Source: Leucobacter aridicollis
GTDB taxonomy: Bacteria; Actinomycetota; Actinomycetes; Actinomycetales; Microbacteriaceae
Assembly (NCBI RefSeq): GCF_013409595.1
Contig: NZ_JACCBD010000001.1
Span: forward strand, 2,604,001 to 2,668,000
DNA length: 64,000 nt
Reading direction: 5' to 3'
Shown: piece after piece, positions 1 through 64,000 of the stretch
How positions within the stretch are numbered: the stretch's first letter is position 1
Layout: every line of letters starts with the position of its first letter
The notes under the pieces: generated by a model
Databases searched by the model: none
What the model was told of the DNA's origin: nothing
What the model saw: the letters and a program-made list of their open reading frames with translations, nothing else
Translations under genes and position numbers: made by a program

Positions 1-1
1 C

Positions 2-67
2 GGGCGGCGAGCCGCAGCCAGGATCCTGGGCGAGACACCGCCGCTGTCGGCGCTCTGGGCGCAGTAG
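2..67 (+). CDS. C-terminal fragment of an unidentified protein (partial)
   Basis: An open frame enters from the left edge and ends at TAG (65-67), giving a tail that reads ARILGETPPLSALWAQ. It would be convergent with the DUF4190-type gene that begins its 3' end at 87. The fragment is too short to assign a function, and an opposite-strand frame is also open here, so the call is tentative. Confidence 0.3.
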   Translation, partial: GRRAAARILGETPPLSALWAQ

Positions 68-86
68 GCCGCGGCCCCCGTGCGGG

Positions 87-1028
87 TTAGCGCGCGCTCG
101 CGTCCTCGCCCATGCAGATCGCGCCGAGCTGCGAGCTCGCCTCAGCCCACTGCGACTCCGCGTCCGAGCGCTGCTTCACCTGATCCAAGGTGAGCTGCTC
201 GTCCGTCTCAGCGAACGCCAGCAACTCCGAAACGAGCGCTGAGAACTCGGCGTCGTCCGATGCCGCGAGCAGGTCGGTGTAGTACGCCGCGGGGTCGTCG
301 AAGATCGATACCTCCGGCGCGAGCAGCGCGGTGCATAGTGCCTCGTTCTCGGAGCCGATCCACGGCGTGTCGCTGAAGCGCGGGTCCGGCACCTCGGTCC
401 AGTCGTCGCCCGGGCTGTGGAACTCGCTGTCGCCGTGATCGTAGGCGTCGGCGTCGACCGCCGAGCTGTACGCGGAGCCGAACGCGCCAAACACGCCGAA
501 GAAGACGAAGAACAGGATCGTGCCGAGGATGCTCAGCCCGATACGCACGTAGCCGATGATCGTCGCGGCGAGTGCGAGTCCCCGCCCGCCTTCTCCCGTG
601 CGCTTGATCTTGCTGAGCGCGATGTGGCCGAGAATGACACCAACGATGCCCGAGAAGAACACGGCGATGAACCCGACGATCGCAAACACGTTCATCGGCG
701 GCGCGGCCGGCGCGTACGGCTGACCGACCGGATACCCGGGCTGCGCGTAGCCAGGCTGCGCGTAGCCCGGCTGCTGATACGTCGGCTGGCCTGCTGGCTG
801 TGCCCAGCCCTGGGCGGGCTGCGGGGCGCCAGGCGCCGGCTGCTCGGGAGCTGGGAACCCTGAGGGCGACGCCTGTGCGGCGGGCTGCTGCTCGGAGCCG
901 TCCTGTTCGGGCTCGGGCCGGTGCGGGAACGACTGCAGGGCAGGCACGCCTGGGGTGGCGGTACCGGGATCGACAGCGCCGTCCTCGGGCGTTTCGTTGG
1001 GGTCGCGGTCAGGGGGCAGCTGGGTCAT
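87..1028 (-). CDS. DUF4190-type membrane protein with Pro/Gln-rich N-terminus
   Basis: A 313-residue protein. Residues 1-110 are a low-complexity Pro/Gln/Ala region ending in three GYAQPGY-like repeats. Residues about 112-180 hold two hydrophobic segments separated by a short basic loop (LGHIALSKIKRTGEGGRGLA), the signature arrangement of DUF4190. An acidic, probably extracytoplasmic domain of about 120 residues follows. The function is unknown; such proteins are common in actinobacteria and are usually annotated only as DUF4190 membrane proteins. It is followed upstream on the same strand by another single-pass membrane protein (1124-1786), with 95 bp between them, so the two may be co-transcribed. 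The family call rests on layout and motif only. Confidence 0.75.
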   Translation of the reverse strand: MTQLPPDRDPNETPEDGAVDPGTATPGVPALQSFPHRPEPEQDGSEQQPAAQASPSGFPAPEQPAPGAPQPAQGWAQPAGQPTYQQPGYAQPGYAQPGYPVGQPYAPAAPPMNVFAIVGFIAVFFSGIVGVILGHIALSKIKRTGEGGRGLALAATIIGYVRIGLSILGTILFFVFFGVFGAFGSAYSSAVDADAYDHGDSEFHSPGDDWTEVPDPRFSDTPWIGSENEALCTALLAPEVSIFDDPAAYYTDLLAASDDAEFSALVSELLAFAETDEQLTLDQVKQRSDAESQWAEASSQLGAICMGEDASAR

Positions 1029-1123
1029 GCCCCAAGTCTACGCGGGCGATCCTCGCGAATCGCGGTGAGACATGACGCGACGACCCGCCGCGATGGGGTC
1101 TGCGCGACGTCGGTGACGCAGAG

Positions 1124-1786
1124 CTAGTAGAGCAGGAACTGCGCGGTCTCTTCGCTCTCAGCTCCGCCAGCCCCCGCGCTCAGGTGGTAGGAGGCGCCGC
1201 CGGCCACGACCGGGTCGCGCGTGATCTCGCAGGTCTCCGTACTCGACCGCGTCCGGTCCCACGAGACAGGCTCGCTCTCCAGGGTCTCCCCTGCTTTCAG
1301 CACGACGGGGAGCGACTCCGCGTTCGTCTGGCAGTCCGTCGAGCGCCAGACGTCGTCGCTGCCGCTCGACACCGTGAAGCTCATGCCGGCGGTGCCGAGG
1401 TCGGCGACGCATGCGTCCTTGCCCGTGTTCTTCACGCTGAGCGACAGCTGCGGGAACTCGCCGTCGCCGTACGAGCCCTGGTCGGTCACGGGGACCACCT
1501 CGAGCGCGGCCTTCGCGCACGCGACCGGTTCCCCGGCCTTCGCAGCATCGGGCTTCGGGGTTTCGGCGACGTCGGACGGGACCTTGACGTCCTTCGCGTC
1601 GTCCGGCGCCGCCGCCCCTGGCCGCACGACAATCAGCACGATCGCGACAACAACAGCGACGAGGCCGAGCAGAACGATGAGTCTGCGCCGGACGTAGACA
1701 CTCCGATCCTCCGGCCCCACGGGGTCGCGCAGGGCCGACCGCGCTCCGTGCTGCTCCGACGGATCTTGAGCTGGTCGCCTGGCCAT
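1124..1786 (-). CDS. Single-pass membrane-anchored secreted-domain protein, function unknown
   Basis: A 220-residue protein with a basic, Arg-rich cytoplasmic N-terminus (about 33 residues), one strongly hydrophobic segment (about residues 36-55, LIVLLGLVAVVVAIVLIVV) and an outside domain of about 160 residues. The outer domain has four Cys (VACAK, DACVA, TDCQT, TCEIT) and a beta-rich pattern (SLSVKNTGKDACVADLG) that recalls the DUF4232-like or DUF4352-like immunoglobulin folds of actinobacterial surface proteins. I cannot assign a function. The start ATG overlaps no neighbour; the divergent side is the argA-type gene's 3' end. Confidence 0.7.
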   Translation of the reverse strand: MARRPAQDPSEQHGARSALRDPVGPEDRSVYVRRRLIVLLGLVAVVVAIVLIVVRPGAAAPDDAKDVKVPSDVAETPKPDAAKAGEPVACAKAALEVVPVTDQGSYGDGEFPQLSLSVKNTGKDACVADLGTAGMSFTVSSGSDDVWRSTDCQTNAESLPVVLKAGETLESEPVSWDRTRSSTETCEITRDPVVAGGASYHLSAGAGGAESEETAQFLLY

Positions 1787-1812
1787 GGCCTCAGCGTACC
1801 CCCGACCTCTGA

Positions 1813-2337
1813 CTACAGGCGCTTCAACATGCGGGTGTTGCCAAGCGTGTTCGGCTTCACCCTCGCGAGATCAAGGAACTCGGCGATGCCCTCGTCGTGC
1901 GAGCGAAGCAGCTCGGCGTACACCTCTGCTGCGACCAGCTCGGCGTCCTCCCCGACCTCTTCGAACCCGTTGCGGCCAAAGAACTCGGTCTCGAACGTGA
2001 GGCAGAACAGTAACTGCAGTCCGAGCCCGCGAGCGCGCTCCTCGAGTGCGAGTAGCACGGCACGGCCGACGCCCTTGCCGAGATAGTCCTCGGAGACGCC
2101 GAGCGTGCGCACCTCACCGAGGTGCTCCCACATCACGTGCAACGCGCCGTACCCGATGACGTCGCCAGCCTCGTCCTCCGCGACCATGAACCCCGGTACC
2201 GCCCCGTACAGCTCGACAAGGTCCTTGCCGAGCAGGATTCGCCTCGCGACAAGCGGCTCCATAAGGTTCACGATCTTGACGACGTCGTGGGTCGTCGCAG
2301 GCCGGACACTGATAGCGCTAACGTCGCTGACACTCAT
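1813..2337 (-). CDS. argA: Amino-acid N-acetyltransferase (GNAT, ArgA-type)
   Basis: A 174-residue GNAT protein. It resembles the short, stand-alone N-acetylglutamate synthase of mycobacteria (Rv2747 type), which acetylates glutamate in the first step of arginine synthesis. Visible are the IVNLMEPLVARRILLGK start region, the acetyl-CoA-binding stretch VRTLGVSEDYLGKGVGRAVL (about residues 78-97; the Q/RxxGxG/A pattern is present as YLGKGVG) and the FFGRNGFEEVGED segment typical of this subgroup. ATG at 2337 is chosen; a TTG two codons earlier is also possible. No other arginine genes are nearby, which is usual for this type. Substrate is inferred from family, not shown by context. Confidence 0.75.
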   Translation of the reverse strand: MSVSDVSAISVRPATTHDVVKIVNLMEPLVARRILLGKDLVELYGAVPGFMVAEDEAGDVIGYGALHVMWEHLGEVRTLGVSEDYLGKGVGRAVLLALEERARGLGLQLLFCLTFETEFFGRNGFEEVGEDAELVAAEVYAELLRSHDEGIAEFLDLARVKPNTLGNTRMLKRL

Positions 2338-2424
2338 GCACAAAGTCTAGTCCGCGCGCATGCTCCCACCGTCGTGTCCGATTCCCGCGTGCCTCATCCC
2401 AGCCGTGCGCGGCAGAATGATTCC

Positions 2425-4065
2425 GTGTCCACTCAATTCGCAGCGCTCCCGCTCAGTTTCGACGCCTGCTACCGCGCCGCGTCTGGCCGCGACAGGCGCT
2501 GGGACGGCCGGTTCTACCTCGGGGTGACGAGCACCGGCATCTACTGCCGCCCGTCCTGCCCGGCCCGGAAGCCGAAGCCTGCGAACTGCCGATTCTTCCC
2601 GAGCGCAGCCGCGTGCGTTGCCGCGGGGTTCCGCGCGTGCAAGCGTTGCCGCCCCGACGCGCTCCCAGGCAGCCGGGACTGGGACCACCGCAGCGACCTC
2701 GTCGCTCGAGCGGTCCGCGGAATCCGCGACGGCGCTATCGACGCCGGCGGCGTCACAGGGCTGGCGAGCTCGCTTGCCGTGAGCGAGCGGCACCTGCGGC
2801 GGATCCTGCTCGACGAAATCGGCGCGACGCCGATCCAACTCGCGCGGACGCGGCGTGCGCACGCCGCGCGGATCCTGATCGAGCAGACCGACCTGTCGCT
2901 CACGGACGTGGCGTTCGCCGCCGGGTTCGGCAGCGTGCGGCAGTTCGGCGACACGATGCGCGATGAGTTCGGGATGGCACCCTCGGCGATTGCCAGGCGC
3001 GCGGGGCAGGACGCGCAAGCCGGGGGCGCCACTGGCACCGGCGGCGACGGCGAGCGGCCCGGGCCCGAGTCGCGGGAGTGGCCGACGGTGACGCTGAGGT
3101 TGCAGACGCGGGCGCCGTTCGACGCGCAGGCGACGCGGTCGTTCCTCGCCGCGCACGCGATCCCGGGGCGCGACATGATCGGCGCAGGCACGGCGGATCT
3201 CCCGTCAACGGCGGCCCCGACCTCTCACGCCATCGACGTGCCCGGCGGCACCGCGCGCGCCACGATCTCGTGGGCCGACGTGCCGGCCGTCGCCGAACAG
3301 GAGCCCGGCACGCTCGGGATCCCGGTCACGCTGGCGTTGCCGAGCCTCGCAGACACGATGCCCGCGATCCAGGTCGTTCGGCGCATGCTCGATCTTGACG
3401 CGGACCCGGCACAGCTCGCCGAGGCGTTCGCTGGCGACCCCATCCTCGGCCCGCTCGTCGCCGCGCGTCCGGGGCTGCGGCTCCCCGGCGCCCGAGACCC
3501 GCACGAGTTCGCGCTCGCGACCGTGCTCGGGCAGCAGGTCTCGCTCGCCGCCGCCCGCACGCTCCAGGGCCGGCTCGTTGCCGAGTTCGCCGAGCCGGGC
3601 GGCCACGCCGAACTCGGGTTCTCGGGTCGTGTCGACGCCTCCCGGATCGCGGCGGAGACTCCAGAATCGCTCCAGTCGACGCTCCGCATCACTGGCGCTC
3701 GCGCGGCGACGCTCCGGGGGCTCGCGGGTGCGCTCGAGCGTGGGCTCGACATCGGCCAGGGCGCCGACCGTGAGCGGGCGCGAGCCGAGCTCATCGCACT
3801 CCGGGGCATTGGGCCGTGGACCGTCGAGCTGATCGCGATGCGTGCGCTCGGGGACCCTGACGCCTACCCCGCCGGCGACCTCATCTTGCGCCGGGCTCTT
3901 GGCGTCGCCGGGGCGAAAGCAGCCGAGGCCGCCGCAGAGGCCTGGCGCCCGTTCCGGGGCTACGCGACGCAGTACCTCTGGGCAGATTTCCTGGCTCACG
4001 CCGCCGCGGGCGGTGCCTCGCCCGCGACCTCCAACCCTCCGAAAGACACGAAGGACACCCCATGA
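2425..4065 (+). CDS. alkA: AlkA-type DNA-3-methyladenine glycosylase with Ada zinc/AraC N-terminus
   Basis: A 546-residue fusion. Residues about 10-80 are an Ada-type metal-binding domain, with Cys residues in GIYCRPSC and FRACKRCRP; the first Cys of such domains accepts methyl groups from DNA phosphotriesters. Next is an AraC-type helix-turn-helix (about 90-185, with LSLTDVAFAAGFGSVRQF). The C-terminal half is an AlkA N-terminal domain followed by a helix-hairpin-helix/GPD glycosylase (LRGIGPWTVELIAMRALGDPD, with the catalytic Asp in the stretch DPDAYPAGDLIL). The enzyme therefore both senses and excises alkylated bases. The GTG at 2425 is chosen because it directly precedes the domain start; an open frame continues upstream to 2122 over non-conserved sequence. 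The stop overlaps the start of ogt (ATGA), indicating translational coupling of an alkylation-repair operon. Confidence 0.93.
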   Translation: MSTQFAALPLSFDACYRAASGRDRRWDGRFYLGVTSTGIYCRPSCPARKPKPANCRFFPSAAACVAAGFRACKRCRPDALPGSRDWDHRSDLVARAVRGIRDGAIDAGGVTGLASSLAVSERHLRRILLDEIGATPIQLARTRRAHAARILIEQTDLSLTDVAFAAGFGSVRQFGDTMRDEFGMAPSAIARRAGQDAQAGGATGTGGDGERPGPESREWPTVTLRLQTRAPFDAQATRSFLAAHAIPGRDMIGAGTADLPSTAAPTSHAIDVPGGTARATISWADVPAVAEQEPGTLGIPVTLALPSLADTMPAIQVVRRMLDLDADPAQLAEAFAGDPILGPLVAARPGLRLPGARDPHEFALATVLGQQVSLAAARTLQGRLVAEFAEPGGHAELGFSGRVDASRIAAETPESLQSTLRITGARAATLRGLAGALERGLDIGQGADRERARAELIALRGIGPWTVELIAMRALGDPDAYPAGDLILRRALGVAGAKAAEAAAEAWRPFRGYATQYLWADFLAHAAAGGASPATSNPPKDTKDTP

Positions 4066-4694
4066 ACGCTTCCCTGTCTTACACAGTCGTCGACATCGTC
4101 GGAAGTCCGTTTGTCGCTATCTGGCGGCCCGAGGACGGTTCGGTGTGCGCGGCCGGGTTCCTGGCGGCACCATCAGATCTCGAATCCTCCAGGCTCACGG
4201 TGCCGGACGCCCGGGCCGCGACTGCGGGGCCTGGCGGCAATAACGGGTCCACCGCGATCTCGCGCGCGCAGGTCGTGTCAGACCCGCTCTGGGACCGGCT
4301 CACGACAAGCGACCCCGGTCTCGCCGGCCGGGGGCTCGCCACCAAGCCTGCGACATCGGGAGCCGTGCCCGACGCGCTGCGGGCCTACGCCGACGGCGAC
4401 CTCGCAGCGATCGACACCATTGCGGTCGCACAGCGGGAGACGCCCTTCCGCGGCGAGGTGTCGCGGGCGCTCCGCCGGGTGCCAGCTGGCGACGCGGTGA
4501 CCTACACCACGCTTGCGGCGTTGGCTGGCAGGCCCGCGGCGGTCCGGGCCGCGGCCTCGGGCTGCGCCACGAACCTTGTCGCACTGATCGTCCCCTGCCA
4601 CCGCATTGTGCGCGCCGACGGCGGCCTCGGCGGGTACCTCTTCGGCACTGAGGTGAAGCATCGGCTGCTCACACACGAGGGCGCCCTGGGGTAA
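4062..4694 (+). CDS. ogt: Methylated-DNA--protein-cysteine methyltransferase
   Basis: A 210-residue O6-alkylguanine-DNA alkyltransferase that transfers the alkyl group from O6-methylguanine to its own cysteine. The active-site motif IVPCHRIV is at about residues 175-182, preceded by the DNA-binding helix (VTYTTLAALAGRPAAVRAAA), whose Arg finger lies in the RPAAVRA part, and followed by GGLGGYLFG. The N-terminal 110 residues carry a Gly/Ala/Ser-rich insertion (around residue 55) longer than usual. It starts inside the alkA stop codon (ATGA) with an AAGGA Shine-Dalgarno, so both proteins are produced together. Confidence 0.92.
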   Translation: MNASLSYTVVDIVGSPFVAIWRPEDGSVCAAGFLAAPSDLESSRLTVPDARAATAGPGGNNGSTAISRAQVVSDPLWDRLTTSDPGLAGRGLATKPATSGAVPDALRAYADGDLAAIDTIAVAQRETPFRGEVSRALRRVPAGDAVTYTTLAALAGRPAAVRAAASGCATNLVALIVPCHRIVRADGGLGGYLFGTEVKHRLLTHEGALG

Positions 4695-4792
4695 GCGGGG
4701 TGCGCCCGGGGTAGAGGGCGTTTGCTCGGGTGGTCGCCCAGCAGTCCCGTGTGCCCGCACCGGCCGCCCCGGCCACGCCCAGCCGCCCCCGG

Positions 4793-4878
4793 CGCACGCA
4801 ATGGGATCTGCAGAAGATCTGCCCTCCCCCGGCTGTCAGGCCATACCAACTGACGATCCCAGATGTACCGCCCACTGC
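4793..4878 (+). repeat. Dispersed repeat, copy A (86 bp)
   Basis: Starts CGCACGCAATGGGATCTGCA and aligns without gaps to 4971-5056 (offset 178). The shared core CAATGGGATCTGC lies at 4799-4811. The next bases, AGAAGATCTGCCC, place two ATCTGC units about a turn apart. The same 13-bp core recurs twice, inverted, near 57.3-57.4 kb. Confidence 0.85.
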
Positions 4879-4970
4879 AAGGCCGCGCCCCAGCGCCCAG
4901 CCACACCCAGCTACATCACGCCCCACCCAGCCGCACCGACTACACCCACCAGCACCCAGCCAGACCCCGC

Positions 4971-5056
4971 CGCACCCAATGGGATCTGCAGAAGATCTGC
5001 CCACCTCCAGCTGCCAGGGCATACCAACTGCCGATCCCATAGCTACGGCTCATTGC
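4971..5056 (+). repeat. Dispersed repeat, copy B (86 bp)
   Basis: Second copy of the 4793-4878 block. The core CAATGGGATCTGC is at 4977-4989, and CATACCAACTG is also conserved further in. The two copies are in the same orientation and diverge mostly in their last 20 bases. Confidence 0.85.
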
Positions 5057-5100
5057 CCAGGCAGTGCAGCGCCCCAGCGGCGTCCGCTCCCCAAACGCCC

Positions 5101-5133
5101 AGAGGGGGCCCGGCATGAAGCCGAGCCCCCTCT
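5101..5133 (-). terminator. Terminator hairpin of clpC
   Basis: AGAGGGGGC pairs perfectly with GCCCCCTCT (9 bp), extended by a mismatch and CGG/CCG, with a short loop. It lies 20 bp beyond the clpC stop codon. No clear T-run follows on the minus strand. Confidence 0.75.
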
Positions 5134-5153
5134 GGGGAGTGAACGCGCTAGGG

Positions 5154-7679
5154 CTATTCGCCCTGGCCGGGGGTGAGCCCGGTCGAGGCGGCGGCCGCCG
5201 CGGCAGAGGCCGCGGCCTCGCCGTGCGACTTCTGCTGGTCGCGCTTCGTCTCGAAGGTGAACTTGCCGTCCTTGACGTCGACCATCACGGTGTCGCCAGC
5301 GAGCAGTTCGGCGCCGAGGATCTTCTCGGAGAGCTGATCCTCGATCTCCCGCTGCATCGCGCGGCGCAGCGGACGTGCACCGAGCGTCGGGTCGTACCCA
5401 ATCTCGGAGAGTCGTTCGCGCGCGGGCGTCGTGATCTCGATGTACATGTCGCGGTCGAGCAGGCGATCCTTCAGCTGCTTCACGAACAGGTCCACGATCT
5501 GCAGCAGTTCGGGCTTCGACAGCTGCGGGAACACGATCGTGTCATCGACACGGTTCAGGAACTCGGGCTTGAAGTGCTTCTTGAGCTCCTCGTTGACCTT
5601 GCCCTTCATCGTCTCGTAGCCGACCTGCGAGTCGCCCTCGAGCTGGAACCCGACAGGGCCACCAGCGATCGCGGTCGAACCGAGGTTCGTCGTCATGATG
5701 ATCACGGTGTTCTTGAAGTCGACCACGCGGCCCTGGCCGTCGGTGAGGCGACCCTCCTCGAGCACCTGCAGCAGCGAGTTGAAGATGTCAGGGTGAGCCT
5801 TCTCGATCTCGTCGAAGAGCACGACGGAGAACGGCTTGCGGCGCACCTTCTCGGTGAGCTGACCGCCCTCTTCGAATCCGACGAACCCGGGAGGGGCACC
5901 GAACAGGCGCGACACGGTGTGCTTCTCGCCGTACTCGGACATGTCGAGCGAGATGAGCGCGTCTTCGTCGTCGAACAGGAACTCCGCGAGTGCCTTCGCG
6001 AGCTCGGTCTTGCCGACACCGGTGGGGCCGGCGAAGATGAACGAGCCCGAGGGGCGCTTCGGATCCTTCAGGCCAGCACGCTGGCGGCGGATCGTCTTCG
6101 CGAGCGCCGAGATTGCCTCGTTCTGGCCGATGACCCGCTGGTGCAGGGCATCCTCCATGAAGCGGAGACGCGAGGTCTCTTCCTCGGTGAGCTTGAACAC
6201 GGGAATGCCGGTCGCCTGCGCGAGCACCTCGGCGATGAGCCCCTCATCGACCTCGGCGTTCGTCGCGACGTCGCCCGCGCGCCACTGCTTCTCGAGGCGG
6301 AGGCGTTCGGCGATGAGCTTCTTCTCCTCGTCGCGCTTGTTCGCGGCCTTCTCGAAGTCCTGAGCCTCGATCGCCTGCTCCTTGTCGGCCCGGACGACGG
6401 CGATCTTCTCGTCGAATTCGCGCAGCTCGGGCGGGCTCGACAGGATCGAGAGCCGCAGGCGTGCGCCTGCCTCGTCGATCAGGTCGATGGCCTTGTCCGG
6501 GAGGAAGCGATCCTGAACGTACCGGTCCGCGAGATTCACGGCGGCGACGATTGCGCCGTCGGTGATCGAGACCTTGTGGTGCGCCTCGTAGCGGTCGCGG
6601 AGACCCTTCAGAATATTGATGGTGTGCGGCAGCGACGGTTCGTTCACCATGATCGACTGGAAACGGCGCTCGAGCGCTGCGTCCTTCTCGAAGTGCTTGC
6701 GGAACTCGTCAAGCGTGGTCGCACCGATGGTCTGCAGCTCGCCGCGCGAGAGCATCGGCTTCAAGATGTTCGCCGCGTCGATCGCGCCCTCGGCAGCACC
6801 AGCGCCGACGAGCGTGTGGATCTCGTCGATGAAGATGATGATGTCGCCGCGGTTACGGATCTCCTTGGTGACCTTCTTCAGGCGCTCCTCGAAGTCGCCA
6901 CGGTAGCGGCTGCCGGCGATCATCGACGACAGGTCGAGGACGTAGACCTGCTTGTCCTTCAGCGTCTCGGGGACCTCGCCCTTGACGATGGCCTGCGCGA
7001 GACCCTCGACGACAGCGGTCTTACCGACACCCGGTTCACCGATGAGCACTGGGTTGTTCTTGGAGCGGCGCGAGAGGATCTGCATGACCCGCTCGACCTC
7101 CTTCTCACGCCCGATAACGGGGTCAAGCTTGCCCTCACGGGCGGCCTGTGTGAGGTTGCGGCCGAACTGGTCGAGCACCTGCGAGCCCTTCGGGGCGTCG
7201 CCGGCCTCGGGGGCACCAACGGTCGCGTTCTCCTTGCCGGCCTGGTAGCCGGAGAGGAGCTGGATCACGGCCTGGCGCACGCGGTTCAGGTCGGCGCCGA
7301 GCTTCACGAGCACCTGGGCTGCGACACCCTCGCCCTCGCGGATGAGGCCGAGCAGGATGTGCTCCGTGCCAATGTAGTTGTGGCCGAGCTGCAGCGACTC
7401 GCGCAGGCTCAGCTCAAGCATCTTCTTCGCGCGAGGCGTGAACGGAATGTGCCCCGACGGCGGCTGCTGGCCTGTTCCGATGATCTCAGTGACCTGCGCG
7501 CGCACAGCGTCGAGTGAAATGTCGAGCTGCTCAAGAGCCTTCGCTGCGACACCCTCGCCCTCGTGAATGAGGCCGAGCAGGATGTGCTCAGTACCAATGT
7601 AGTTGTGGTTGAGCAGCTTCGCCTCTTCCTGGGCGAGCACGATCACGCGGCGAGCGCGGTCAGTGAATCTCTCAAACAT
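5154..7679 (-). CDS. clpC: ATP-dependent Clp protease ATP-binding subunit ClpC
   Basis: An 841-residue Hsp100 unfoldase that feeds substrates to ClpP. It shows the N-terminal Clp-N double repeat ([14 protein letters not shown] occurs twice, about residues 25-38 and 100-113), a first AAA+ module (Walker A GEPGVGKT near residue 215, Walker [10 protein letters not shown]), a UVR-like middle region, and a second AAA+ module ([16 protein letters not shown] near 550, Walker [14 protein letters not shown]). The C-terminal region ends in an Ala-rich tail. Length fits the family. In actinobacteria ClpC is essential and is under ClgR control; a ClgR-like box is seen about 80 bp upstream. It is transcribed alone and closed by the hairpin at 5101-5133. 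Confidence 0.97.
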
Positions 7680-7759
7680 CTATACCCTCCTTGACGGTCC
7701 ACGGGGTATGGAACCGCCGCTGGTTAAAGGCTACGCGCCCTTTCCTGTCATTGGGGCCG

Positions 7760-7777
7760 TGTTCGCCAGAGGCGTTA
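7760..7777 (-). promoter_or_regulatory. Candidate ClgR operator upstream of clpC
   Basis: TGTTCGCCAGAGGCGTTA fits the CGC-N5-GCG core described for ClgR boxes of corynebacteria and streptomycetes; two of the remaining consensus positions differ. It lies about 80 bp before the clpC start. The assignment is from memory of the consensus and from position. Confidence 0.45.
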
Positions 7778-7865
7778 CGGCGTCTGCCCCGCTTCTGGGG
7801 TCGGAGCTACGGGGTCGAGCGTTCGGGGTATGCGCGCTTGACGCGGCGGCCCGCGAGCACGTAGG

Positions 7866-7898
7866 TTATCGATAAGCGATAACAACGATTATCGATAA
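7866..7898 (+). promoter_or_regulatory. Palindromic operator pair before the DUF2975/XRE operon
   Basis: Two perfect 10-bp palindromes TTATCGATAA (7866-7875 and 7889-7898) are 23 bp apart. Between them CGATAA (7877-7882) pairs with TTATCG (7889-7894). They lie 50-80 bp before the start of the DUF2975 gene, where a repressor would block the promoter; the XRE protein encoded in the operon is the obvious candidate. Confidence 0.6.
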
Positions 7899-7948
7899 GG
7901 ATCGCCGGAACGTGCGCAACGCCTCCGGCCCGACAGCGGAGGACGCTC

Positions 7949-8569
7949 ATGTCACCAACCACTCATACCCCGGAGGTATCGCGTGGCGACCGATTTGCCA
8001 TCTGGGCGTTCGTCGTCGCGGGCGCAGCGATCATCGTGTTCACCGGCATTCAAGCGGTCACCAGGGTGCTGGCGATGCTCGGCGAGGGGCCGCATCTCGT
8101 TCCCATCCAGTTCCCCGAAGGAATGACCGTCTCACTCGACCCCGGTACGGGAGCAGTGCTCTCAGTAACGGGAGCAACAGGCACCATCCGAGTCGATTCC
8201 CTCGCCGCTCCCGCGCTCGTTCCTGGCATCGCGGCCCCGATCCTCGCGGCGGTGACAACGATCGTGGTGACAGGCTGTCTGCTCGCACTCGCCGCCTCAA
8301 TCCTGCGCGGCAAGATCTTCTCCCGACGCAACACTGCACTCGTCGTCACCGCGGGTATTTCGGGCCTCGTCGGGTACTCGCTCGCAAACCTCGCCAGCAC
8401 AATGCTCGCCAACGAGGCAGTCCACTCGGCCGTAGGTGGGGGGCTGATTTCAAGCGTCTTCGCGGCCGACCCGCTCGTCTACTTGCTCGCCGCTTTCACG
8501 GTCGCCGTCGTAGCCACAGCGTTCACGGTCGGCGCCCGGCTGCAGCGCGAGACCGAGGGGCTCGTATGA
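7949..8569 (+). CDS. DUF2975-type four-helix membrane protein
   Basis: A 206-residue integral membrane protein with four predicted hydrophobic segments (about residues 14-36, 90-115, 125-145 and 165-188). The layout, together with the directly overlapping XRE gene, matches the DUF2975/HTH pairs widespread in Gram-positive bacteria, whose role is unknown. The N-terminal loop (residues 50-80) lies outside and contains a TGATG-like Gly/Thr-rich turn. GGAGG stands a few bases before the ATG. The stop codon overlaps the next start (ATGA). Confidence 0.8.
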   Translation: MSPTTHTPEVSRGDRFAIWAFVVAGAAIIVFTGIQAVTRVLAMLGEGPHLVPIQFPEGMTVSLDPGTGAVLSVTGATGTIRVDSLAAPALVPGIAAPILAAVTTIVVTGCLLALAASILRGKIFSRRNTALVVTAGISGLVGYSLANLASTMLANEAVHSAVGGGLISSVFAADPLVYLLAAFTVAVVATAFTVGARLQRETEGLV

Positions 8570-8796
8570 CGCCGGCCGAACCAGCGGACGGGCACGCGAT
8601 CCACTGTCGGCTCGACGAGCTCCTCGCCGAGCGCGGGATGACCCTCACCGAGCTGGCTGAGCGGGTCGGCGTGAGCATCGTCAATCTGTCGGTACTCAAG
8701 AACGATCGGGCGAAGGCGATTCGATTCACGACGCTCACCGCGATCTGCCGCGCCCTCGACTGCGAGGTGGGCGACCTGCTCGTCGTCGGCGAGTAA
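8566..8796 (+). CDS. Small XRE-family transcriptional regulator
   Basis: A 76-residue Cro/CI-type DNA-binding protein consisting almost only of a helix-turn-helix: LDELLAERGMTLTELAERVG and VSIVNLSVLKNDRAKAIRFT, then TLTAICRALDCEVGDLLVV. This is the compact type that partners DUF2975 membrane proteins. It starts inside the DUF2975 stop codon (ATGA), so the two are translated together. The palindromes upstream of the operon are probably its own operators (inference). Confidence 0.9.
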   Translation: MTPAEPADGHAIHCRLDELLAERGMTLTELAERVGVSIVNLSVLKNDRAKAIRFTTLTAICRALDCEVGDLLVVGE

Positions 8797-8825
8797 CATC
8801 GAGACACCTCGGCTCGACCGGCACA

Positions 8826-8841
8826 GTTACCGGACGATAAC
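8826..8841 (+). promoter_or_regulatory. TetR operator in front of its own gene
   Basis: GTTACCGGACGATAAC is a 16-bp imperfect palindrome 53 bp before the TetR start. It matches GTTAGCGGTCACTAAC at 15618-15633, in the carboxylase promoter, at 12 of 16 positions, including both GTTA/TAAC ends. Confidence 0.6.
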
Positions 8842-8893
8842 CGACGAGCACCGTCTTCTCCACGAAACCACGGCGCTGGGATACGATGAGGCC

Positions 8894-9484
8894 ATGTCTA
8901 GTTCGCCCCGGGAGGTCGCCAAGGCTCAGCGCCGCGAGCGCTACCTCGAAGCGGCAGCGTCGCTCATCGCGGAGCGCGGCTTCAGCGGCGTCTCCATCGA
9001 CCTGCTGGGTGCTGCCGTGGGAGTGAGTGGCCCCGCGCTCTACAGGCACTTTTCGAGCAAGGAAGACATCCTGACGCAGCTGCTTGTCGGGGCCAGTGAG
9101 CGGCTCCTCGCGGGCTACGAGGCGATCATCGCGGAGGAGCTCAGCGACGAGGAAACCCTGCGCAGGCTCGTGCGTTTCCACCTCGACTTTGCAACAAACG
9201 AGCGCGACGTGATTCTCGCGCAGGAGCGCGAGCTCGTGAACCTCCCCGAGGAGCCCCGCCGCCGCGTGCGCAGCCTGCAGCGCCGCTACGTGAACGGCTG
9301 GGTACAGATCACCGAGCGCCTCATGCCCGACGCGAGCCGAGCCGACCTCACAGTCCGGCTGCACGCAGTCTTCGGCCTGCTCAACTCGACCCCGTACAGC
9401 GGGTCCCTCGCGTCGCCTTCGCGGGTGCGGGATATCCTCGCCGACCTCGCGCTCAGCGCCCTCTTCACCGCGGACTCGCCCTAG
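8894..9484 (+). CDS. TetR-family regulator, probable repressor of the acyl-CoA operon
   Basis: A 196-residue TetR protein. The N-terminal helix-turn-helix runs over about residues 10-60 (RERYLEAAASLIAERGFSGV, VSGPALYRHFSSKEDIL). The C-terminal ligand domain includes AVFGLLNSTPYSGS, a pattern found in TetR regulators that sit next to acyl-CoA metabolism genes. It ends convergent to the NUDIX/CitE/MaoC/carboxylase operon. A 16-bp palindrome in front of this gene also occurs within the promoter of that operon at 15.6 kb, supporting a role as its regulator. The ligand would then be a CoA thioester (inference). Confidence 0.85.
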   Translation: MSSSPREVAKAQRRERYLEAAASLIAERGFSGVSIDLLGAAVGVSGPALYRHFSSKEDILTQLLVGASERLLAGYEAIIAEELSDEETLRRLVRFHLDFATNERDVILAQERELVNLPEEPRRRVRSLQRRYVNGWVQITERLMPDASRADLTVRLHAVFGLLNSTPYSGSLASPSRVRDILADLALSALFTADSP

Positions 9485-9550
9485 CGCTCGCGACCACATG
9501 CGAGACCGCCCTCGCCCTCCGAGCAGGCACCGGATGTCGCGGCATGTGGC

Positions 9551-9620
9551 GCGGTCTCGGAGGAACAGCACGGTCTCGGCGGGCCGAGGCCGTCTCGGCG
9601 GAACGAGGCCGTCTCGGCGG
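9551..9620. repeat. Short tandem GTCTCGGCGG repeats
   Basis: Four copies of GGTCTCGGAGG, GGTCTCGGCGG or CGTCTCGGCGG spaced about 18-20 bp apart, lying between the convergent TetR and NUDIX genes. The last two copies share the longer unit GAGGCCGTCTCGGCGG. No function is evident. Confidence 0.6.
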
Positions 9621-9634
9621 CAATGCCGCCGCCA

Positions 9635-10435
9635 CTAGCGCTCGAACTGGAAGTGCCCCTGGTCACGCGGCCGGAACTCGGTGACGCCGTAGCCTGCCTC
9701 GGCGGGGATCCGCACGACGGGGTTGCCCGCACCGTCAAAGCCAACAGTTGGCGTGACCGCGATACGGGGCAGGCGCGGGGACGCCTCCACGGCCTCGGCG
9801 ACCGAGCCGAACGAGCCGAGTCGCCTGAGGTTCATGAGCGTCGGCAGCAGCAGCATCTCGCTCGTGAGCGACGGCACTTCGGCCGGTTCGACCCACCGCA
9901 GCGCGACGGCTTCGACCCCGTCCGCGGTCGGCTCTTGTTCGTCGGGCGCGCGGGCGATGAAGAAGTCGGTATCGAATCTACGCTTGCCCTCGACCGGGGT
10001 GATCCACCGCCCGAACGGGACGACGTCGTCGAGCGCGAGCCTGGCGGCAGCTGCCCCGAGCACCCCGCCAAGCCCGGCGGCACCGGCCGCCTCGGGGGTC
10101 GGGACCTGCGGCCCGGTCAACAGGCGTTCGCTCGGGTCGCGGGCGAGGAGCACGCCGACTTCCTCCCAGGTCTCGCGGATCGCCGTCGCGCGCAGCGCGG
10201 CCGACTCGTCGCCCGCGGCGTGGCCGTGCGCGACGGCCGCGGCCCCGTCCTCCACTTCGAGCACGCCGCCCGGGAAGACCAGCGCCGACGGGAACGCACC
10301 CCTGGTGCTCCCCCGTCTGAGCATGAGCACGCGCAGCGGATCATCGCGCACGAGGAGCAGCGAGGCCGACCGTCGCGGCACGACGGGCGGCCGCGGCCCC
10401 TCAGCCGCGCCCTGTCCGTCCGCTTCGAACGCCAT
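9635..10435 (-). CDS. NUDIX hydrolase, possibly acyl-CoA diphosphatase-like
   Basis: A 266-residue NUDIX protein. The Nudix box is split by an insertion: VFPGGVLE near residue 54 is followed by an Ala/His-rich stretch before AIRETWEEVGVLL (about residues 87-99), the REXXEEXG catalytic helix that binds Mg2+. A long insertion within the box is a feature of the NUDT19-like group, some members of which cleave CoA and acyl-CoA. It starts 3 bp after the CitE-like gene stop, as the last gene of the acyl-CoA operon, consistent with CoA-ester metabolism. The substrate is an inference. Confidence 0.8.
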   Translation of the reverse strand: MAFEADGQGAAEGPRPPVVPRRSASLLLVRDDPLRVLMLRRGSTRGAFPSALVFPGGVLEVEDGAAAVAHGHAAGDESAALRATAIRETWEEVGVLLARDPSERLLTGPQVPTPEAAGAAGLGGVLGAAAARLALDDVVPFGRWITPVEGKRRFDTDFFIARAPDEQEPTADGVEAVALRWVEPAEVPSLTSEMLLLPTLMNLRRLGSFGSVAEAVEASPRLPRIAVTPTVGFDGAGNPVVRIPAEAGYGVTEFRPRDQGHFQFER

Positions 10436-10438
10436 GGG

Positions 10439-11302
10439 TCAGCCCGCGGCTCCCGGCGTGCTTCCGGCTCCTGACGCTTCACCGGTTGCCGCGTCCTCGG
10501 CAGCGTCCGCGACCTCCGCGATGCGGCGCGCCTGGCGCAGGAGCGGCTCGTCGATCATCTGCCCATTGTATGCAAAGACCCCGCTCGGCGCGTTCGCCCA
10601 GGCGGCGAGCACGCCCGTCGCCCACTCGATCGCCGCGGCGTCCGGGAGGTACGCCTCGCGCAGCACCGGCACCTGGCGCGGGTGCAAACACATCGCACCC
10701 CGGAAGCCGGACGCCGCCGCCTCCGACGCCTCCTCGCGGAGCCCCTCGTCGTCGGCGAGATCCGTGCGCACCGTGTCAAAGGCCGGCTTGCCCGCAGCAG
10801 CAGCAGCGATCAGCACGCGCGCCCGGGCGTACTCGGCGAGCTTGCCGAGCCGCCCGTCGGGCGTGCGACTCTTGAACCCGCCGATGCCGGCGACAAGATC
10901 CTCGGCACCCCAGGTGAGCGCGGCAACCCGCGGGTCTGCGGCGAGCGCGTCGACGTCTCGGATGCCGACGGGCGTCTCGCAGAGCGCGATCACCTCGTAG
11001 CCCTCGAGGCCGTCGAGGTCGCTCGGCCGCTCGGCCTTCGGGAGCATGATGGCGCGGTACGGGGTCTGCGCGACGGCGGCGAGGTCGGCGTCGAAGAACT
11101 CGGAGCTGCGCGGGTTCACGCGCACGATCACGCGATCAGGATCGAGCGGCGTCGCGACCAACGCGGCCCGCGCCGTCTGCTTGTCCGTCGGGGCAACCGC
11201 GTCTTCGAGGTCGATGATGACGCTGTCGGCCCTGTCGAACGCCTTCGCGTAGCGGTCCGGGCGGTCGCCTGGGCAGAAGAGCAGTGCTGGACCGGTGATC
11301 AT
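10439..11302 (-). CDS. CitE-like CoA ester lyase (HpcH/HpaI aldolase family)
   Basis: A 287-residue TIM-barrel protein of the citrate lyase beta/HpcH family. Characteristic blocks are LFCPGDRPDRYAKAF, DSVIIDLEDAVAP (metal-binding Asp-Glu), RVIVRVNPRSS with the CoA-phosphate-binding Arg, IMLPKAE, and ALCETPVGI with the second metal-binding Glu. Family members cleave or hydrolyse CoA thioesters such as malyl-CoA or citramalyl-CoA. No citrate lyase alpha or gamma genes are near, so citrate lyase activity is unlikely. The start overlaps the MaoC gene stop by 4 bp. The last 15 residues are Ala/Gly-rich and probably disordered. Confidence 0.88.
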   Translation of the reverse strand: MITGPALLFCPGDRPDRYAKAFDRADSVIIDLEDAVAPTDKQTARAALVATPLDPDRVIVRVNPRSSEFFDADLAAVAQTPYRAIMLPKAERPSDLDGLEGYEVIALCETPVGIRDVDALAADPRVAALTWGAEDLVAGIGGFKSRTPDGRLGKLAEYARARVLIAAAAAGKPAFDTVRTDLADDEGLREEASEAAASGFRGAMCLHPRQVPVLREAYLPDAAAIEWATGVLAAWANAPSGVFAYNGQMIDEPLLRQARRIAEVADAAEDAATGEASGAGSTPGAAG

Positions 11303-11838
11303 GCGTCTGCCTCCGCGGGGCTCGCGGCGGACTCCGCGGATCCCGTCGCGTCGACGCCCGGGGCGTCATCGGGACGGCAGCGCATGAGCGTGGACCGCTT
11401 GGCGACCGCGACGATGTTGCCGCGCTGGTCGCGCGCGGTGTGCTCAAACTCGACGACGCCCTGGCCCGGGCGCGACTTCGAGAGGCGCTTGCCGAGGATG
11501 CGGGTCTCGGCGGTCATCGTGTCTCCGGCGCGCATCGGCGACGGGAACCGGATGTCGGTCATACCGAGGTTGGCGACGATGGTGCCCTGCGTGAGCTGCG
11601 CGACCGACAGCCCGACCATCGTGGAGAGCGTGAACATGCTGTTCACGAGCCGCTCCCCGAACTCGGTCGTGGCGGACCACTCGGCGTCAAGGTGCAGCGA
11701 CTGCGGGTTCATGGTGAGCGTCGTGAACAGCACGTTGTCGGCCTCGGTGACGGTGCGGGCGGGCGCGTGCACGTAGACGTCACCCTCCTCGAACTCCTCG
11801 AAGTATCGCCCGCGCTGTTCAAAGATTCGTCCGGTCAT
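11299..11838 (-). CDS. MaoC-family dehydratase
   Basis: A 179-residue hot-dog-fold enzyme that hydrates enoyl-CoA. The catalytic Asp and His seen in (R)-hydratases appear around EADNVLFTTLTMNPQSLHLD (about residues 33-52), followed by the FGERLVNSMFTLSTMVGLSV helix. The C-terminal half has RFPSPMRAGDTM. It is translationally coupled on both sides (4-bp overlaps with the carboxylase and CitE-like genes). In this setting it would add water to the unsaturated product of the carboxylase, and the CitE-like enzyme would cleave the resulting 3-hydroxyacyl-CoA (inference). Confidence 0.9.
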   Translation of the reverse strand: MTGRIFEQRGRYFEEFEEGDVYVHAPARTVTEADNVLFTTLTMNPQSLHLDAEWSATTEFGERLVNSMFTLSTMVGLSVAQLTQGTIVANLGMTDIRFPSPMRAGDTMTAETRILGKRLSKSRPGQGVVEFEHTARDQRGNIVAVAKRSTLMRCRPDDAPGVDATGSAESAASPAEADA

Positions 11839-13955
11839 CGTGCTGCGCCCTCCTTGGCTGCATCGCTCGGCTGCTCTTCGGCCGATCCTAGTTCAGTGGT
11901 GCTGGCGGCCGCAGCGTCGGAGTCAGGAGTGACCTCGGCGAGCACCTCATTCGCGCCAACCTGCTGGCCCGCTGCGACGCGGAGCACGAGCGTTCCGGCG
12001 ACCGGGGCACGAAGCACATGCTCCATCTTCATCGCTTCGACGCTGAGCACCGGCTGACCGGCGGCGACGGTGGCGCCATCTTCCGCGTGCACGGCGACAA
12101 CGGCGCCAGGCATCGGTGAGAGCAGTTCGGGGGCTGCCGCGTCCGAACGCGTCACGCGCTCGAGCACGACGTCCTCGAACCGCCACGCGGCCCCGCCGAT
12201 CGCGAGTCGCAGCGCGCCGGCGATGCTGCCCGGCCGGGCGCTCACCGCGCGCGGGTCGAACACGAAGTGGGCGTGCTCGGTGCGACCGTCGATCCTGATC
12301 TGGGCGGTGCCGCTCGGGCGCTGCGCCGCGTCCGGGCGTTCGGTCACGCGGACTCCCGCGGTGCGCCACTGCCCGTCGTCGACGCGCACGCGCGCGGCTC
12401 CGGGCTCGCCGGCAACCTGGACCGTGCGCACCGTGTCCGTCTGGCCCGCGACGCGGAGCCGGAAGCGGGCCGCCGCGTGCTCGCCGACGCGCCAGCCGAG
12501 GCCCGCCGCCCCGGGGGGAGATGCGGCAACCTCGCGCGCGTGGAGCACGAGCGCGGCCGCGGCGAACGCGGTGTCGTCAGGATCGCGGAACGCGAGCTCG
12601 GGCGTGACCCGCTCGATGAGGGCGGTGTCGAGCAGGCCCGCGCGCACGTCGGCGTCGTCGAGCAGCAGCCGGAGGAACTCGACGTTCGTGTCAACGCCGA
12701 GCGTCACCGTGTCGGTGAGCGCGCCCCGCAGCAGCCGGATCGCCCCGGCCCGGTCGGGCGCCCAGGTCATGACTTTTGCGAGCATCGGGTCGTAGTCCGA
12801 CGTGATCTTCGACCCCTCGGTGAGGGCGGCGTCGACGCGGACACCCTCGCCCGCGGGGAGTGACACCGATTCGAGCACGCCGCCCGTCGGCAGGAAGCCC
12901 GCGCGCGGGTCCTCCGCGTAGATGCGTGCCTCAATAGCGTGCCCGTCGAGGCGCACGTCCGCCTGGTCGATGCCGAGCGGCTCGCCGGCGGCGACGCGCA
13001 GCTGGGCGGCGACGAGGTCGACGCCCGTCACCTCCTCGGTGACGGGGTGCTCGACCTGCAGCCGCGTGTTCATCTCCATGAACGCGAACTCGTTCGGGTC
13101 GTCTGCCGACACGATGAACTCGACGGTGCCAGCGCCGCGGTAATCGATACTGCGAGCGGTCTCGACCGCCGCCTCCGCGAGCTGGGCGCGCAGCTCGTCG
13201 CTGAGGTTCGGCGCGGGCGCCTCCTCGATGACCTTCTGGTGCCGCCGCTGCAGCGAGCACTCACGCTCGCCAAGGTGGATGACGGTGCCGTGGCTGTCGG
13301 CGACGACCTGCACCTCGATGTGGCGGGGTCGGGTGATCAGCCGCTCGAGGAAGAGGGTGTCATCGCCGAACGATGCCTTCGCCTCGCGCCGCGCGGTCGC
13401 GAGCGCCTCGGCGAGGTCCTCGCGCGTCGCGACAGCGTGCATGCCCTTGCCGCCGCCGCCTGCCGCGGGCTTCACGAGCACGGGGAAGGTCAGGTCGGCG
13501 GAGCGCGCGAGAAGCTCGTCGTTCGTGAGACCCGGTTCGGAGACGCCCGGCACGACCGGGACGCCCCGCCTCGACACGCGCTCGCGGGCGCGGATCTTGT
13601 CGCCCATCACCTCGAGCGCCTCGACCGATGGACCAACGAACACGATCCCGGCTTCTGCGCACGCAAGCGCGAGCGCCGGCTGCTCGGAGAGGAAGCCGTA
13701 GCCGGGGTGGATCGCCTCGGCCCCGGTCGCCTTCGCCGCCGCGACGATCTGCTCGACGCTGAGGTAGCCACCGGCGCTGCCGGGCTCCGTGCCGTCGAGC
13801 GCGACGGCCTCGTCAGCGAGCCGCACGTGCGGCGCATCGGCGTCGACCGCGCTGTAGACGGCGACCGAGCGGACGCCAAGGTCGCGCAGGGTCCTGATAA
13901 TCCGGCAGGCGATCTCGCCGCGGTTTGCAATAAGTACTGAAGAAAACATCGCCAT
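11835..13955 (-). CDS. Acyl-CoA carboxylase alpha subunit (biotin carboxylase + biotin carrier)
   Basis: A 706-residue subunit. Residues about 3-450 are biotin carboxylase (SSVLIANRGEIACRIIRT at the N-terminus; ATP-grasp Gly-rich loop in KPAAGGGGKGMH; HLGERECSLQRRHQKVIEEA; EMNTRLQVEHPVTE). A middle domain follows, and a biotin carrier domain at the C-terminus holds the biotinylation motif EAMKM, with the target Lys at about residue 650. The long middle domain is as in 3-methylcrotonyl-CoA carboxylase alpha subunits. The start ATG at 13955 overlaps the carboxyltransferase stop (TGATG); a further in-frame ATG lies at 13949. An open frame extends beyond this start but reads as shadow sequence. 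Confidence 0.94.
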   Translation of the reverse strand: MAMFSSVLIANRGEIACRIIRTLRDLGVRSVAVYSAVDADAPHVRLADEAVALDGTEPGSAGGYLSVEQIVAAAKATGAEAIHPGYGFLSEQPALALACAEAGIVFVGPSVEALEVMGDKIRARERVSRRGVPVVPGVSEPGLTNDELLARSADLTFPVLVKPAAGGGGKGMHAVATREDLAEALATARREAKASFGDDTLFLERLITRPRHIEVQVVADSHGTVIHLGERECSLQRRHQKVIEEAPAPNLSDELRAQLAEAAVETARSIDYRGAGTVEFIVSADDPNEFAFMEMNTRLQVEHPVTEEVTGVDLVAAQLRVAAGEPLGIDQADVRLDGHAIEARIYAEDPRAGFLPTGGVLESVSLPAGEGVRVDAALTEGSKITSDYDPMLAKVMTWAPDRAGAIRLLRGALTDTVTLGVDTNVEFLRLLLDDADVRAGLLDTALIERVTPELAFRDPDDTAFAAAALVLHAREVAASPPGAAGLGWRVGEHAAARFRLRVAGQTDTVRTVQVAGEPGAARVRVDDGQWRTAGVRVTERPDAAQRPSGTAQIRIDGRTEHAHFVFDPRAVSARPGSIAGALRLAIGGAAWRFEDVVLERVTRSDAAAPELLSPMPGAVVAVHAEDGATVAAGQPVLSVEAMKMEHVLRAPVAGTLVLRVAAGQQVGANEVLAEVTPDSDAAAASTTELGSAEEQPSDAAKEGAAR

Positions 13956-15562
13956 CACATCCGAAAGATTCCGTAGCCCTGATCCGCGAGCGGCGCCCGC
14001 GAAACGGTGTCGAGCGCGAGGCCAAGCACCCCGCGGGTGTCGAGCGGATCGATGATCCCGTCGTCCCACAGCCGGGCGCTCGCGTAGCGCGCGTCGCTCT
14101 GCTCGGCGAACCGCTCGAGGGTGGGGCGCGAAAACTCGGCCTCCTCCTCCGCCGACCAGGTGCCACCCGCGGCCTCGATCTTGTCGCGCTTCACCGTCGC
14201 GAGCACGGACGCGGCCTGCGGCCCGCCCATCACGCCGATGCGCGATGTTGGCCACATCCACAGGAAGCGGGGCGAGTAGGCGCGGCCGCTCATGGCGTAG
14301 TTGCCAGCCCCGAAGGATCCGCCAACGATCACTGTGAGTTTCGGCACGCGGGCGCAGGCGACGGCGGTGACCATCTTCGCGCCGTGCTTCGCGATGCCGC
14401 CGCGCTCGTATTCGCGGCCGACCATGAAGCCCGACAGGTTCTGCAGGAACACGAGCGGGATCTTGCGCGTGTCGCAGAGCTGCACGAAGTGCGCGCCCTT
14501 CTGGGCCGACTCCGCGAACAGCACGCCGTTGTTCGCGATGATGCCGACGGGGTGGCCCTCGATGTGGGCGAAGCCCGTGACGAGGGTGGAACCGAAGTCA
14601 CGCTTGAACTCGTGGAAGCGGCTGCCGTCGACGATGCGCGCGATGATCTCGCGAGCGTCGTATGGCGACTGTGGCTCTGGCGGAACGACCCCGTAGAGCT
14701 GGCTGGGGTCGACGGCGGGCTCCTCCGGCTCGGCAACGTCCCAGGCGCGGGGCGCGGGCGCCGGCAGCTGCGCGATAATGTCGCGCACGATCTCGAGCGC
14801 GTGCTCGTCGTTCTCGGCGAGGTGGTCCGCGACGCCTGAGTCGCGGGTGTGGGTGACGCCGCCGCCGAGCTCCTCGGCGCTCACGACCTCGCCTGTCGCC
14901 GCCCGCACGAGGGGCGGGCCGCCGAGGAAGATCGTGCCCTGCTCGCGCACGATGACGACCTCGTCACTCATCGCGGGAACGTAGGCGCCGCCGGCGGTGC
15001 TCGACCCCATCACGGCGGCGATCTGGGCGATGCCGCGGGCCGACATGCGCGCCTGGTTGTAGAAGATGCGACCGAAGTGCTCGCGGTCCGGGAAGACGTC
15101 GTCTTGCAGCGGCAGGAACGCGCCGCCCGAGTCGACGAGGCTCACGCAGGGCAGCTCGTTTTCGGCGGCGATCTCCTGCGCGCGGAGGTGCTTCTTCACT
15201 GTCAGCGGCATGTACGTGCCGCCCTTCACCGTCGGGTCGTTCGCGATGATCATCACCTTGCGGCCGTGGATCTCACCGACGGCCGTGATGAGTCCCGCGG
15301 CGGGGATGTCCTCGTCGTAGACGCCGTCGGCCGCGAGGGCTCCGACCTCGAGGAGCGCACTCCCCCGGTCGACGAGGCGCTCGACGCGCTCTCGCGGCAG
15401 CAGTTTGCCGCGCCCGACGTGGCGCTCGCGCGACGCTTCGCTGCCGCCAAGCGCGATCTCCGCGAGGCGCTCGCGCAGCTCTGTGACGGCCGCCCTGTGC
15501 GCCTCTTCGTTCGCGCGGTACTCGGCGCTTGCAGGTCTCGCCTGGCTCGCGAGAGTCTCCAT
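13955..15562 (-). CDS. Acyl-CoA carboxylase beta subunit (carboxyltransferase), MCC-like
   Basis: A 535-residue carboxyltransferase with two crotonase-type halves. It transfers the carboxyl group from biotin to an acyl-CoA. Visible blocks are [70 protein letters not shown] and, in the second half, [15 protein letters not shown] and [12 protein letters not shown]. The K-H-L-R-A and DSGGAFLP blocks fit 3-methylcrotonyl-CoA carboxylase beta chains better than propionyl-CoA ones, so leucine or related branched-chain degradation is the best guess. ATG at 15562 is preferred because GGAAGGGGA stands just upstream. It is the first gene of the operon, driven by the promoter at 15616-15644. Confidence 0.92.
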
Positions 15563-15615
15563 CGACGTCCCCTTCCGGTTCACGGTCGAGCGCGTCTGTG
15601 CGCCCGCTCGAAATT

Positions 15616-15644
15616 AGGTTAGCGGTCACTAACTGAATTGTCTA
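15616..15644 (-). promoter_or_regulatory. Promoter and TetR operator of the acyl-CoA carboxylase operon
   Basis: On the minus strand TAGACA (-35, 15644-15639) and TAACCT (-10, 15621-15616) are separated by 17 bp. The 16-bp palindrome GTTAGCGGTCACTAAC (15618-15633, plus-strand reading) overlaps the spacer and -10 box, an ideal position for repression. A related palindrome precedes the TetR gene at 8894. Confidence 0.65.
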
Positions 15645-15694
15645 GCGGTGATCCATCCAGCATCCGTGCCGCCCACACCGGCTAGCGTTGAGGC

Positions 15695-16279
15695 ATGACT
15701 CCCGCTAACGTGCCCGTGCTCGCCCTCGTCCGGCACGGCGAAACCGACTGGAACCGAGCACGGCGCATCCAGGGCCGCACCGAGGTCCCCCTCAACGACA
15801 CCGGCCGTGAGCAGGCGCGGGGCGCCGCCGCAACCCTCGCCGCTCACGCATGGGCGTCCGTGCACGCGTCGCCACTCGGCCGCGCGATCGAAACCGCGGA
15901 GATCATCGCCGCGGGCCTCGGCCTCGCGACCCCCGCCATCAACGACGGGCTGTGGGAGCGCGACTTCGGTGAGGCCGAGGGGCTCTCCGTGCCCGACATC
16001 GAGGCGCGCTGGCCCGGCCTGAGCGGCATCCCCGGAGCGGAGCCTCTCGAGGCCGTCGCCGAACGCTCTGCCGCCGCCATCGCCGCGCTCTACGAGGCTG
16101 CACCGAGCGGAATCGTCGTCGCGCACGGCGCGATGCTCCGCGCCGGCATCGGACGGCTGACAGGCGTCGACGTTCCGCGGATCCTGAACGGCGAGATCTG
16201 GCTGCTCCGCCGCGAGCCGACCGGATACGCCGCGACGATGCTGAAGGCCCCGGCAGCGAGCCCGCTACTGCAGAGCTGA
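15695..16279 (+). CDS. Histidine phosphatase family (phosphoglycerate mutase-like)
   Basis: A 194-residue histidine phosphatase. The catalytic motif LVRHGETDWN is at residues 11-20, and the second active-site His lies in VVAHGAMLRAG (about residue 145); ASPLGRAIETAEII and ERDFGEAEGLSVPDIE complete the signature. Such enzymes dephosphorylate small phosphoesters through a phosphohistidine; the substrate cannot be told from sequence. It is divergent from the carboxylase operon. Its last 15 bp overlap the end of the convergent cardiolipin synthase gene. Confidence 0.9.
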   Translation: MTPANVPVLALVRHGETDWNRARRIQGRTEVPLNDTGREQARGAAATLAAHAWASVHASPLGRAIETAEIIAAGLGLATPAINDGLWERDFGEAEGLSVPDIEARWPGLSGIPGAEPLEAVAERSAAAIAALYEAAPSGIVVAHGAMLRAGIGRLTGVDVPRILNGEIWLLRREPTGYAATMLKAPAASPLLQS

Positions 16280-17743
16280 GGTCAGGCGCGCGAGGCCGTC
16301 GAGCAGCTGCGACCGCACCGGCTGCTTCGCCCACTCCTCGGGAAGCAGCTCGCGCGAGTTCGCGCGGTAGTAGTCCGTGACCTCGTCGAGGTCACGCACG
16401 AAGCTCGCCCCCCGCACGACCATCGAGATCTCCATGTTCAGGCCGAACGAGCGCGGATCCATATTCGACGAGCCAACGACGGCGACGTCATCGTCGATCG
16501 TGAAGTGCTTCGAGTGCAGGATAAAGGGCGGCCGATACATCCAAATTCGCACCCCCGCGTTCAGCAGCTCCTCGTAGTACGAACGCTGCGCGTGGTAGAC
16601 GAGCGCCTGGTCGCCGATCTCTGAGACGAAGAGTTCGACCTCGACGCCGCGCGCGGTCGCCGCGCGGAGCGCGTTCATGATCGACCCGTCGGGCACGAAG
16701 TACGGGCTCGTGATGCTGATGCGGCGGCGGGCGGTGTAGAGCAGCGACACGAACACCTGCAGGTTGTTCTCGGACGCGTACCCGGGGCCGCTCGGCACGA
16801 TCTGGCAGTCGAGGTCGCCCGGGAACTCGGTCTCGAACGATTCGATGTCGAGCTGCTCGAGGTACGTGTCGGTCTCGAGATACCAGTCGGCCTGGAAGAC
16901 GGCCTCGAGGCCGAGCACGATCGGCCCTTCCACGCGCACCATGATGTCGCGCCAGTGCAGGCCACGGCGAATGTTGCCGCGCTTGTTGTAGCTCGAATCG
17001 ACGAGGTTTTGCGACCCCGTGAATCCGACCTTGCCGTCGACGACGACGAGCTTGCGGTGGTTACGCAGGTCGGGGCGCTGGTATTCGCCGCGCCACGGAC
17101 GCACGGGCAGCATGTACGTCCACTCAGCGCCCATGTCATCGAGGCTCTGCGCGGTTCGTCTCCGGCCGGGATTGCGCACCGCCGAGATGTGGTCGAGCAT
17201 CACGCGAACCTTCACTCCACGCTCGACCGCGCGCCGCATCGCAGCAAACACCACGTCGGTCGTGTCGTCGTGCACGAGAATGTAGAACTGCACGTGCACG
17301 TAGTCTGTGGCGTCATCGATCGCGTCGGCGATCTGACGGAACGACAGCTCGTAGTCGATCGTCATCGCCGCCACGTTGCCGCGGAGCATGGGCTGCGCGC
17401 CGAGCGTCTGGCCGAGCCTGACCGCGCTCTCAAGGCCGGGCGACATCGCGTCGATATCCGAGATCAGGCCCTGGTTCTCGCGCTCCGCGAGGCTCGAGAC
17501 GAGCTTGTTGATCGCGTCCTGCTTCGCCTCGCGGTGCTTCGGGAGCCGGTTGCTGCCGATGATGAGAAACACGATGAGTCCCGGCACCGGCAGCAGGAAG
17601 ATCGCGAGCAGCCAGGCCATGCCCGAGGTTGGGCGGCGGTTGCGCGGCACCACAAACAGCGCGACAACGCGGATCGCCATGTCGATGGTGAGCGCGACGG
17701 CAGCGCCAATCGCGGGCCAGTTCCAGCCGGAAAAGAACTCCAT
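16265..17743 (-). CDS. cls: Cardiolipin synthase (phospholipase D family)
   Basis: A 492-residue membrane enzyme that joins two phosphatidylglycerols into cardiolipin. The N-terminal 60 residues give two transmembrane helices with an ER-type arrangement (VALTIDMAIRVVALFVV; MAWLLAIFLLPVPGLIVFLI). Two PLD catalytic motifs follow: NHRKLVVVDGKVGFTGSQN (HxK near residue 231) and LHSKHFTIDDDVAVVGSSN (HxK near residue 410). Length agrees with bacterial ClsA. It is transcribed alone, convergent with the histidine phosphatase gene. Confidence 0.94.
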   Translation of the reverse strand: MEFFSGWNWPAIGAAVALTIDMAIRVVALFVVPRNRRPTSGMAWLLAIFLLPVPGLIVFLIIGSNRLPKHREAKQDAINKLVSSLAERENQGLISDIDAMSPGLESAVRLGQTLGAQPMLRGNVAAMTIDYELSFRQIADAIDDATDYVHVQFYILVHDDTTDVVFAAMRRAVERGVKVRVMLDHISAVRNPGRRRTAQSLDDMGAEWTYMLPVRPWRGEYQRPDLRNHRKLVVVDGKVGFTGSQNLVDSSYNKRGNIRRGLHWRDIMVRVEGPIVLGLEAVFQADWYLETDTYLEQLDIESFETEFPGDLDCQIVPSGPGYASENNLQVFVSLLYTARRRISITSPYFVPDGSIMNALRAATARGVEVELFVSEIGDQALVYHAQRSYYEELLNAGVRIWMYRPPFILHSKHFTIDDDVAVVGSSNMDPRSFGLNMEISMVVRGASFVRDLDEVTDYYRANSRELLPEEWAKQPVRSQLLDGLARLTSALQ

Positions 17744-17818
17744 GTCGGCCCTTTCCCTGGAACTACAGCAGCGACGCGGAGACCCGCGCCTGCATTAACT
17801 GTAGCGAAAAAGCGGGAG

Positions 17819-17995
17819 CTACTCCTCGCGTGCGGGAAGACCGGCCTTCTGGCGTTCCTCGTTCTCGATCTCGCGGTAGATGCGTCGCTCGGTGCGGTCT
17901 GCCCGGAGAATGAGCCTCATAACCATCCAGAAGAAGAGCCCGATGAGCACGGTCGGCGTGAGCGACCAGACTGCATTCATCCACCAGTTATCCAT
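17819..17995 (-). CDS. Small single-pass membrane protein of unknown function
   Basis: A 58-residue protein with one hydrophobic segment (about residues 7-28) and a charged cytoplasmic tail rich in Arg and Glu (RADRTERRIYREIENEERQ). It sits between lysS and cls, all on the same strand. The ATG at 17995 is chosen; a TTG three codons upstream is an alternative. The strong segregation of a hydrophobic half and a charged half and the intact frame favour a real gene, but nothing shows its role. Confidence 0.65.
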   Translation of the reverse strand: MDNWWMNAVWSLTPTVLIGLFFWMVMRLILRADRTERRIYREIENEERQKAGLPAREE

Positions 17996-18100
17996 AGTTG
18001 CCAACTTTACCCCCAGCGCCCCTGGGATTACCTGGGCGCTTCACGATCATTCCCTGTCAGTTGCGTGCCGCCGCTACGCGCTGAACGCGCAGCCGCTCAT

Positions 18101-18134
18101 GCGGAGGGCCCCCGCGCGAACGGAGGCCCTCCGC
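18101..18134 (-). terminator. Terminator hairpin of lysS
   Basis: GCGGAGGGCC pairs perfectly with GGCCCTCCGC (10 bp, 14-nt loop), 17 bp past the lysS stop. No T-run is present. Confidence 0.75.
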
Positions 18135-18150
18135 GGCCAATGCTCGGTCG

Positions 18151-19698
18151 CTACTTGACGAGCGGGAAGAGGATCGTCTCGCGGATTCCCAGGCCGGTGA
18201 GCGCCATGAGCAGGCGGTCCATGCCCATGCCCATGCCACCGGTCGGGGGCATCGCATGCTCGAGCGCGCGGAGGAACTCCTCGTCGACCTTCATCGCTTC
18301 GACGTCGCCGCGGGCCCCCTCCGCCGCCTGCTGCACGAAGCGCTCGCGCTGCACGACGGGGTCGATGAGCTCGGAGTATCCCGTGGCCAGCTCGAAGCCG
18401 CGGATGTACAGGTCCCACTTCTCGACGACGCCAGGGATCGAGCGGTGGTGTCGGGTGAGCGGGCTCGTCTCGACAGGGAAGTCCATGACGAACGTCGGGG
18501 TGGTGAGCGAGTCGATCACAAAGTGCTCCCACAGCTCTTCGACGAGCTTGCCGTGGTTTGCGAGCGGCACCTCGACGCCCTCGGCGTCGGCGAGCGCCTG
18601 CAGCTCGGCGACAGTCGTCTCCGGCGTGATCTGCGTGCCGGCTGCCTCCGAGAGCGAGTCGTACATCGAGATACGGTTCCACTCGCCGCCGAGGTCGAAG
18701 AGCGTGCCGTCCGCCCACTTCACGACGTGCGTGCCCTCGCGCTCGGTGCCGACGTTCGCGGCGAGCGCGGCGTTCTGCACGAGCTCCTGCGTGAGGTCGG
18801 CGATGCCGTTGTAGTCGGTGTAGGCCTGGTATGACTCGAGCATCGCGAACTCGGGGCTGTGGGTCGAGTCTGCGCCCTCGTTGCGGAAGTTGCGGTTGAT
18901 CTCGAAGACCCGCTCGAGCCCGCCGACGGCAGCGCGCTTGAGGAACAGCTCGGGCGCGATGCGCAGGTAAAGCTCCATGTCGAACGCGTTCGAGTGCGTC
19001 ACGAACGGTCGGGCCGAGGCGCCGCCGTGCATGGTCTGCAGCATCGGGGTCTCGACCTCGATGAAGTCATGCTTCGCGAAGGTATCGCGCAGGCTCGCCA
19101 TGGTGCGCGCGCGGGTGAGCACGTTGACGCGGGCCTGCTCGCGAGCGATGAGGTCGAGGTAGCGCTGGCGCACCCGCGTCTCCTCGTTCAGCTCGGCGTG
19201 CAGGTTCGGCAGCGGGGCAATCGCCTTCGCCGCGACCTGCCACTGGGTCACCATCACCGAGAGCTCGCCGCGGCGGCTCGAGATCACCTCTCCCTGCACG
19301 AACAGGTGGTCACCGAGGTCGGTGAGCTCCTTGTACTCGGCGAGCGACGCTTCGCCGACCTCCGCGAGCGACAGCATTGCCTGGATGCGGGTACCGTCGC
19401 CGGCCTGGATCGAGGCGAAGCAGAGCTTGCCGGTGTTGCGCTGGAAGACGATGCGGCCGGCGATGCCGACGGTCTCACCCGAGGCCGAATCGGGGGTCTC
19501 CTCGAGGTGCCCCCACTTGGCCCGCACTGCCGGGATCGTCGTCGTGACGGGCACCGAAACCGGGTACGCGCCGCCGGCAAGGTCACCCGCGGCGTTCAGC
19601 CGCTCCCGCTTCTCGAGACGGATGCGCTTCTGCTCGAAGATTTCCTCTTCGCTCTGAACTTCTTCAGTGGCGGGGTTCGGCGCAGTCTGCTCGCTCAT
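18151..19698 (-). CDS. lysS: Lysyl-tRNA synthetase, class II
   Basis: A 515-residue class II aminoacyl-tRNA synthetase that charges tRNA-Lys. It has the N-terminal OB-fold anticodon domain (about residues 60-165) and the class II catalytic core: EVETPMLQTMHGGASARPF, FLKRAAVGGLERVFEINRNFRNEG (motif 2 region), and C-terminal GGMGMGMDRLLMALTG (motif 3 with the ATP-binding Arg). GGAGGAA stands 9 bp before the ATG. The acidic N-terminal extension of about 30 residues is typical of actinobacterial forms. Confidence 0.97.
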   Translation of the reverse strand: MSEQTAPNPATEEVQSEEEIFEQKRIRLEKRERLNAAGDLAGGAYPVSVPVTTTIPAVRAKWGHLEETPDSASGETVGIAGRIVFQRNTGKLCFASIQAGDGTRIQAMLSLAEVGEASLAEYKELTDLGDHLFVQGEVISSRRGELSVMVTQWQVAAKAIAPLPNLHAELNEETRVRQRYLDLIAREQARVNVLTRARTMASLRDTFAKHDFIEVETPMLQTMHGGASARPFVTHSNAFDMELYLRIAPELFLKRAAVGGLERVFEINRNFRNEGADSTHSPEFAMLESYQAYTDYNGIADLTQELVQNAALAANVGTEREGTHVVKWADGTLFDLGGEWNRISMYDSLSEAAGTQITPETTVAELQALADAEGVEVPLANHGKLVEELWEHFVIDSLTTPTFVMDFPVETSPLTRHHRSIPGVVEKWDLYIRGFELATGYSELIDPVVQRERFVQQAAEGARGDVEAMKVDEEFLRALEHAMPPTGGMGMGMDRLLMALTGLGIRETILFPLVK

Positions 19699-19795
19699 TT
19701 GGCGGGTTCCTCCGTAGTGTAGACGTAGATATCTATCCTACGCGAGGCGCAGAGTGTTCCCACATTTGGAGCCCGCGGATGGGCGATACTGATGG

Positions 19796-19811
19796 GTGGT
19801 GGGAGCGCCCA
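19796..19811 (+). promoter_or_regulatory. Hairpin before the multicopper oxidase gene
   Basis: GGTGGG-AGCG-CCCACC is a perfect 6-bp stem with a 4-nt loop, ending 20 bp before the ATG and just before its AAGGAGG Shine-Dalgarno. It could affect translation or be an operator; the role is unknown. Confidence 0.4.
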
Positions 19812-19831
19812 CCCCGGCTCAAGGAGGCTGC

Positions 19832-21318
19832 ATGCCCGGCTCATCGCGGATCACCCGCAGGGGCGTCCTCGCGGCGGCAGCGGCCGGCGCCGTCACGACG
19901 TCGATCGTCGCGCTCGGGGGCTGGCGGGTCGCGCGGCGCCCGGTCATCTCCCCCGAACCGGGATCGGGATCGGCTCTGCCACCCGGAGCGACCACTGTCC
20001 GTGCGCCCCTCGCCATCCCCGCGCTCGACGAGGGCACTGTCGGCGACGACGGCGTGCGCGCCTTCGAGCTCGTTGCCCAGGCCGGGGAGAGTTCGTTCGT
20101 CGCCGGCGTGCGGACTCCCACGTGGGGGTACAACGGCGCGTTCGGCGGGCCGACGCTCCGCGCGGCGCAGGGCGAGCGCGTCCGCGTTGTCGTGCGCAGC
20201 GAGCTCGCCGAGGTGACGACGACGCACTGGCACGGCATGAAGCTTCCGGCGATCGCCGACGGCGGCCCGCACCAGCCCATCGCGCCGGGCTGTTCATTGT
20301 CGACGACGCCGAGCCTCCCGTGGATGCTCCGCTGCCGCGAGAGTACGGTGTTGACGACATCCCCGTCGTGGTGACCGACCGCAGCTTCTCGGCCGACGGC
20401 ACGTTCGACGAGCGCAGGCGCGACGCGGCGGGCATGCTGGGCGACACGCTCCTCGTCAACGGCACCGTGTCGCCCCGCTTCGCCGCGACGCGGGAGCTCA
20501 CTCGGCTGCGCATCCTCAACGGGTCCACGGCGCGCAGCTACCGCTTCGAGCTCGATGCCGGCCCACTGCTGCTCGTCGGCACCGACTCTGGGCTGTTGCC
20601 GGAGCCCGTGGAGGTCCCGGGGGTCACGCTGACGCCCGGGGAACGGGCGGAGGTGGTCGTCGCGCTTGCACCCGGCGCGTCCGCCATGCTGCGCTCGGTG
20701 CCCCACACGCTCGGGCTGCTGGACACGACGGAGCGTGCAAGCGGCACCGGCGACACCTTCGAGGTCCTCGAACTCACCCGCGACGGCGCGACGGCCCGCC
20801 CCGCTGCTGCGACGCTCGCGGACCTGACAGGCTGGATCGCGGCGGGCGGCGCGCTCGCCGCACCCCTCACGGACCCACCCGAGCCCGACCGGCGGCGCAC
20901 CATCACGCTGCAGGACAACAAGATCAACCACCGGCGCATGAACATGGCGCGCATCGACGAGGTCGTCACCGTCGGAGACCGCGAGCGCTGGCTCATCACC
21001 AACGAGCACTTCCTCCCCCACAACCTGCACATCCACAACGCCCGGTTCAGGGTGCACTCGGTTGAGGGCCGCGCGCCCACCGCCGAGCTGCGCGGGTGGA
21101 AAGACACCGTGTACGCGCCGCCAAGCCGGACCGTCGTCATCGACGTCGAGTTCGGCACGTCAACAGACCCGCACCTGCCCTACATGTTCCACTGCCACCT
21201 GCTCCAGCACGAGGATCAGGGCATGATGGCGCAGTTCGTCGTTGTGCGGCCGGGCGAGGAGGCCGGGCCGCTCGACACCCCAGCAATCCGCGATGGAGGT
21301 TCACATGACGGACACTGA
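19832..21318 (+). pseudogene. Multicopper oxidase, broken by an internal out-of-frame deletion
   Basis: The first part (19832 to about 20289) reads in one frame: a Tat-type signal (RITRRGVLAAAAAGAVTTSI), then a cupredoxin domain with NGAFGGPTLRAAQGERVRV and the first copper motif THWHGMKLP. After HQPIAPG the homology continues only in another frame as AGLFIVDDAEPPVD, through to the third and fourth copper motifs (FLPHNLHIHNARF and MFHCHLLQHEDQGMM). The segment normally found here, including the second copper HxH (HPHxHG) and about 30-35 residues, is absent. The junction lies in GCCGGGC (20284-20290), so a microhomology deletion is likely. The product is truncated and would lack the trinuclear copper cluster. 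A sequencing error cannot explain the missing residues. Confidence 0.8.
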
Positions 21319-21715
21319 TCGAGCTCCCGGGGGCGGCGCGGTTGCGGCGCTCACACGCTGGACGCTGATCCTGCACGCTGCGCTGCTCGCAGCGCAGCCC
21401 TTCCTCGCGGGGGCGATGCTCGACGCGATGAGCCCGAGCCCGCAGACGATGCACCGGATGGTTGCCATGACTGTCGTCGCGGTCGCAATCGTCCAGGTAC
21501 TTCTCACCCTCGCGGCCTGGAAGGGCAGGGCGGGGTGGCCGCGCGACGCCTTTAACCTGTCGTTGCTGTTGCTCGGGCTTGAGCTCGTGCAGTTCACGCT
21601 CGGCCATCTCAGCCTCGGCATGGCCTTACACATCCCGCTCGGGATCGCGTCGCTCGCCGCCGGCGTCTATCTCGCCGTACGATTCGCGAGACACCCCATC
21701 CCCGTCGAGGGTTAG
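21305..21715 (+). CDS. Four-helix membrane protein downstream of the multicopper oxidase
   Basis: A 136-residue hydrophobic protein with about four transmembrane helices (about residues 14-34, 45-67, 76-100, 104-127). Its ATG, preceded by GGAGG, lies inside the last codons of the multicopper oxidase gene (14 bp overlap), so it was once translationally coupled to it. Helices contain conserved-looking His (LHAAL, MHRMV, LGHLSLGMALHIPLG), a pattern seen in small haem- or copper-associated membrane proteins, but no function can be assigned. The 3' end overlaps the convergent surface protein gene by 4 bp. Confidence 0.7.
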   Translation: MTDTDRAPGGGAVAALTRWTLILHAALLAAQPFLAGAMLDAMSPSPQTMHRMVAMTVVAVAIVQVLLTLAAWKGRAGWPRDAFNLSLLLLGLELVQFTLGHLSLGMALHIPLGIASLAAGVYLAVRFARHPIPVEG

Positions 21716-22593
21716 ACCGCCTCGATCTCGAGTTCTTCTTCCTCCTCGCGGCGGCGCTTCGCGGCAAACAGCATGACGCCGATGAGCAGCAGCGCGAGCG
21801 CGATGCAGATGAGCGCGAGCATCCCGGTGCCACCGGTGACGGAGATCTCGGGAGTCGAGGTCTCCCCCGTGAGGTTCACGCCAACGTCAAAGCTCAGCTC
21901 GGTCGACGGCGCGCCAGACGAGTTCGAGGTCTCCACGGCGGCGTCCATCGCGAAACCGAACGTGACGGGAACCGTCGCGCCCTGCTGGACGGCAACCTCC
22001 GCGAAGGAGACCCTGTCGCCGGCCTTCAGGGCCTCGAAGGTTTCCTCGCCGGTGACGCCCGCGATGTCCCAGAACAGGGTCACGTCTTTCGCGAGGTCGG
22101 GGTTCAACGCGCCCTCAGGAATGAGCTCGGTCACGTCGAGGGTGACAGCGGCGACGCCCTCGCCGGGACCCGCGTTGATGACGTTCAGGGTGCGGGTGAC
22201 GCGGTCGCCGGGCGATGCCTTGCGGTCACCGATGAACGTGGTCTCGGCGCGAGCGTACTCGGCGCCGGTCCAGTCCAGGTGCACGGCCGGGCCGTCCCAC
22301 TCGGCCTGCACCGTCGCCGCGGGAAGGGCGGTCGCGCCCTGCACGGTCGTGCCTGTGCCGAGGCGCTCTGGCGCCTGCGGGGTTCCGCCCGGAGCGACAG
22401 AGTTTGCCCGGCCGCCGAACATCGGCATCGAGTCGGCCATCGCAAGCGCGACGCCGGCCCCGAGCAGCAGGAGAACGGTGAGGATGCCGGCAATGAACTT
22501 GCCGCGTGCGCTCATCCCATGGCCTGCGTCGACGGTGAGCACCGTACTGGCAGCGCGCGTCGCGTGGTCGTCTGTGGAGATACGCAAGGTCAT
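21712..22593 (-). CDS. Membrane-anchored cell-surface protein of the SipW locus
   Basis: A 293-residue protein with an N-terminal hydrophobic segment (about residues 31-53, GKFIAGILTVLLLLGAGVALAMADS) and a C-terminal anchor (about 256-277) followed by KRRREEEEELE. The external part is beta-rich (RVTRTLNVINAGPGEGVAAV looks like a TasA/CalY or DUF-type sandwich). SVTGGTG before the last helix recalls a degenerate sortase signal, but LPxTG is not present. The ATG overlaps the sipW stop by 4 bp. It probably anchors or caps the secreted subunits encoded upstream (inference). Confidence 0.72.
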   Translation of the reverse strand: MTLRISTDDHATRAASTVLTVDAGHGMSARGKFIAGILTVLLLLGAGVALAMADSMPMFGGRANSVAPGGTPQAPERLGTGTTVQGATALPAATVQAEWDGPAVHLDWTGAEYARAETTFIGDRKASPGDRVTRTLNVINAGPGEGVAAVTLDVTELIPEGALNPDLAKDVTLFWDIAGVTGEETFEALKAGDRVSFAEVAVQQGATVPVTFGFAMDAAVETSNSSGAPSTELSFDVGVNLTGETSTPEISVTGGTGMLALICIALALLLIGVMLFAAKRRREEEEELEIEAV

Positions 22594-23501
22594 CCCTCGT
22601 TTCGGTGGTTGGGCGTACTGTCTGAATGCTTGGCGTCTGAGGCGATCTCGTCAGTCTCGGCGGACTTCAGGAGCGCTTCGGCTTCGGTGACGGCGTCTCT
22701 GCCGCCCATCGCGAACGCGAGTTCGCGCTCCCGGAGTTCGATCTCGCGCTCCCTGATCGCGAGCTCGCGCTCGCGGAGATCCTGCTCGCGTGGCTCGGCG
22801 ACTGGCGCCTGATAGGTCACGGTCGGAGCCGGTGCGGCCGCTCCCGCCCCGGATGGGCCTGCACCCTGCGGGCGGGGCACCGAGACGACGGTGGTGCGGG
22901 GCTTACGGAAGCTGCTGAGCGCTCCCCAGCCGATGAGTACCGCCGCGGCGATGCCTGCAACGATCATCGGGTTTTGCGAGACCCACTGGCGGATCCAGCC
23001 GAGCCCAGGGACGCCGTACATGAACACGCCGCGGACCTGCGCCGGGGAGACCGGCTCGTCGACAGAGGAGTTCGCGTCGCCCTGGGTGATGAGCCGGCAT
23101 GAGGTGCCGTCCTCGAACGTGCCGATGGTCTTGCCGATCACGCGGTGCGTGATGAGCGTCGGGTCGTTCGGCTCGGGGAAGTACGTGACGATCTGCCCGA
23201 CAGAGACATCGTTGCAGACCTTGGCCTCGTCCGTGCCCTTGACGACAACAACGTCGCCCGGCGAGAACGTCGGCTCCATCGACCCGGACAGCACCGTGAG
23301 CGAGTCACCGCCGAGCACGCGCGGCACAACGAGCAGCGCGGCGAGGGCGGCGATCACGACGATCGCGAAAGCGGACCCGATCGCGCGGGCAGCAATCTGC
23401 CACGGCGAGTCGTACCAACCGCGGGTCGTCTTCCTCGCCGTGGTGCGGGTCTTCGTGCGGACCGGCTGCCTCCGCGCCTTGGACGTCGTCTTGGTGCTCA
23501 T
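22590..23501 (-). CDS. sipW: SipW-type (ER-type) signal peptidase I with coiled-coil tail
   Basis: A 303-residue signal peptidase. An N-terminal transmembrane helix (about residues 38-62) precedes the catalytic Ser in VLSGSMEPTFSPGD (Ser74); the general base is His119 in LITHRVIG rather than Lys, the mark of the archaeal/ER type. RLITQGDANSSVDEPV is the third box. A second helix spans 178-197. Residues 198-303 are an unusual extension: a Pro/Ala linker and a heptad region (about 238-262) of repeating RERE units. It should process the alternate-type signal peptides encoded upstream. GGAGG strongly precedes the ATG. Confidence 0.92.
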   Translation of the reverse strand: MSTKTTSKARRQPVRTKTRTTARKTTRGWYDSPWQIAARAIGSAFAIVVIAALAALLVVPRVLGGDSLTVLSGSMEPTFSPGDVVVVKGTDEAKVCNDVSVGQIVTYFPEPNDPTLITHRVIGKTIGTFEDGTSCRLITQGDANSSVDEPVSPAQVRGVFMYGVPGLGWIRQWVSQNPMIVAGIAAAVLIGWGALSSFRKPRTTVVSVPRPQGAGPSGAGAAAPAPTVTYQAPVAEPREQDLRERELAIREREIELRERELAFAMGGRDAVTEAEALLKSAETDEIASDAKHSDSTPNHRNEG

Positions 23502-23562
23502 CGGATCCTCCTTTCGGATCGTCTCAGGTGGCCCGTCGGGCCGGAAAGTTGAGGGGGTGGGG

Positions 23563-23597
23563 CCCCGCAGGCCCTGCCAGTGGCCTGGCCTGCGGGG
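23563..23597 (-). terminator. Hairpin between the surface-subunit gene and sipW
   Basis: CCCCGCAGGCC and GGCCTGCGGGG pair perfectly over 11 bp with a 13-nt loop. It stands 38 bp past the stop of the 23635-24453 gene and 62 bp before sipW, so it may allow subunit mRNA to be much more abundant than the protease mRNA. Confidence 0.65.
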
Positions 23598-23634
23598 GTC
23601 CCGGTGTTCGCGCGGGGCGCGAACGGTGATGCGC

Positions 23635-24453
23635 TTAGTTGAACTGTGCGCCGGTGTCGCGGACCTGGTTCAGCGAAACGGTCAGCTCGCCGAGCGTGTC
23701 AACGAGGGTAACGTCGGTGCGCTCTTCAACGGTGACGTCGGTTGCCTGGTAGCGGAAGTCGCCATCCTGGTCCTCGTAGAACGATGCGTAGATCACAACG
23801 TTGAGGTCAACCGAGGTGGTCGGCATGCCGAAGACTGCCGACTGTGCAGCTGCGCCGCCAACAGCGGTCGCGGTGTCGCCGAGGATGCCGTTGGTTGCGT
23901 CCTCTGCGCCTGCTGCCTGGCCCGCGGCCGGAGCCGAGAGGTAGAGCAGCGGTGCGTCAGCGGTCTTGGGCAGCGCGGTCTCGGTGACGAGGAGCTCGTC
24001 GCCGTAGTAGATCTCGTAGCTGTAGTTGATGCCCGAGACGTTCTCCTCGAGCGCGTCGAGACCGTCGATGCCGACGCGAGCAACAAGGTTGTCGCCCTCG
24101 AGGGTTGCGGTTGCCTCGAACGATGCTGCGAGCTTGTCGCCCGGGGCGATGCGCCACTCAGCAACGTCAACGATCTCGTGGCCGGGCTGCGAGCCATCGG
24201 TCGCGCCAACGGTCTCGGTAGCGTCCTTACGGTCGTTCGAGACATCCCAGAACGACGTGTCAGCGGACTGCACGAGGTTCAGGTCACCGGCGGTGATGTC
24301 GCCGCCCGAGAACGTGTCCGATGCGGACCAGAGGGCGAAGGTCGAGCCGCCGATGAGCAGCGCTGCAGTGCCAGCAGCTACCCACATGAAGCCCTTGCGG
24401 CGCTTGTTGGGCTCGCTGACAACGATGACCTGGTCGTGGTTCGTGTTCGACAT
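23635..24453 (-). CDS. TasA/CalY-like secreted subunit with alternate-type signal peptide
   Basis: A 272-residue protein. The N-terminus is basic (KRRKGFMW), followed by a hydrophobic segment (about 23-40) and the alternate-type signal motif ALWSASDTFSGGDITAGDLN, a hallmark of SipW substrates. The mature part is beta-rich and acidic with paired segments typical of the TasA/CalY family, whose members polymerise into surface fibres or are secreted. It has its own AGGAG site before the ATG. A strong hairpin closes it off from sipW. A related protein is encoded two genes upstream (25450-26127). The fibre role is an inference from the family. Confidence 0.85.
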   Translation of the reverse strand: MSNTNHDQVIVVSEPNKRRKGFMWVAAGTAALLIGGSTFALWSASDTFSGGDITAGDLNLVQSADTSFWDVSNDRKDATETVGATDGSQPGHEIVDVAEWRIAPGDKLAASFEATATLEGDNLVARVGIDGLDALEENVSGINYSYEIYYGDELLVTETALPKTADAPLLYLSAPAAGQAAGAEDATNGILGDTATAVGGAAAQSAVFGMPTTSVDLNVVIYASFYEDQDGDFRYQATDVTVEERTDVTLVDTLGELTVSLNQVRDTGAQFN

Positions 24454-24532
24454 GATGGTTTTTCTCCTAGTTGGTTGAGCGCGGGGGAAGCAAGACCTCG
24501 GTCGGCGCTCAGCGCCAAGGCCACGTTTTTAT

Positions 24533-24541
24533 GGGGGGGGG
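24533..24541. repeat. Homopolymer of nine G (C9 in the mRNA)
   Basis: An uninterrupted G9 run lies 2 bp after the stop codon (CTA on plus, TAG on minus) of the 24544-25446 gene and 80 bp before the next gene. Runs of this length are uncommon here and can vary in length between cells. Confidence 0.85.
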
Positions 24542-24543
24542 AA

Positions 24544-25446
24544 CTAGTCGCGAGGCGAAACCGTGGGATTCACGTTCGTGACGATCGGGTCAAGCGAGAT
24601 GACAATGTCAGGCTCATTTGACGGGTCTGGGTAGATGTCGGCGTCCCACGCGGCGGAGGCCTTCGCCTTCGTCGTGTCTTCTGCCGTCGCCTCGGCGACC
24701 ACCAGGTTGCGGTAGACGCCGAGAAGTTCAAGTGCCGGCGGGAAGCCGATCTGGGAGTGCCAGCGGGCGATCGCGCCGTTCGCGCTGCCGTCCTCCGCGA
24801 TGCTGGTCACGCGCACGTCGTTGACGTACGTGCCGTCAGCGACGGAGTTCCAGCTGATCGCTGCACACCATTCCTGGCTGGCCTCCGTGCCGTCAAGCGC
24901 GGTGCCGGGAGCCTGGAGTTCCACGTCGGTGTTGCCAAAGACGTAGATGTTCTTCGGATCCTCGCCCTCCGGTGTCTCGGGCGTTGCCGGGACTGCAGAG
25001 CAGTCGCCGCCGTCGCCAGCGCGGAACACCTTCAGGGTCGAGCGCTCGAGCACAGTGCCTGGCTGGGCGATGCCGGAGGACACGTCGTGCGCCTCGTCGT
25101 CTCGCACCTGCTCGGTGACGGCGACATCGTAGTTCAGGCCTGCGATGCCGAGCGCGTTGCCGCTGGCGGTGAACCGCCAGACAACCGGGTCAGCGTCGAT
25201 CGTGGTCTGGTCGAGTACCTCGATGACAGTCTTGCCTGGGAGGGTGACTGTCACCGGGGCGCCGCCATCCGAGTAGCTGGGCTCCGTGATGGTCTCACTC
25301 GCCGCACCGAAACGAACCGCGCCGAGCGTGACGTCGGGAACCGTTGCCCCGACCCGTGCGCTCCAGAGCGCTGCGGCCGCGAGGCCACCTGCCAGGAGTA
25401 CGACCACCGCGCCGGCGGTGACTGCAGTACGGGTGCTGCGCTTCAT
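24544..25446 (-). CDS. Secreted protein with alternate-type signal peptide
   Basis: A 300-residue protein. A short basic N-terminus (MKRSTR), one hydrophobic segment (about 9-30) and the motif ALWSAR resemble a SipW-type signal. Two Cys (DCSA, EWCAA) and SIAEDGSANGAIARW mark the mature part, which is beta-rich and has no recognised domain. It starts 3 bp after the stop of the upstream alternate-signal protein, so they form one operon. A C9 run (mRNA strand) lies 2 nt past its stop. Its role may be as a minor subunit or adaptor of the surface structure (inference). Confidence 0.75.
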   Translation of the reverse strand: MKRSTRTAVTAGAVVVLLAGGLAAAALWSARVGATVPDVTLGAVRFGAASETITEPSYSDGGAPVTVTLPGKTVIEVLDQTTIDADPVVWRFTASGNALGIAGLNYDVAVTEQVRDDEAHDVSSGIAQPGTVLERSTLKVFRAGDGGDCSAVPATPETPEGEDPKNIYVFGNTDVELQAPGTALDGTEASQEWCAAISWNSVADGTYVNDVRVTSIAEDGSANGAIARWHSQIGFPPALELLGVYRNLVVAEATAEDTTKAKASAAWDADIYPDPSNEPDIVISLDPIVTNVNPTVSPRD

Positions 25447-25449
25447 GGA

Positions 25450-26127
25450 TCAGCCCTCCCCGTCCGTGTAGCCATCGCCTGAGCGGATCTGCTCGAGCGT
25501 TACGTTGATTCCGTCAACCGACCATTTGTCGAGGTCGTTGAGCGGCTCTTGATCGGTCCAGCGGTAGTCGCCGAGCACCTTGATCGTGACGACCACGGTC
25601 CAGTTCGCGGTCACTCCGGCATTGTCGCCGGTCAGACCTGCGACGCTCACCGGCTCACCGAGCTCGGCTTCCTCGGAGGCGGCCTCCGAGGCGTCGTTCT
25701 CGACGAGGTAGGTCGCCGCGATGATGCCGTTCTCGATGTCCTGCTCCGCGCCCGACCCCATCTCAACGTTCATCTGAGCGTTGAGGTTGTCGCCCTGCAG
25801 CACCGTGGTGAGCGGGACGCGGATCTCGACGATGTCGCCCGGCATGGAGTTGAAGCCAGCCGTGCCACCGGCGAGCGTGCCCGCCGCGGGAACAGCCACC
25901 TCGGGGGTGATCTGCGCCCAGGTGCCCTCGCCGTAGCTCAGGTTCAGGTCGCCGGCCGCAATCTTGCCGCCGGTGTAGCTGTCCTGCGCGTTCCAGAGGG
26001 CGTATGCCGCCCCGCCGGTTGCGAGCAGACCAACCGCCGCGATCGATGCACCAGCAATGAGCTGGGTTCGGTAACTCATCCGTCTGACCCGTTTTCGGGC
26101 CGCGCCGAAGGCGCTACCGAGTTTCAC
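25450..26127 (-). CDS. TasA/CalY-like secreted subunit, paralogue
   Basis: A 225-residue protein. The signal region reads YALWNAQDSYTGGKIAAGDL, closely parallel to the same position of the 272-residue subunit. The mature part lacks Cys and is beta-rich. GTG at 26127 is preferred because it overlaps the stop of the upstream 944-residue gene (GTGA), giving translational coupling; an internal ATG at 26079 is the alternative. An open frame extending further upstream lies within that gene and is not used. Confidence 0.8.
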   Translation of the reverse strand: MKLGSAFGAARKRVRRMSYRTQLIAGASIAAVGLLATGGAAYALWNAQDSYTGGKIAAGDLNLSYGEGTWAQITPEVAVPAAGTLAGGTAGFNSMPGDIVEIRVPLTTVLQGDNLNAQMNVEMGSGAEQDIENGIIAATYLVENDASEAASEEAELGEPVSVAGLTGDNAGVTANWTVVVTIKVLGDYRWTDQEPLNDLDKWSVDGINVTLEQIRSGDGYTDGEG

Positions 26128-28958
26128 CTGGAACCACCGACCGTGGTGTCCTCGGGCATGAGGCTGCCACACGCGGAGAGCAGGGTGCTCTGGCCCACGG
26201 CGAGCGACGGGACCGATCCGATCAGGCCGCCGTCACCCAGGCGGGTGTCGGTGTCCGTGACCATGATGTCGGTGAGCTCAGTTGCCCAGTCGTCAGCCGA
26301 GATGTTCGACACCTCGTAGACGAAGCACACAGCCTGGCCATCGGTCAGTCGTGCACCGGCAAGCGCCTCCGTGCCCGTCGCCATGATCTGCGCCGGCGAG
26401 GACGCGTCACCCACGTCCGTGAACGCACGCTTGGTGATCTTCACCGACGGATCCGTGGAGAACAGCTTCACGAGGAGGTCGTTCACGACGAGGCCGTCGA
26501 AGTTCGAGTCGTCAGAGGTCACGGTGTGGCTGAACCGCACCGGGGTGTTCGCGGGGACGTCGCCTTCGGCGGCCGTCACCTTGATCTTGCCCGAGCTCGT
26601 TGCACCCGCGGCGATGACCGCGTTCACGTTCGACAGCTCAACACTGTTGTCCGTTGCAGCCTGGTCAGGCGTCGCAACAAAGTTCAGGTCCGATGACGGC
26701 TTCGGAGCACCCGAGGCAATCGTGAGCTGGTACTGCTTACCAGTGGGCTCACCGGTCACGAGCGTGAACGAGCCTGGCTTCGCCTGCACCGGGTTGATGA
26801 ACGTGATGTCCGGGTCGGTGCTCTCGGCCGCAGCGCGGTTCGTGAGACCACCCGTACTCGTCACCTTCTCGGCGGCGATCCCAGCGGTCACCTTCGCAGA
26901 GTCATCGACCCTGGCGATCACCGTGAACTCGCGGTTCGCGGTGCCCGAGATGGGCTTCACGGATACTGAGCGGGGGTTCAGGCGGCCCGCGTCGACGGTC
27001 TCGGCGACCGCAGCAGCGGTGACGTCGACCACACCAGCGGTGACGCTTGCGGGGTCCAGCGGCAGCGACGACTTCACCGTGTAGTGGAGATCGCGCGCCA
27101 TCGTCGAATCGTTCTGGGTTGCGGACTGGTCGATCGTCAGCTCGGGGCGGCAGTTGCCGCTGAAGCCAACCATTCGCGAGTACTGCGAGGACTGACCGGT
27201 CGTTGCGCCGACAGTCTGCATCCGGACGTAGCCCTGGCCGGCGCCCGTGTTTGCGTCGACAATCGTCGCCTCATCGAACTCGCCGACAACCGTCGACGGG
27301 AACTTCTGGGGTCCGACCGGGAGGTCGAGCAGGAGCTTCGCGCTGGAGCCGGTGATTCCCTCAACGCGGCCGAGGTAGACCTCGGCGGTCCGGTCAGCGG
27401 TCCAGTACAGGTCGAGGTCGACCGTACTCTCGGGGAGCGGCAGGTCACTCGGCGCGGACACGTCAAGCGTTGCCACGCAGGCGGGGACGTCTGCAGCGAG
27501 CGGCGACTCCACCTGGATCGAGCCTGCTGGGGCGTCGCCAGTCAGTACTGCCGAGTCACCCGTCGGGTACCAGGTCATGACGCGACCGTTCGCGTTCCGG
27601 TTGTTGTCGAGCAGTGCGTTCGAGCCGTCGCGGCCCTCCTCGGCGGTGCCGGGGCGGTTCTGGCTCGCGCTGCGCTCGCCGAACGTGTTCTTCTCAACGT
27701 TCACGGTGCCCGTGTCGTAGAGGTAGATTGAGTTGGCTGAGTAGCCGTTGAAGTAGTTGTTCGCGATTCGCATGTCGCCGGCATTACCACTGGTCGTGTT
27801 GCCGTTCCATGCGACTGCCATCGTCTGGCCTGAGGTGTCGCGGACAAACTGGTTGCCACTGATCTCGTTCTTGCCGGCGATCTGGCCGTACGGCAGCGTG
27901 ATGAACGCATTGGTTGAGCCCGAGCCCGTGCCGCGCACGTTGATGAACTCGTTGTCGGTGATCGTGATGTCCGACACCTTCGCGCTCGTTCCCGCGGTAT
28001 TGCCAGTAGCAAACGGGAAGGCACTCTGAGCGAGGAGGTTCGACACGAATGAGTTCGTGAAGGTGAACCCATCGACGATGACGCCGGCGCCGCGACCCGA
28101 GAACCCGAGAATGTCGGTGCGGCAGCCGGAGCCGTCGCTCGAGCTACAGGAACCGCCAACGGTGTAGGTCACGCGAACATTGTCGATGACGATGTTTTCG
28201 ATGGGAGTCGCGCTCTGCGCGTTCACCCAGAACAGCGCGTCGCCGGCGTAGAAGCCCTGGAGCCTATAGTTCTTAACAGTGATGTCCTTGGCGCCCTCGC
28301 GGTAGACCACGAACCGCTCAGGTCCGTAGTGGGCCTGGGTCACAGAGGAGCCTCCGTCGATCGTGACGCGCAGAGCTTTCGGGCCCATCACGAACGAGGT
28401 CTCGCCCGACAGCGCCTGGTTCATGTTCAGGAAGTTGATGTCCGGGCCGTTCGCGTGGAAGAGCGCGCCGCCGGTGTCGCGGCTCGCCTCAATCGTGACC
28501 TGGCTCTTCATGTCGATCGTCACGGGCGCGGTGACCGCGAAGTGCGATCCACCGTCACGGGACGAAGGAGATGCAGTTTCCATGTACTGGTACCCCGACA
28601 GTGGCACCGGGTCAATGTTGCCCGTGAAGCCCGCTGCCGGAGTGATGAGGATCGCGCCCGGCGCGAGGTTCAGCGCGTTCGACTCTTCAAGTGCTGCGCG
28701 CATGGTGCACGTGCCTGCTGCGGTTGCGCAGATGCCGTCACCGGGGTTCGCGTCCTTGGCGTTCGCGGTCACGTCGGCCGAGTTCAGCTCGAACGTGTGC
28801 GTCACGGCCTGGGCCGATGAAACCGGCAGGAAGGGGCTCGCGATCAGTGCGACCGCGAGAGCGGCAGCGGCGAACGCACCTCCACGCCGCCGATGTAGAC
28901 GCCCGGCCGCGTGGCGTGACGCTGCGGCCGCTCCGCCTGTACTCGCTCGATGTCGCAT
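26124..28958 (-). CDS. Large secreted beta-helix surface protein with CSLREA-like N-terminus
   Basis: A 944-residue protein. A long signal peptide ends about residue 51 (PVSSAQA). Residues about 52-95 resemble a CSLREA domain (NPGDGICATAAGTCTMRAALE). Residues about 100-480 have the NxxF/I and Asn/Gly-rich repeats of a right-handed parallel beta-helix (IENIVIDNVRVTYTVGG, ISGNQFVRD, VEKNTFGER). Residues about 600-940 form DUF11-like or Ig-like repeats. There is no sortase signal and no C-terminal helix, so it is either released or held by other subunits. It is the first gene of the six-gene operon; GTGA couples the next gene. Such a domain mix suggests adhesion or carbohydrate binding (inference). 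Confidence 0.82.
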   Translation of the reverse strand: MRHRASTGGAAAASRHAAGRLHRRRGGAFAAAALAVALIASPFLPVSSAQAVTHTFELNSADVTANAKDANPGDGICATAAGTCTMRAALEESNALNLAPGAILITPAAGFTGNIDPVPLSGYQYMETASPSSRDGGSHFAVTAPVTIDMKSQVTIEASRDTGGALFHANGPDINFLNMNQALSGETSFVMGPKALRVTIDGGSSVTQAHYGPERFVVYREGAKDITVKNYRLQGFYAGDALFWVNAQSATPIENIVIDNVRVTYTVGGSCSSSDGSGCRTDILGFSGRGAGVIVDGFTFTNSFVSNLLAQSAFPFATGNTAGTSAKVSDITITDNEFINVRGTGSGSTNAFITLPYGQIAGKNEISGNQFVRDTSGQTMAVAWNGNTTSGNAGDMRIANNYFNGYSANSIYLYDTGTVNVEKNTFGERSASQNRPGTAEEGRDGSNALLDNNRNANGRVMTWYPTGDSAVLTGDAPAGSIQVESPLAADVPACVATLDVSAPSDLPLPESTVDLDLYWTADRTAEVYLGRVEGITGSSAKLLLDLPVGPQKFPSTVVGEFDEATIVDANTGAGQGYVRMQTVGATTGQSSQYSRMVGFSGNCRPELTIDQSATQNDSTMARDLHYTVKSSLPLDPASVTAGVVDVTAAAVAETVDAGRLNPRSVSVKPISGTANREFTVIARVDDSAKVTAGIAAEKVTSTGGLTNRAAAESTDPDITFINPVQAKPGSFTLVTGEPTGKQYQLTIASGAPKPSSDLNFVATPDQAATDNSVELSNVNAVIAAGATSSGKIKVTAAEGDVPANTPVRFSHTVTSDDSNFDGLVVNDLLVKLFSTDPSVKITKRAFTDVGDASSPAQIMATGTEALAGARLTDGQAVCFVYEVSNISADDWATELTDIMVTDTDTRLGDGGLIGSVPSLAVGQSTLLSACGSLMPEDTTVGGSR

Positions 28959-28980
28959 GTCGAGGGGTTCCCTTCTTGTC

Positions 28981-29005
28981 GCTGTTCTGCCCTTACGAGA
29001 ACAGC
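28981..29005 (-). promoter_or_regulatory. Inverted repeat in the 5' region of the surface operon
   Basis: GCTGTTCT and AGAACAGC pair perfectly (8 bp, 9-nt loop), 22 bp before the ATG of the 944-residue gene. It is either an operator or an mRNA hairpin in the leader. Confidence 0.5.
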
Positions 29006-29025
29006 CTGACCGAAGGAATCGGGGG

Positions 29026-29087
29026 TGAGTACTGCGAGTGATGTGGCTGTTGAGCCGCTGAGTACGTTCTGAGGCACAACTGAGTAC
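29026..29087 (+). promoter_or_regulatory. Helically phased TGAG(TAC) repeats upstream of the surface operon
   Basis: TGAGTAC occurs at 29026, 29059 and 29081, with TGAGTAG at 29202. TGAG sits at 29059, 29070 and 29081, exactly 11 bp apart, one helical turn. The array is 70-130 bp before the surface operon start, where an activator or response regulator would bind. Confidence 0.45.
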
Positions 29088-29239
29088 GGAAACATGCGTA
29101 CCCAGTCGCTTACTTAGGTAGGAGATCGCATTTACCCCCCACAGACAACGCAGCGCAAATGCGTAGTTGCAGGCGCGGCGCTACTGGGTTCCGGGGGAAC
29201 CTGAGTAGCCGTTCCCCACCCCCCGACGTGCCAGCGAAG

Positions 29240-29941
29240 CTAGGCGATGAGCCCCTCGTCGCTCGAGTGACGCGTGAGCTCCTCTTCGAGCGCCGCGCGC
29301 ATGGTACCGCCGATGACGCGGTCCGCCCCGGTGATGCCGAGGGCCTCAAGCGCCTCGATCGCGTTCGCCGCTGCGGCCCGCGCGGTATCACCCGCGGCGG
29401 TCACCGCCGCGGCGTATGCCGCTCGGTCGGATTCGGCGACGAGCACGGGCTCAGCGCCCATCTCGACCACGAGCGCCTGCCCGATGGGTTGCACGACGGT
29501 CGGCGCGGTGACGGCGACGGTGGCGCCCGACAGTCGCGTGAGATCCAGGCTCGTACCGGTAAAGACGATGCCGGGGTGCAGAGCGATCGGGATCACCCCC
29601 GGCGCGTCAGCAAACACCGCGGTGCCGTGCTCCGGCGCCGTGTGGATCACCAGCTGGCCCGGCTGCCACGCGCCAAGCTTCGCGAGCCCCGACACGAGGC
29701 CGGGGATCTCACTGCCCGGGATCGCGAGCAACACCATTTCGGCGCGGCGCACGACCTCCTGCACCTCGAGGAGCGGAACGCCCGGCAGCATCGCCTCTGC
29801 GCGCTCTCTGCTCTCATCGCTGACCGCACTCATGCCAACGATCGCATGGCCGACGCCGGCGAGCGCGCGCCCCAGCACGGGGCCCACCTTGCCGGCGCCG
29901 ACGATGCCGATGCCGAGTCGGCTAGCTCTAAGGCCGCTCAT
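29240..29941 (-). CDS. DUF2520/Rossmann-fold protein (F420-like NAD(P)-binding)
   Basis: A 233-residue protein with an N-terminal Rossmann motif GIVGAGKVGPVLGRALAGVG (residues about 10-29) and a C-terminal helical DUF2520 domain (about 115-233). It resembles prephenate dehydrogenase- or pyrroline-5-carboxylate reductase-like dehydrogenases, but no function is established for the family. The ATG at 29941 overlaps the end of the PH-domain gene by 14 bp; the open frame continues upstream over that gene. It is the last gene of the long tilS-to-DUF2520 run. In related actinobacteria it often precedes panC, which is not in this place here. Confidence 0.83.
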   Translation of the reverse strand: MSGLRASRLGIGIVGAGKVGPVLGRALAGVGHAIVGMSAVSDESRERAEAMLPGVPLLEVQEVVRRAEMVLLAIPGSEIPGLVSGLAKLGAWQPGQLVIHTAPEHGTAVFADAPGVIPIALHPGIVFTGTSLDLTRLSGATVAVTAPTVVQPIGQALVVEMGAEPVLVAESDRAAYAAAVTAAGDTARAAAANAIEALEALGITGADRVIGGTMRAALEEELTRHSSDEGLIA

Positions 29942-31658
29942 CGCTCTCGCTCCGCCTCGCCGTCGGGTGGCCGTCGGATTCCGCGCGCTGCACGGCGAGC
30001 ACCGCGGCGGAGAGGTGCTCAAAGACCGCGCGCGCGTCGTCAAGCGCGATACCGCGCACGGAGACTCGCACCGGCCCAAGCACGGTGTGCGCCTGCAGCG
30101 AGGCGAGCTTCAGCACGTAGTGGCACATCGGGCGGCTGAGCTGCACGGACTGCGCGCGCACGATCGGCATGATCGCGAACGACCGCGTGAGCGCCCCCCG
30201 CCTGATACGAAGCGTCACGTCGGTGAGAGCGGCCGGATCGGTTGGCACGTCGATCCGCACTCCCGCGCGGCGCTTGCCGAACCAGAGCAGCCAGCCCGAG
30301 CGCGGCCCGGCCCCGACGTAGTCTTCGCCGGCCCCGGTGAGCCCCTCGGTGATGCCCGTCGCCGCGCCTGGGACGAGCGTCTCGATGACCCGGACCACGT
30401 CGTCGTGCCTGCCGACGGGCAGCACGACGTTCTGGGTGACGCTCTGCCCCGCCTCGGACACCGAGTGTCCCGCGAGCGTTACGCGGACGCGCCACCACCC
30501 GAACGGCCGCCAGAACAGCGGCTGGCGCGCCTCGATCGCGTGAATCCTGCCGAACGGGATGGAGTCGGTGACCGTCGAGGTGAGTCCTGAGCCGACCCGC
30601 ACCGACTCGCGCCCCCGCGAGAGTGTGAAGTTGAAGCCCTTATTGAACTGGGCGAACATCATGCCGACAGTGACCAGGATGAGCGGGATGACGGTGAGCA
30701 GCGACACGCCGCCAGCCGCGAGGAATCCGCTATTGCCAGTGACCGCGCCAATCGCGGAGCTGATGAGCCCCCAGAAGATCGCGACGAGCAGCAGGATGAG
30801 CGTGATGACGGCTTCCCAGCTCAGCAGAATCGAGCCGAGCAGCCGCCCCAGCGGCACGCGCACGAGCGCCTGCGCCTCGGCGGCCTCCGGATCCACGTCG
30901 AAGTCAGCAAAGTCCTGGACACGCTCCGTGAGCGAGTCCGCGGGCTGCGCGTACCGTGTGCCGTCGTACGAGACGGCGGCGGCGGGCGCGACGACGCCGG
31001 GCGCCGCGTCGACGCTGGTTCCCGAGCGGCGGGCCGATGCGAGCTGCAGAATCCGCTCGCGCACTGCCTTCGCGTCCCGGTGCCCGAGATAGGCGAGCTC
31101 GACCTTCCCGCCCTGGCCGCCGGTGAGCACCTCGATCTTCGTGAGTCCGAGCAGTCGCGCGAGCAGCGGGCGCTGCAGGTTGACGCTCTGCACGCGATCG
31201 AGCGGCGCCCGCCGGTGCTGCCTGAACAGCACGCCGGAGCGCGACTCGACCGCCTCGCCGGAGACGCGATACGTATGGAACCGCCACGCGACCCAGGAGA
31301 CGCCGATGATGACCACGAGCAGCAGTACGACGCCGCCGAGCACGATCAGCAGGGTCTGGCCGTTCGACAGCATGCCGAGGATCGCGGTGAACTCGTCGTC
31401 CTCGACGGGTTCGTGTGTCGATGCTGCGACGAACATCCGCACGAACAGGTCACGGAAGTTCGCGATGAAGACGCCGATGAGCACGAGCAGCACGAGGCCG
31501 CCGCGCAGCAGCGGGGAGATCGGGTGCAGCCGGCGCCATCCCTCCGCGTCGGCCGTGCCGGGCATCGCCTCGGCGCCGGCGGGCTCCACGGATCCCGCGA
31601 GCGGCTCGCCCGCGGGCGGCACCGCCGGATCCTGACCGGGAAGGCCTGGGGAGGTCAC
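29928..31658 (-). CDS. Membrane protein with bacterial PH domains (YdbT-like)
   Basis: A 576-residue membrane protein. Two helix pairs (about residues 52-70 and 97-125; about 280-305 and 315-345) alternate with PH (DUF304/bPH2) domains: RVSGEAVESRSGVLFRQHRR with the DRVQSVNLQRPLLARLLG signature (about residues 140-175), and a second copy around LSRGRESVRVGSGLTS with the IPFGRIHAIEARQPLFW signature. Paired with the short PH protein upstream (4-bp overlap), it is the usual YdbS/YdbT-like pair, proposed to act at the membrane. Function is not established. Confidence 0.88.
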   Translation of the reverse strand: MTSPGLPGQDPAVPPAGEPLAGSVEPAGAEAMPGTADAEGWRRLHPISPLLRGGLVLLVLIGVFIANFRDLFVRMFVAASTHEPVEDDEFTAILGMLSNGQTLLIVLGGVVLLLVVIIGVSWVAWRFHTYRVSGEAVESRSGVLFRQHRRAPLDRVQSVNLQRPLLARLLGLTKIEVLTGGQGGKVELAYLGHRDAKAVRERILQLASARRSGTSVDAAPGVVAPAAAVSYDGTRYAQPADSLTERVQDFADFDVDPEAAEAQALVRVPLGRLLGSILLSWEAVITLILLLVAIFWGLISSAIGAVTGNSGFLAAGGVSLLTVIPLILVTVGMMFAQFNKGFNFTLSRGRESVRVGSGLTSTVTDSIPFGRIHAIEARQPLFWRPFGWWRVRVTLAGHSVSEAGQSVTQNVVLPVGRHDDVVRVIETLVPGAATGITEGLTGAGEDYVGAGPRSGWLLWFGKRRAGVRIDVPTDPAALTDVTLRIRRGALTRSFAIMPIVRAQSVQLSRPMCHYVLKLASLQAHTVLGPVRVSVRGIALDDARAVFEHLSAAVLAVQRAESDGHPTARRSESDERP

Positions 31659-32152
31659 AGCCCTGACCGCCGCGACTCGGCGAGCTCGACGAGGCGGTCG
31701 CGCAGCGCCTCGGCGTCGCTCGTGGTCAGCCCCGGCAGCTGCACGCCGGTCGCCGCAGACGCCGTCACAAACTTCAGCGTGGAGAGGCCGAGCGCGCGCA
31801 GCAGCGGGCCGCGCGTGATATCGACGAGCTGCAGCCTGCCGTACGGCACCGCCACGACTCGTTCGAACATGATGCCGCGGCGGAACAGGAGATCGTCCTC
31901 GCGCAGAATGTAGCCGATCGCCTTAACCCTGCGAAACGCGAAGAGCGAGTTCACCAGGAAGAAGACGACGAGAGCCCACAGGCCGAGCGTGAGCCAGAGC
32001 GGAACATCGCCGTTATTCGTGAGCGACACGATAATGACGCCGACGAGCGGGAAGAACGACGTCACGACGTTGATGATGAGGTCAGAGACGGCGTACTTTG
32101 GCGAGACTCGGTGCCACTTGGGCTCGAGTGCGGGGAAAGTCTGTTGGGTCAC
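31655..32152 (-). CDS. Short bacterial PH-domain membrane protein (YdbS-like)
   Basis: A 165-residue protein with two transmembrane helices (about 30-75) and one bacterial PH domain containing RVKAIGYILREDDLLFRRGIM and VPYGRLQLVDITRGPLLRALG. It partners the larger PH protein downstream, with a 4-bp overlap on each side (with the DUF3180 gene and with 29928-31658). Confidence 0.9.
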   Translation of the reverse strand: MTQQTFPALEPKWHRVSPKYAVSDLIINVVTSFFPLVGVIIVSLTNNGDVPLWLTLGLWALVVFFLVNSLFAFRRVKAIGYILREDDLLFRRGIMFERVVAVPYGRLQLVDITRGPLLRALGLSTLKFVTASAATGVQLPGLTTSDAEALRDRLVELAESRRSGL

Positions 32153-32649
32153 GTCTCAAGTGTAGCCAGGCCCGGGTCGCTTTCGCCTTCCGGGTCGTCG
32201 CTCGGCGGCACCCGGCACAGGCGTTCGGCGATCAGCGCGCACACGAGCAGCACGACGCCCGCGGCCGTTGTGACGAGCATCGGCAACCAGGTGGGTGTCG
32301 GGGCCGGCACGCTCCGGCCGAGCAGCGACAGCAGCAACCCACCGCCGAAGCCCGCGAACGCTGCGCCGACGATCTGGCCGGCCCGGGCCGTCGCGAGGAG
32401 GCGGACGGCCTGGAACGGGTTCACCGCACCGGTGCCCTTCGCGACGTGCTTGCGCAACCGAAGTCCCAGGACGACAAGCAGCACCGCGAGCGCGACGAGC
32501 GTGATCGCCATCGAGTACGGCAGCAAGATCGACGGCCGCCCGCGCGAAGACAGCCACGCTTGGATGAGCAACGCGAGCGCGGCCCCGACCGCTCCGGTGC
32601 CGAGGAGGTGCAGCGGGTTCAGCCCGCGGAGCTTCTGCGGCGCGCTCAC
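32149..32649 (-). CDS. DUF3180 membrane protein
   Basis: A 166-residue membrane protein with four hydrophobic segments (about 16-33, 45-62, 92-112, 122-145). The order folK-DUF3180-PH-PH is conserved in actinobacteria, and the start LNPLHLLGTGAVGAALALL fits the family. Function unknown. It overlaps folK by 4 bp and the PH gene by 4 bp. Confidence 0.88.
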   Translation of the reverse strand: MSAPQKLRGLNPLHLLGTGAVGAALALLIQAWLSSRGRPSILLPYSMAITLVALAVLLVVLGLRLRKHVAKGTGAVNPFQAVRLLATARAGQIVGAAFAGFGGGLLLSLLGRSVPAPTPTWLPMLVTTAAGVVLLVCALIAERLCRVPPSDDPEGESDPGLATLET

Positions 32650-33197
32650 GCTGGCTCGCCCCCGGGACGCGTTGGCGCGTGCCCACGGTCGGCCGCGTCA
32701 GCGAGCGGGGTGGTGGTGTCGCCGATTCGGTCGAGCAGCTCTCGCACACGTCCGTGCCCCATGAGCACGGCGTCCGGATCGAGCGCGAGCCAGGGCGACA
32801 GTACAAAGTCGCGCTCGTGCGCGCGGGGGTGGGGCACCGTCAGCCTGTCGTCGGAAATCACTCTGCCGCCAAACAGGATGAGGTCGATGTCGAGGGTCCG
32901 GTCTCCCCATCTGGTGTCGCGAACTCTGCCATGCGCGGTCTCGATGCGCTGCATCGCGTCCAGAAGCGCGTGCGGCGCAAGCGTCGTCCGCAGCGTCGCG
33001 ACGCCGTTGATGTACTTTGGCGCCGCCGGATCGGGTCCGTCGAGCGTGAGTGCCACCGTCTCGTGCAGCGGGGAGGCGACGAAGTCAGTGACACCGTCGA
33101 CGTCGGCGAGCTCCCGCTGCGCTGCGCGGATCGTCTCGCCTCGGTCTCCGAGGTTCGCCCCGAACGCAAGCAGCACGGGAACGACCTGCGCGATCAT
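32646..33197 (-). CDS. folK: 6-hydroxymethyl-7,8-dihydropterin pyrophosphokinase
   Basis: A 183-residue enzyme that transfers pyrophosphate from ATP to hydroxymethyldihydropterin in folate synthesis. Signature elements are LAFGANLGDRGETIRAAQREL near the N-terminus, RWGDRTLDIDLILFGG (the metal-binding Asp pair in DIDL, about residues 99-105) and VPHPRAHERDFVLSPWL. The last 15 residues are a variable tail. It overlaps the folP/folB gene and the DUF3180 gene by 4 bp each. Confidence 0.96.
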   Translation of the reverse strand: MIAQVVPVLLAFGANLGDRGETIRAAQRELADVDGVTDFVASPLHETVALTLDGPDPAAPKYINGVATLRTTLAPHALLDAMQRIETAHGRVRDTRWGDRTLDIDLILFGGRVISDDRLTVPHPRAHERDFVLSPWLALDPDAVLMGHGRVRELLDRIGDTTTPLADAADRGHAPTRPGGEPA

Positions 33198-34399
33198 TCG
33201 GCTCTCCGAACACGGTCGACGGTGACGGCGACGTCGGCGAACGGCGCCTGGATCGGCGCGTCAGGCTTGTGCACGGTGATGCACGCCCGGTTCACCCCGG
33301 GATAGCCGAGTGCGAGCTGCGCGATGCGCTCGGCGACGGTTTCGATGAGGTCGACGGGGTCGGCGGCGACCGCCGCGACGACGGCGTCGGCGAACTCCCC
33401 ATAGTGCACGGTGCTCGCCAGGTCGTCGCCCGCCGCGGCGGCGCGGAGGTCCACGTCAAGCCTGGCGTCGATGAGGAAGCGCTGCCCCTGTTCGCGCTCG
33501 AAGTCGAAGACGCCGTGGTGCGCGTAGACCTCGAGCCCGGTCAACGTGATCTGGTCGCCGCCGGCTGGCCCGGCCCAGGCGCGCTCGACGGCGATCGCGG
33601 CGGCGGTGCCCGCAACATCGTGGACGCGGACGCCCCAGGCCCCGGCTCGCGCCGAGAGCGCGCTGACGACCGCGGTCGCGCCGTCGCGGTCGGCCGGGCC
33701 TGATGCCGCTCCGGGAAGCCCGCCGAGCACCTCGCCGAGCATTCGCTTCCGCGATGCACCGATCAGGACGGGGTAGCCGAGCGCCTGAAGCTCGCCCAGC
33801 CGCCGCAACAGCTCCCAGCACTGCTCGCCGGTCTTATCGAAGCCGAGCCCGGGATCGAGCACGATGAGCTCGCTCGGCACGCCCGCCGCGACCGCCTCGC
33901 TCGCCCGCTGCACGAGCTCGTCCCGCACCTCGCGCACGACGTCGCCGTAGACGGACCGCTCGTTCCGCGGATCCGGGATGCCGCGCCAGTGACCCAGGAT
34001 CAGCGTCGTGCCCGTTTCGGCGGCGGCGCGCGCCGCGACCTGGAACATTTCGGGGTCGTTGAGCCCGCCAGAGACGTCGTTGATAAAGCGCGCGCCGGCG
34101 GCAACGGCCGCCGCGGCGGTCTCCGCGTGAATCGTGTCGGTCGAGACCGCGATCCCGGCCGCGGAGAGCTCGCGGATGACCGGAATGACACGGCCGAGTT
34201 CCTCGTCGCGCGGCACCGGGGTCGCGCCGGGCCTGGTGGACTCGCCGCCGACATCGATCACGTCGGCGCCCTCCGCAACGAGCTCGCGGGCGCGGGCGAC
34301 GGCGCGTTCAGGATCGAGGTAGGCTCCCCCATCGCTGAAGGAATCGGGCGTGGTGTTGAGCACGCCAAGGATCAGCGGGGCGGTGCGGGCGCCGGTCAC
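33194..34399 (-). CDS. folP: Fused dihydropteroate synthase-dihydroneopterin aldolase
   Basis: A 401-residue fusion of two folate enzymes. Residues 1 to about 275 are FolP: LGVLNTTPDSFSDGGAYLD, GADVIDVGGESTRPG, INDVSGG, VLDPGLGFDKT and GASRKRML are its pterin- and pABA-site blocks. Residues about 281-401 are FolB: LTGLEVYAHHGVFDFEREQG with the catalytic Glu/His environment and DLIETVAERIAQLAL. FolB makes the substrate that FolK pyrophosphorylates, and FolP then condenses it with pABA, so the chimera spans steps on both sides of FolK. Flanked by folE and folK with 4-bp overlaps. Confidence 0.95.
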   Translation of the reverse strand: MTGARTAPLILGVLNTTPDSFSDGGAYLDPERAVARARELVAEGADVIDVGGESTRPGATPVPRDEELGRVIPVIRELSAAGIAVSTDTIHAETAAAAVAAGARFINDVSGGLNDPEMFQVAARAAAETGTTLILGHWRGIPDPRNERSVYGDVVREVRDELVQRASEAVAAGVPSELIVLDPGLGFDKTGEQCWELLRRLGELQALGYPVLIGASRKRMLGEVLGGLPGAASGPADRDGATAVVSALSARAGAWGVRVHDVAGTAAAIAVERAWAGPAGGDQITLTGLEVYAHHGVFDFEREQGQRFLIDARLDVDLRAAAAGDDLASTVHYGEFADAVVAAVAADPVDLIETVAERIAQLALGYPGVNRACITVHKPDAPIQAPFADVAVTVDRVRRAE

Positions 34400-34986
34400 A
34401 GCGAAGCCCTTGGGCTGCCTGGCGCGATGAGGGCCATGACCTCCGAGCGCGCGGCAGCATCGGTGAGGCTCCCACGCGCGGCGATGGTCACGGCCTCGGC
34501 CTCGGTCTCGCGCACACCCCGGTCAGCAACGCAGCCGTGGCTCGCTTCGAGGACGACGAGCACGCCCTTCGCGTCGAGCCCGTCGGCGATGGCCTGCGCG
34601 ATCTGTTCGCCGAGGCGTTCCTGGACCTGCGGGCGGGCGGCGAGAGCGTCGACGACGCGAGGCAACGCACTCAACCCGACGACGCGGTCGCGCGGCTGGT
34701 AGGCGACGTGGGCCCTCCCCCGGAACGGGAGCAGGTGGTGCTCGCAGATCGAGCGCAGCGCGATATCGCGCATGAGCACAAGCTCGCCCGTCTCACCATC
34801 GACGGGCACAGCGTCGCTCAGAAACTGCTGCGGATCGACGCCGACTCCCGCGAAGAACTCGGCGTAGGAGTCGGCAACGCGCCCGGGCGTCGCCCGGAGC
34901 TCGTCGCTTTCAGGGTCGGCGCCGATCGCGCTGAGCAGCTCGCGAACTGCTCTCGCCACACGCTCCCGATCCACTCCCGCGCTCAC
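34396..34986 (-). CDS. folE: GTP cyclohydrolase I
   Basis: A 196-residue enzyme that converts GTP to dihydroneopterin triphosphate, the first step of folate synthesis. Zinc ligands are visible as Cys/His in SICEHHLLPFRGRAHVAY (about residues 84-101) and Cys in SHGCVADRGV. VVGLSALPRVVDALAARPQVQERL is the conserved helix region. Its start is 5 bp after the ftsH stop, and its stop overlaps the folP start. Confidence 0.97.
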   Translation of the reverse strand: MSAGVDRERVARAVRELLSAIGADPESDELRATPGRVADSYAEFFAGVGVDPQQFLSDAVPVDGETGELVLMRDIALRSICEHHLLPFRGRAHVAYQPRDRVVGLSALPRVVDALAARPQVQERLGEQIAQAIADGLDAKGVLVVLEASHGCVADRGVRETEAEAVTIAARGSLTDAAARSEVMALIAPGSPRASL

Positions 34987-34991
34987 GTCAG

Positions 34992-37055
34992 CTACTCCGC
35001 GGGGGTGTCTGGTTGCGTGGTGTCGGCCGGGCCCGGACGGTGGCCGTCGCCCTGCTCAGCACCCTCGGCGCCGTTCTCGCCGTGGTGCTGGGCGACCTTC
35101 TCGGCGGTCGGCCCGTCGGTGCGAACCTCCGCGGGGACCTCGATCGGCGGCCGATCCGAGACCGGCCGGTCGCCGTGCGAGAGCCAGGTTGAGCGCGGGG
35201 CCAGCTTCTGCACGTCGCGGAAAATCTCCGCGAGCTGCAGGTGATCAAGGGTCTCCTTCTCGAGGAGTTCGCGGGCGAGCCTGTCAAGCACGTCGCGGTT
35301 CGCCACGAGCACCTCGTAGGCCTCGTTGTGCGCCTGCTCGATGAGCGCGCGCACCTCGGCGTCGATCTGCACCGCGAGACCCTCGGAGTAGTCGCGTGAC
35401 TGGCCGAAGTCGCCCATGAACGCCCCCGGCTGCGCCTGTCCGAGCTTCACCGGGCCGACCGAGGTTGTCATGCCGTACTCGGTCACCATCTTGCGGGCGG
35501 TGGAGGTCGCCTTCTCGATATCGTTGCCGGCGCCGGTTGTCGGGTCGTGGAACACGAGTTCCTCAGCGACGCGGCCACCGAGGGCGTACGCGAGCTGGTC
35601 CTGCAGCTCGTTGCGAGTCACCGAGTACTTGTCCTCGAGCGGAATCACCATCGTGTAGCCGAGGGCGCGGCCGCGCGGCAGGATCGTGATCTTGGTGACA
35701 GGGTCCGTGTGGTTCAGCGACGCCGCCACGAGTGCGTGCCCGCCCTCGTGATACGCCGTGATGAGCTTTTCCTGGTCCTTCATGACGCGCGTGCGGCGCT
35801 GCGGACCGGCGATGACACGATCAATCGCCTCGTCGAGCGCACGGTTGTCGATGAGCTGCGCGTTGGAGCGGGCGGTGAGCAGCGCCGCCTCGTTCAGCAC
35901 GTTGGCGAGATCTGCGCCAGAGAAGCCGGGCGTCTTGCGTGCGACGACCTCAAGGTCGACGTTCTTCGAGAGCGGCTTGCCCTTCGCGTGGACCTGCAGG
36001 ATCATGAGCCTGCCGCGCATGTCAGGCGCGTCAACGCCGACCTGGCGGTCGAAACGGCCCGGACGCAGCAGCGCGGGGTCGAGCATGTCCGGGCGGTTGG
36101 TCGCCGCGATCATGATGACGTTCGCCTTCGGATCGAAGCCGTCCATCTCGACGAGCAGCTGGTTCAGGGTCTGCTCGCGCTCGTCATGGCCGCCGCCCAT
36201 GCCCTGGCCGCGGCGCTGACCGACAGCGTCGATCTCGTCGATGAAGATGATGGCGGGCGCGTTCGCCTTCGCCTCCTTGAAGAGGTCTCGGACGCGGCTC
36301 GCGCCGACGCCGACAAACATCTCGACGAAGTCCGATCCCGAGATCGAATAGAACGGTACGCCGGCCTCGCCCGCGACCGCGCGCGCGAGGAGCGTCTTGC
36401 CGGTGCCGGGAGGGCCGTACAGCAGCACGCCCTTCGGAATCCGGGCGCCGACCGCCTGGAAGCGTGAGGCGTCCTGCAGGAAGTCCTTGATCTCCTCGAG
36501 CTCCTCGACGGCCTCGTCTGCACCGGCGACGTCGGCGAAGGTCACGACCGGGGTCTCCTTCGAGACGAGCTTGGCCTTCGACTTGCCGAACTGCATCACG
36601 CCGCGTCCGCCGCCCTGCATCGACGACATCATCCACCACAGCAGTACGCCGATGAGCAGGAGCGGGAGCAGGAAGCCGAGCAGCGACCAGAACGGGTTCG
36701 GCTTCGGGACGACGTCGTTGAAGCCGTCCTTCGGCTTCGCCTCGTCGATCGCCGACACCACCTCTGCCCCGCGCTGATTCACGTAGTAGAAGAAGACATT
36801 CTCGCTGCCGGCCTTCTTATCGGCCTTCGTGAGCTCGAGGTTGACGCGCTGGTCGCCGTCGATGATCTCCGCCTGCTTGACCTTGCCCTCGGCGATGAGC
36901 TCGAGGCCGCGCTCGGTGCTCACCTCGCGGGTGTTGCTCCCAGAGAGGAACGACCACCCGAGCAGCAAGAAGACGACCGCGATCGCGATATACACGAACG
37001 GGCCCTTGAGCAGGCGCCGACCCTTTGTTGGGGTCTCGGACGATTTTTCAGCCAA
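34992..37055 (-). CDS. ftsH: ATP-dependent zinc metalloprotease FtsH
   Basis: A 687-residue membrane protease that degrades unfolded membrane proteins and some regulators. Two N-terminal helices (about 20-38 and 120-140) flank an external domain. AAA+ motifs: Walker [20 protein letters not shown] near residue 215, Walker [34 protein letters not shown]. The zinc motif is HEGGH (about residue 434). The C-terminal tail of about 80 residues is Pro/Glu/Gly-rich and probably disordered. The start codon is TTG, preceded by AAAGG. Confidence 0.97.
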
Positions 37056-37161
37056 GTCTGGGCCTTTCGATCGGCAGATTACAGCGAGCTAAGCGTATCC
37101 GAGGCGTCTGACACTTCTCCTGCCCCGTCGTGCTTGTCCGCTCAGGGCGGAGAACCTAACG

Positions 37162-37719
37162 TTACTCGCCCGAGTACACGTGCGGTGCGAGGATGGCGAC
37201 GTCGCGGAGGTTTCTGTAGTCCTCTGCGTAGTCGAGGCCGTAGCCGACGACGAACTCAACGGGAATGTCGAAGCCGACGTACGCGACATCGACCTCCACC
37301 TTCAGCGCCTCCGGCTTGCGGAGCATCGTGCAGATGCGCACCGACTTCGCGCCCCGGCTCTCCAGGTTGTCCTTCAGCCACGAGAGCGTGAGTCCCGAGT
37401 CGATGATGTCCTCGACGATCAGCACGTCGCGGCCCGTGATGTCTGCGTCGAGGTCCTTCAGGATCTTGACGACGCCGCTCGATTTCGTGCCAACGCCGTA
37501 CGACGAGACGGCCATCCAGTCCATCTGCGCGTGGAAGTTCAGCTCGCGAGCGAGGTCGGCCATCACCATGACGGCGCCCTTCAGCACGCCAACCAGCAGC
37601 GGCGGCTCCTCGGCGTAGTCGCGCTCGATCTCGCGCGCCAGTTCAGCGAGGCGCACGCGAAGTTCTTCTTCGGTGTGCAGTACAACAGTGAGGTCATCGC
37701 CAAGATGTTTCGCGTCCAT
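37162..37719 (-). CDS. hpt: Hypoxanthine phosphoribosyltransferase
   Basis: A 185-residue purine-salvage enzyme that makes IMP and GMP from hypoxanthine and guanine with PRPP. The PRPP motif is VLIVEDIIDSGLTL (about residues 102-115); LVGVLKGAVMVMADL and YVGFDIPVEFVVGYGLDYAE are the other blocks. The ATG at 37719 gives the usual length; the frame stays open for another 102 codons into tilS sequence, which is spurious. tilS-hpt-ftsH order is common to many bacteria. Confidence 0.95.
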   Translation of the reverse strand: MDAKHLGDDLTVVLHTEEELRVRLAELAREIERDYAEEPPLLVGVLKGAVMVMADLARELNFHAQMDWMAVSSYGVGTKSSGVVKILKDLDADITGRDVLIVEDIIDSGLTLSWLKDNLESRGAKSVRICTMLRKPEALKVEVDVAYVGFDIPVEFVVGYGLDYAEDYRNLRDVAILAPHVYSGE

Positions 37720-37754
37720 GCGTCCATCGTAGTGCGCGGCGCGGGAGAGTCCGA

Positions 37755-38882
37755 TCAGCGTGCTGCTTGGCGGCTGTGCGCGCCTCGCGGTGATCCGCGC
37801 TGTGGCTCGAACGTGAGCTCGCCCCCAGCTCTGGTAACTCGGATGCCAGGCACGAACACCGGTCCCTGCCCGGCCCAGTGCGTGACAAGCGCCGCGATGC
37901 GCAGCGTGTGTTCGCGAGTGAGCGTGACGCCAAAGCGTTCCCGCGCCAGTCGGTGGATCGCCCGCTGGCGCACTGCAGCCGGAAGGCCCCCGAGCACGGC
38001 TACCCCTTCGGCGTCGATGCGCCATCGCTGCGCCGCGCTGCCGTCGGGGTCGTCGCCGGTCCCCTGCGTCTGCTGAAGTTTGCAGCTGAGCCGGTCGGCG
38101 CCGGCCGGAAGCAGCAGGACGTCGACGACCCTGCCGGCCCAGTCGTCGAGGGCGTCGGCGTCCTCACGGGCGAGGTCGGCGCTCCGCGCGAGCCCCGCGA
38201 CGGCCCCCGGCCCGAGTTCGTCGGCGAGCGTCGGCAGCACCGTCTCGCGAACGCGCACCCGCGCGTACGAGGTGTCACGGTTGTGCGGATCGTGCCACGG
38301 AGAGAGCCCGAGCTCGGCGCACGCGGCCTCGGTCGTGGCACGCGAGATCTCCGGGTCGTCGCCGAGCAGCGGGCGCACGAGCTCGACGCCCGCCGCCAAC
38401 GGCCGACGGCCGGGAATCCCCGCGATGCTCCGCGTTCCCGAGCCGCGCGCCAGCGCAAGCAGCACCTGCTCGGCCTGGTCGTCGCGTGTGTGGGCCGTCA
38501 GCACAGCGGCCGCGCCAACCTCCGTGGCGACCGCGCTGAACGCCGCGTAGCGCGCCTCTCGCGCGGCGGCTTCGGGGCCTCCCGCGGACGCCACCTCGAC
38601 GCGGCGCACCACGACCGGCGCGAGCCCGAGCTCACGAGCCTGGGCCGCCGCGGCCTCAGCCACCCGGTCCGAGCCGGTCTGGAGCCCGTGGTCGACGACG
38701 AGTGCTCCCGCGCGGACCCCTGCCTTCCCTGCTTCGGCGGCGACGGCGGCCGCTAGGGCCAGGGAGTCCGCCCCGCCGGAGAGCCCGACGAGCGCGAGCG
38801 GGTCGCCCGTGTCGGTCGCCCGGAGCGTGGCGAGTGAGCGGCGTACAGCCCGCCGTATCTGCATAAACTCCGGATGCTCCAC
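37755..38882 (-). CDS. tilS: tRNA(Ile)-lysidine synthetase
   Basis: A 375-residue enzyme that changes C34 of the AUA-reading tRNA-Ile to lysidine. The ATP-pyrophosphatase loop is LVGLSGGADSLALAAAV (about residues 31-47), followed by HTRDDQAEQVLLALARGSGTRSIAGIPG and RPLL. The C-terminal region is reduced compared with Escherichia coli TilS, as usual in actinobacteria. It begins the long minus-strand operon, divergent from ppa with about 100 bp between them. Confidence 0.95.
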   Translation of the reverse strand: MEHPEFMQIRRAVRRSLATLRATDTGDPLALVGLSGGADSLALAAAVAAEAGKAGVRAGALVVDHGLQTGSDRVAEAAAAQARELGLAPVVVRRVEVASAGGPEAAAREARYAAFSAVATEVGAAAVLTAHTRDDQAEQVLLALARGSGTRSIAGIPGRRPLAAGVELVRPLLGDDPEISRATTEAACAELGLSPWHDPHNRDTSYARVRVRETVLPTLADELGPGAVAGLARSADLAREDADALDDWAGRVVDVLLLPAGADRLSCKLQQTQGTGDDPDGSAAQRWRIDAEGVAVLGGLPAAVRQRAIHRLARERFGVTLTREHTLRIAALVTHWAGQGPVFVPGIRVTRAGGELTFEPQRGSPRGAHSRQAAR

Positions 38883-38891
38883 GCGTCCACG

Positions 38892-38915
38892 CTACCCGAG
38901 CATGTCATCGGGTAG
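38892..38915. promoter_or_regulatory. Inverted repeat between tilS and ppa
   Basis: CTACCCGA and TCGGGTAG pair perfectly (8 bp) around GCATGTCA. It lies 9 bp from the tilS start codon and 66 bp from the ppa start, in the divergent promoter region. It could be an operator or a leader hairpin for tilS. Confidence 0.4.
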
Positions 38916-38981
38916 CCTTAGCTTCGGCAATATTTCGCAACCAGGCCGACACGGGTCGACCACAAGCACGAAGGAGCGCGC

Positions 38982-39476
38982 ATGACCGCCGCATTTGATG
39001 CCGTCATCGAGATCCCCAAGGGAAGCCGCAACAAGTACGAGATCGACCACGAGACCGGGCGCGTATACCTCGACCGCGTGCTCTACACGAACTTTGTGTA
39101 CCCCGCCGATTACGGGTTCTTCGAGGAGACCCTCGGCGAGGACAACGATCCGCTCGACGTACTCGTACTGCTCGACTACCCGGTGTTCCCCGGTGTTGGC
39201 ATCAAGGTTCGCCCCGTCGGCGTGCTCAAGATGAGCGACGAGGCAGGCGGCGACGACAAGGTCATCGCTGTGCAGTACAAGGATCCGCGCTGGGCGCACA
39301 TTCAGGACGTCGACGACATTCCTGAGTACACCCGCAAGGAGATCGCGCACTTCTTCGAGCGCTACAAGGATCTCGAAGAGGGCAAGTGGGTCAAGGTTGA
39401 CGCCTGGGGCTCCGCTGCTGACGCTGAGCGCCTGATCGTCGAGGCGCAGGAGCGCCTCGCCGCACAGGGACACTGA
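38982..39476 (+). CDS. ppa: Inorganic pyrophosphatase
   Basis: A 164-residue family I soluble pyrophosphatase that splits pyrophosphate from biosynthetic reactions. Metal-binding Asp residues lie in GEDNDPLDVLVLLD (about residues 50-63) and EAGGDDKVIAVQYKDPRW; the N-terminal KYEIDHETGRVYLDRVLYT is typical. AAGGAGCG stands before the ATG. It is 11 bp from nagB on the same strand. Confidence 0.97.
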   Translation: MTAAFDAVIEIPKGSRNKYEIDHETGRVYLDRVLYTNFVYPADYGFFEETLGEDNDPLDVLVLLDYPVFPGVGIKVRPVGVLKMSDEAGGDDKVIAVQYKDPRWAHIQDVDDIPEYTRKEIAHFFERYKDLEEGKWVKVDAWGSAADAERLIVEAQERLAAQGH

Positions 39477-39487
39477 GGCTCGCCCCG

Positions 39488-40210
39488 GTGGAGGTACGCG
39501 TATTCGACGACGCGGTCTCACTCGGTCGGTTCGCCGCGGAGCAAGTGCTTGAGGCGATTGCGGCGAAGCCTGACGCCGTCATTGGCCTCGCGACCGGTTC
39601 ATCCCCGCTGTCGCTCTACGCGGCATGGGCCGAGCTCGCGCGCGAGCGCGGCACGGACCTCTCGGCTGTGCGAGGCTTCGCCCTCGACGAGTACGCCGGC
39701 ATCGACCCGGCCCACCCTGAGAGCTATCACTCGGTGATCGCACACGAGGTGGTCGCGCCCGTCGGGCTCACACCCGAGCAGGTATTCGTGCCATCGGCTG
39801 AGGCGACGGAGGAGGCTGCGGAGGCCTACGAGCAGGCGATCGCGGCAGCGGGCGGCGTTGACGTGCAGATCCTCGGGATTGGCCGCAACGGCCACCTCGG
39901 CTTCAACGAGCCGGGGTCCGCGCTCGATTCGCGGACGCGGCGCGTGGCGCTCACCGCCGAGACGATCGAGGACAACGCGCGCTTCTTTGACAGCGCCGCG
40001 GACGTCCCCACCGAGGCCATTACGCAGGGGCTCGGCACGATCATGGATGCCCGCAAACTTGTGATCCTCGCCGTCGGCGAGGCGAAGGCCGCGGCGGTCG
40101 CCGCAGCGATCGAGGGGCCGGTCACCGAGGCGATGCCAGCGAGCATCGCGCAGCGCCACCCGAACGTGGTGTACGTCCTCGACCGGGCGGCGGCGTCCCT
40201 GCTCTCGTAG
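39488..40210 (+). CDS. nagB: Glucosamine-6-phosphate deaminase
   Basis: A 240-residue enzyme converting glucosamine-6-phosphate to fructose-6-phosphate and ammonia. Visible blocks are IGLATGSSPLSLYAAWAEL (phosphate site), GFALDEYAGIDPAHPESYHS, LGIGRNGHLGFNEPGS and ILAVGEAKAAAV. The start is GTG. It follows ppa closely; a perfect terminator closes the pair. Confidence 0.95.
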   Translation: MEVRVFDDAVSLGRFAAEQVLEAIAAKPDAVIGLATGSSPLSLYAAWAELARERGTDLSAVRGFALDEYAGIDPAHPESYHSVIAHEVVAPVGLTPEQVFVPSAEATEEAAEAYEQAIAAAGGVDVQILGIGRNGHLGFNEPGSALDSRTRRVALTAETIEDNARFFDSAADVPTEAITQGLGTIMDARKLVILAVGEAKAAAVAAAIEGPVTEAMPASIAQRHPNVVYVLDRAAASLLS

Positions 40211-40227
40211 CCACCCAACACGCGCAG

Positions 40228-40258
40228 CGGCTCCCCGGGGATTCTTCCCGGGGAGCCG
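40228..40258. terminator. Bidirectional terminator between nagB and cueP
   Basis: CGGCTCCCCGGG pairs perfectly with CCCGGGGAGCCG (12 bp, 7-nt loop), followed on the plus strand by CGTCGTTGTTGTG. It serves convergent nagB and cueP. Confidence 0.88.
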
Positions 40259-40275
40259 CGTCGTTGTTGTGTGGG

Positions 40276-40857
40276 CTAGGCGCGGAGCTGCATCGTGGTC
40301 AGGCAGGTCGGATCAGTGTCGCCCGTCGTCACGCGCTGTTCGGCGACCCCCTGTTCCCCGACGACGCGAACGTCGAACTCGCCGTCGCGGGGCAACCAGA
40401 CACCGACGAAGCCGTTGTCTGCGGTTGCCGTGATCTCGTTCACAACAACCTCGCCGGTCCTGCTGTCGGTCACCGTGAGTTCGATGGGCGTGTTCTGCAA
40501 CTCGCCGAGGCACGTCGTCAGGCTGTGGAAGTCGCACGGGTGCGTTTGGTTTACGTACGGCGCGATCGAGAGGTAGAACCCTGCGTCCGCAAGCGGGAGA
40601 GTAACGTCGCCGGGCTGCAGAACAAGCTCGGTCGGACGAACTGACGCGATGAGGGCGTCCGGGCTCGGACGCTTGTCGACAGGCAGCCTGTCGAGGCCCT
40701 CAACGATGGCCTGTGCGTCGTCGGTAGCGAGGCCAAGCGCGGCAACCTGGTCGAGAGCGGCGGCAGGAGCCTCCGTCTCGGGCTCGGCGGCAGCGGTGCA
40801 GCCGGTGAGCAGGAGCGCGCCTGCGAGGAGCGTGAGAACAGCAGATCGGATACCCAT
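40276..40857 (-). CDS. cueP: CueP-family copper-binding lipoprotein
   Basis: A 193-residue protein with a lipoprotein signal (ALLLTGC, Cys at residue 20). The family motif HPCDFHSLTTCLGEL (about residues 106-120) holds the Cys and His used by CueP to bind periplasmic copper; an additional Cys is in DPTCLTTMQ. C-terminal part is a beta-sandwich. In enterobacteria CueP is induced by copper. No copper regulator or transporter is nearby, although a broken multicopper oxidase lies 19 kb away. Confidence 0.88.
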   Translation of the reverse strand: MGIRSAVLTLLAGALLLTGCTAAAEPETEAPAAALDQVAALGLATDDAQAIVEGLDRLPVDKRPSPDALIASVRPTELVLQPGDVTLPLADAGFYLSIAPYVNQTHPCDFHSLTTCLGELQNTPIELTVTDSRTGEVVVNEITATADNGFVGVWLPRDGEFDVRVVGEQGVAEQRVTTGDTDPTCLTTMQLRA

Positions 40858-40940
40858 ACTGGGTATTCTCGCAGAGTGAGCCGTGCGATTGCTGCGTCAC
40901 CCCCGAATCGATCAGACCGGACCCCGCGGAGACGCAAAAG

Positions 40941-40973
40941 GGGTGTCATCCGCGAGTAACGCGGATGACACCC
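40941..40973 (-). terminator. Terminator of the cold-shock gene
   Basis: GGGTGTCATCCGCG pairs perfectly with CGCGGATGACACCC (14 bp, 5-nt loop). On the minus strand it is followed by CCTTTTGCGTC, a classic intrinsic terminator. Confidence 0.93.
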
Positions 40974-40989
40974 CCAATGAAGACGTCGC

Positions 40990-41196
40990 TTAGGACAGCT
41001 TGCGGATGTTCACGGCCTGCGGGCCGCGAGCGCCATCCTCGGTGTCGAACTCGACCTGCTGGTTCTCCTCCAGGTCGCGACGGCCGGTGCCCTCAATTGC
41101 GCTGAAGTGCGCGAAGAGATCTGCCGAGCCGTCGTCGGGTGCGATGAACCCGTAGCCCTTTTCACTGTTGAACCACTTGACGGTGCCGGTTGCCAT
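40990..41196 (-). CDS. cspA: Cold-shock protein
   Basis: A 68-residue OB-fold RNA chaperone. It starts [18 protein letters not shown], with RNP1 (KGYGFI) and RNP2 (DLFAHFS) motifs. Usual length. ATG at 41196 is right after AGGAA; the longer open frame upstream is spurious. The gene has a GC-rich structured 5' leader and a strong terminator. Confidence 0.97.
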
Positions 41197-41258
41197 AAGA
41201 GCATTCCTTTGTGATGCGGAGCCGCCGGGGCGGCTCATAATGGTCGCGCCGAGGCGCG
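41197..41258 (-). promoter_or_regulatory. Structured 5' leader of the cold-shock gene
   Basis: Two perfect GC hairpins adjoin in the leader: GAGCCGCC/GGCGGCTC (41219-41236) and CGCGCC/GGCGCG (41245-41258), ending 22 nt before the start codon. Cold-shock mRNAs commonly have such temperature-sensitive leaders. The rest of the 320-bp gap (41259-41516) shows no other feature apart from an AT-richer stretch near 41395-41425. Confidence 0.5.
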
Positions 41259-41516
41259 GATTGAACTTATCAGCGGGACAGCCCGGGGAAACACACCAGC
41301 GGCTGTGAGACACTGAGGCGAAGCGATCGGAAAGAAGGCGCCGATACGTGTAACCCTACCGCACCACCGCCCAAAACAAGCCTGAACCAAGTTTCGTGAT
41401 AAATCCTTAACTTTTGTGTTCTCAATGGCTGAGCTGAGCGACGGTCTCTGAACTGCACCCCGGCCCGCACGGCGTCTGGTGCGCCGAGCACGCCCCGCAG
41501 CCGCTAACGTTAGAAC

Positions 41517-43271
41517 ATGCGTTCGAATCCCGCGACCCCCGCTGTGCGGTGGTGCGCGCTCGGGCGCACCACCGGCGGCGACTTCGAAGCGCTCGCACAT
41601 CACGCGGACGGCACCGCGTCTGGGCCCACCCCGATCCCGGTCGGCGATCTGGCAGGATTCGTCGCCACGCTCGAGCGCGACCACGCCCCGCGCTGGGTGT
41701 GGCAGAGCTCCGCGGCCGTCTACCCCCAGCTGCTCTCAGCGGGCGTCAGGGTCGAGCGCTGCCACGATCTGCGGCTCTGCCACCAGATTCTCCGCAATTC
41801 TCAGTACGTCGCCGATCGGTCGGCCCTCGCGGCGGCGACGCAGTGGATCGCCACCCCAGCTTCGGAGGACATCAGTGCCGCGGATTCCGGGCCCGCACTT
41901 TTCGACCTCGACGCGCTCCCGCGGGGGCACAACCAGCCGGCCACGCTCGCGGACGCCCTCTCCGAGTACGACCGCCAGCGCGCGGCCGTCAACGGCTCGA
42001 GCCATCCCGGGCGGCTCTCGCTCCTGCTCGCTGCCGAGTCGGCGGGCGCCCTCATCGCCGCAGAACTCGCGGCGGCCGGCATCCCCTGGGACGCGGCGGA
42101 GCACGATCGGATCCTCACCCGGGCGCTCGGACCTCGCCCAGCAAGCTACGCCGACAAGCCGGCCCTGCTCGCAGCCGCGGGCGCCCGCGTCCGCGAGGCG
42201 CTCGGAGACCCGCTGCTGTCGCTCGACTCTCCCCCGAAGCTTCTCCGCGCGCTGCGAGCCGCCGGAATTCAGACGTCCTCCACGTCCCAGTGGGAGCTTG
42301 CAGAGCACAGCCATCCCGCGCTCGGGCCGCTGTTCGAGTACAAGAAGCTCTCTCGCCTCCTGACCGCGAACGGGTGGGCGTGGCTCGACGAATGGGTGCG
42401 CATGGGACGTTATCGCCCCGTGTATATTCCCGGCGGCGTCGTCACCGGGCGCTGGGCGTCGAACGGGGGCGGGGCCCTCCAGCTCCCCCGCGTGCTCCGC
42501 CCTGCGCTCAGGGCCGACCCCGGCTGGACGCTCGTCATCGCGGACGTCTCCCAGCTCGAACCGCGCGTGCTCGCGGCGATGTCCGGCGACACCGCGATGG
42601 CCGCGGCGGGGCGCGACACGGATCTCTACTCAGGCATCGTTGCGACGAGCACGATCGCGAACCGTGACGACGCGAAGATCGCGATGCTCGGGGCAATGTA
42701 CGGCGCGACGTCCGGCGAGAGCGGCCGGCTCGTCCCCCAGCTCAGGCGGGTCTTCCCGCGCGCCATGGGGCTCGTCGATGGGGCCGCCGATATTGGCGAG
42801 CGTGGCGGGACAGTGACGACCTGGCTCGGCCGCTCCTCCCCCGAAGCCGACCTCGACTGGCGCGAGGCACAGTCGCAGGCGAGCATGCCTGGCGCGACAC
42901 CACAGGACGAGCAGATTGCCAGGCGGAGTGCTCGGGAGCGCGGCCGCTTCACCCGGAACTTCGTGGTGCAGGGCACCGCGGCCGAGTGGGCGCTCGCCTG
43001 GCTCGCCGAGATACGCAAGCAGCTCGCGAGTTTTCCCGAGAGCGAGCACTCGCCCTCCGCGGAGAGCTCCGGCCCGGTGTTCTCGCGCCGCCCGCATCTC
43101 GCATTCTTTCTGCACGACGAGATCATCGTGCACACACCTGCTAACCAGGCCGCACAGGTTGCGGAGGTCGTCCAAGCGGCGGCAGCAGCCGCCGGAAATC
43201 TCCTGTTCCCGGGCGGAGCCGTTGACTTCAGGCTCGACCTGCACATCACGGACCGGGCAACGAAGCAGTAA
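41517..43271 (+). CDS. Family A DNA polymerase-like protein (bifunctional 3'-5' exonuclease/polymerase type)
   Basis: A 584-residue protein. The polymerase part (about 300-584) has family A motifs: A, DVSQLEPRVLAAMSGDT; B, RDDAKIAMLGAMYGATSGE; C, FFLHDEIIVH (Asp and Glu of the VHDE type). The N-terminal 200 residues are poorly conserved and lack clear exonuclease acidic motifs. It is smaller than PolA (about 900 residues) and without the 5' nuclease; actinobacteria carry such a second Pol I-like protein besides PolA. Motif A has Pro where PolA has Leu (DYSQIELR). The role is probably in repair (inference). Confidence 0.87.
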   Translation: MRSNPATPAVRWCALGRTTGGDFEALAHHADGTASGPTPIPVGDLAGFVATLERDHAPRWVWQSSAAVYPQLLSAGVRVERCHDLRLCHQILRNSQYVADRSALAAATQWIATPASEDISAADSGPALFDLDALPRGHNQPATLADALSEYDRQRAAVNGSSHPGRLSLLLAAESAGALIAAELAAAGIPWDAAEHDRILTRALGPRPASYADKPALLAAAGARVREALGDPLLSLDSPPKLLRALRAAGIQTSSTSQWELAEHSHPALGPLFEYKKLSRLLTANGWAWLDEWVRMGRYRPVYIPGGVVTGRWASNGGGALQLPRVLRPALRADPGWTLVIADVSQLEPRVLAAMSGDTAMAAAGRDTDLYSGIVATSTIANRDDAKIAMLGAMYGATSGESGRLVPQLRRVFPRAMGLVDGAADIGERGGTVTTWLGRSSPEADLDWREAQSQASMPGATPQDEQIARRSARERGRFTRNFVVQGTAAEWALAWLAEIRKQLASFPESEHSPSAESSGPVFSRRPHLAFFLHDEIIVHTPANQAAQVAEVVQAAAAAAGNLLFPGGAVDFRLDLHITDRATKQ

Positions 43272-43416
43272 CGCACCTTACAGGAGCACCCGAATATCCT
43301 ACCAATCGCAAATCTACCTTGGACGCGCGCGGTAGAATTGCAAGACAATCGCAACTTAGGTTCGGGCCCCAGCACTACTCGTCTGCGCCCTCGGGCCAAG
43401 AGGGAGGGGCTGAATT

Positions 43417-45996
43417 TTGCGCGCCAAAGAACTTGATACGCTACTCGCCCACGTTCGTGCACGGGAGACAGTTCGTCTCGTGGGCAGCCAGGAGCTCGGC
43501 AAGACCTCGCTCCTTGGCGACCTGGAGGCGTCGCTCGCCGCGCTCGGCTTCGACGTCCTGCGCATCGGCGCGGACCCCGCCCTGGCCCCGATCAAGTACG
43601 GGGCGCTGCGCGAGTCGTGGATCTCGTCCGATCGGTTTCATCAGAACAGCTCACCGGTCGAGCTCACTGCGATCCTCACCTCGGAACTCGCCCGATCTAG
43701 CAACTCGGTGCTCCTCATTGACGATGCCGAATGGCTCGATGTCGCCTCGGCGCAGGCGCTCGCACCGCTGATGAACCGCGGCATCGTCTCGGGCGTGCTC
43801 GCCTCCGCCCCGTTCCGGCAGCTGACCACCGAGCAGCGCGCGACGTCTCGCCTCATCCGGGCGGATGCCCGCGTCGAACTGCAAGCACTGAGTTTCGAAC
43901 AGGTCGGGGTGCTCTCCGAGAGCATTCTCGGCGCCTACGTCAGCCCCGAGATCATCTCCGAGATCTTCTCGATGTCGTCAGGCATCACGGGCATCGCCGC
44001 GGACATTATTCGTGCCGCGCAGGCCGCAAACCTCATCGAGCCCGGTGCCGACCGGTGGGTGTCGTCACAGAGCCGGCTCTGGAGCGTTCACCTGGAGGAG
44101 ACCGTCGAGCGTGCGTTCGCCCACCTCTCCGACGACGCGTTCAGGCTCTTGCACGCGCTCTCTCTCGCCGGCAGCATGCCCGCCGACCGCGTCCACGCGT
44201 ACGACCCGGAATCGACGATCCTACTGACGCACCGCGGACTCGTCACAATGTTCCGAGATCCGCAAGGAGAGTCCAGGATCTCGCCTCGCCCCGCCCTCAT
44301 CACCGACTTCTTCAGGCAGCGCCGAGTCGACGTGCTGCACCTCTCCGCCGTCGGGCTACTCGACGAGCTCTCGCGCATACCGGCGCCGCCACCGCTGTCG
44401 GCGGCGGCAACGCTCACCGAGTCACTCGCAGCGCGCACCGCGGCACAAGAGACCCACAACGCGGGGCTCGCCCGCTATATCCGGGAGGAGGCCGAGCAGC
44501 GACTCGCGCTCGCCGCCCAGGACTGGCGGCGACTCCCGAACCCGCCACACGCGATCGCGTACATCGACGCCCTGCTGCAAGCCGGCGGATACCAGGGCAC
44601 GGCCTCCGAGGTCATCGAACACACGCCCGCGTCGTCGGAAAACGCCGTGGAGATGCTTCAGCTCGCCCTGCACGAGCAGCTCCTCGGCGCGGCAGGACGT
44701 CGTTCCAGTTCCCGACACACGGCGGCGCTCCGCGCGCACCACGCAGATTTCTCCCCCGCCCTCGACGCCTACGAGATGTACGTCAGGTTCTCGTCCGATG
44801 GCCTTACCCCTGAGGTTCGGCAGTGGCTCGACTCCCCCGCCTCAGATCCGGTCGGCTTCAGCCAGACCGTGGCCGACTACATTCACGCGTCGACTGGCCG
44901 GGTGCACCCGCTCTCGGACGCGCCAGATTCGCCTGCACGAATCCCGGTGCAGCGGTTGATCGCAGACCAGACTCACCTCATCACTGTTGTTCGGCACAGC
45001 GCGCTCGACGACTCGCTCGAGCGGCTGCTCGCCGACCCGATCAGCTTGCTGCCGGGCGACGATCCAGTCCCGTTCCTCGTCGACTCGTACGTGCGGTCAC
45101 AGATCCTGCTCGGCCTCGGGCGGTTGTCCGAGGCCCGCTCGACACTCAGCCAGGCGCTGTCAGTCGGCAACCTCGATCTCCGATTCGCGGTGCTCTACGC
45201 GGCGATGCTGCGCTGGTCGGCGTTTCTCCACTACCGCGACGGCCGCACCGACATCGCAACCTCGCTGCTCAAGGAAAGCCGAGGGTACCCTGACCTGCGC
45301 GGCCCGATGCCAGGCATGCGCCCAGAGTTCGGCGACGCGCTCGAGGTGCTCTTCGAGAGCGGTCCGCGACAGGCGAGCGAGCGGTTCCTCGTCGAGGCGC
45401 AGGCCTGCCACGATCGGTCGTTCGTCGACGCGAGCTGGGCGATGGCGCGGTTCGCCTTTCAGCTGAACCCCACCGACGCAGCGCTCGACGTGCTCGACAC
45501 CCTTGGAGAGCTCCAGAGCTATGCGTGGTCGACCCGCCTGTCGACGTTCGCGCGGGCAGCGCTCCGGCAAGACCCGCAGATCTTCAACTACATCTCGCGG
45601 CTCACAACGCTGTCAGAGATCTCGACGGCCGCCGACTTTCTCGAGGACATCGAGCGGGTGCACCGCGACCGCGGAACGAAGATCGATCCGCGCTACGTCG
45701 AGGCCGTGACCGAGGCGCGCCAGGCGTTTCACATGTTCCAGGAGCCGGTGGCGGTCAGGCCGCGGCCCGAGCACGTCTCGGCGGTTGAGTCGCTCACCCC
45801 GCGCGAGCTCGAGATCGCGCCGCTCACCGCTACCCTGAGTAATCGGGAAATCGCCGACCGGCTGACGCTCAGCATCCGCACCGTCGAGAATCACATCGCG
45901 CGATCCATGAAGAAGCTCGGCCTCTCGTCCCGTAAAGAGTTGAGCACGGCGCTCTCCTCCGCCGCGATCGCAGCCTCGGGCGTGGGTAGTGACTAG
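43417..45996 (+). CDS. Large LuxR-family (LAL/MalT-like) ATP-binding regulator
   Basis: An 859-residue STAND-type regulator. It has an N-terminal P-loop in VGSQELGKTSLLGDL (about residues 22-36), a Walker B-like NSVLLIDDAEWLD (about 96-108), a long helical middle with TPR-like stretches, and a C-terminal LuxR helix-turn-helix (LTPRELEIAPLTATLSNREI, then SIRTVENHIARSMKKLGLSSR; about residues 790-845). The start is TTG at 43417 with GGGAGGGG 8 bp upstream. It stands alone, so its targets cannot be inferred from neighbours. A terminator lies at 46066-46088. Confidence 0.9.
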   Translation: MRAKELDTLLAHVRARETVRLVGSQELGKTSLLGDLEASLAALGFDVLRIGADPALAPIKYGALRESWISSDRFHQNSSPVELTAILTSELARSSNSVLLIDDAEWLDVASAQALAPLMNRGIVSGVLASAPFRQLTTEQRATSRLIRADARVELQALSFEQVGVLSESILGAYVSPEIISEIFSMSSGITGIAADIIRAAQAANLIEPGADRWVSSQSRLWSVHLEETVERAFAHLSDDAFRLLHALSLAGSMPADRVHAYDPESTILLTHRGLVTMFRDPQGESRISPRPALITDFFRQRRVDVLHLSAVGLLDELSRIPAPPPLSAAATLTESLAARTAAQETHNAGLARYIREEAEQRLALAAQDWRRLPNPPHAIAYIDALLQAGGYQGTASEVIEHTPASSENAVEMLQLALHEQLLGAAGRRSSSRHTAALRAHHADFSPALDAYEMYVRFSSDGLTPEVRQWLDSPASDPVGFSQTVADYIHASTGRVHPLSDAPDSPARIPVQRLIADQTHLITVVRHSALDDSLERLLADPISLLPGDDPVPFLVDSYVRSQILLGLGRLSEARSTLSQALSVGNLDLRFAVLYAAMLRWSAFLHYRDGRTDIATSLLKESRGYPDLRGPMPGMRPEFGDALEVLFESGPRQASERFLVEAQACHDRSFVDASWAMARFAFQLNPTDAALDVLDTLGELQSYAWSTRLSTFARAALRQDPQIFNYISRLTTLSEISTAADFLEDIERVHRDRGTKIDPRYVEAVTEARQAFHMFQEPVAVRPRPEHVSAVESLTPRELEIAPLTATLSNREIADRLTLSIRTVENHIARSMKKLGLSSRKELSTALSSAAIAASGVGSD

Positions 45997-46065
45997 TGCA
46001 ACCTCCCCTAGTTCCGGCCAGATCCGCACCTAAATACTCACGCAACGACTCGGTGCGCGGGGGTT

Positions 46066-46088
46066 CGACTACTTAAGAGTCGGGTTTT
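46066..46088 (+). terminator. Terminator after the LuxR-family gene
   Basis: CGACT and AGTCG (5 bp, 7-nt loop ACTTAAG) are followed by GGTTTTG. The stem is short, but the U-run and position fit an intrinsic terminator. Confidence 0.5.
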
Positions 46089-46227
46089 GTCACCCAATAT
46101 CACTCAAATCACTCCCGCAGGAGATCGAACTCAAGTACTGTTTCATTAGTCCCTCAGTGAAGGACTTCTCACCCACATCGATGATGAGATACCTTTCCCC
46201 CAATGCGGTATCGGGTGAGACAGGTCT

Positions 46228-46290
46228 GGTGTGTGGGGAGTGGGCTTCCCCCCCATCGCTTCCCCCAAATATTGCGACTCTCCACACACC
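46228..46290. repeat. 14-bp inverted repeat (63 bp end to end)
   Basis: GGTGTGTGGGGAGT (46228-46241) and ACTCTCCACACACC (46277-46290) are inverted copies with one difference, which would be a G-U pair in RNA. The 35-bp centre is rich in CCC runs and contains AATATT. Confidence 0.6.
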
Positions 46291-46410
46291 ACACCGCCTC
46301 TTCTCCGGCAGTCCAGCCAGACACTGGCTCAGTCCCAGATCTCGGACGGCGCCCCAGCGCACTTCCGCCACAGGCGCGACGCCCGACGCGCGGTCCCGAC
46401 GCTGCGATCT

Positions 46411-46480
46411 ACGCACTCAGCGCGTGACGCCGCGGCTCACGCACGCAGTGCGTGAGCCGCCGCTCCCCGCACTCAGTGCG
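46411..46480. repeat. Three short hairpins with related sequence
   Basis: ACGCACTCAGCGCGT (46411-46425), GCTCACGCACGCAGTGCGTGAGC (46435-46457) and CGCACTCAGTGCG (46468-46480) are related palindromes. The middle hairpin extends to an 11-bp perfect stem (46434-46458), and the third abuts the stop codon of the oxidoreductase gene. Confidence 0.7.
46434..46458 (-). terminator. Terminator of the phytoene desaturase-like gene
   Basis: GGCTCACGCAC pairs perfectly with GTGCGTGAGCC (11 bp, 3-nt loop), 23 bp past the stop on the minus strand. Confidence 0.6.
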
Positions 46481-47968
46481 TCAGGACGACTCGCCGCCGA
46501 GCGCCAGCGATGGCGCCAGCGATGGCGCGTCGAGCCCGTACTCGTGCCTCAGCGCAGACTTCGCCGCGTACCAGCCGGCCAGCCCATGCACGCCGGGCCC
46601 CGGCGCGGTCGATGACGAGCACAGGTAGACGCCGCGCGCCGGCGTGCGCCAGGGCTCGTTCCCGAGCACCGGGCGCGCAAGCAGCTGCCGCATCGACACC
46701 TGCCCCGCGCTGAAGTCGCCGCCCACATAGTTGCGGTTCTCGCGCCCGAGTTCTGCGGCGGTCGTCACCCGCATCGCCGTCACGCGGTCACGCACACCGG
46801 GGGCGAACCGCTCGAGCTGGGCGAGTATGGTCTCCGTCACGTCTGCGGTCGAACCGCTCGGCACGTGGGTGTAGCTCGTCACCGCATGCACCCCAGCAGG
46901 GTTTCGTCCGGCATCAAACGCGCTCGGCTGCGCGAGCAACACGTACGGCCGGTCCGCGTGGCGGCCCCGTGCGATCTCCGCCTCGGCGGCGGCAATCTCA
47001 TCCCGCGTGCCCCCGAGGTGCACCGTCGGCGCCTGCGCGACGCGCGGGTCGCGCCACGGAATCGGGCCATCAAGCACGAGATCAAGCTTCGCGGCGGCGT
47101 TGCCGTATCGGAACCGCGTCAGCCGCTTCCGGTACCCGGCCGGCAACGCGTCTCCGGCGATCTCGACGAGCCCGCGCGCGGACGTGTCACACAGTGTGAC
47201 GTCGAAGGCCGAAAGCTCGTCGAGGTGCGTGATCGGCCGTCCGAGCTCGATGCGCCCGCCGTGCGCAAGGAGGTCTGCGGCGAGCGCGTCCGTGATGGCT
47301 TGCGAGCCCCCGACGGGCACCGGCCAGCCCGACGCGTGACCGAGCGCGCCGAGCACGAACGCGACCCCCGCGTGCGTGAGCGCCGGCATGCGACCGATGC
47401 TGTGCGCCGCGACGCCTGCGATCAACGCGGGAGCAACCTGCTCGCTGAACCGAAGCCCCCACAGTGGGGTTCCCTGCTCCAGGGTTCGCGCGCCGAATGC
47501 TGCGGCGCCGAATAGGTCCCGCGGCCACCGCAGCACCGGCCCGCCGAGCGCGACGTCGAGCACGCCTTCGAGCCGGTCGAGCAGCGGCCTGTAGAGCCGC
47601 GCGTACGCTGCGCCGTCACGCCCGAGCTCACTCGCCGTGCGCTCGATATCCCGGTAGGCGATCGCGGCGTCCGCCCCCGCGGCGCCGTCAAGGGGGTGCG
47701 CGTACGAGGCCTCGGGCGTCACGAAATCGACGCGCCGCGTCAGCTCAAACTCGCGGAAGAACCCCGTCGCCAGCGCCATCGGGTGGATCGCCGAACACAC
47801 GTCGTGCACAACACCGGGCGCCACGTGCGAGAGGGTTCGCGCGCCGCCCCCGAGGGTCTCCATGGCTTCGAAGACGGTGACGGGGATCCCGGCGCGCGCG
47901 AGCGTCACCGCGGCGGCGAGGCCGTTCGGCCCCGAGCCAACGACGGCTGCTCCGAGTGAGGATCGCAT
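46481..47968 (-). CDS. Phytoene desaturase-like FAD-dependent oxidoreductase
   Basis: A 495-residue flavoprotein of the CrtI/NAD(P)/FAD family. The N-terminal dinucleotide-binding motif is VVGSGPNGLAAAVTLARAG (about residues 9-27), followed by FEAMETLGGGARTL, and the C-terminal motif is LCSSSTAPGPGVHGLAGW. Relatives are annotated as phytoene desaturase, retinol saturase-like or amine oxidase; substrate cannot be fixed. No carotenoid genes are near. The tail repeats LAPSLAL. It is 33 bp from the downstream end of the fatty acid desaturase gene; they run on the same strand. Confidence 0.85.
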   Translation of the reverse strand: MRSSLGAAVVGSGPNGLAAAVTLARAGIPVTVFEAMETLGGGARTLSHVAPGVVHDVCSAIHPMALATGFFREFELTRRVDFVTPEASYAHPLDGAAGADAAIAYRDIERTASELGRDGAAYARLYRPLLDRLEGVLDVALGGPVLRWPRDLFGAAAFGARTLEQGTPLWGLRFSEQVAPALIAGVAAHSIGRMPALTHAGVAFVLGALGHASGWPVPVGGSQAITDALAADLLAHGGRIELGRPITHLDELSAFDVTLCDTSARGLVEIAGDALPAGYRKRLTRFRYGNAAAKLDLVLDGPIPWRDPRVAQAPTVHLGGTRDEIAAAEAEIARGRHADRPYVLLAQPSAFDAGRNPAGVHAVTSYTHVPSGSTADVTETILAQLERFAPGVRDRVTAMRVTTAAELGRENRNYVGGDFSAGQVSMRQLLARPVLGNEPWRTPARGVYLCSSSTAPGPGVHGLAGWYAAKSALRHEYGLDAPSLAPSLALGGESS

Positions 47969-48001
47969 GATCCCTGAGTGTAGCGGCGTACGCCGCCCAG
48001 G

Positions 48002-49111
48002 TCAGGCTTTCCGGTAGGTTGCCGTGATCGGGCACTCGAACGGGTCGCGCGCGGCGAGCCCCACGCGGTTCAGGTACTCGATCACGATCGCGTACGACCG
48101 CAGCAGCGAGGTCTCGGTGTAAGGGACGCCGAGCTTCTCGCAGTGCTCGCGCACGAGCAGGCGCACCTTCGACAGGTTCGGCCGCGCCATGCTCGGGAAC
48201 AGGTGGTGCTCCACCTGGTAGTTCAGGCCGCCCATGAGCGAGGTCGCCCACCAGCCGCCGCGAATGTTGCGCGACGTGCGCACCTGCTTCGAGAAGAAAT
48301 CAAGCTTCGCATCGTGCGCGATGACAGGCATCCCCTTGTGGTTCGGTGCGAACGACGCCCCCATGTAGACGCCGAACACGGCGAGCTGAACGCCGATGAA
48401 CGCGAATGCCATGCCCAGCGGCAGGAACATGAATACCGGCACGAGGATGATGACAAAACGGGCAACGATGATGGGCAGCTCGATCCACCGACCCTTCACC
48501 GGGCCGCGCTGCAGCAGGTAGGCGATCGAGTGGCGGTGCAGGTTCAGGCCCTCAAGCGTGAGCAGCGGGAAGAACAGCCACCCCTGCCGCTGCGTGAGAA
48601 ACCGGAGGAAACCGCGCGCCTTCACTGCGTCCTCCTCGATAAAGGAAATCGTGTCGATCTCAATATCCGGGTCCTTGCCGACCCGATTCGGGTTTGCGTG
48701 GTGCCGCGTGTGCTTTGAATCCCACCACGCGTAGCTCATGCCGATGCTCGCCGCGAGGATGCGAGCGAGTCGATCGTTCGCGGGCCCACTCGACAGGATC
48801 TGTCGGTGCGCGGCCTCGTGCGTGAGGAATGCGATCTGGGTGAAGAGCAGGGCGTAGGCCGCCGCCATGAGCAGCTGAAACCAGGAGTCCCCGAGCAGGA
48901 TCGACCCCGCGGTCGTCGCCGCGAGACCGACCGCGATGGCGACACCGACGAGCCCGTAGAACCAGGGGGCGCGGGCGAACAGCCCCGACTCGCGCGCGAT
49001 CTGCGAGAGCGTCGTGTACGCCTTCGCGACCGGCGGGAAGTCCTCGGCTCGTGCGCGCGTGTAGCGGAGCGGGCCGAGGCCGTCGAGGGTAGGGGCAACG
49101 GTCGTTGTCAT
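48002..49111 (-). CDS. Fatty acid (acyl-CoA) desaturase
   Basis: A 369-residue integral membrane di-iron desaturase. Three His boxes are visible: HEAAHRQ (about residue 98), HTRHHANPN (about residue 134) and QVEHHLFPSM (about residue 300). Four transmembrane helices lie between them. It should insert a double bond in fatty acyl chains, perhaps for membrane fluidity; the front-end or delta-9 regiochemistry cannot be told. ATG at 49111 is taken; GTG at 49120 is possible. Confidence 0.93.
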   Translation of the reverse strand: MTTTVAPTLDGLGPLRYTRARAEDFPPVAKAYTTLSQIARESGLFARAPWFYGLVGVAIAVGLAATTAGSILLGDSWFQLLMAAAYALLFTQIAFLTHEAAHRQILSSGPANDRLARILAASIGMSYAWWDSKHTRHHANPNRVGKDPDIEIDTISFIEEDAVKARGFLRFLTQRQGWLFFPLLTLEGLNLHRHSIAYLLQRGPVKGRWIELPIIVARFVIILVPVFMFLPLGMAFAFIGVQLAVFGVYMGASFAPNHKGMPVIAHDAKLDFFSKQVRTSRNIRGGWWATSLMGGLNYQVEHHLFPSMARPNLSKVRLLVREHCEKLGVPYTETSLLRSYAIVIEYLNRVGLAARDPFECPITATYRKA

Positions 49112-49271
49112 GGTCAGCACCCATTCGGTTGCGAGGGCCCGAACGAGCCACTCTGATCAAGCCACTGGCGGTTGCCGATCGCTTCGCTCACACTATCCAG
49201 CGCACCATGCAAAATGCCGTACATGCCCCCTTCGCGCGGACCGGCGGCGCCCGGCAGGTACACTTGCGGTC

Positions 49272-49868
49272 GTGTCAGCCGATTCAACACCCCAGCCCGC
49301 ATTCCGTTCGCTCGCCTGGCCGCTGCAGACGGAGCGGCTCTCGCTTCGCCCCGCCGAGCTCGCGGACGCCGAGGCCCTGTGGGTGCACCGGCAGCTTCCC
49401 GAGGTCGGCAAGTGGCTCGGGTGGCATCCCGTCGACCACGCCGATTGGATGGCGACGTACCCGGACAAGTACCTCGACACCCTCGTCGTCGAGCTCGACG
49501 GCCGCATCGTCGGCGACATCATGCTGTCCACGGGCGACGGCTGGGGTCAGCGCGAGGTGCGCGACCAGGCGGCGGGTGTGCAAGCCGAGCTCGGGTGGAC
49601 GTTCTCGCCCGAGGTCGCCGGCCGCGGCCTCGCGACCGAGGCCGTCCGCGCCGTGATCGCGCTGTGCTTCACCGATCTCGGTCTCCGCAGGGTCGAGGCC
49701 GGCGCGTTCGCCGACAACACGCCGTCGTGGCGTCTCATGGAGCGCGTCGGAATGCGGCGCGAGTCGTACTCGGTCCGCGACTCCCTCCACCGGGATCTCG
49801 GGTGGATTGACGGCGTTCTGTACGCCCTCCTCGCCGATGAGTGGGCCGCGCTGCACCAGGCGCCCTAG
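49272..49868 (+). CDS. GNAT-family N-acetyltransferase (RimJ/RimL-like)
   Basis: A 198-residue acetyltransferase. It has LQTERLSLRPAELADAEALWV at the N-terminus, ELGWTFSPEVAGRGLATEAVRAVIALCF (acetyl-CoA site; the GRGLA turn) and RRVEAGAFADNTPSWRLMERVGMRRE, the block typical of RimJ/RimL and ribosomal protein acetyltransferases. The substrate is unknown. The GTG at 49272 is preferred. It precedes the SulP gene by 60 bp on the same strand. Confidence 0.85.
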   Translation: MSADSTPQPAFRSLAWPLQTERLSLRPAELADAEALWVHRQLPEVGKWLGWHPVDHADWMATYPDKYLDTLVVELDGRIVGDIMLSTGDGWGQREVRDQAAGVQAELGWTFSPEVAGRGLATEAVRAVIALCFTDLGLRRVEAGAFADNTPSWRLMERVGMRRESYSVRDSLHRDLGWIDGVLYALLADEWAALHQAP

Positions 49869-49928
49869 GGGGGTCGCCGGAGCGGCTCGCCCGCTCGACC
49901 GATCCCCCACCGCGCCCGAAAGGATCCC

Positions 49929-51443
49929 ATGGCTCTGCCCGCCGCCCAGCCCCAGCCCGGTCCCGCAAGACCCCGGAGTGGCTCGCCGACCACCCTGCAG
50001 GCGCTGCGCTCCCCCAGGCTCCTCCTGCGCGAGGCGCTCGCCGGCCTTGTCGTCGCGCTCGCGCTGATCCCTGAGGCGATCGCGTTCTCGGTCATCGCGG
50101 GCGTCGACCCGAAGGTGGGACTGTTCTCGTCCTTTGTGATGGCCGTCTCGATCGCCTTCCTCGGTGGCAGGCCGGCGATGATCACCGCCGCGACCGGCGC
50201 CGTCGCCCTCGTCATCGCGCCGGTCATGCGCGACCATGGCTTCGACTACTTCATCGCCACGGTCCTGCTCGCCGGCGCGCTGCAGATTGTGCTCGCGGCC
50301 CTCGGTGTTGCGAAGCTCATGCGGTTCATCCCGCGCAGCGTCATGGTCGGCTTCGTGAACGCGCTCGCCCTGCTCGTGTTCGGCGCCCAGCTGCCCGAGC
50401 TCATCGGCGTCCCCTGGGCCGTCTACCCGCTCGTCGCGGCCGGGATCCTCATCATGGTCTTCATGCCGAAGATCACGAAGGCGGTGCCGGCGCCGCTCGT
50501 GTCGGTGATCATCGTCACCGCCGCGGCGGTCGTGTTCGCGATCAACGTCCCGACTGTCGGCGACAAGGGCGATCTGCCCGACAGCCTTCCCGAGTTCTTC
50601 TTCCCGAATGTTCCCATGACGTGGGAGACGCTCAGCATCATCGGCCCGTTCGCGCTCGGCATGGCGCTCGTCGGGCTCATGGAATCGCTCCTCACCGCGA
50701 AGCTCGTCGACGACATCACCGACACCCCCTCCAACAAGACGCGCGAGACGTGGGCGCAGGGCGTCGCGAATCTGCTCGCCGGAATGTTCGGCGGGATGGG
50801 CGGTTGCGCGGTCGTCGGGCAGACAATGATCAACGTGAAGGTGTCCGGCGCCCGCACCCGCATCTCAACGTTTCTCGCGGGCGCGTTCCTGCTGATCCTG
50901 ATCCTCGTGCTCGGCGACCTCGTCTCGCTCATCCCGATGGCGGCGCTCGTCGCCGTGATGATCATGGTGTCGGTCGCTGCGTTCGATTGGCACTCGATTG
51001 CCCCGAGCACGCTCCGCCGGCTCCCAAAGAGCGAGACCTTCGTGATGGTGGCGACCGTTGCCGTGGTGCTTGCGACGCACAACCTCGCGATCGGCGTGAT
51101 CGCCGGGGTCGTCGTCGCGGCGGTGCTGTTCGTTCGTCGCGTCGCGCACGTCGTCGCCGTCGAGCGTGAACCCGGCGACGAGTCCGTCACGTACCGCGTG
51201 ACGGGCGAGCTGTTCTTCGCGTCCAGCAATGACCTCACGACCATGTTCGACTACGCGGGCGACCCGCCGCGCATCATCATCGATATGAGCGCGGCCCACG
51301 TCTGGGACGCTTCCTCGGTCGCCGCGCTCGACGCAATCACGACGAAGTACGCGCGGCGCGGCGCGACGGTCGAGCTTGTCGGCATGAACGCGGCGACGCG
51401 CACGCTGCACGAGCGCCTGTCCGGCGGCCTCGGGGTCGAATAA
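49929..51443 (+). CDS. SulP-family anion transporter with STAS domain
   Basis: A 504-residue permease. About ten to twelve hydrophobic segments span residues 30-400, with LVVALALIPEAIAFSVIAGVDP and GLFSSFVMAVSIAFLGGRPAMI in the first helices, VVGQTMINVKVSGARTRIST in the middle and a C-terminal STAS domain from about residue 410 (IIIDMSAAHVWDASSVAALD). The family moves sulfate, bicarbonate or organic anions; no neighbour tells which. A terminator follows at 51501-51522. Confidence 0.9.
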   Translation: MALPAAQPQPGPARPRSGSPTTLQALRSPRLLLREALAGLVVALALIPEAIAFSVIAGVDPKVGLFSSFVMAVSIAFLGGRPAMITAATGAVALVIAPVMRDHGFDYFIATVLLAGALQIVLAALGVAKLMRFIPRSVMVGFVNALALLVFGAQLPELIGVPWAVYPLVAAGILIMVFMPKITKAVPAPLVSVIIVTAAAVVFAINVPTVGDKGDLPDSLPEFFFPNVPMTWETLSIIGPFALGMALVGLMESLLTAKLVDDITDTPSNKTRETWAQGVANLLAGMFGGMGGCAVVGQTMINVKVSGARTRISTFLAGAFLLILILVLGDLVSLIPMAALVAVMIMVSVAAFDWHSIAPSTLRRLPKSETFVMVATVAVVLATHNLAIGVIAGVVVAAVLFVRRVAHVVAVEREPGDESVTYRVTGELFFASSNDLTTMFDYAGDPPRIIIDMSAAHVWDASSVAALDAITTKYARRGATVELVGMNAATRTLHERLSGGLGVE

Positions 51444-51500
51444 CGCCGGGCGCTGTCCGGCCGAATCTGGCGGCTCCCCCCACGGTTCGCGACGCGCTCG

Positions 51501-51522
51501 GACCTGCGGGGCTCCGCGGGTC
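51501..51522. terminator. Terminator between SulP and CPVC-protein genes
   Basis: GACCTGCGG pairs with CCGCGGGTC (9 bp with one T-G wobble, 4-nt loop) between convergent genes. No long U-run is present. Confidence 0.5.
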
Positions 51523-51536
51523 AGCAGATCAGCCGA

Positions 51537-52097
51537 TCAACGGGCGAGCTCCGCGGCCGCGCCTCGCGCGCCCGCGCGCCGGTTCGTCGGCATCGGACAC
51601 GCGACCTGACCGCTCAGACGCCAAACGAGTGCGACGCCGGTCAGGATCAGCGCCGCGACCGCGAGCACCGGTTGGAGTGGCGCGAACCAGGTGATCGCGC
51701 CGGAGTAGCCGAGCGCGATGAGGGCGATCTTGTTGCACACCGGGCACCCGACCGCGAACCAGGTGAGTACGCCGCCGGCGAGGCCCATGCGCGTGCTTTT
51801 CCGCTCCGCCGGGGTCTCGTCGACCGCTCCCGTCCCCGCGGGCCGCATGTAGGTCGCGGTGAGCAGACCGACACCGATCGCGGTCAGGATCCACACCGGG
51901 TAGTTCCACCACACCGTCTCGATCTCCCGAGCGAACCACGGATTCGGGATCAGCACTGTCGCGACCCCAACCAGCACAGCGAACGCGGCGGCGACCGCGG
52001 CCGCGACGAGCAGCTGTCGCGGCCCCCAGGCGCGCAACGCCCGCAGCGCGAGCGCTCCCCGCTGACGCATCGCGCCGACGCTTCTGCCTCTGCCCAC
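51537..52097 (-). CDS. Membrane protein with conserved CPVC motif
   Basis: A 186-residue protein with four to five hydrophobic segments. The segment FAVGCPVCNKIALIALGYSG (about residues 113-132) contains a Cys-x-x-Cys pair in a membrane setting, suggesting redox chemistry or metal binding. The C-terminal tail is basic. I recognise it only as a conserved actinobacterial membrane protein. It lies divergent from trxA, with about 230 bp between, an association that fits a thiol role but does not prove it. Confidence 0.7.
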   Translation of the reverse strand: MGRGRSVGAMRQRGALALRALRAWGPRQLLVAAAVAAAFAVLVGVATVLIPNPWFAREIETVWWNYPVWILTAIGVGLLTATYMRPAGTGAVDETPAERKSTRMGLAGGVLTWFAVGCPVCNKIALIALGYSGAITWFAPLQPVLAVAALILTGVALVWRLSGQVACPMPTNRRAGARGAAAELAR

Positions 52098-52330
52098 GGC
52101 ACCGATCCTTCCCCACCCGCTAGCGCGGCGGACTCACCGAGCCGCGGGACGGCCCGCGCGCTCGACAGTGTTGCTGAGTAATGTACGCGGCCCGAGCTTG
52201 AATAGTCCTGTGCGCCAGTCGGCCCGCGCGGTTTAGCCATCGGAGAACACCGCTCCCCGGCGCGGGCGGTCGCCCCGTACGCTGGAAGAAACAGAGAGGG
52301 GACCGGCGAGATTCCTCGCCGCCAAGCACT

Positions 52331-52729
52331 ATGAGTACAGTCGAAATCACCAAAGACAACCTCGAGCAGACCATCGGCACGGACGGGATCGTGCTGCTCG
52401 ATTTCTGGGCTGCCTGGTGCGGGCCGTGCCGCTCGTTCGCCCCCGTCTTCGAGACCGCCTCCGAGGCGAACTCGGACATCGTGTTCGGCAAGATCGACAC
52501 CGAAGCCGAGCAGGAGCTCGCGGGCATGTTCGGCATCACCTCGATTCCGACGATTATGGCGTTCCGCGACGGCATCAACGTGTTCGCGCAGGCCGGCGCG
52601 TTGCCCGCTCGGACGCTCGACCAGCTCATCGACGCCGTCCGCGGCCTCGACATGGACGACGTGCGGGCCCAGCTCGCGAAGCAGACCGAGGGTGAGCCCA
52701 CCGTCGCCCCGGAGGCCGACGCGAACTAA
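52331..52729 (+). CDS. trxA: Thioredoxin
   Basis: A 132-residue thioredoxin-fold protein. The active site WAAWCGPCRSFAPVFE is at residues about 27-42, with the cis-Pro in ITSIPTIMAFRDG. About 20 residues longer than classic thioredoxin, with a Glu/Pro/Thr tail. It reduces disulfides in the cytoplasm. The stop overlaps the convergent mntC stop by 4 bp. Confidence 0.94.
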   Translation: MSTVEITKDNLEQTIGTDGIVLLDFWAAWCGPCRSFAPVFETASEANSDIVFGKIDTEAEQELAGMFGITSIPTIMAFRDGINVFAQAGALPARTLDQLIDAVRGLDMDDVRAQLAKQTEGEPTVAPEADAN

Positions 52730-53592
52730 CCCTTCTGCCGCCGTCGCCGTCGGGCGAGCAGCCGCGTGCCGATGAGTCCGTGCCGCGGGCTGAACAGGTA
52801 GACGAACGCGAAGACGGTGCCCTGCGCGAGCACGACCATGCCGCCAGAGGCCGTGTCAAGGTAGTAGCTGCAGTACAGCCCGGCGATCGCGCAGGCGGCA
52901 GAGATCGCCGGCGCGATCACGAGCATCCGCGAGAACCGGTCGGTGAGCAGGTAGGCCGTGGCGCCCGGAATGATGAGCATCGCGACGACGAGCACCACGC
53001 CGACCGCCTGCAGCGCCACGACCGAGGTGAGCGCGAGGAGCCCGAGCAGCGCGGCCCCGAGCAGGCGCGGGTTCAGCCCGATCGCGTGCGCGTGGGTCGG
53101 GTCGAACGCGAACAGGGTGAAGTCGCGCCGCTTTGCGACAAGCACCACGAGCGTGACGGCGCCGAGCACGACGATCTGGAGCAGGTCACCCTCGGAAACG
53201 CCGAGCAGGTTGCCGAAGATGATGTGGTTGAGGTCGGTCTGCGAGGGCGTCACTGAGATGAGCACGAGGCCGAGGGCGAAGAGCGTGGTGAACACGATCC
53301 CGATCGCCGCGTCTTCCTTCACCCGGCTCGTGTCTCTGACCGCGCCGATGAGCGCGACCGCGAGGAAGCCGAACAGCACCGCCCCGAGCGCAAAGGGCGC
53401 GCCGACGATGTAGGCGAGCACGACGCCGGGGAGCACGGCGTGCGAGACGGCGTCGCCCATCAGCGACCACCCGATGAGCACCAGCCAGCACGACAGCACC
53501 GCGCACACCACCGCCGCGATGAGCGTCGTCGCGAGCGCGCGCACCATGAAGTCGTAGCTCAGGGGCTCGAGGACGATATCGATGAGGTTCAC
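52726..53592 (-). CDS. mntC: Manganese-type ABC transporter permease
   Basis: A 288-residue permease of the metal ABC-3 family with about eight helices. Signature stretches are LVLIGWSLMGDAVSHAVLPG, EDAAIGIVFTTLFALGLVLI and NHIIFGNLLGVSEGDLL. It forms an operon with the ATPase and binding protein, with 4-bp overlaps. The metal is manganese (inferred from the binding protein's ligand set). Confidence 0.92.
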   Translation of the reverse strand: MNLIDIVLEPLSYDFMVRALATTLIAAVVCAVLSCWLVLIGWSLMGDAVSHAVLPGVVLAYIVGAPFALGAVLFGFLAVALIGAVRDTSRVKEDAAIGIVFTTLFALGLVLISVTPSQTDLNHIIFGNLLGVSEGDLLQIVVLGAVTLVVLVAKRRDFTLFAFDPTHAHAIGLNPRLLGAALLGLLALTSVVALQAVGVVLVVAMLIIPGATAYLLTDRFSRMLVIAPAISAACAIAGLYCSYYLDTASGGMVVLAQGTVFAFVYLFSPRHGLIGTRLLARRRRRQKG

Positions 53593-54332
53593 TGCTCGGT
53601 CCCCCTGTCGAGGACGTCGAGCCCGAACGCGAGCGCGAGGTTCTCTGGTCGCAGTACGGCGTCGGGGGGACCGTGCATGAGCACACGACGCATGAGCAGG
53701 ATCGCCTCGTCCGCGAGGCTCGGCAGGGCATGCAGATCGTGCGTCGAGACGAGGATCGTTGCCCCCTCGCCGGCGAGCTCGCGCAGCAGTCGGGTGATTG
53801 TCGCCTCCGAGCGTTTGTCGACGCCGGCGAATGGCTCGTCGAGCAGCAGGGTTGTCGCCCCCTGCGCGATCCCGCGCGCGACGAACGTCCGCTTCTTCTG
53901 CCCGCCCGATAGCTGGCCGATCTGCCGATCGGCAAAGTCCGTGAGCTCGACGCGTTCGAGCGCGTGATCGACGGCGCGCTGGTCCGCGGCCTTCGGCCGG
54001 CGCGTCGGCCCCATCTTGCCGTAGCGGCCGGTCATGACGACGTCACGCACCGACAGCGGGAAGCCCCAATCCACGTCCTCGCTCTGCGGCACGTAACCGA
54101 CCGCGCCCGTCTTGCGCATCCGAGCCGGGCTCTGCCCGTCGATCCGCACCGAGCCGCGATCGGGTCGGACCATGCCCATGATTGTCTTGAACAGGGTCGA
54201 CTTGCCAGAGCCGTTCATGCCGACGAGCCCGCAGACGCGGCCGCGTTCGAGCGTCAGCGATGCCCCGTCGAGCGCGAGCACCTCGCCGTAGTGCACCGTC
54301 ACGTCGTCGACGACGATCGCCGGGGCGCTCAC
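53589..54332 (-). CDS. mntB: Manganese-type ABC transporter ATP-binding protein
   Basis: A 247-residue ABC ATPase. Walker A GMNGSGKSTLFK (about residues 38-49), signature LSGGQKKRTFVARGIAQGA (about residues 142-160), Walker B LLLDEPFAGVD, and switch His in VSTHDLHAL. Powers metal uptake together with the adjacent permease and binding protein. Confidence 0.94.
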   Translation of the reverse strand: MSAPAIVVDDVTVHYGEVLALDGASLTLERGRVCGLVGMNGSGKSTLFKTIMGMVRPDRGSVRIDGQSPARMRKTGAVGYVPQSEDVDWGFPLSVRDVVMTGRYGKMGPTRRPKAADQRAVDHALERVELTDFADRQIGQLSGGQKKRTFVARGIAQGATTLLLDEPFAGVDKRSEATITRLLRELAGEGATILVSTHDLHALPSLADEAILLMRRVLMHGPPDAVLRPENLALAFGLDVLDRGTEQ

Positions 54333-55306
54333 TGCTGCCCGCCCGAGAGCGCAGCGACGATCGCGTCGGCGTCGTGCCGGATGAGATCCAGATAGGTCGG
54401 CACGGGCCCATCCGCCTCCGAGAGCGAATCGACGTAGAGCACGTCGCCAAGCGTGGCGTCGGTCGCCTCCACGACCTGCCGCATCGGAGCGTCCGACACC
54501 GTCGACTCGCAGAACACGGCCGGGACATCGTTCTCGCGCACGAATTCGATCGCCGAGGCGATCTGCCGTGGCGTCGCCTGCTGCTCAGCGTTCACCGCCC
54601 AGATGTACTTCTCGGTGAGCCGGGCGTCGCGGGCCAGATACGAGAACGCTCCCTCGCAGGTGACGAGTGCCCGTTGCTGTCTCGGCAGGGCTTCGAGGGA
54701 CTGCACGAGCTCATCCTGCACATCCTGCAGTTCGGTCTTGTACGCCTGCGCGTTTGCCGCGTATGCCTCGGCGTGTGCCGGGTCGATGCGCGTGAATGCC
54801 TCGGCCATGTTGTCGACGTAGACCTGCACGTTGAGCGGGCTCATCCACGCGTGGGGATTCGGCATGCCGCTGTAGGCGTCCTCGCGGATGTCGATCGGTT
54901 CGATCCCGTCGCTCACGACCGCGTGCGGCACGTCGAGGCCGCTCACGAACTGTTCGAACCAGGCTTCCAGCCCCATCCCGTTGTCGAGGATGAGGTCGGC
55001 CTCGCTCGCCCGGCGAATGTCGCCGGGCGTCGGCTCGTAGCCGTGAATCTCGGCGCCCACCTTGGTGATGGATTCGACGCGCAGGTGGCCGCCGGCGACG
55101 TTCTCGGCGATATCCGCGAGCACGGTGAACGTCGTGAGCACGACGGGCCGGGCGTCGGCGTCGCTGCCGCGAGCCTCGCCGCCACTGGCGCCGGACTGGC
55201 TGCCGGTGCTCGGGCCCGCGCAGCCGGCGAGGAGGAGCGTCGCGGCCGCGACTGCGGCTGCGAAGAACGTGTGCTTCAGGCTCCAAGGGGAGGGAATGGG
55301 TGGCAA
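54329..55306 (-). CDS. mntA: Manganese-type ABC transporter substrate-binding lipoprotein
   Basis: A 325-residue cluster A-I binding protein with a lipoprotein signal (LLLAGCAG, Cys at residue 28). Four metal ligands can be placed: His in AEIHGYEPTP, His in NPHAWMS, Glu in VTCEGAFSY, Asp in VLYVDSLS. Glu at the third place, rather than the His seen in zinc-specific ZnuA, points to Mn(II) or Fe(II). It is first in the operon, downstream of the promoter/operator at 55365-55394. Confidence 0.92.
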   Translation of the reverse strand: MPPIPSPWSLKHTFFAAAVAAATLLLAGCAGPSTGSQSGASGGEARGSDADARPVVLTTFTVLADIAENVAGGHLRVESITKVGAEIHGYEPTPGDIRRASEADLILDNGMGLEAWFEQFVSGLDVPHAVVSDGIEPIDIREDAYSGMPNPHAWMSPLNVQVYVDNMAEAFTRIDPAHAEAYAANAQAYKTELQDVQDELVQSLEALPRQQRALVTCEGAFSYLARDARLTEKYIWAVNAEQQATPRQIASAIEFVRENDVPAVFCESTVSDAPMRQVVEATDATLGDVLYVDSLSEADGPVPTYLDLIRHDADAIVAALSGGQQ

Positions 55307-55364
55307 GTTGACCTCCGTGGGTAGTGAGATATTGACCTATCGACGTGGAAATTCGACAAAGGCA

Positions 55365-55394
55365 ACTATAGAGTTCGGACTGTCGAACTTGCAA
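55365..55394 (-). promoter_or_regulatory. Promoter with palindromic operator of the mnt operon
   Basis: On the minus strand TTGCAA (55394-55389) and TATAGT (55370-55365) are separated by 18 bp. Between them AGTTCG (55372-55377) and CGAACT (55384-55389) form a perfect 6-bp palindrome around GACTGT. This placement suits a metal-dependent repressor such as MntR/DtxR. Confidence 0.55.
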
Positions 55395-55595
55395 GCCCAT
55401 AGAAGCGAACTCCGGAGTTGCCCGCTCCCGCCATGAAGGAACGGGGCCGAGTTCCACCTCTCACGCATTCCGAATGCAACCCTGTCGCGATAGCGTGAGT
55501 GAAAGTGGCAGCTTGGGACACGCCGCGTCACGCAGCCAGCAAGCGCCAGTGATGCCATAGCCAACGGGTGGCGCTCAAGACTCAGGAGATACGAC

Positions 55596-55847
55596 ATGAA
55601 GAACCGACCATCTGAAATAGCGCAAGGCGCCGGCGGTCAGCCAGGCTTCGGCCTCACGCCACGTCAGGAGATCATCGAAATCGATGTTCCGCCTCACGGC
55701 ACTCCGGCGCTTCAGGCGAGTCTCACATCAGCCCTTGCCGGGCGGCCGCTACACAGAATTGTGGCACTGACGATGGCGACTTACGGCGAGTTTCCGCTGC
55801 ACTACCGCCTATTGGTCGTTATCGAGTATCTCCAGGGGCAGCAATGA
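55596..55847 (+). CDS. 83-residue protein of unknown function, coupled to the GIY-YIG gene
   Basis: A small soluble protein, with a GGQPGFGLTPRQ N-terminal stretch, a beta-like IIEIDVPPHGTPALQASL and a helical C-terminal half (LHRIVALTMATYGEF, YRLLVVIEYL). AGGAG stands before the ATG. The last codons overlap the start of the nuclease gene (ATGA). It has no recognised domain; it may be a partner or regulator of the nuclease. Codon use is less GC-biased than its neighbours. Confidence 0.7.
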   Translation: MKNRPSEIAQGAGGQPGFGLTPRQEIIEIDVPPHGTPALQASLTSALAGRPLHRIVALTMATYGEFPLHYRLLVVIEYLQGQQ

Positions 55848-56701
55848 CGTTGCACGAAGCGATGCGTCAGGCCCTGCGGGCTGCGGGTCGCGGTATGACC
55901 GCAGCAGAAATCGCATTGGCCGTCAACGCAGGCGAGAGCTACCGAAATCGCGACGGCTCTCCAGTGGCTGCCTCGCAGGTCGCACTTCGGGCGAGTAACT
56001 ACTCGCACCTGTTCGATCGGGAGGGCGCGCAAATCTTCTTGGCTAGTGACGCATGGGGCGACACTGCCCCGGCGCTTCAGACGGGAACTGCGGAAGCTCA
56101 AGCGCACCGGGTGGCCCGAGCAGAACTCACTCGCGTTCAGCCAACGCCGTCTGACGACCTCCGCCGACTCGTCTATGCCGGCTCATTCATCTCCGCCGCG
56201 GACGCAGACGTCCACGTCCCGCCTTCACCAGGACTCTACGCAATTCGACTCGCAGACGACGCCGCGTTGCCGCGAGAATTCGCTGAACTTGCACTGACCC
56301 GGGGCCATCGGATTGCATATGTGGGCAAGGCCACCACGAGCCTCCGGACCCGATTAGTCAGCCAGGAGCTTCGCGCCAGGGGTCACGGAACGTTCTTCCG
56401 AAGCATTGGAGCAGTGCTCGGGTTCAGGCCAGCACCGGGGAGCATGGCCGGAAGGAAGAACGGGCGCAATTACGGTTTCGTGCCAGCTGACGAGGCAGCG
56501 ATCATTCGCTGGATCAACAACAACATGCTCGTCAATTGGGTTGAGGTTGACCCCGAGCTTCAGCGCAGTAGTGAGGCGCGCCTGATCCGGCAGCATTGTC
56601 CGGTATTCAATCTCGCCGGGAACCCGGAGGCTTCCACGCGACTATTGGCGCTGCGCGCAGAGTGCGTCCGCATCGCTAGTGCCGCGGCCTCGGGTCCTTA
56701 A
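55844..56701 (+). CDS. Winged-helix (HARE-HTH-like) plus GIY-YIG nuclease fusion
   Basis: A 285-residue protein. Residues 1 to about 65 resemble a HARE-HTH winged helix (LHEAMRQALRAAGRGMTAAEI; SNYSHLFDREGAQIFL), a DNA-binding module found in chromatin and restriction proteins. Residues about 120-270 form a GIY-YIG nuclease: GLYAIRLADD (GIY strand), IAYVGKATTSLRTRL (YIG strand and conserved Arg) and SEARLIRQHCPVFNLAGN, with the catalytic Glu. A middle part, FRSIGAVLGFRP and RWINNNMLVNWVEVD, fits GIY-YIG folds of the UvrC/Eco29kI kind. Such combinations are candidates for defence or restriction. The surrounding DNA is less GC-rich than the rest, which suggests acquisition. The function is an inference. 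Confidence 0.78.
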   Translation: MTLHEAMRQALRAAGRGMTAAEIALAVNAGESYRNRDGSPVAASQVALRASNYSHLFDREGAQIFLASDAWGDTAPALQTGTAEAQAHRVARAELTRVQPTPSDDLRRLVYAGSFISAADADVHVPPSPGLYAIRLADDAALPREFAELALTRGHRIAYVGKATTSLRTRLVSQELRARGHGTFFRSIGAVLGFRPAPGSMAGRKNGRNYGFVPADEAAIIRWINNNMLVNWVEVDPELQRSSEARLIRQHCPVFNLAGNPEASTRLLALRAECVRIASAAASGP

Positions 56702-56717
56702 GTTCACGGAAAGGGCG

Positions 56718-57185
56718 CTAGGCCGCGCCGACGAATCCCTGCTGCCTCCACGCCTCGTAGCTGGCAATCGCGGCGCAGTTTGCGAGGTTCATGGAGCGCG
56801 GTCCGGGAAGCATCGGGATGCGCAGACTGTCCGTAATCGCTTCGTGGTCGAGGATCTCCTGGGGCAGCCCGGTCGGCTCAGGCCCGAAGAGGAGCACGTC
56901 AGTCGGCTCATATGCCACATCCGTGTAGTGCCGAGTGGTGTGAGCGGTGAACGCAAACACCCGTGCTGGCGCGAGCGCAGCGATCGCCGCGTCGAAGGAG
57001 TCGTGAAGGTGCACGACTGCAAGGTCGTGATAGTCGAGGCCCGCACGCTTGAGCTTTGAGTCTTCGAAGTCAAACAGCGGGTTGACGATGTGGAGCTCGG
57101 CGCCGGTGCCGGCGGCCAATCGAATCGTGTTACCGGTGTTTCCGGCGATGCGGGGCTCGAAGAAAAGGATGCGGGTCACCCACAC
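56718..57185 (-). CDS. trmL: tRNA (cytidine/uridine-2'-O-)-methyltransferase TrmL
   Basis: A 155-residue SPOUT methyltransferase that methylates the 2'-O of nucleotide 34 in tRNA-Leu. The family blocks are FFEPRIAGNTGNTIRLAAGTG (cut by the N-terminal strand), VLLFGPEPTGLPQEIL and IPMLPGPRSMNLANCAAIASYE, where the trefoil knot holds SAM. GTG at 57185 is placed 8 nt after GAGGAG; GTG at 57179 is an alternative. It is convergent with the GIY-YIG gene. Confidence 0.93.
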   Translation of the reverse strand: MWVTRILFFEPRIAGNTGNTIRLAAGTGAELHIVNPLFDFEDSKLKRAGLDYHDLAVVHLHDSFDAAIAALAPARVFAFTAHTTRHYTDVAYEPTDVLLFGPEPTGLPQEILDHEAITDSLRIPMLPGPRSMNLANCAAIASYEAWRQQGFVGAA

Positions 57186-57321
57186 AGGATACTCCTCGCG
57201 GTCGTGCACACAGGTTCAGACCGGCGTCCCGCCCGGGCAACCGGGGCCTCATCTCCAGCAGCGCCTTCACCTGGGATCCGCAGTTCGAATCCCGCACCTC
57301 ACCCAAATCGACAGGTGAATT

Positions 57322-57334
57322 GCAGATCCCATTG
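57322..57334 (-). repeat. Dispersed repeat core, inverted copy
   Basis: GCAGATCCCATTG is the reverse complement of the 13-bp core at 4799-4811 and 4977-4989. The flanking sequence is only partly similar. Confidence 0.7.
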
Positions 57335-57436
57335 GCTGCAGCTGCCCCGGCTGTTGCTGCAGGCGCACTCGCCCAGCCCATGCATCTGAGATCTGCACAC
57401 CTAATACCTCAGAGCCAGCGGATTGGCATCGCAATC

Positions 57437-57449
57437 GCAGATCCCATTG
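57437..57449 (-). repeat. Dispersed repeat core, inverted copy
   Basis: GCAGATCCCATTG again, 115 bp further on. A nearby GAGATCTGCACACCTAATACC (57388-57408) partly resembles the AGATCTGCCC...CATACC section of the copies near 5 kb. Confidence 0.7.
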
Positions 57450-57580
57450 GTACGACCGGAAGCGTGCGGGTACGGCCGGAAGGATGCAACCTACGGCAGA
57501 AATCTAGCGGGCCACCGGCTGAAGCGCGCGGGCCACGGGCTGAGGCGCGCTCGCCGAGAGCCAACACCCCCACCCCTCCC

Positions 57581-57598
57581 GTCACCACTGGTGACACC
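57581..57598 (+). promoter_or_regulatory. TetR operator upstream of the serine hydrolase gene
   Basis: GTCACCACTGGTGACACC holds a perfect 6-bp palindrome GTCACC-ACT-GGTGAC, with CACTGGTGACACC (57586-57598) matching 12 of 13 bases of CATTGGTGACACC in front of the MFS gene. It lies 65-80 bp before the hydrolase ATG. Confidence 0.6.
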
Positions 57599-57663
57599 GC
57601 AGGTGACAGCCTCTACACTGGGGAGCATTCAGCATCGCTGAACCACGTGAGCAGAGGAGCACC

Positions 57664-58884
57664 ATGAGAACTAGCCGCGCACTCGGTCTCGCCGCGACCC
57701 TCGGGGCAGCCGTAGCGGGAGCCGCCTGGATCTGGCGACACCAGGGCGACATTGCATTCAGTCGCCCTGTCAACGAGTGGACGTTTACTCACATGGACCG
57801 GGTCATGCCGACCGAGACGGTTCACCGGCCGGCCGCGCCCAGTCCCCTGAACACGAGCCGCACACCGCTCGGCGTTGCAGGGATCCGCTACGAGTTCGAC
57901 GGCCGCCGGTACTCGATCCCGGAGCTGCACCAGCGCACCCACACCACTGCATTTCTTGTTGCGCACCGCGGCGAGATCGTCCACGAGAGCTACCCGGGAA
58001 GATTCGCGAGCCCGACCGCGAAATTCCAGCTGTTCTCGCTCACGAAGTCGGTCACCTCAATGCTTGTCGGCATCGCCCTCGAACGCGGTGAGATCGGCGC
58101 GATCACCGACGACGTCATCGACTACGTTCCCTCGCTCAAGGGTTCGGGCTACGACGGGGTCACGCTCGAACACCTGCTGAACATGTCGAGCGGCGTCGGC
58201 GGCGTCGAGGCTTGGACGGTGCCCGACGCGCCAATCAAACAGTTCGAGGAGGCGGTCACCACCGGCGGCTCGGTGCTCGACGTAATCCGCGCGCTCCCCC
58301 GGCTGCGCGAGCCCGGTACGGCGTTCAACTACTCAACGATCGACACGCACGTCATCGGGTGGGTGCTCGAGGCTGCCACCGGCCACACGCTCGCCCAGTA
58401 CGCGACCGAGCGACTCTGGCGACCGATGGGCGCCGAGTCCGACGCGTTCTACTTCCTCACCCGAGGCAAGCCGCGCACCGCGCTCGGCGGCGGCTCGCTG
58501 AACGCCACCGTCAGGGATCTCGCGCGGGTCGGCGCCATGATGGCCGCGGGCGGCCGCGTCGGCGACACTCAGCTGGTGCCCGAAGCGTGGGTGTCGAGGA
58601 GCCGCGGGTCCGACCTCCCCCAGTTTCAGGCGGGCGCCCTCCTCGGAGGAGGCGGGGCCGCGCATTACGGCTACTCGAACCAGTGGTGGACCGTCGGCGG
58701 CGAGCGACGCGCCTACACTGGCCTCGGAGTGCACGGCCAGTTCCTGTGGATTGATCCTGACAGCGAAACAGTCATCGTCAAGACGAGCGCCTGGAACGAT
58801 CCCGACGACGACGCACGCGACGCCGAGACCTGCGCCGCGCTCGCCGCGGTTGTGGCGGCCGTCGTCGAGTCGGCGGAGCGCTGA
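57664..58884 (+). CDS. Serine hydrolase (class C beta-lactamase family)
   Basis: A 406-residue serine hydrolase. An N-terminal hydrophobic stretch (about residues 6-22) looks like an uncleaved signal or anchor. The active-site Ser is in FSLTKSVTSMLVG (SxxK), with the YxN equivalent in FNYSTIDTHVIG. The family includes esterases, EstB-like enzymes and DD-peptidases; beta-lactamase activity is not implied. It is followed after 26 bp by a TetR gene on the same strand, and a TetR-type operator precedes it. Confidence 0.87.
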   Translation: MRTSRALGLAATLGAAVAGAAWIWRHQGDIAFSRPVNEWTFTHMDRVMPTETVHRPAAPSPLNTSRTPLGVAGIRYEFDGRRYSIPELHQRTHTTAFLVAHRGEIVHESYPGRFASPTAKFQLFSLTKSVTSMLVGIALERGEIGAITDDVIDYVPSLKGSGYDGVTLEHLLNMSSGVGGVEAWTVPDAPIKQFEEAVTTGGSVLDVIRALPRLREPGTAFNYSTIDTHVIGWVLEAATGHTLAQYATERLWRPMGAESDAFYFLTRGKPRTALGGGSLNATVRDLARVGAMMAAGGRVGDTQLVPEAWVSRSRGSDLPQFQAGALLGGGGAAHYGYSNQWWTVGGERRAYTGLGVHGQFLWIDPDSETVIVKTSAWNDPDDDARDAETCAALAAVVAAVVESAER

Positions 58885-58910
58885 GGGCGCCGCCCGGTAG
58901 GCTCAGTCCC

Positions 58911-59600
58911 ATGCCCGCTTCGCCCGCTGAGACGCCCGCAGCCCAGCCGCCCCGAGTGCAGCTCTCAGCGCCCGTCATCTTGGACGCCGCGGCAATCATT
59001 GTCGAGCGGGAAGGGCCGGCGGCGCTCACGCTACGCAAGCTCGGCACGGAGCTCGGGGTCAATCACACGGCGGTCCTCCGACACTTCACCGGCAAGGATC
59101 AGATCGTGCTCGGGCTTGCCGAGCGCGTCCTCGAGCAGGCGCTCGACGGCTTCATGCCAAACGGCGACTGGGACGACGCGTTTGCCCAGCTCGCTCGCCG
59201 GGTGCGAGAGGCATACCTCGTGCATCCCGGGATCGCCTCGCTCGTCGCGGCACGGGTGTCACGCAGCCCGGCTGAGTTTCGGGGCGCCGACCTCGTGCTC
59301 GCAACGTTTGAGCGGGCGGGGTTCACGGGCCGCGATGCCGCGGTCCTCTACCGCACCGTCACGGATCTCACGCTCGCGCTCACCGCGTACGAGGCGTCGG
59401 TGCTTGCGCTCGACCCAGCGGCTCGCGCCGGCGATGAACTCGCGATGCAGCGGGAGTACCTGCTCGCGTCGGCCGGGGAATTCCCGCATCTCGCACAGGC
59501 GGCTCCGGATCTCGCGGGCATCTCCAGCGACGAGATCTTTGAATCGGCACTGAGCCTTGTGATCGACGGGATCAGGTTCAGGCGCGCTCAGCAGCGCTAG
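58911..59600 (+). CDS. TetR-family regulator of the hydrolase/MFS locus
   Basis: A 229-residue TetR protein. The helix-turn-helix runs over about residues 22-68 (ILDAAAIIVEREGPAALTLR, ELGVNHTAVLRHFTGKDQIV). The C-terminal domain is of the TetR_C type seen with drug efflux regulators. It follows the serine hydrolase gene and is convergent with an MFS gene (23-bp overlap). Palindromes at 57581 and 60894 are the likely operators. Confidence 0.87.
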   Translation: MPASPAETPAAQPPRVQLSAPVILDAAAIIVEREGPAALTLRKLGTELGVNHTAVLRHFTGKDQIVLGLAERVLEQALDGFMPNGDWDDAFAQLARRVREAYLVHPGIASLVAARVSRSPAEFRGADLVLATFERAGFTGRDAAVLYRTVTDLTLALTAYEASVLALDPAARAGDELAMQREYLLASAGEFPHLAQAAPDLAGISSDEIFESALSLVIDGIRFRRAQQR

Positions 59601-60846
59601 CGGTCGTGTCGCCAGGCGCGGGCGGCACGGGCTGCACGGGCTGCGCTGTATCGGCGGGGCCGACTTCAACGGCCTCTCCGCGAGACTCCGAACTGTTGGG
59701 CGACGGCACCCGAGCCGCGAGCCGAGCCAGTGGCACGAGCGCGAGCACGCCGAGGCCGAGAAGCGCTGCGGCGAGGCCCCACGGACCGACGACGTCGAGG
59801 GTTGCGCCGATGACGGCAGGCCCGATGCCCGTGCCGAGCGCAACTGCGCCGGCGGTCGCCGCGACGAGTCTGCCGCTGCGGTCGAGTCCAGCTGCGAGCG
59901 CGAGGATCTGCACGAGGAGCGCGAGGTAACACACCTGCCACAGGCTCGTCGCGATCGCGAACACGGTTCCGCTCTCGGTGACGACGACGAGCGTGCGGGC
60001 TGCAAATTCGACCGCGGCGACTGCGACAAGGCCGGTGACCCTGCCGAGGCGCAGCGACGCGAGGGTGCCAAGCGGCACACCGATGAGGGCGGCGAGCGCC
60101 GCGACGCTGAGCGTGAGCGAGGCGGCCCCGTCTGAGAGCTCCGCGTGCCGCATGCCGAAGACCGCGGCGTACGACCACGTGCCCTGCTCGACGACGCCGA
60201 ACGCGAGCACGGCCCCGAGGAACAGGAGGGAGGGGCGCGGGCCGGTCTGCGCGGCGTCGTCGCCTGGGCGTTCGGGGAGTCCACGCACGCCCCACAGCCC
60301 GAGCGCGCAGCACGCCGCGAGCACAGCGAAGCCTGCGGTGCCACCGCCCAGCTCGTTCGCGTACGAGACGGCGAGGATGAGCACCGCGGTCGCGAGGGTC
60401 GCGACGAGGACGGTTCGAAACGTCGCGCGGTCGACGTCAGCGGTGGATCCAAGGGCAGCGGTGCCGGCGGCGAAGACCGCCCCGAGCCCGACTCCCGCAA
60501 GAATATTCGCGCTGACGAGTACCCCGACCGACGGGCTCAGCCACGCGGCCACGAAGCCGATCGTGGCAAGCAGGAGCCCGACTTGGGCAAGCTGCACACG
60601 GCCGGAGCGGGACGCCCGTGCGCTCAGGAGCAGCGTGACGACGGCAGTAGCGAGGAGTTGCGCCGCCGCGACCATGCCGGCCGCGGTGTCGGTCAGGCCG
60701 AAGCGCTCACCGAAGCCGGCGAGTAGCGCCGGCATGACGTTGCCGCCCACGTTGCCGAGGGTCGTTCCGCACGCGAGGGCGACGAGCGCGGCGGCGCCCA
60801 GTCCCCCGACTGGCGCCGCCCGCTTCGGGCTTCCCGCTGTTGCCAT
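59578..60846 (-). CDS. Major facilitator superfamily transporter
   Basis: A 422-residue MFS permease with about twelve transmembrane helices and a Pro/Thr/Ala tail. It has the first-half helices VALACGTTLGNVGGNVMPALL and the loop SARASRSGRVQLAQVGLLL. Efflux is a likely role because a TetR gene is adjacent and its promoter region has a palindrome of the same type as that before the serine hydrolase. Confidence 0.88.
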   Translation of the reverse strand: MATAGSPKRAAPVGGLGAAALVALACGTTLGNVGGNVMPALLAGFGERFGLTDTAAGMVAAAQLLATAVVTLLLSARASRSGRVQLAQVGLLLATIGFVAAWLSPSVGVLVSANILAGVGLGAVFAAGTAALGSTADVDRATFRTVLVATLATAVLILAVSYANELGGGTAGFAVLAACCALGLWGVRGLPERPGDDAAQTGPRPSLLFLGAVLAFGVVEQGTWSYAAVFGMRHAELSDGAASLTLSVAALAALIGVPLGTLASLRLGRVTGLVAVAAVEFAARTLVVVTESGTVFAIATSLWQVCYLALLVQILALAAGLDRSGRLVAATAGAVALGTGIGPAVIGATLDVVGPWGLAAALLGLGVLALVPLARLAARVPSPNSSESRGEAVEVGPADTAQPVQPVPPAPGDTTASAAERA

Positions 60847-60893
60847 GATTGAGTGCTCCCTTGCGCTACGGCGTCCCCCGATGCCGTGTAACC

Positions 60894-60910
60894 ATTGGTG
60901 ACACCAATGC
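60894..60910 (-). promoter_or_regulatory. TetR operator upstream of the MFS gene
   Basis: CATTGGTGACACCAATG is a perfect 17-bp palindrome, 48 bp before the MFS ATG. Its left part matches the hydrolase-side site (CACTGGTGACACC) at 12 of 13 bases. Confidence 0.68.
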
Positions 60911-60990
60911 TCTCACATGATTCATCGTGCGCAAAGCTCGGGAGCCCGCCCCTGTCCGCGGAGCCCCCTCCTGGCCGCTACACTCGATCC

Positions 60991-61416
60991 ATGACTCGCA
61001 CCACGGAAGAAACGGTTCGCGCGTTCCTCACCGAGGTGCGCAGCGGTAGGTCGCCCGAGCGGGCGGATCGCTACATGGCTTCGACCGTACTTGCTCACCA
61101 GGTGCGTGCGGGCGCGCGGGTGACGCTTGAGCGCGGCCCCTCAAACTACACCGAGCATGTCAAGGAAATGCTCGAAATGTTTGGGCCGTTCGAGTTCATC
61201 TTTGACGAGTTGCTCGTCGATGGTGATCGCGCGTACGCCAGGTGGGTGCAGCAGGGCACCCACGTGGGCGTGATCGATGGCCATGCGCCCACAGGCCAGC
61301 CGGTGGAAACCATCGGGAGCGCCGTCTACCGCGTGGCAGAGGGCCGCATCGTCGAGTATTGGATCCAGCAAGATGCTGCAGGTCTCACTGCCCAGCTCGC
61401 CGCCTCCGAAAGCTAG
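60991..61416 (+). CDS. SnoaL-like/NTF2-fold protein
   Basis: A 141-residue protein with the pattern of the SnoaL-like polyketide cyclase/NTF2 fold: ETVRAFLTEVRSGRSPERAD, EFIFDELLVDGDRAYARWVQQGTH, GSAVYRVAEGRIVEYWIQQD. Members are often ester cyclases or have unknown roles. ATG at 60991 is preferred over an earlier frame start. It is divergent from the MFS gene; its stop overlaps the next, convergent gene by 4 bp. Confidence 0.78.
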   Translation: MTRTTEETVRAFLTEVRSGRSPERADRYMASTVLAHQVRAGARVTLERGPSNYTEHVKEMLEMFGPFEFIFDELLVDGDRAYARWVQQGTHVGVIDGHAPTGQPVETIGSAVYRVAEGRIVEYWIQQDAAGLTAQLAASES

Positions 61417-61841
61417 AGGGCCATCCAGCAATACAGCGCCGCGCCCTCGTCGGCTGCCCGCCGAGCCAGGTCACGCCACTCGCGCAACATCGGAAGTAGC
61501 TGTTCAGGATCGCCGCTCCCCCAGAATTCCTCGGTCTGCGACCAGGGACCAACGACTTCGGCAAGCTCTTCGTCGGATGCCGCGGCGAGCGCGCTCGTGA
61601 ATGAGTCAGGCATGGAGACGACCCACGCGCTCTCGTCATCGGGGTCGCTGACCAGCCGCGCCCACGACCTGTCGGATACGATCTCGTCGTAGTCCCGCCC
61701 GGTCAGCAGTGCGAGCAGCGTCCCCGCCTGCACCGTGGCGTCAACGGCGTCGACGGCGGGGAGCCCGGCGGGACCCTCGCCGACGACCGCGGCCGCAGCC
61801 TCATGCGAGCTCGCGATGAAGTAGGTATTGATCACGCCCAT
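61413..61841 (-). CDS. Conserved acidic hypothetical protein
   Basis: A 142-residue acidic protein beginning MGVINTYFIASSHEAAAAVV and ending with WRDLARRAADEGAALYCWMAL. It resembles a conserved actinobacterial family of about 140-150 residues, without assigned function. The next gene on this strand (61855-62301) is also small and acidic and only 13 bp away, so they are likely co-transcribed. It could be an immunity-type protein, but no toxin is visible nearby. Confidence 0.68.
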   Translation of the reverse strand: MGVINTYFIASSHEAAAAVVGEGPAGLPAVDAVDATVQAGTLLALLTGRDYDEIVSDRSWARLVSDPDDESAWVVSMPDSFTSALAAASDEELAEVVGPWSQTEEFWGSGDPEQLLPMLREWRDLARRAADEGAALYCWMAL

Positions 61842-61854
61842 AAGAACCCTCGTG

Positions 61855-62301
61855 TTAGATGCTGTCCGCGACGACGGCGCCGTCGGGTGATTCGATACGC
61901 CAGCTCACATCGCTGGCCTCGGCCGGGATGAGGGGACGCAGCCAGGCAGCCACGGCCGCCACCACTGCGTCTTCGAGGTCGTCACGCGTCCACCCCGCAG
62001 GGCGGTCCGGCACCTCGGGTTCCCAGCCCTGCTCACCCCAGACCACGCCAAACAGCTCGCGCTCGTCGTCAAATCGACGATCGAGGGCAAACCCGTCGCG
62101 CCCTTCGAAGCGTGCCCACACGTCAAAGGGCCCTTCCCCGTCTTGATCGACGAAGACGTTAATGACGATAGCGTCGACGCCGCCACCGGCCCCTCCCGGG
62201 GCGGTGGCGGCGTCGACGAAGCGTTCGAGTCGAGCTCTGGCGACGTCCGAGTGCTCCTCGAGCATCGGGCGCAGAGCCGTCTCGTAGTCGCGCTGATCCA
62301 T
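61855..62301 (-). CDS. Conserved acidic hypothetical protein (possibly DUF6389-like)
   Basis: A 148-residue protein with an Asp/Glu-rich composition, a helical start (MDQRDYETALRPMLEEHSDV) and a beta-rich middle (DAIVINVFVDQDGEGPFDVWARFEG), then a WGEQGWEPEVPDRPAGWTR stretch. I recall similar actinobacterial proteins labelled DUF6389, but that is from memory. It is 21 bp from the FBP-domain gene's 3' end and 13 bp before the next small acidic gene. Confidence 0.65.
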   Translation of the reverse strand: MDQRDYETALRPMLEEHSDVARARLERFVDAATAPGGAGGGVDAIVINVFVDQDGEGPFDVWARFEGRDGFALDRRFDDERELFGVVWGEQGWEPEVPDRPAGWTRDDLEDAVVAAVAAWLRPLIPAEASDVSWRIESPDGAVVADSI

Positions 62302-62322
62302 GCTGTCAGCGTAGCGTGGCGG

Positions 62323-62826
62323 CTACCGGCCCGCTACGAGCATGTCGGCGAAACTTGCCGCCTTCAAACGAAGCGTATCGATGCGCTGCACGCGGGCCGC
62401 GGCGACGTCAAACCCCTCGTAGGCGGGCGGCGGGTCGTTGCGCACGTTGCGGGAGCACTGGAATTCCCGGCAGAGCAGGATCCCGACCGTACTACCCCGT
62501 CGCCCGGCGTCGCCAACGCGCTTCGCGGCCCAGAACACGACCTCGTTCGGCAGCCGTACGTCCTGGCACCAGTTGCACATGGCACGCGAGCGCGGCGTCG
62601 CTTCGGCCTGCGAGAAACTGACGCCGACCGGGTCACCATCAAGCAGCGGGAGCACGGCGTAGGCGCGGCGCACGAACTTCGGGTCCCGCCACCCGTAGAA
62701 GTCGAGCGCGGCCCAGTCGGCGTCGGTGAGGGTTTCGAAGGTCGCCGGCAGCGATAGCTCTTTCGTTTCCCTGCGCGATGCGTTGACGAACGAGGATCGG
62801 ATGAATGATTCTGTGAGGGGTTGCAT
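62323..62826 (-). CDS. FBP-domain (EF-G-binding, FusB-like) zinc protein
   Basis: A 167-residue protein resembling FBP/FusB proteins, which bind EF-G and can relieve fusidic acid inhibition in staphylococci. The zinc site is visible as RAMCNWCQDVR (about residues 82-92) and REFQCSRNVRND (about residues 124-135), with four Cys in total when the LLC of the same strand is counted. FYGWRDPKFVRRAYAV precedes it. It is not evidence of resistance here; in actinobacteria such proteins are common housekeeping relatives. Confidence 0.86.
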   Translation of the reverse strand: MQPLTESFIRSSFVNASRRETKELSLPATFETLTDADWAALDFYGWRDPKFVRRAYAVLPLLDGDPVGVSFSQAEATPRSRAMCNWCQDVRLPNEVVFWAAKRVGDAGRRGSTVGILLCREFQCSRNVRNDPPPAYEGFDVAAARVQRIDTLRLKAASFADMLVAGR

Positions 62827-63039
62827 GAGTCAGCCTTTCGAGAGCCGGCCGCGAGACCGCGGCGCGGATCCTAGCGATGTGAGAAGTGGGTTCACCAAGC
62901 CCGCGGCGGGGAGGCGCTCAGCATTCCCGCCGCGAGGGCAGTGCAGTCACTCACCGTCAGCAAGGGCTTCGCTGACGACCTCCTGACGCTGCGAGTACAG
63001 CTCTCGGTAACTCATGCGTACGAGTGTACTCGCGCTCGG

Positions 63040-64000
63040 CTACTCCGCGCTGTCAGCCTGTTGCGCGCCCGCCTTCGCCGCACGGACGCGCGCGAGCCGC
63101 CGCCGCACGGCCGGCCAGAACACGGCCAGCACGGCGACCGAAATGAGGCTCGTCCACACCTGCGTGCGGGTACCGTCGCCGCTCACGACCATGATGACGA
63201 CGATGCCGATCACCGCGAGAATCACGAGGATCCCGAGCCACGGGTGGAGCCACATCTTGAGCTCGAGCCCTGCGACCTCCTCCTTCGTCATGCGCTGCCG
63301 CATGCGGATCTGGGTGGCCGCGATGAACGCGTAGACGAACAGCGCGACCAGGCCAGCGGAGTTCATGATGAAGTCGAAGATGCCTGACTCGGGTGCCGCG
63401 AAGTTCACGATCACCGCCGCGTACCCGCCGAGTGTCGACGCAATGACCGCGGCGATCGGCACCCCGTTGCGCGAGCGCTTGGCGACGATCGCTGGGGCGT
63501 AGCCCTGCTCGGCGAGCGCCGCGAACATGCGCGCGGCAGAGTAGAGACCAGAGTTCAGCACCGAGCAGACCGCGGTGAGTGTGACGGCGCTCATGATCGC
63601 GCCGGCCGCGGGGATGCCGTACAGGGTGAAGACGTGCACGAACGGCCCCTCGACCTGCGGGTCGGGCAGCTGATTCCACGGCACGATCACGACGATGAGG
63701 AAGACTGCACCGACGAAGAACAGCAGGATGCGCCATACGACCGTCGTCGTCGCCTGCCGCACGCCCTTGGCCGGGTTCTCCGATTCCGCGGCGGCCATCA
63801 CGGCGATCTCCGTGCCGAAGTACGAGAAGATCACGATCGCGACGCCGGCGATGACAGGCCAGACGCCGTTCGGGGCGAAGCCGCCGTGCTCCCACAGGTT
63901 CGGCAGCGAGAACGAGGCGCCGGGCCACAGCCCGAAGGCGAAGAGCACGCCTACGCCGAGGAATACCACGATCGCGACAACCTTGATGCTCGCGAGCCAG
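63040..64000 (-). CDS. Amino-acid permease (APC family), partial
   Basis: The gene runs off the right end; the frame stays open to the edge (last codons read WLASIKVVAIVVFLGVGV). About 320 C-terminal residues are present, with seven or more transmembrane segments: YFGTEIAVMAAAESENPAKGV and ATTTVVWRILLFFVG are typical of the GABA permease/AnsP/LysP group of APC transporters. The tail is basic and Ala-rich. The substrate is unknown. Confidence 0.92.
   Translation of the reverse strand, partial: WLASIKVVAIVVFLGVGVLFAFGLWPGASFSLPNLWEHGGFAPNGVWPVIAGVAIVIFSYFGTEIAVMAAAESENPAKGVRQATTTVVWRILLFFVGAVFLIVVIVPWNQLPDPQVEGPFVHVFTLYGIPAAGAIMSAVTLTAVCSVLNSGLYSAARMFAALAEQGYAPAIVAKRSRNGVPIAAVIASTLGGYAAVIVNFAAPESGIFDFIMNSAGLVALFVYAFIAATQIRMRQRMTKEEVAGLELKMWLHPWLGILVILAVIGIVVIMVVSGDGTRTQVWTSLISVAVLAVFWPAVRRRLARVRAAKAGAQQADSAE

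Follow-up and report, generated by a model that had tools for sequence, protein, structure and literature searches.

Two enzymes that combine a winged helix (wH) with a GIY-YIG nuclease domain, Ahi29725I and Apa233I, cut DNA with 6mA in GATC and were purified and active as single proteins, according to PMC11037411. The same text considers HARE-HTH domains, which have an extra helix, likelier to sense cytosine modification, and PMC10853773 proposes modified-DNA discrimination for HARE-HTH nucleases and describes Dnd-linked neighbourhoods. We analysed 64,000 nucleotides of the chromosome of Leucobacter aridicollis (the whole stretch is called the window here), in which an earlier note, made from the sequence alone, had pointed out a small gene, here called S, overlapping a nuclease gene. 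Like the two enzymes as that source presents them, the window nuclease has a winged helix followed by a GIY-YIG domain in one chain, has no adjacent methylase gene and keeps the catalytic-type residues; it differs in its HARE-HTH-like winged helix and in the coupled S gene, the likeness being one of architecture and not of direct sequence comparison. Compared with the type II GIY-YIG enzyme R.Eco29kI (PDB 3mx4, 3nic and 3mx1), it has an additional winged helix and is without a cognate methylase beside it. With the Dnd-linked HARE-HTH fusions of PMC10853773 it shares the joining of a HARE-HTH(-like) domain to a nuclease, whereas the nuclease part there is an REase domain instead of GIY-YIG and the window flanks are not Dnd genes. 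The nuclease is a fresh member of an established kind, the wH-GIY-YIG restriction-type enzymes. The earlier note had called the unit plausibly uncharacterised, which does not hold for this type of nuclease, since 6mA-dependent restriction has already been demonstrated for wH-GIY-YIG enzymes (PMC11037411). By analogy it would be a further wH-GIY-YIG reader of a DNA mark. A literature search by the domain name GIY_YIG_2 turned up nothing.

The two open reading frames and their overlap were found at the positions given earlier. The S gene (55596..55847, plus strand) encodes an 83-residue protein of a small, apparently undescribed family with a predicted beta-alpha-beta-beta core (residues ~19-83), and its stop codon overlaps the start codon of the nuclease gene in an ATGA (55844..55847, plus strand). 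By inspection of the sequence, an AGGAG lies a few bases 5' of the S ATG. The nuclease gene (55844..56701, plus strand) encodes 285 amino acids, with an N-terminal, HARE-HTH-like winged helix (residues ~1-77; 55844..56074, plus strand) and a GIY-YIG domain (residues 130-272, PF20815; 56231..56659, plus strand); this order, winged helix before GIY-YIG, is the architecture of the type IV wH-GIY-YIG restriction enzymes. In a Pfam profile search the protein matched PF20815 (GIY_YIG_2) well above the curated cut-off (E 8.9e-28; 97.6 bits, cut-off 22.4), and G130, Y132, Y159, G161, R170, E244 and N256 were invariant in an alignment of 36 sequences, so that the proposal of a GIY-YIG core with catalytic-type residues is borne out. 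We take Y132, Y159, R170, E244 and N256 to be the GIY/YIG tyrosines, the Arg, the Glu and the Asn of the GIY-YIG active site. The proposal of a HARE-HTH-like N-terminus stood in part: a winged helix spanning roughly residues 1-77 is seen in the AF2 model, and PF05066 (HARE-HTH) is a precomputed domain on many listed homologues, but the window protein alone scored below the cut-off of 25.9 bits (E 0.02, 15.7 bits), and the homologue in G007 scored 24.7 bits. Because its own score is below the cut-off while many homologues carry the domain, we call the nuclease HARE-HTH-like and not a HARE-HTH member. Note that the database gene call (P0001) begins at residue 18 and misses the conserved N-terminus and the overlap (window 55844-55895). 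Nearly all aligned homologues reach an MTLHEA-type N-terminus (P0049 begins later), supporting the ATG at 55844. Neither S nor the nuclease matched a PADLOC-DB model at E <= 0.001; the best PADLOC match of the nuclease was PDC-S14, which was weak (E 0.027).

The pair lies between two ordinary genes, as had been claimed: on the left a ZnuA-type metal-binding lipoprotein gene (54329..55306, minus strand) and on the right a SpoU-type RNA methylase gene (56718..57209, minus strand), both assigned by Pfam. In three relatives of the same genus, the same flanking genes in the same orientation are ~8.7 kb apart (G003), ~8.6 kb (G019) and ~5.7 kb (G033), as against 1.4 kb in the window. Against G003 the match of the window DNA stops at 55267 and resumes at 56718; against G019 it stops at 55263 and resumes at 56717. 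Both flanks match, and the segment between them (55268..56716, no strand) had no DNA match in G003 and G019 and a single 31-bp match (55364-55394) in G033. Between the flanks, G003 and G019 have a common set of long genes, G033 has other genes and the window has a third content. The variable position suggested by the earlier note is therefore supported, the pair being missing between the same flanks in three relatives that hold other genes there, and it appears from the sequence comparison to be acquired or patchily retained. G013 and G716, whose flanking genes are on one contig, ~7 kb apart and in another arrangement, were left out of this test; in G035 and G026 the flanks are on different contigs. 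Among the 54 genomes of the genus, the ZnuA-type gene had a match at E <= 1e-20 in 44, paralogues included, and the SpoU-type gene was found in 18. As a separate observation, the znuA-spoU interval is a possible exchange site in the genus, since the three relatives (L106, L107 and L108) carry two different sets of genes there and the window carries yet another. No convincing direct or inverted repeat bracketing the pair was found as transposon ends.

The segment 55268-56716 has a GC content of 0.612, compared with 0.683 over the whole window, and none of ~1250 stretches of the same length (1449 bp, 50-bp step, overlapping ones included) was as low. The GC difference noticed before is thus real, but the low-GC stretch is not limited to the pair, continuing through the spoU gene (GC 0.634) to ~57.7 kb; GC3 sets the pair apart more clearly (0.63 and 0.66, versus 0.79-0.92 in five other genes). 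With ZnuA-type and SpoU-type genes as its neighbours and no cognate DNA methylase gene beside it, the nuclease does not have the setting of a type II restriction-modification system. In its own genome no Dam-type methylase (PF02086) was detected, the same search being positive in 4 of 14 known genomes as a control, and one C5 methylase gene (PF00145) lies ~2 Mb from the nuclease by chromosome coordinate. Either mark would agree with the methylase content of the genome, as searched with these two profiles, which does not discriminate between them.

The nuclease was present in 2 of the 60 relatives searched, its own genome included; the second is G007, in which the match covers residues 1-66 only (the winged helix, 56% identical). 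Homologues were collected from 60 loci in named genomes, mostly of Bacteroidota and Actinobacteria. A type I restriction-modification subunit (HsdM, HsdS or HsdR-like) occurs in the flanks of 22 of these loci (flanks up to ~8 kb, BLAST E <= 1e-6, representatives confirmed by Pfam), AbiEii-like genes occur at nine and WYL regulators at eight, supporting a restriction or defence role. A small protein of ~170 amino acids was also seen near the nuclease at six loci (L025, L034, L035, L037, L040 and L046), all among the 22 with type I subunits; it has no Pfam match, and a YVGYA motif was seen in L034. The defence unit proposed in the earlier note is supported in part by the defence association of the relatives of both proteins, although the site in the window, judged from the two flanking genes examined, is not a visible defence island.

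The S gene is, on codon evidence, a real coding family with relatives, as expected of the coupled small partner that had been claimed. The ten loci described below gave 45 pairs, of which 13 were saturated; dN stayed below dS in every one of the 32 pairs whose dS was finite, and the differences at codon positions 1, 2 and 3 numbered 1224, 904 and 1676. Q24, H53, E65 and E77 of S are invariant. A protein search with the single sequence reached only its own cluster, and a profile was therefore required, with which 72 related proteins were found. S was detected in 7 of the 54 genus genomes (own included), and, in the same family, in G332 (two copies) and G787, giving ten loci altogether. The family search at E <= 0.001 recovered S in 5 of 398 genomes, own included; a weak match in G324 (E 2.6e-4, 28 positions) was left out of the ten loci, and the weak matches that made up most of 40 matching genomes among 299 in an earlier scan were dropped. 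In the class (394 genomes) S was found in its own genome only, and in the order (396 genomes, six-row profile) in its own genome and in three weak matches (E 7e-4 to 7e-3); in both scans no more than 13-14 first-look candidates per genome were scored, so that misses are possible. No plasmid record was matched by tblastn (window S and P0152 as queries) and no phage record (P0152 as query), and 98 stretches of viral contigs fitted the pattern, of which none was confirmed. Searches of Pfam, NCBIfam, PHROGs, PADLOC and PDB gave nothing better than E 0.0047, which was the best PDB sequence match (7uek). S thus seems to be undescribed in these libraries and in the literature searched by domain words, which are blind to unnamed families and are not proof of absence in print. 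Weak matches to phrog_5736 (E 0.024, 4 of 30 members), DUF7049 (E 0.022, 2 of 30) and the best NCBIfam entry (E 0.018) were set aside. A dodecin function was rejected as unsupported; when 30 members were run against Pfam, no hit at E <= 0.1 belonged to a dodecin family. The predicted fold is tied between dodecin, ribosomal protein S6, ACT-like and other small beta-alpha-beta-beta proteins, and no shared function is implied.

The neighbours of S differ among the ten loci. Besides the window, where S overlaps the wH-GIY-YIG nuclease gene by the ATGA, the same overlap is found in G007 with an intact gene for a 273-aa winged-helix GIY-YIG-motif protein (a PDC-S37 protein being encoded upstream), and in G031 with a gene for a 167-aa GIY-YIG-motif protein of a second type without a winged helix, where a divergent Mrr-type gene lies upstream. 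G029 has an arrangement like that of G031, with the second gene cut off and an Mrr-type nuclease gene. In G717 S lies behind a DUF2510 domain, and a convergent GIY-YIG-motif gene follows ~48 bp on. On contig 9 of G332 an AAA_13 ATPase gene (PDC-S06), which stands behind genes for PDC-M36A and type III restriction proteins, shares an ATGA at its end with S. In G787 S lies behind HmaC and a 301-aa gene (14 nt gap to the latter), with a TrwC relaxase gene downstream, and in G715 relaxase C-terminal sequence is upstream. In the remaining two, G036 has an integrase-core transposase upstream of S and no nuclease in the fetched DNA, and contig 46 of G332 has a gene that we take to be of ABC-F type and no nuclease in its remaining 320 bases.

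A GIY-YIG neighbour is therefore present at five of the ten S loci, one by Pfam and four by motif; those in G007, G031, G029 and G717 have no GIY-YIG Pfam match, and their identity rests on motifs. By hhalign against the window nuclease family, the G031 protein had a probability of 5.9 and the G717 protein of 24, and the 99.7 of the G007 protein was dominated by the winged helix. The winged helix of the G007 protein is like that of the window nuclease, and its C-terminal part is a different GIY-YIG-motif domain. The comparison of L086 4751-5572 with window 55844-56701, in which the winged helix is the same, the C-terminal GIY-YIG-type part differs and both genes lie behind S, has the look of a domain swap. 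The second, G031-type protein was found in 3 of the 54 genus genomes, each time next to S. In G029 the GIY-YIG-type gene behind S is cut off (L099 from ~6776), and transposase-like ORFs are near. At S loci near relaxase genes (L084 5454-5680, L105 3780-4009 and L097 205-417), the DNA remains similar for ~40 bases beyond the stop codon of S.

When the 60 nuclease loci of named genomes, some of them actinobacterial, were searched with an S profile (built from 66 of the 72 proteins and four loci), S was found at none (best score 9.8 bits, E 0.74). The co-occurrence that the earlier note proposed to check thus failed as an obligate one: S would be a modular accessory, and the nuclease works without it elsewhere. 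Among metagenomic proteins, P0017/P0130 and P0018/P0123, each on contigs of equal size and source, suggest further pairs of S and wH-GIY-YIG nuclease. P0025/P0171 was rejected as an adjacent pair, the equal contig size pointing to one chromosome and not to adjacency, and P0074/P0162, both on 1092-base contigs, was dropped for its different sources.

To summarize the computed features, the two genes overlap and make up a segment that varies between relatives while its place in the chromosome is fixed, the nuclease combines a winged helix with a GIY-YIG domain keeping catalytic-type residues, and members of the S family adjoin nuclease or defence genes, with a 4-base overlap at several loci. We consider the chances about even that the pair is a small mobile restriction-type unit, in which the winged helix reads DNA, the GIY-YIG domain cuts and S restrains or positions the nuclease. 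By analogy with known wH-GIY-YIG enzymes, the winged helix would recognize DNA, its target plausibly being a modified base in DNA that enters the cell; the GIY-YIG domain would cut close by. S, whose translation from the shared message would directly precede that of the nuclease, may bind the nuclease or its complex and may restrain it or hold it in the proper assembly. Since S swaps between partners, a general control or docking part is likelier than a dedicated immunity protein.

Several observations run counter to a restriction unit: S near relaxases (in G787, in G715 and, in G332, ~5 kb from homologous relaxase DNA) fits a mobilization role as well, and two of the ten S loci (G036 and one of G332) are without a nuclease partner in the DNA fetched. 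Further counterpoints are the lack of S at the 60 nuclease loci, the motif-based identity of four GIY-YIG neighbours, the site in the window not being a visible defence island, the C5 methylase gene elsewhere in the genome and the weak PADLOC match of the nuclease. S could accordingly serve the upkeep of a mobile element, for example as a relaxosome or oriT-side accessory, the nuclease genes being cargo inserted beside it. The TrwC relaxase downstream of S in G787, the relaxase C-terminal sequence upstream of it in G715 and the similar DNA beyond the S stop in G332, G787 and G715 argue for this, but the G787 relaxase had no match in the DNA around S in the window (6 kb), G007, G031, G029, G717 and G036, the 4-base overlaps suggest that S and the GIY-YIG-type genes are translated together, and the S queries tried brought up neither a plasmid nor a phage record, nor a confirmed viral contig; we regard this explanation as unlikely. 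It is improbable, too, that the two genes are a toxin-antitoxin-like pair, in which S would give immunity to a nuclease that harms its own host, and would elsewhere have been lost or have persisted as an orphan. The small gene is indeed upstream of the nuclease gene and overlaps it, and the G031-type protein is linked to S in three of three genomes; however, the nuclease homologues are without S at all 60 loci in named genomes, and S is also coupled to an AAA_13 ATPase, whereas a dedicated antitoxin is expected to follow one partner. We give little credence to a plain restriction or type IV-like nuclease with S as a bystander gene of unrelated function, which would agree with nucleases lacking S in other taxa and with the activity of Ahi29725I and Apa233I as single purified proteins (PMC11037411), but not with the three intact loci at which S and a GIY-YIG-type gene overlap by an ATGA, or with the linkage to the G031-type protein in three of three genomes.

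Beyond the restriction-type unit, S may found a family, new to science, of portable parts for control or docking that are swapped among different nuclease-based defence operons of Leucobacter and related actinobacteria. This reading, prompted by the 4-base overlap of S with unrelated effectors (GIY-YIG-type and AAA_13) and its position behind an HmaC operon and beside relaxases, is speculative, and we hold it with low confidence. If it is true, one small fold serves several immune systems and the elements carrying them, and a shared small part may control several defence enzymes. Small ORFs in many defence operons are skipped by annotation; S is an example that has coding evidence in its favour, belongs to a family, has a predicted fold and is repeatedly coupled to nuclease-type genes.

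The dispersed repeat that had been mentioned near the pair was recovered in the window as a 14-mer with four copies (counted at <=1 mismatch; none expected in 100 shuffles), located at 57322-57335, 57437-57450, 4976-4989 and 4798-4811, that is, at two places 52 kb apart.
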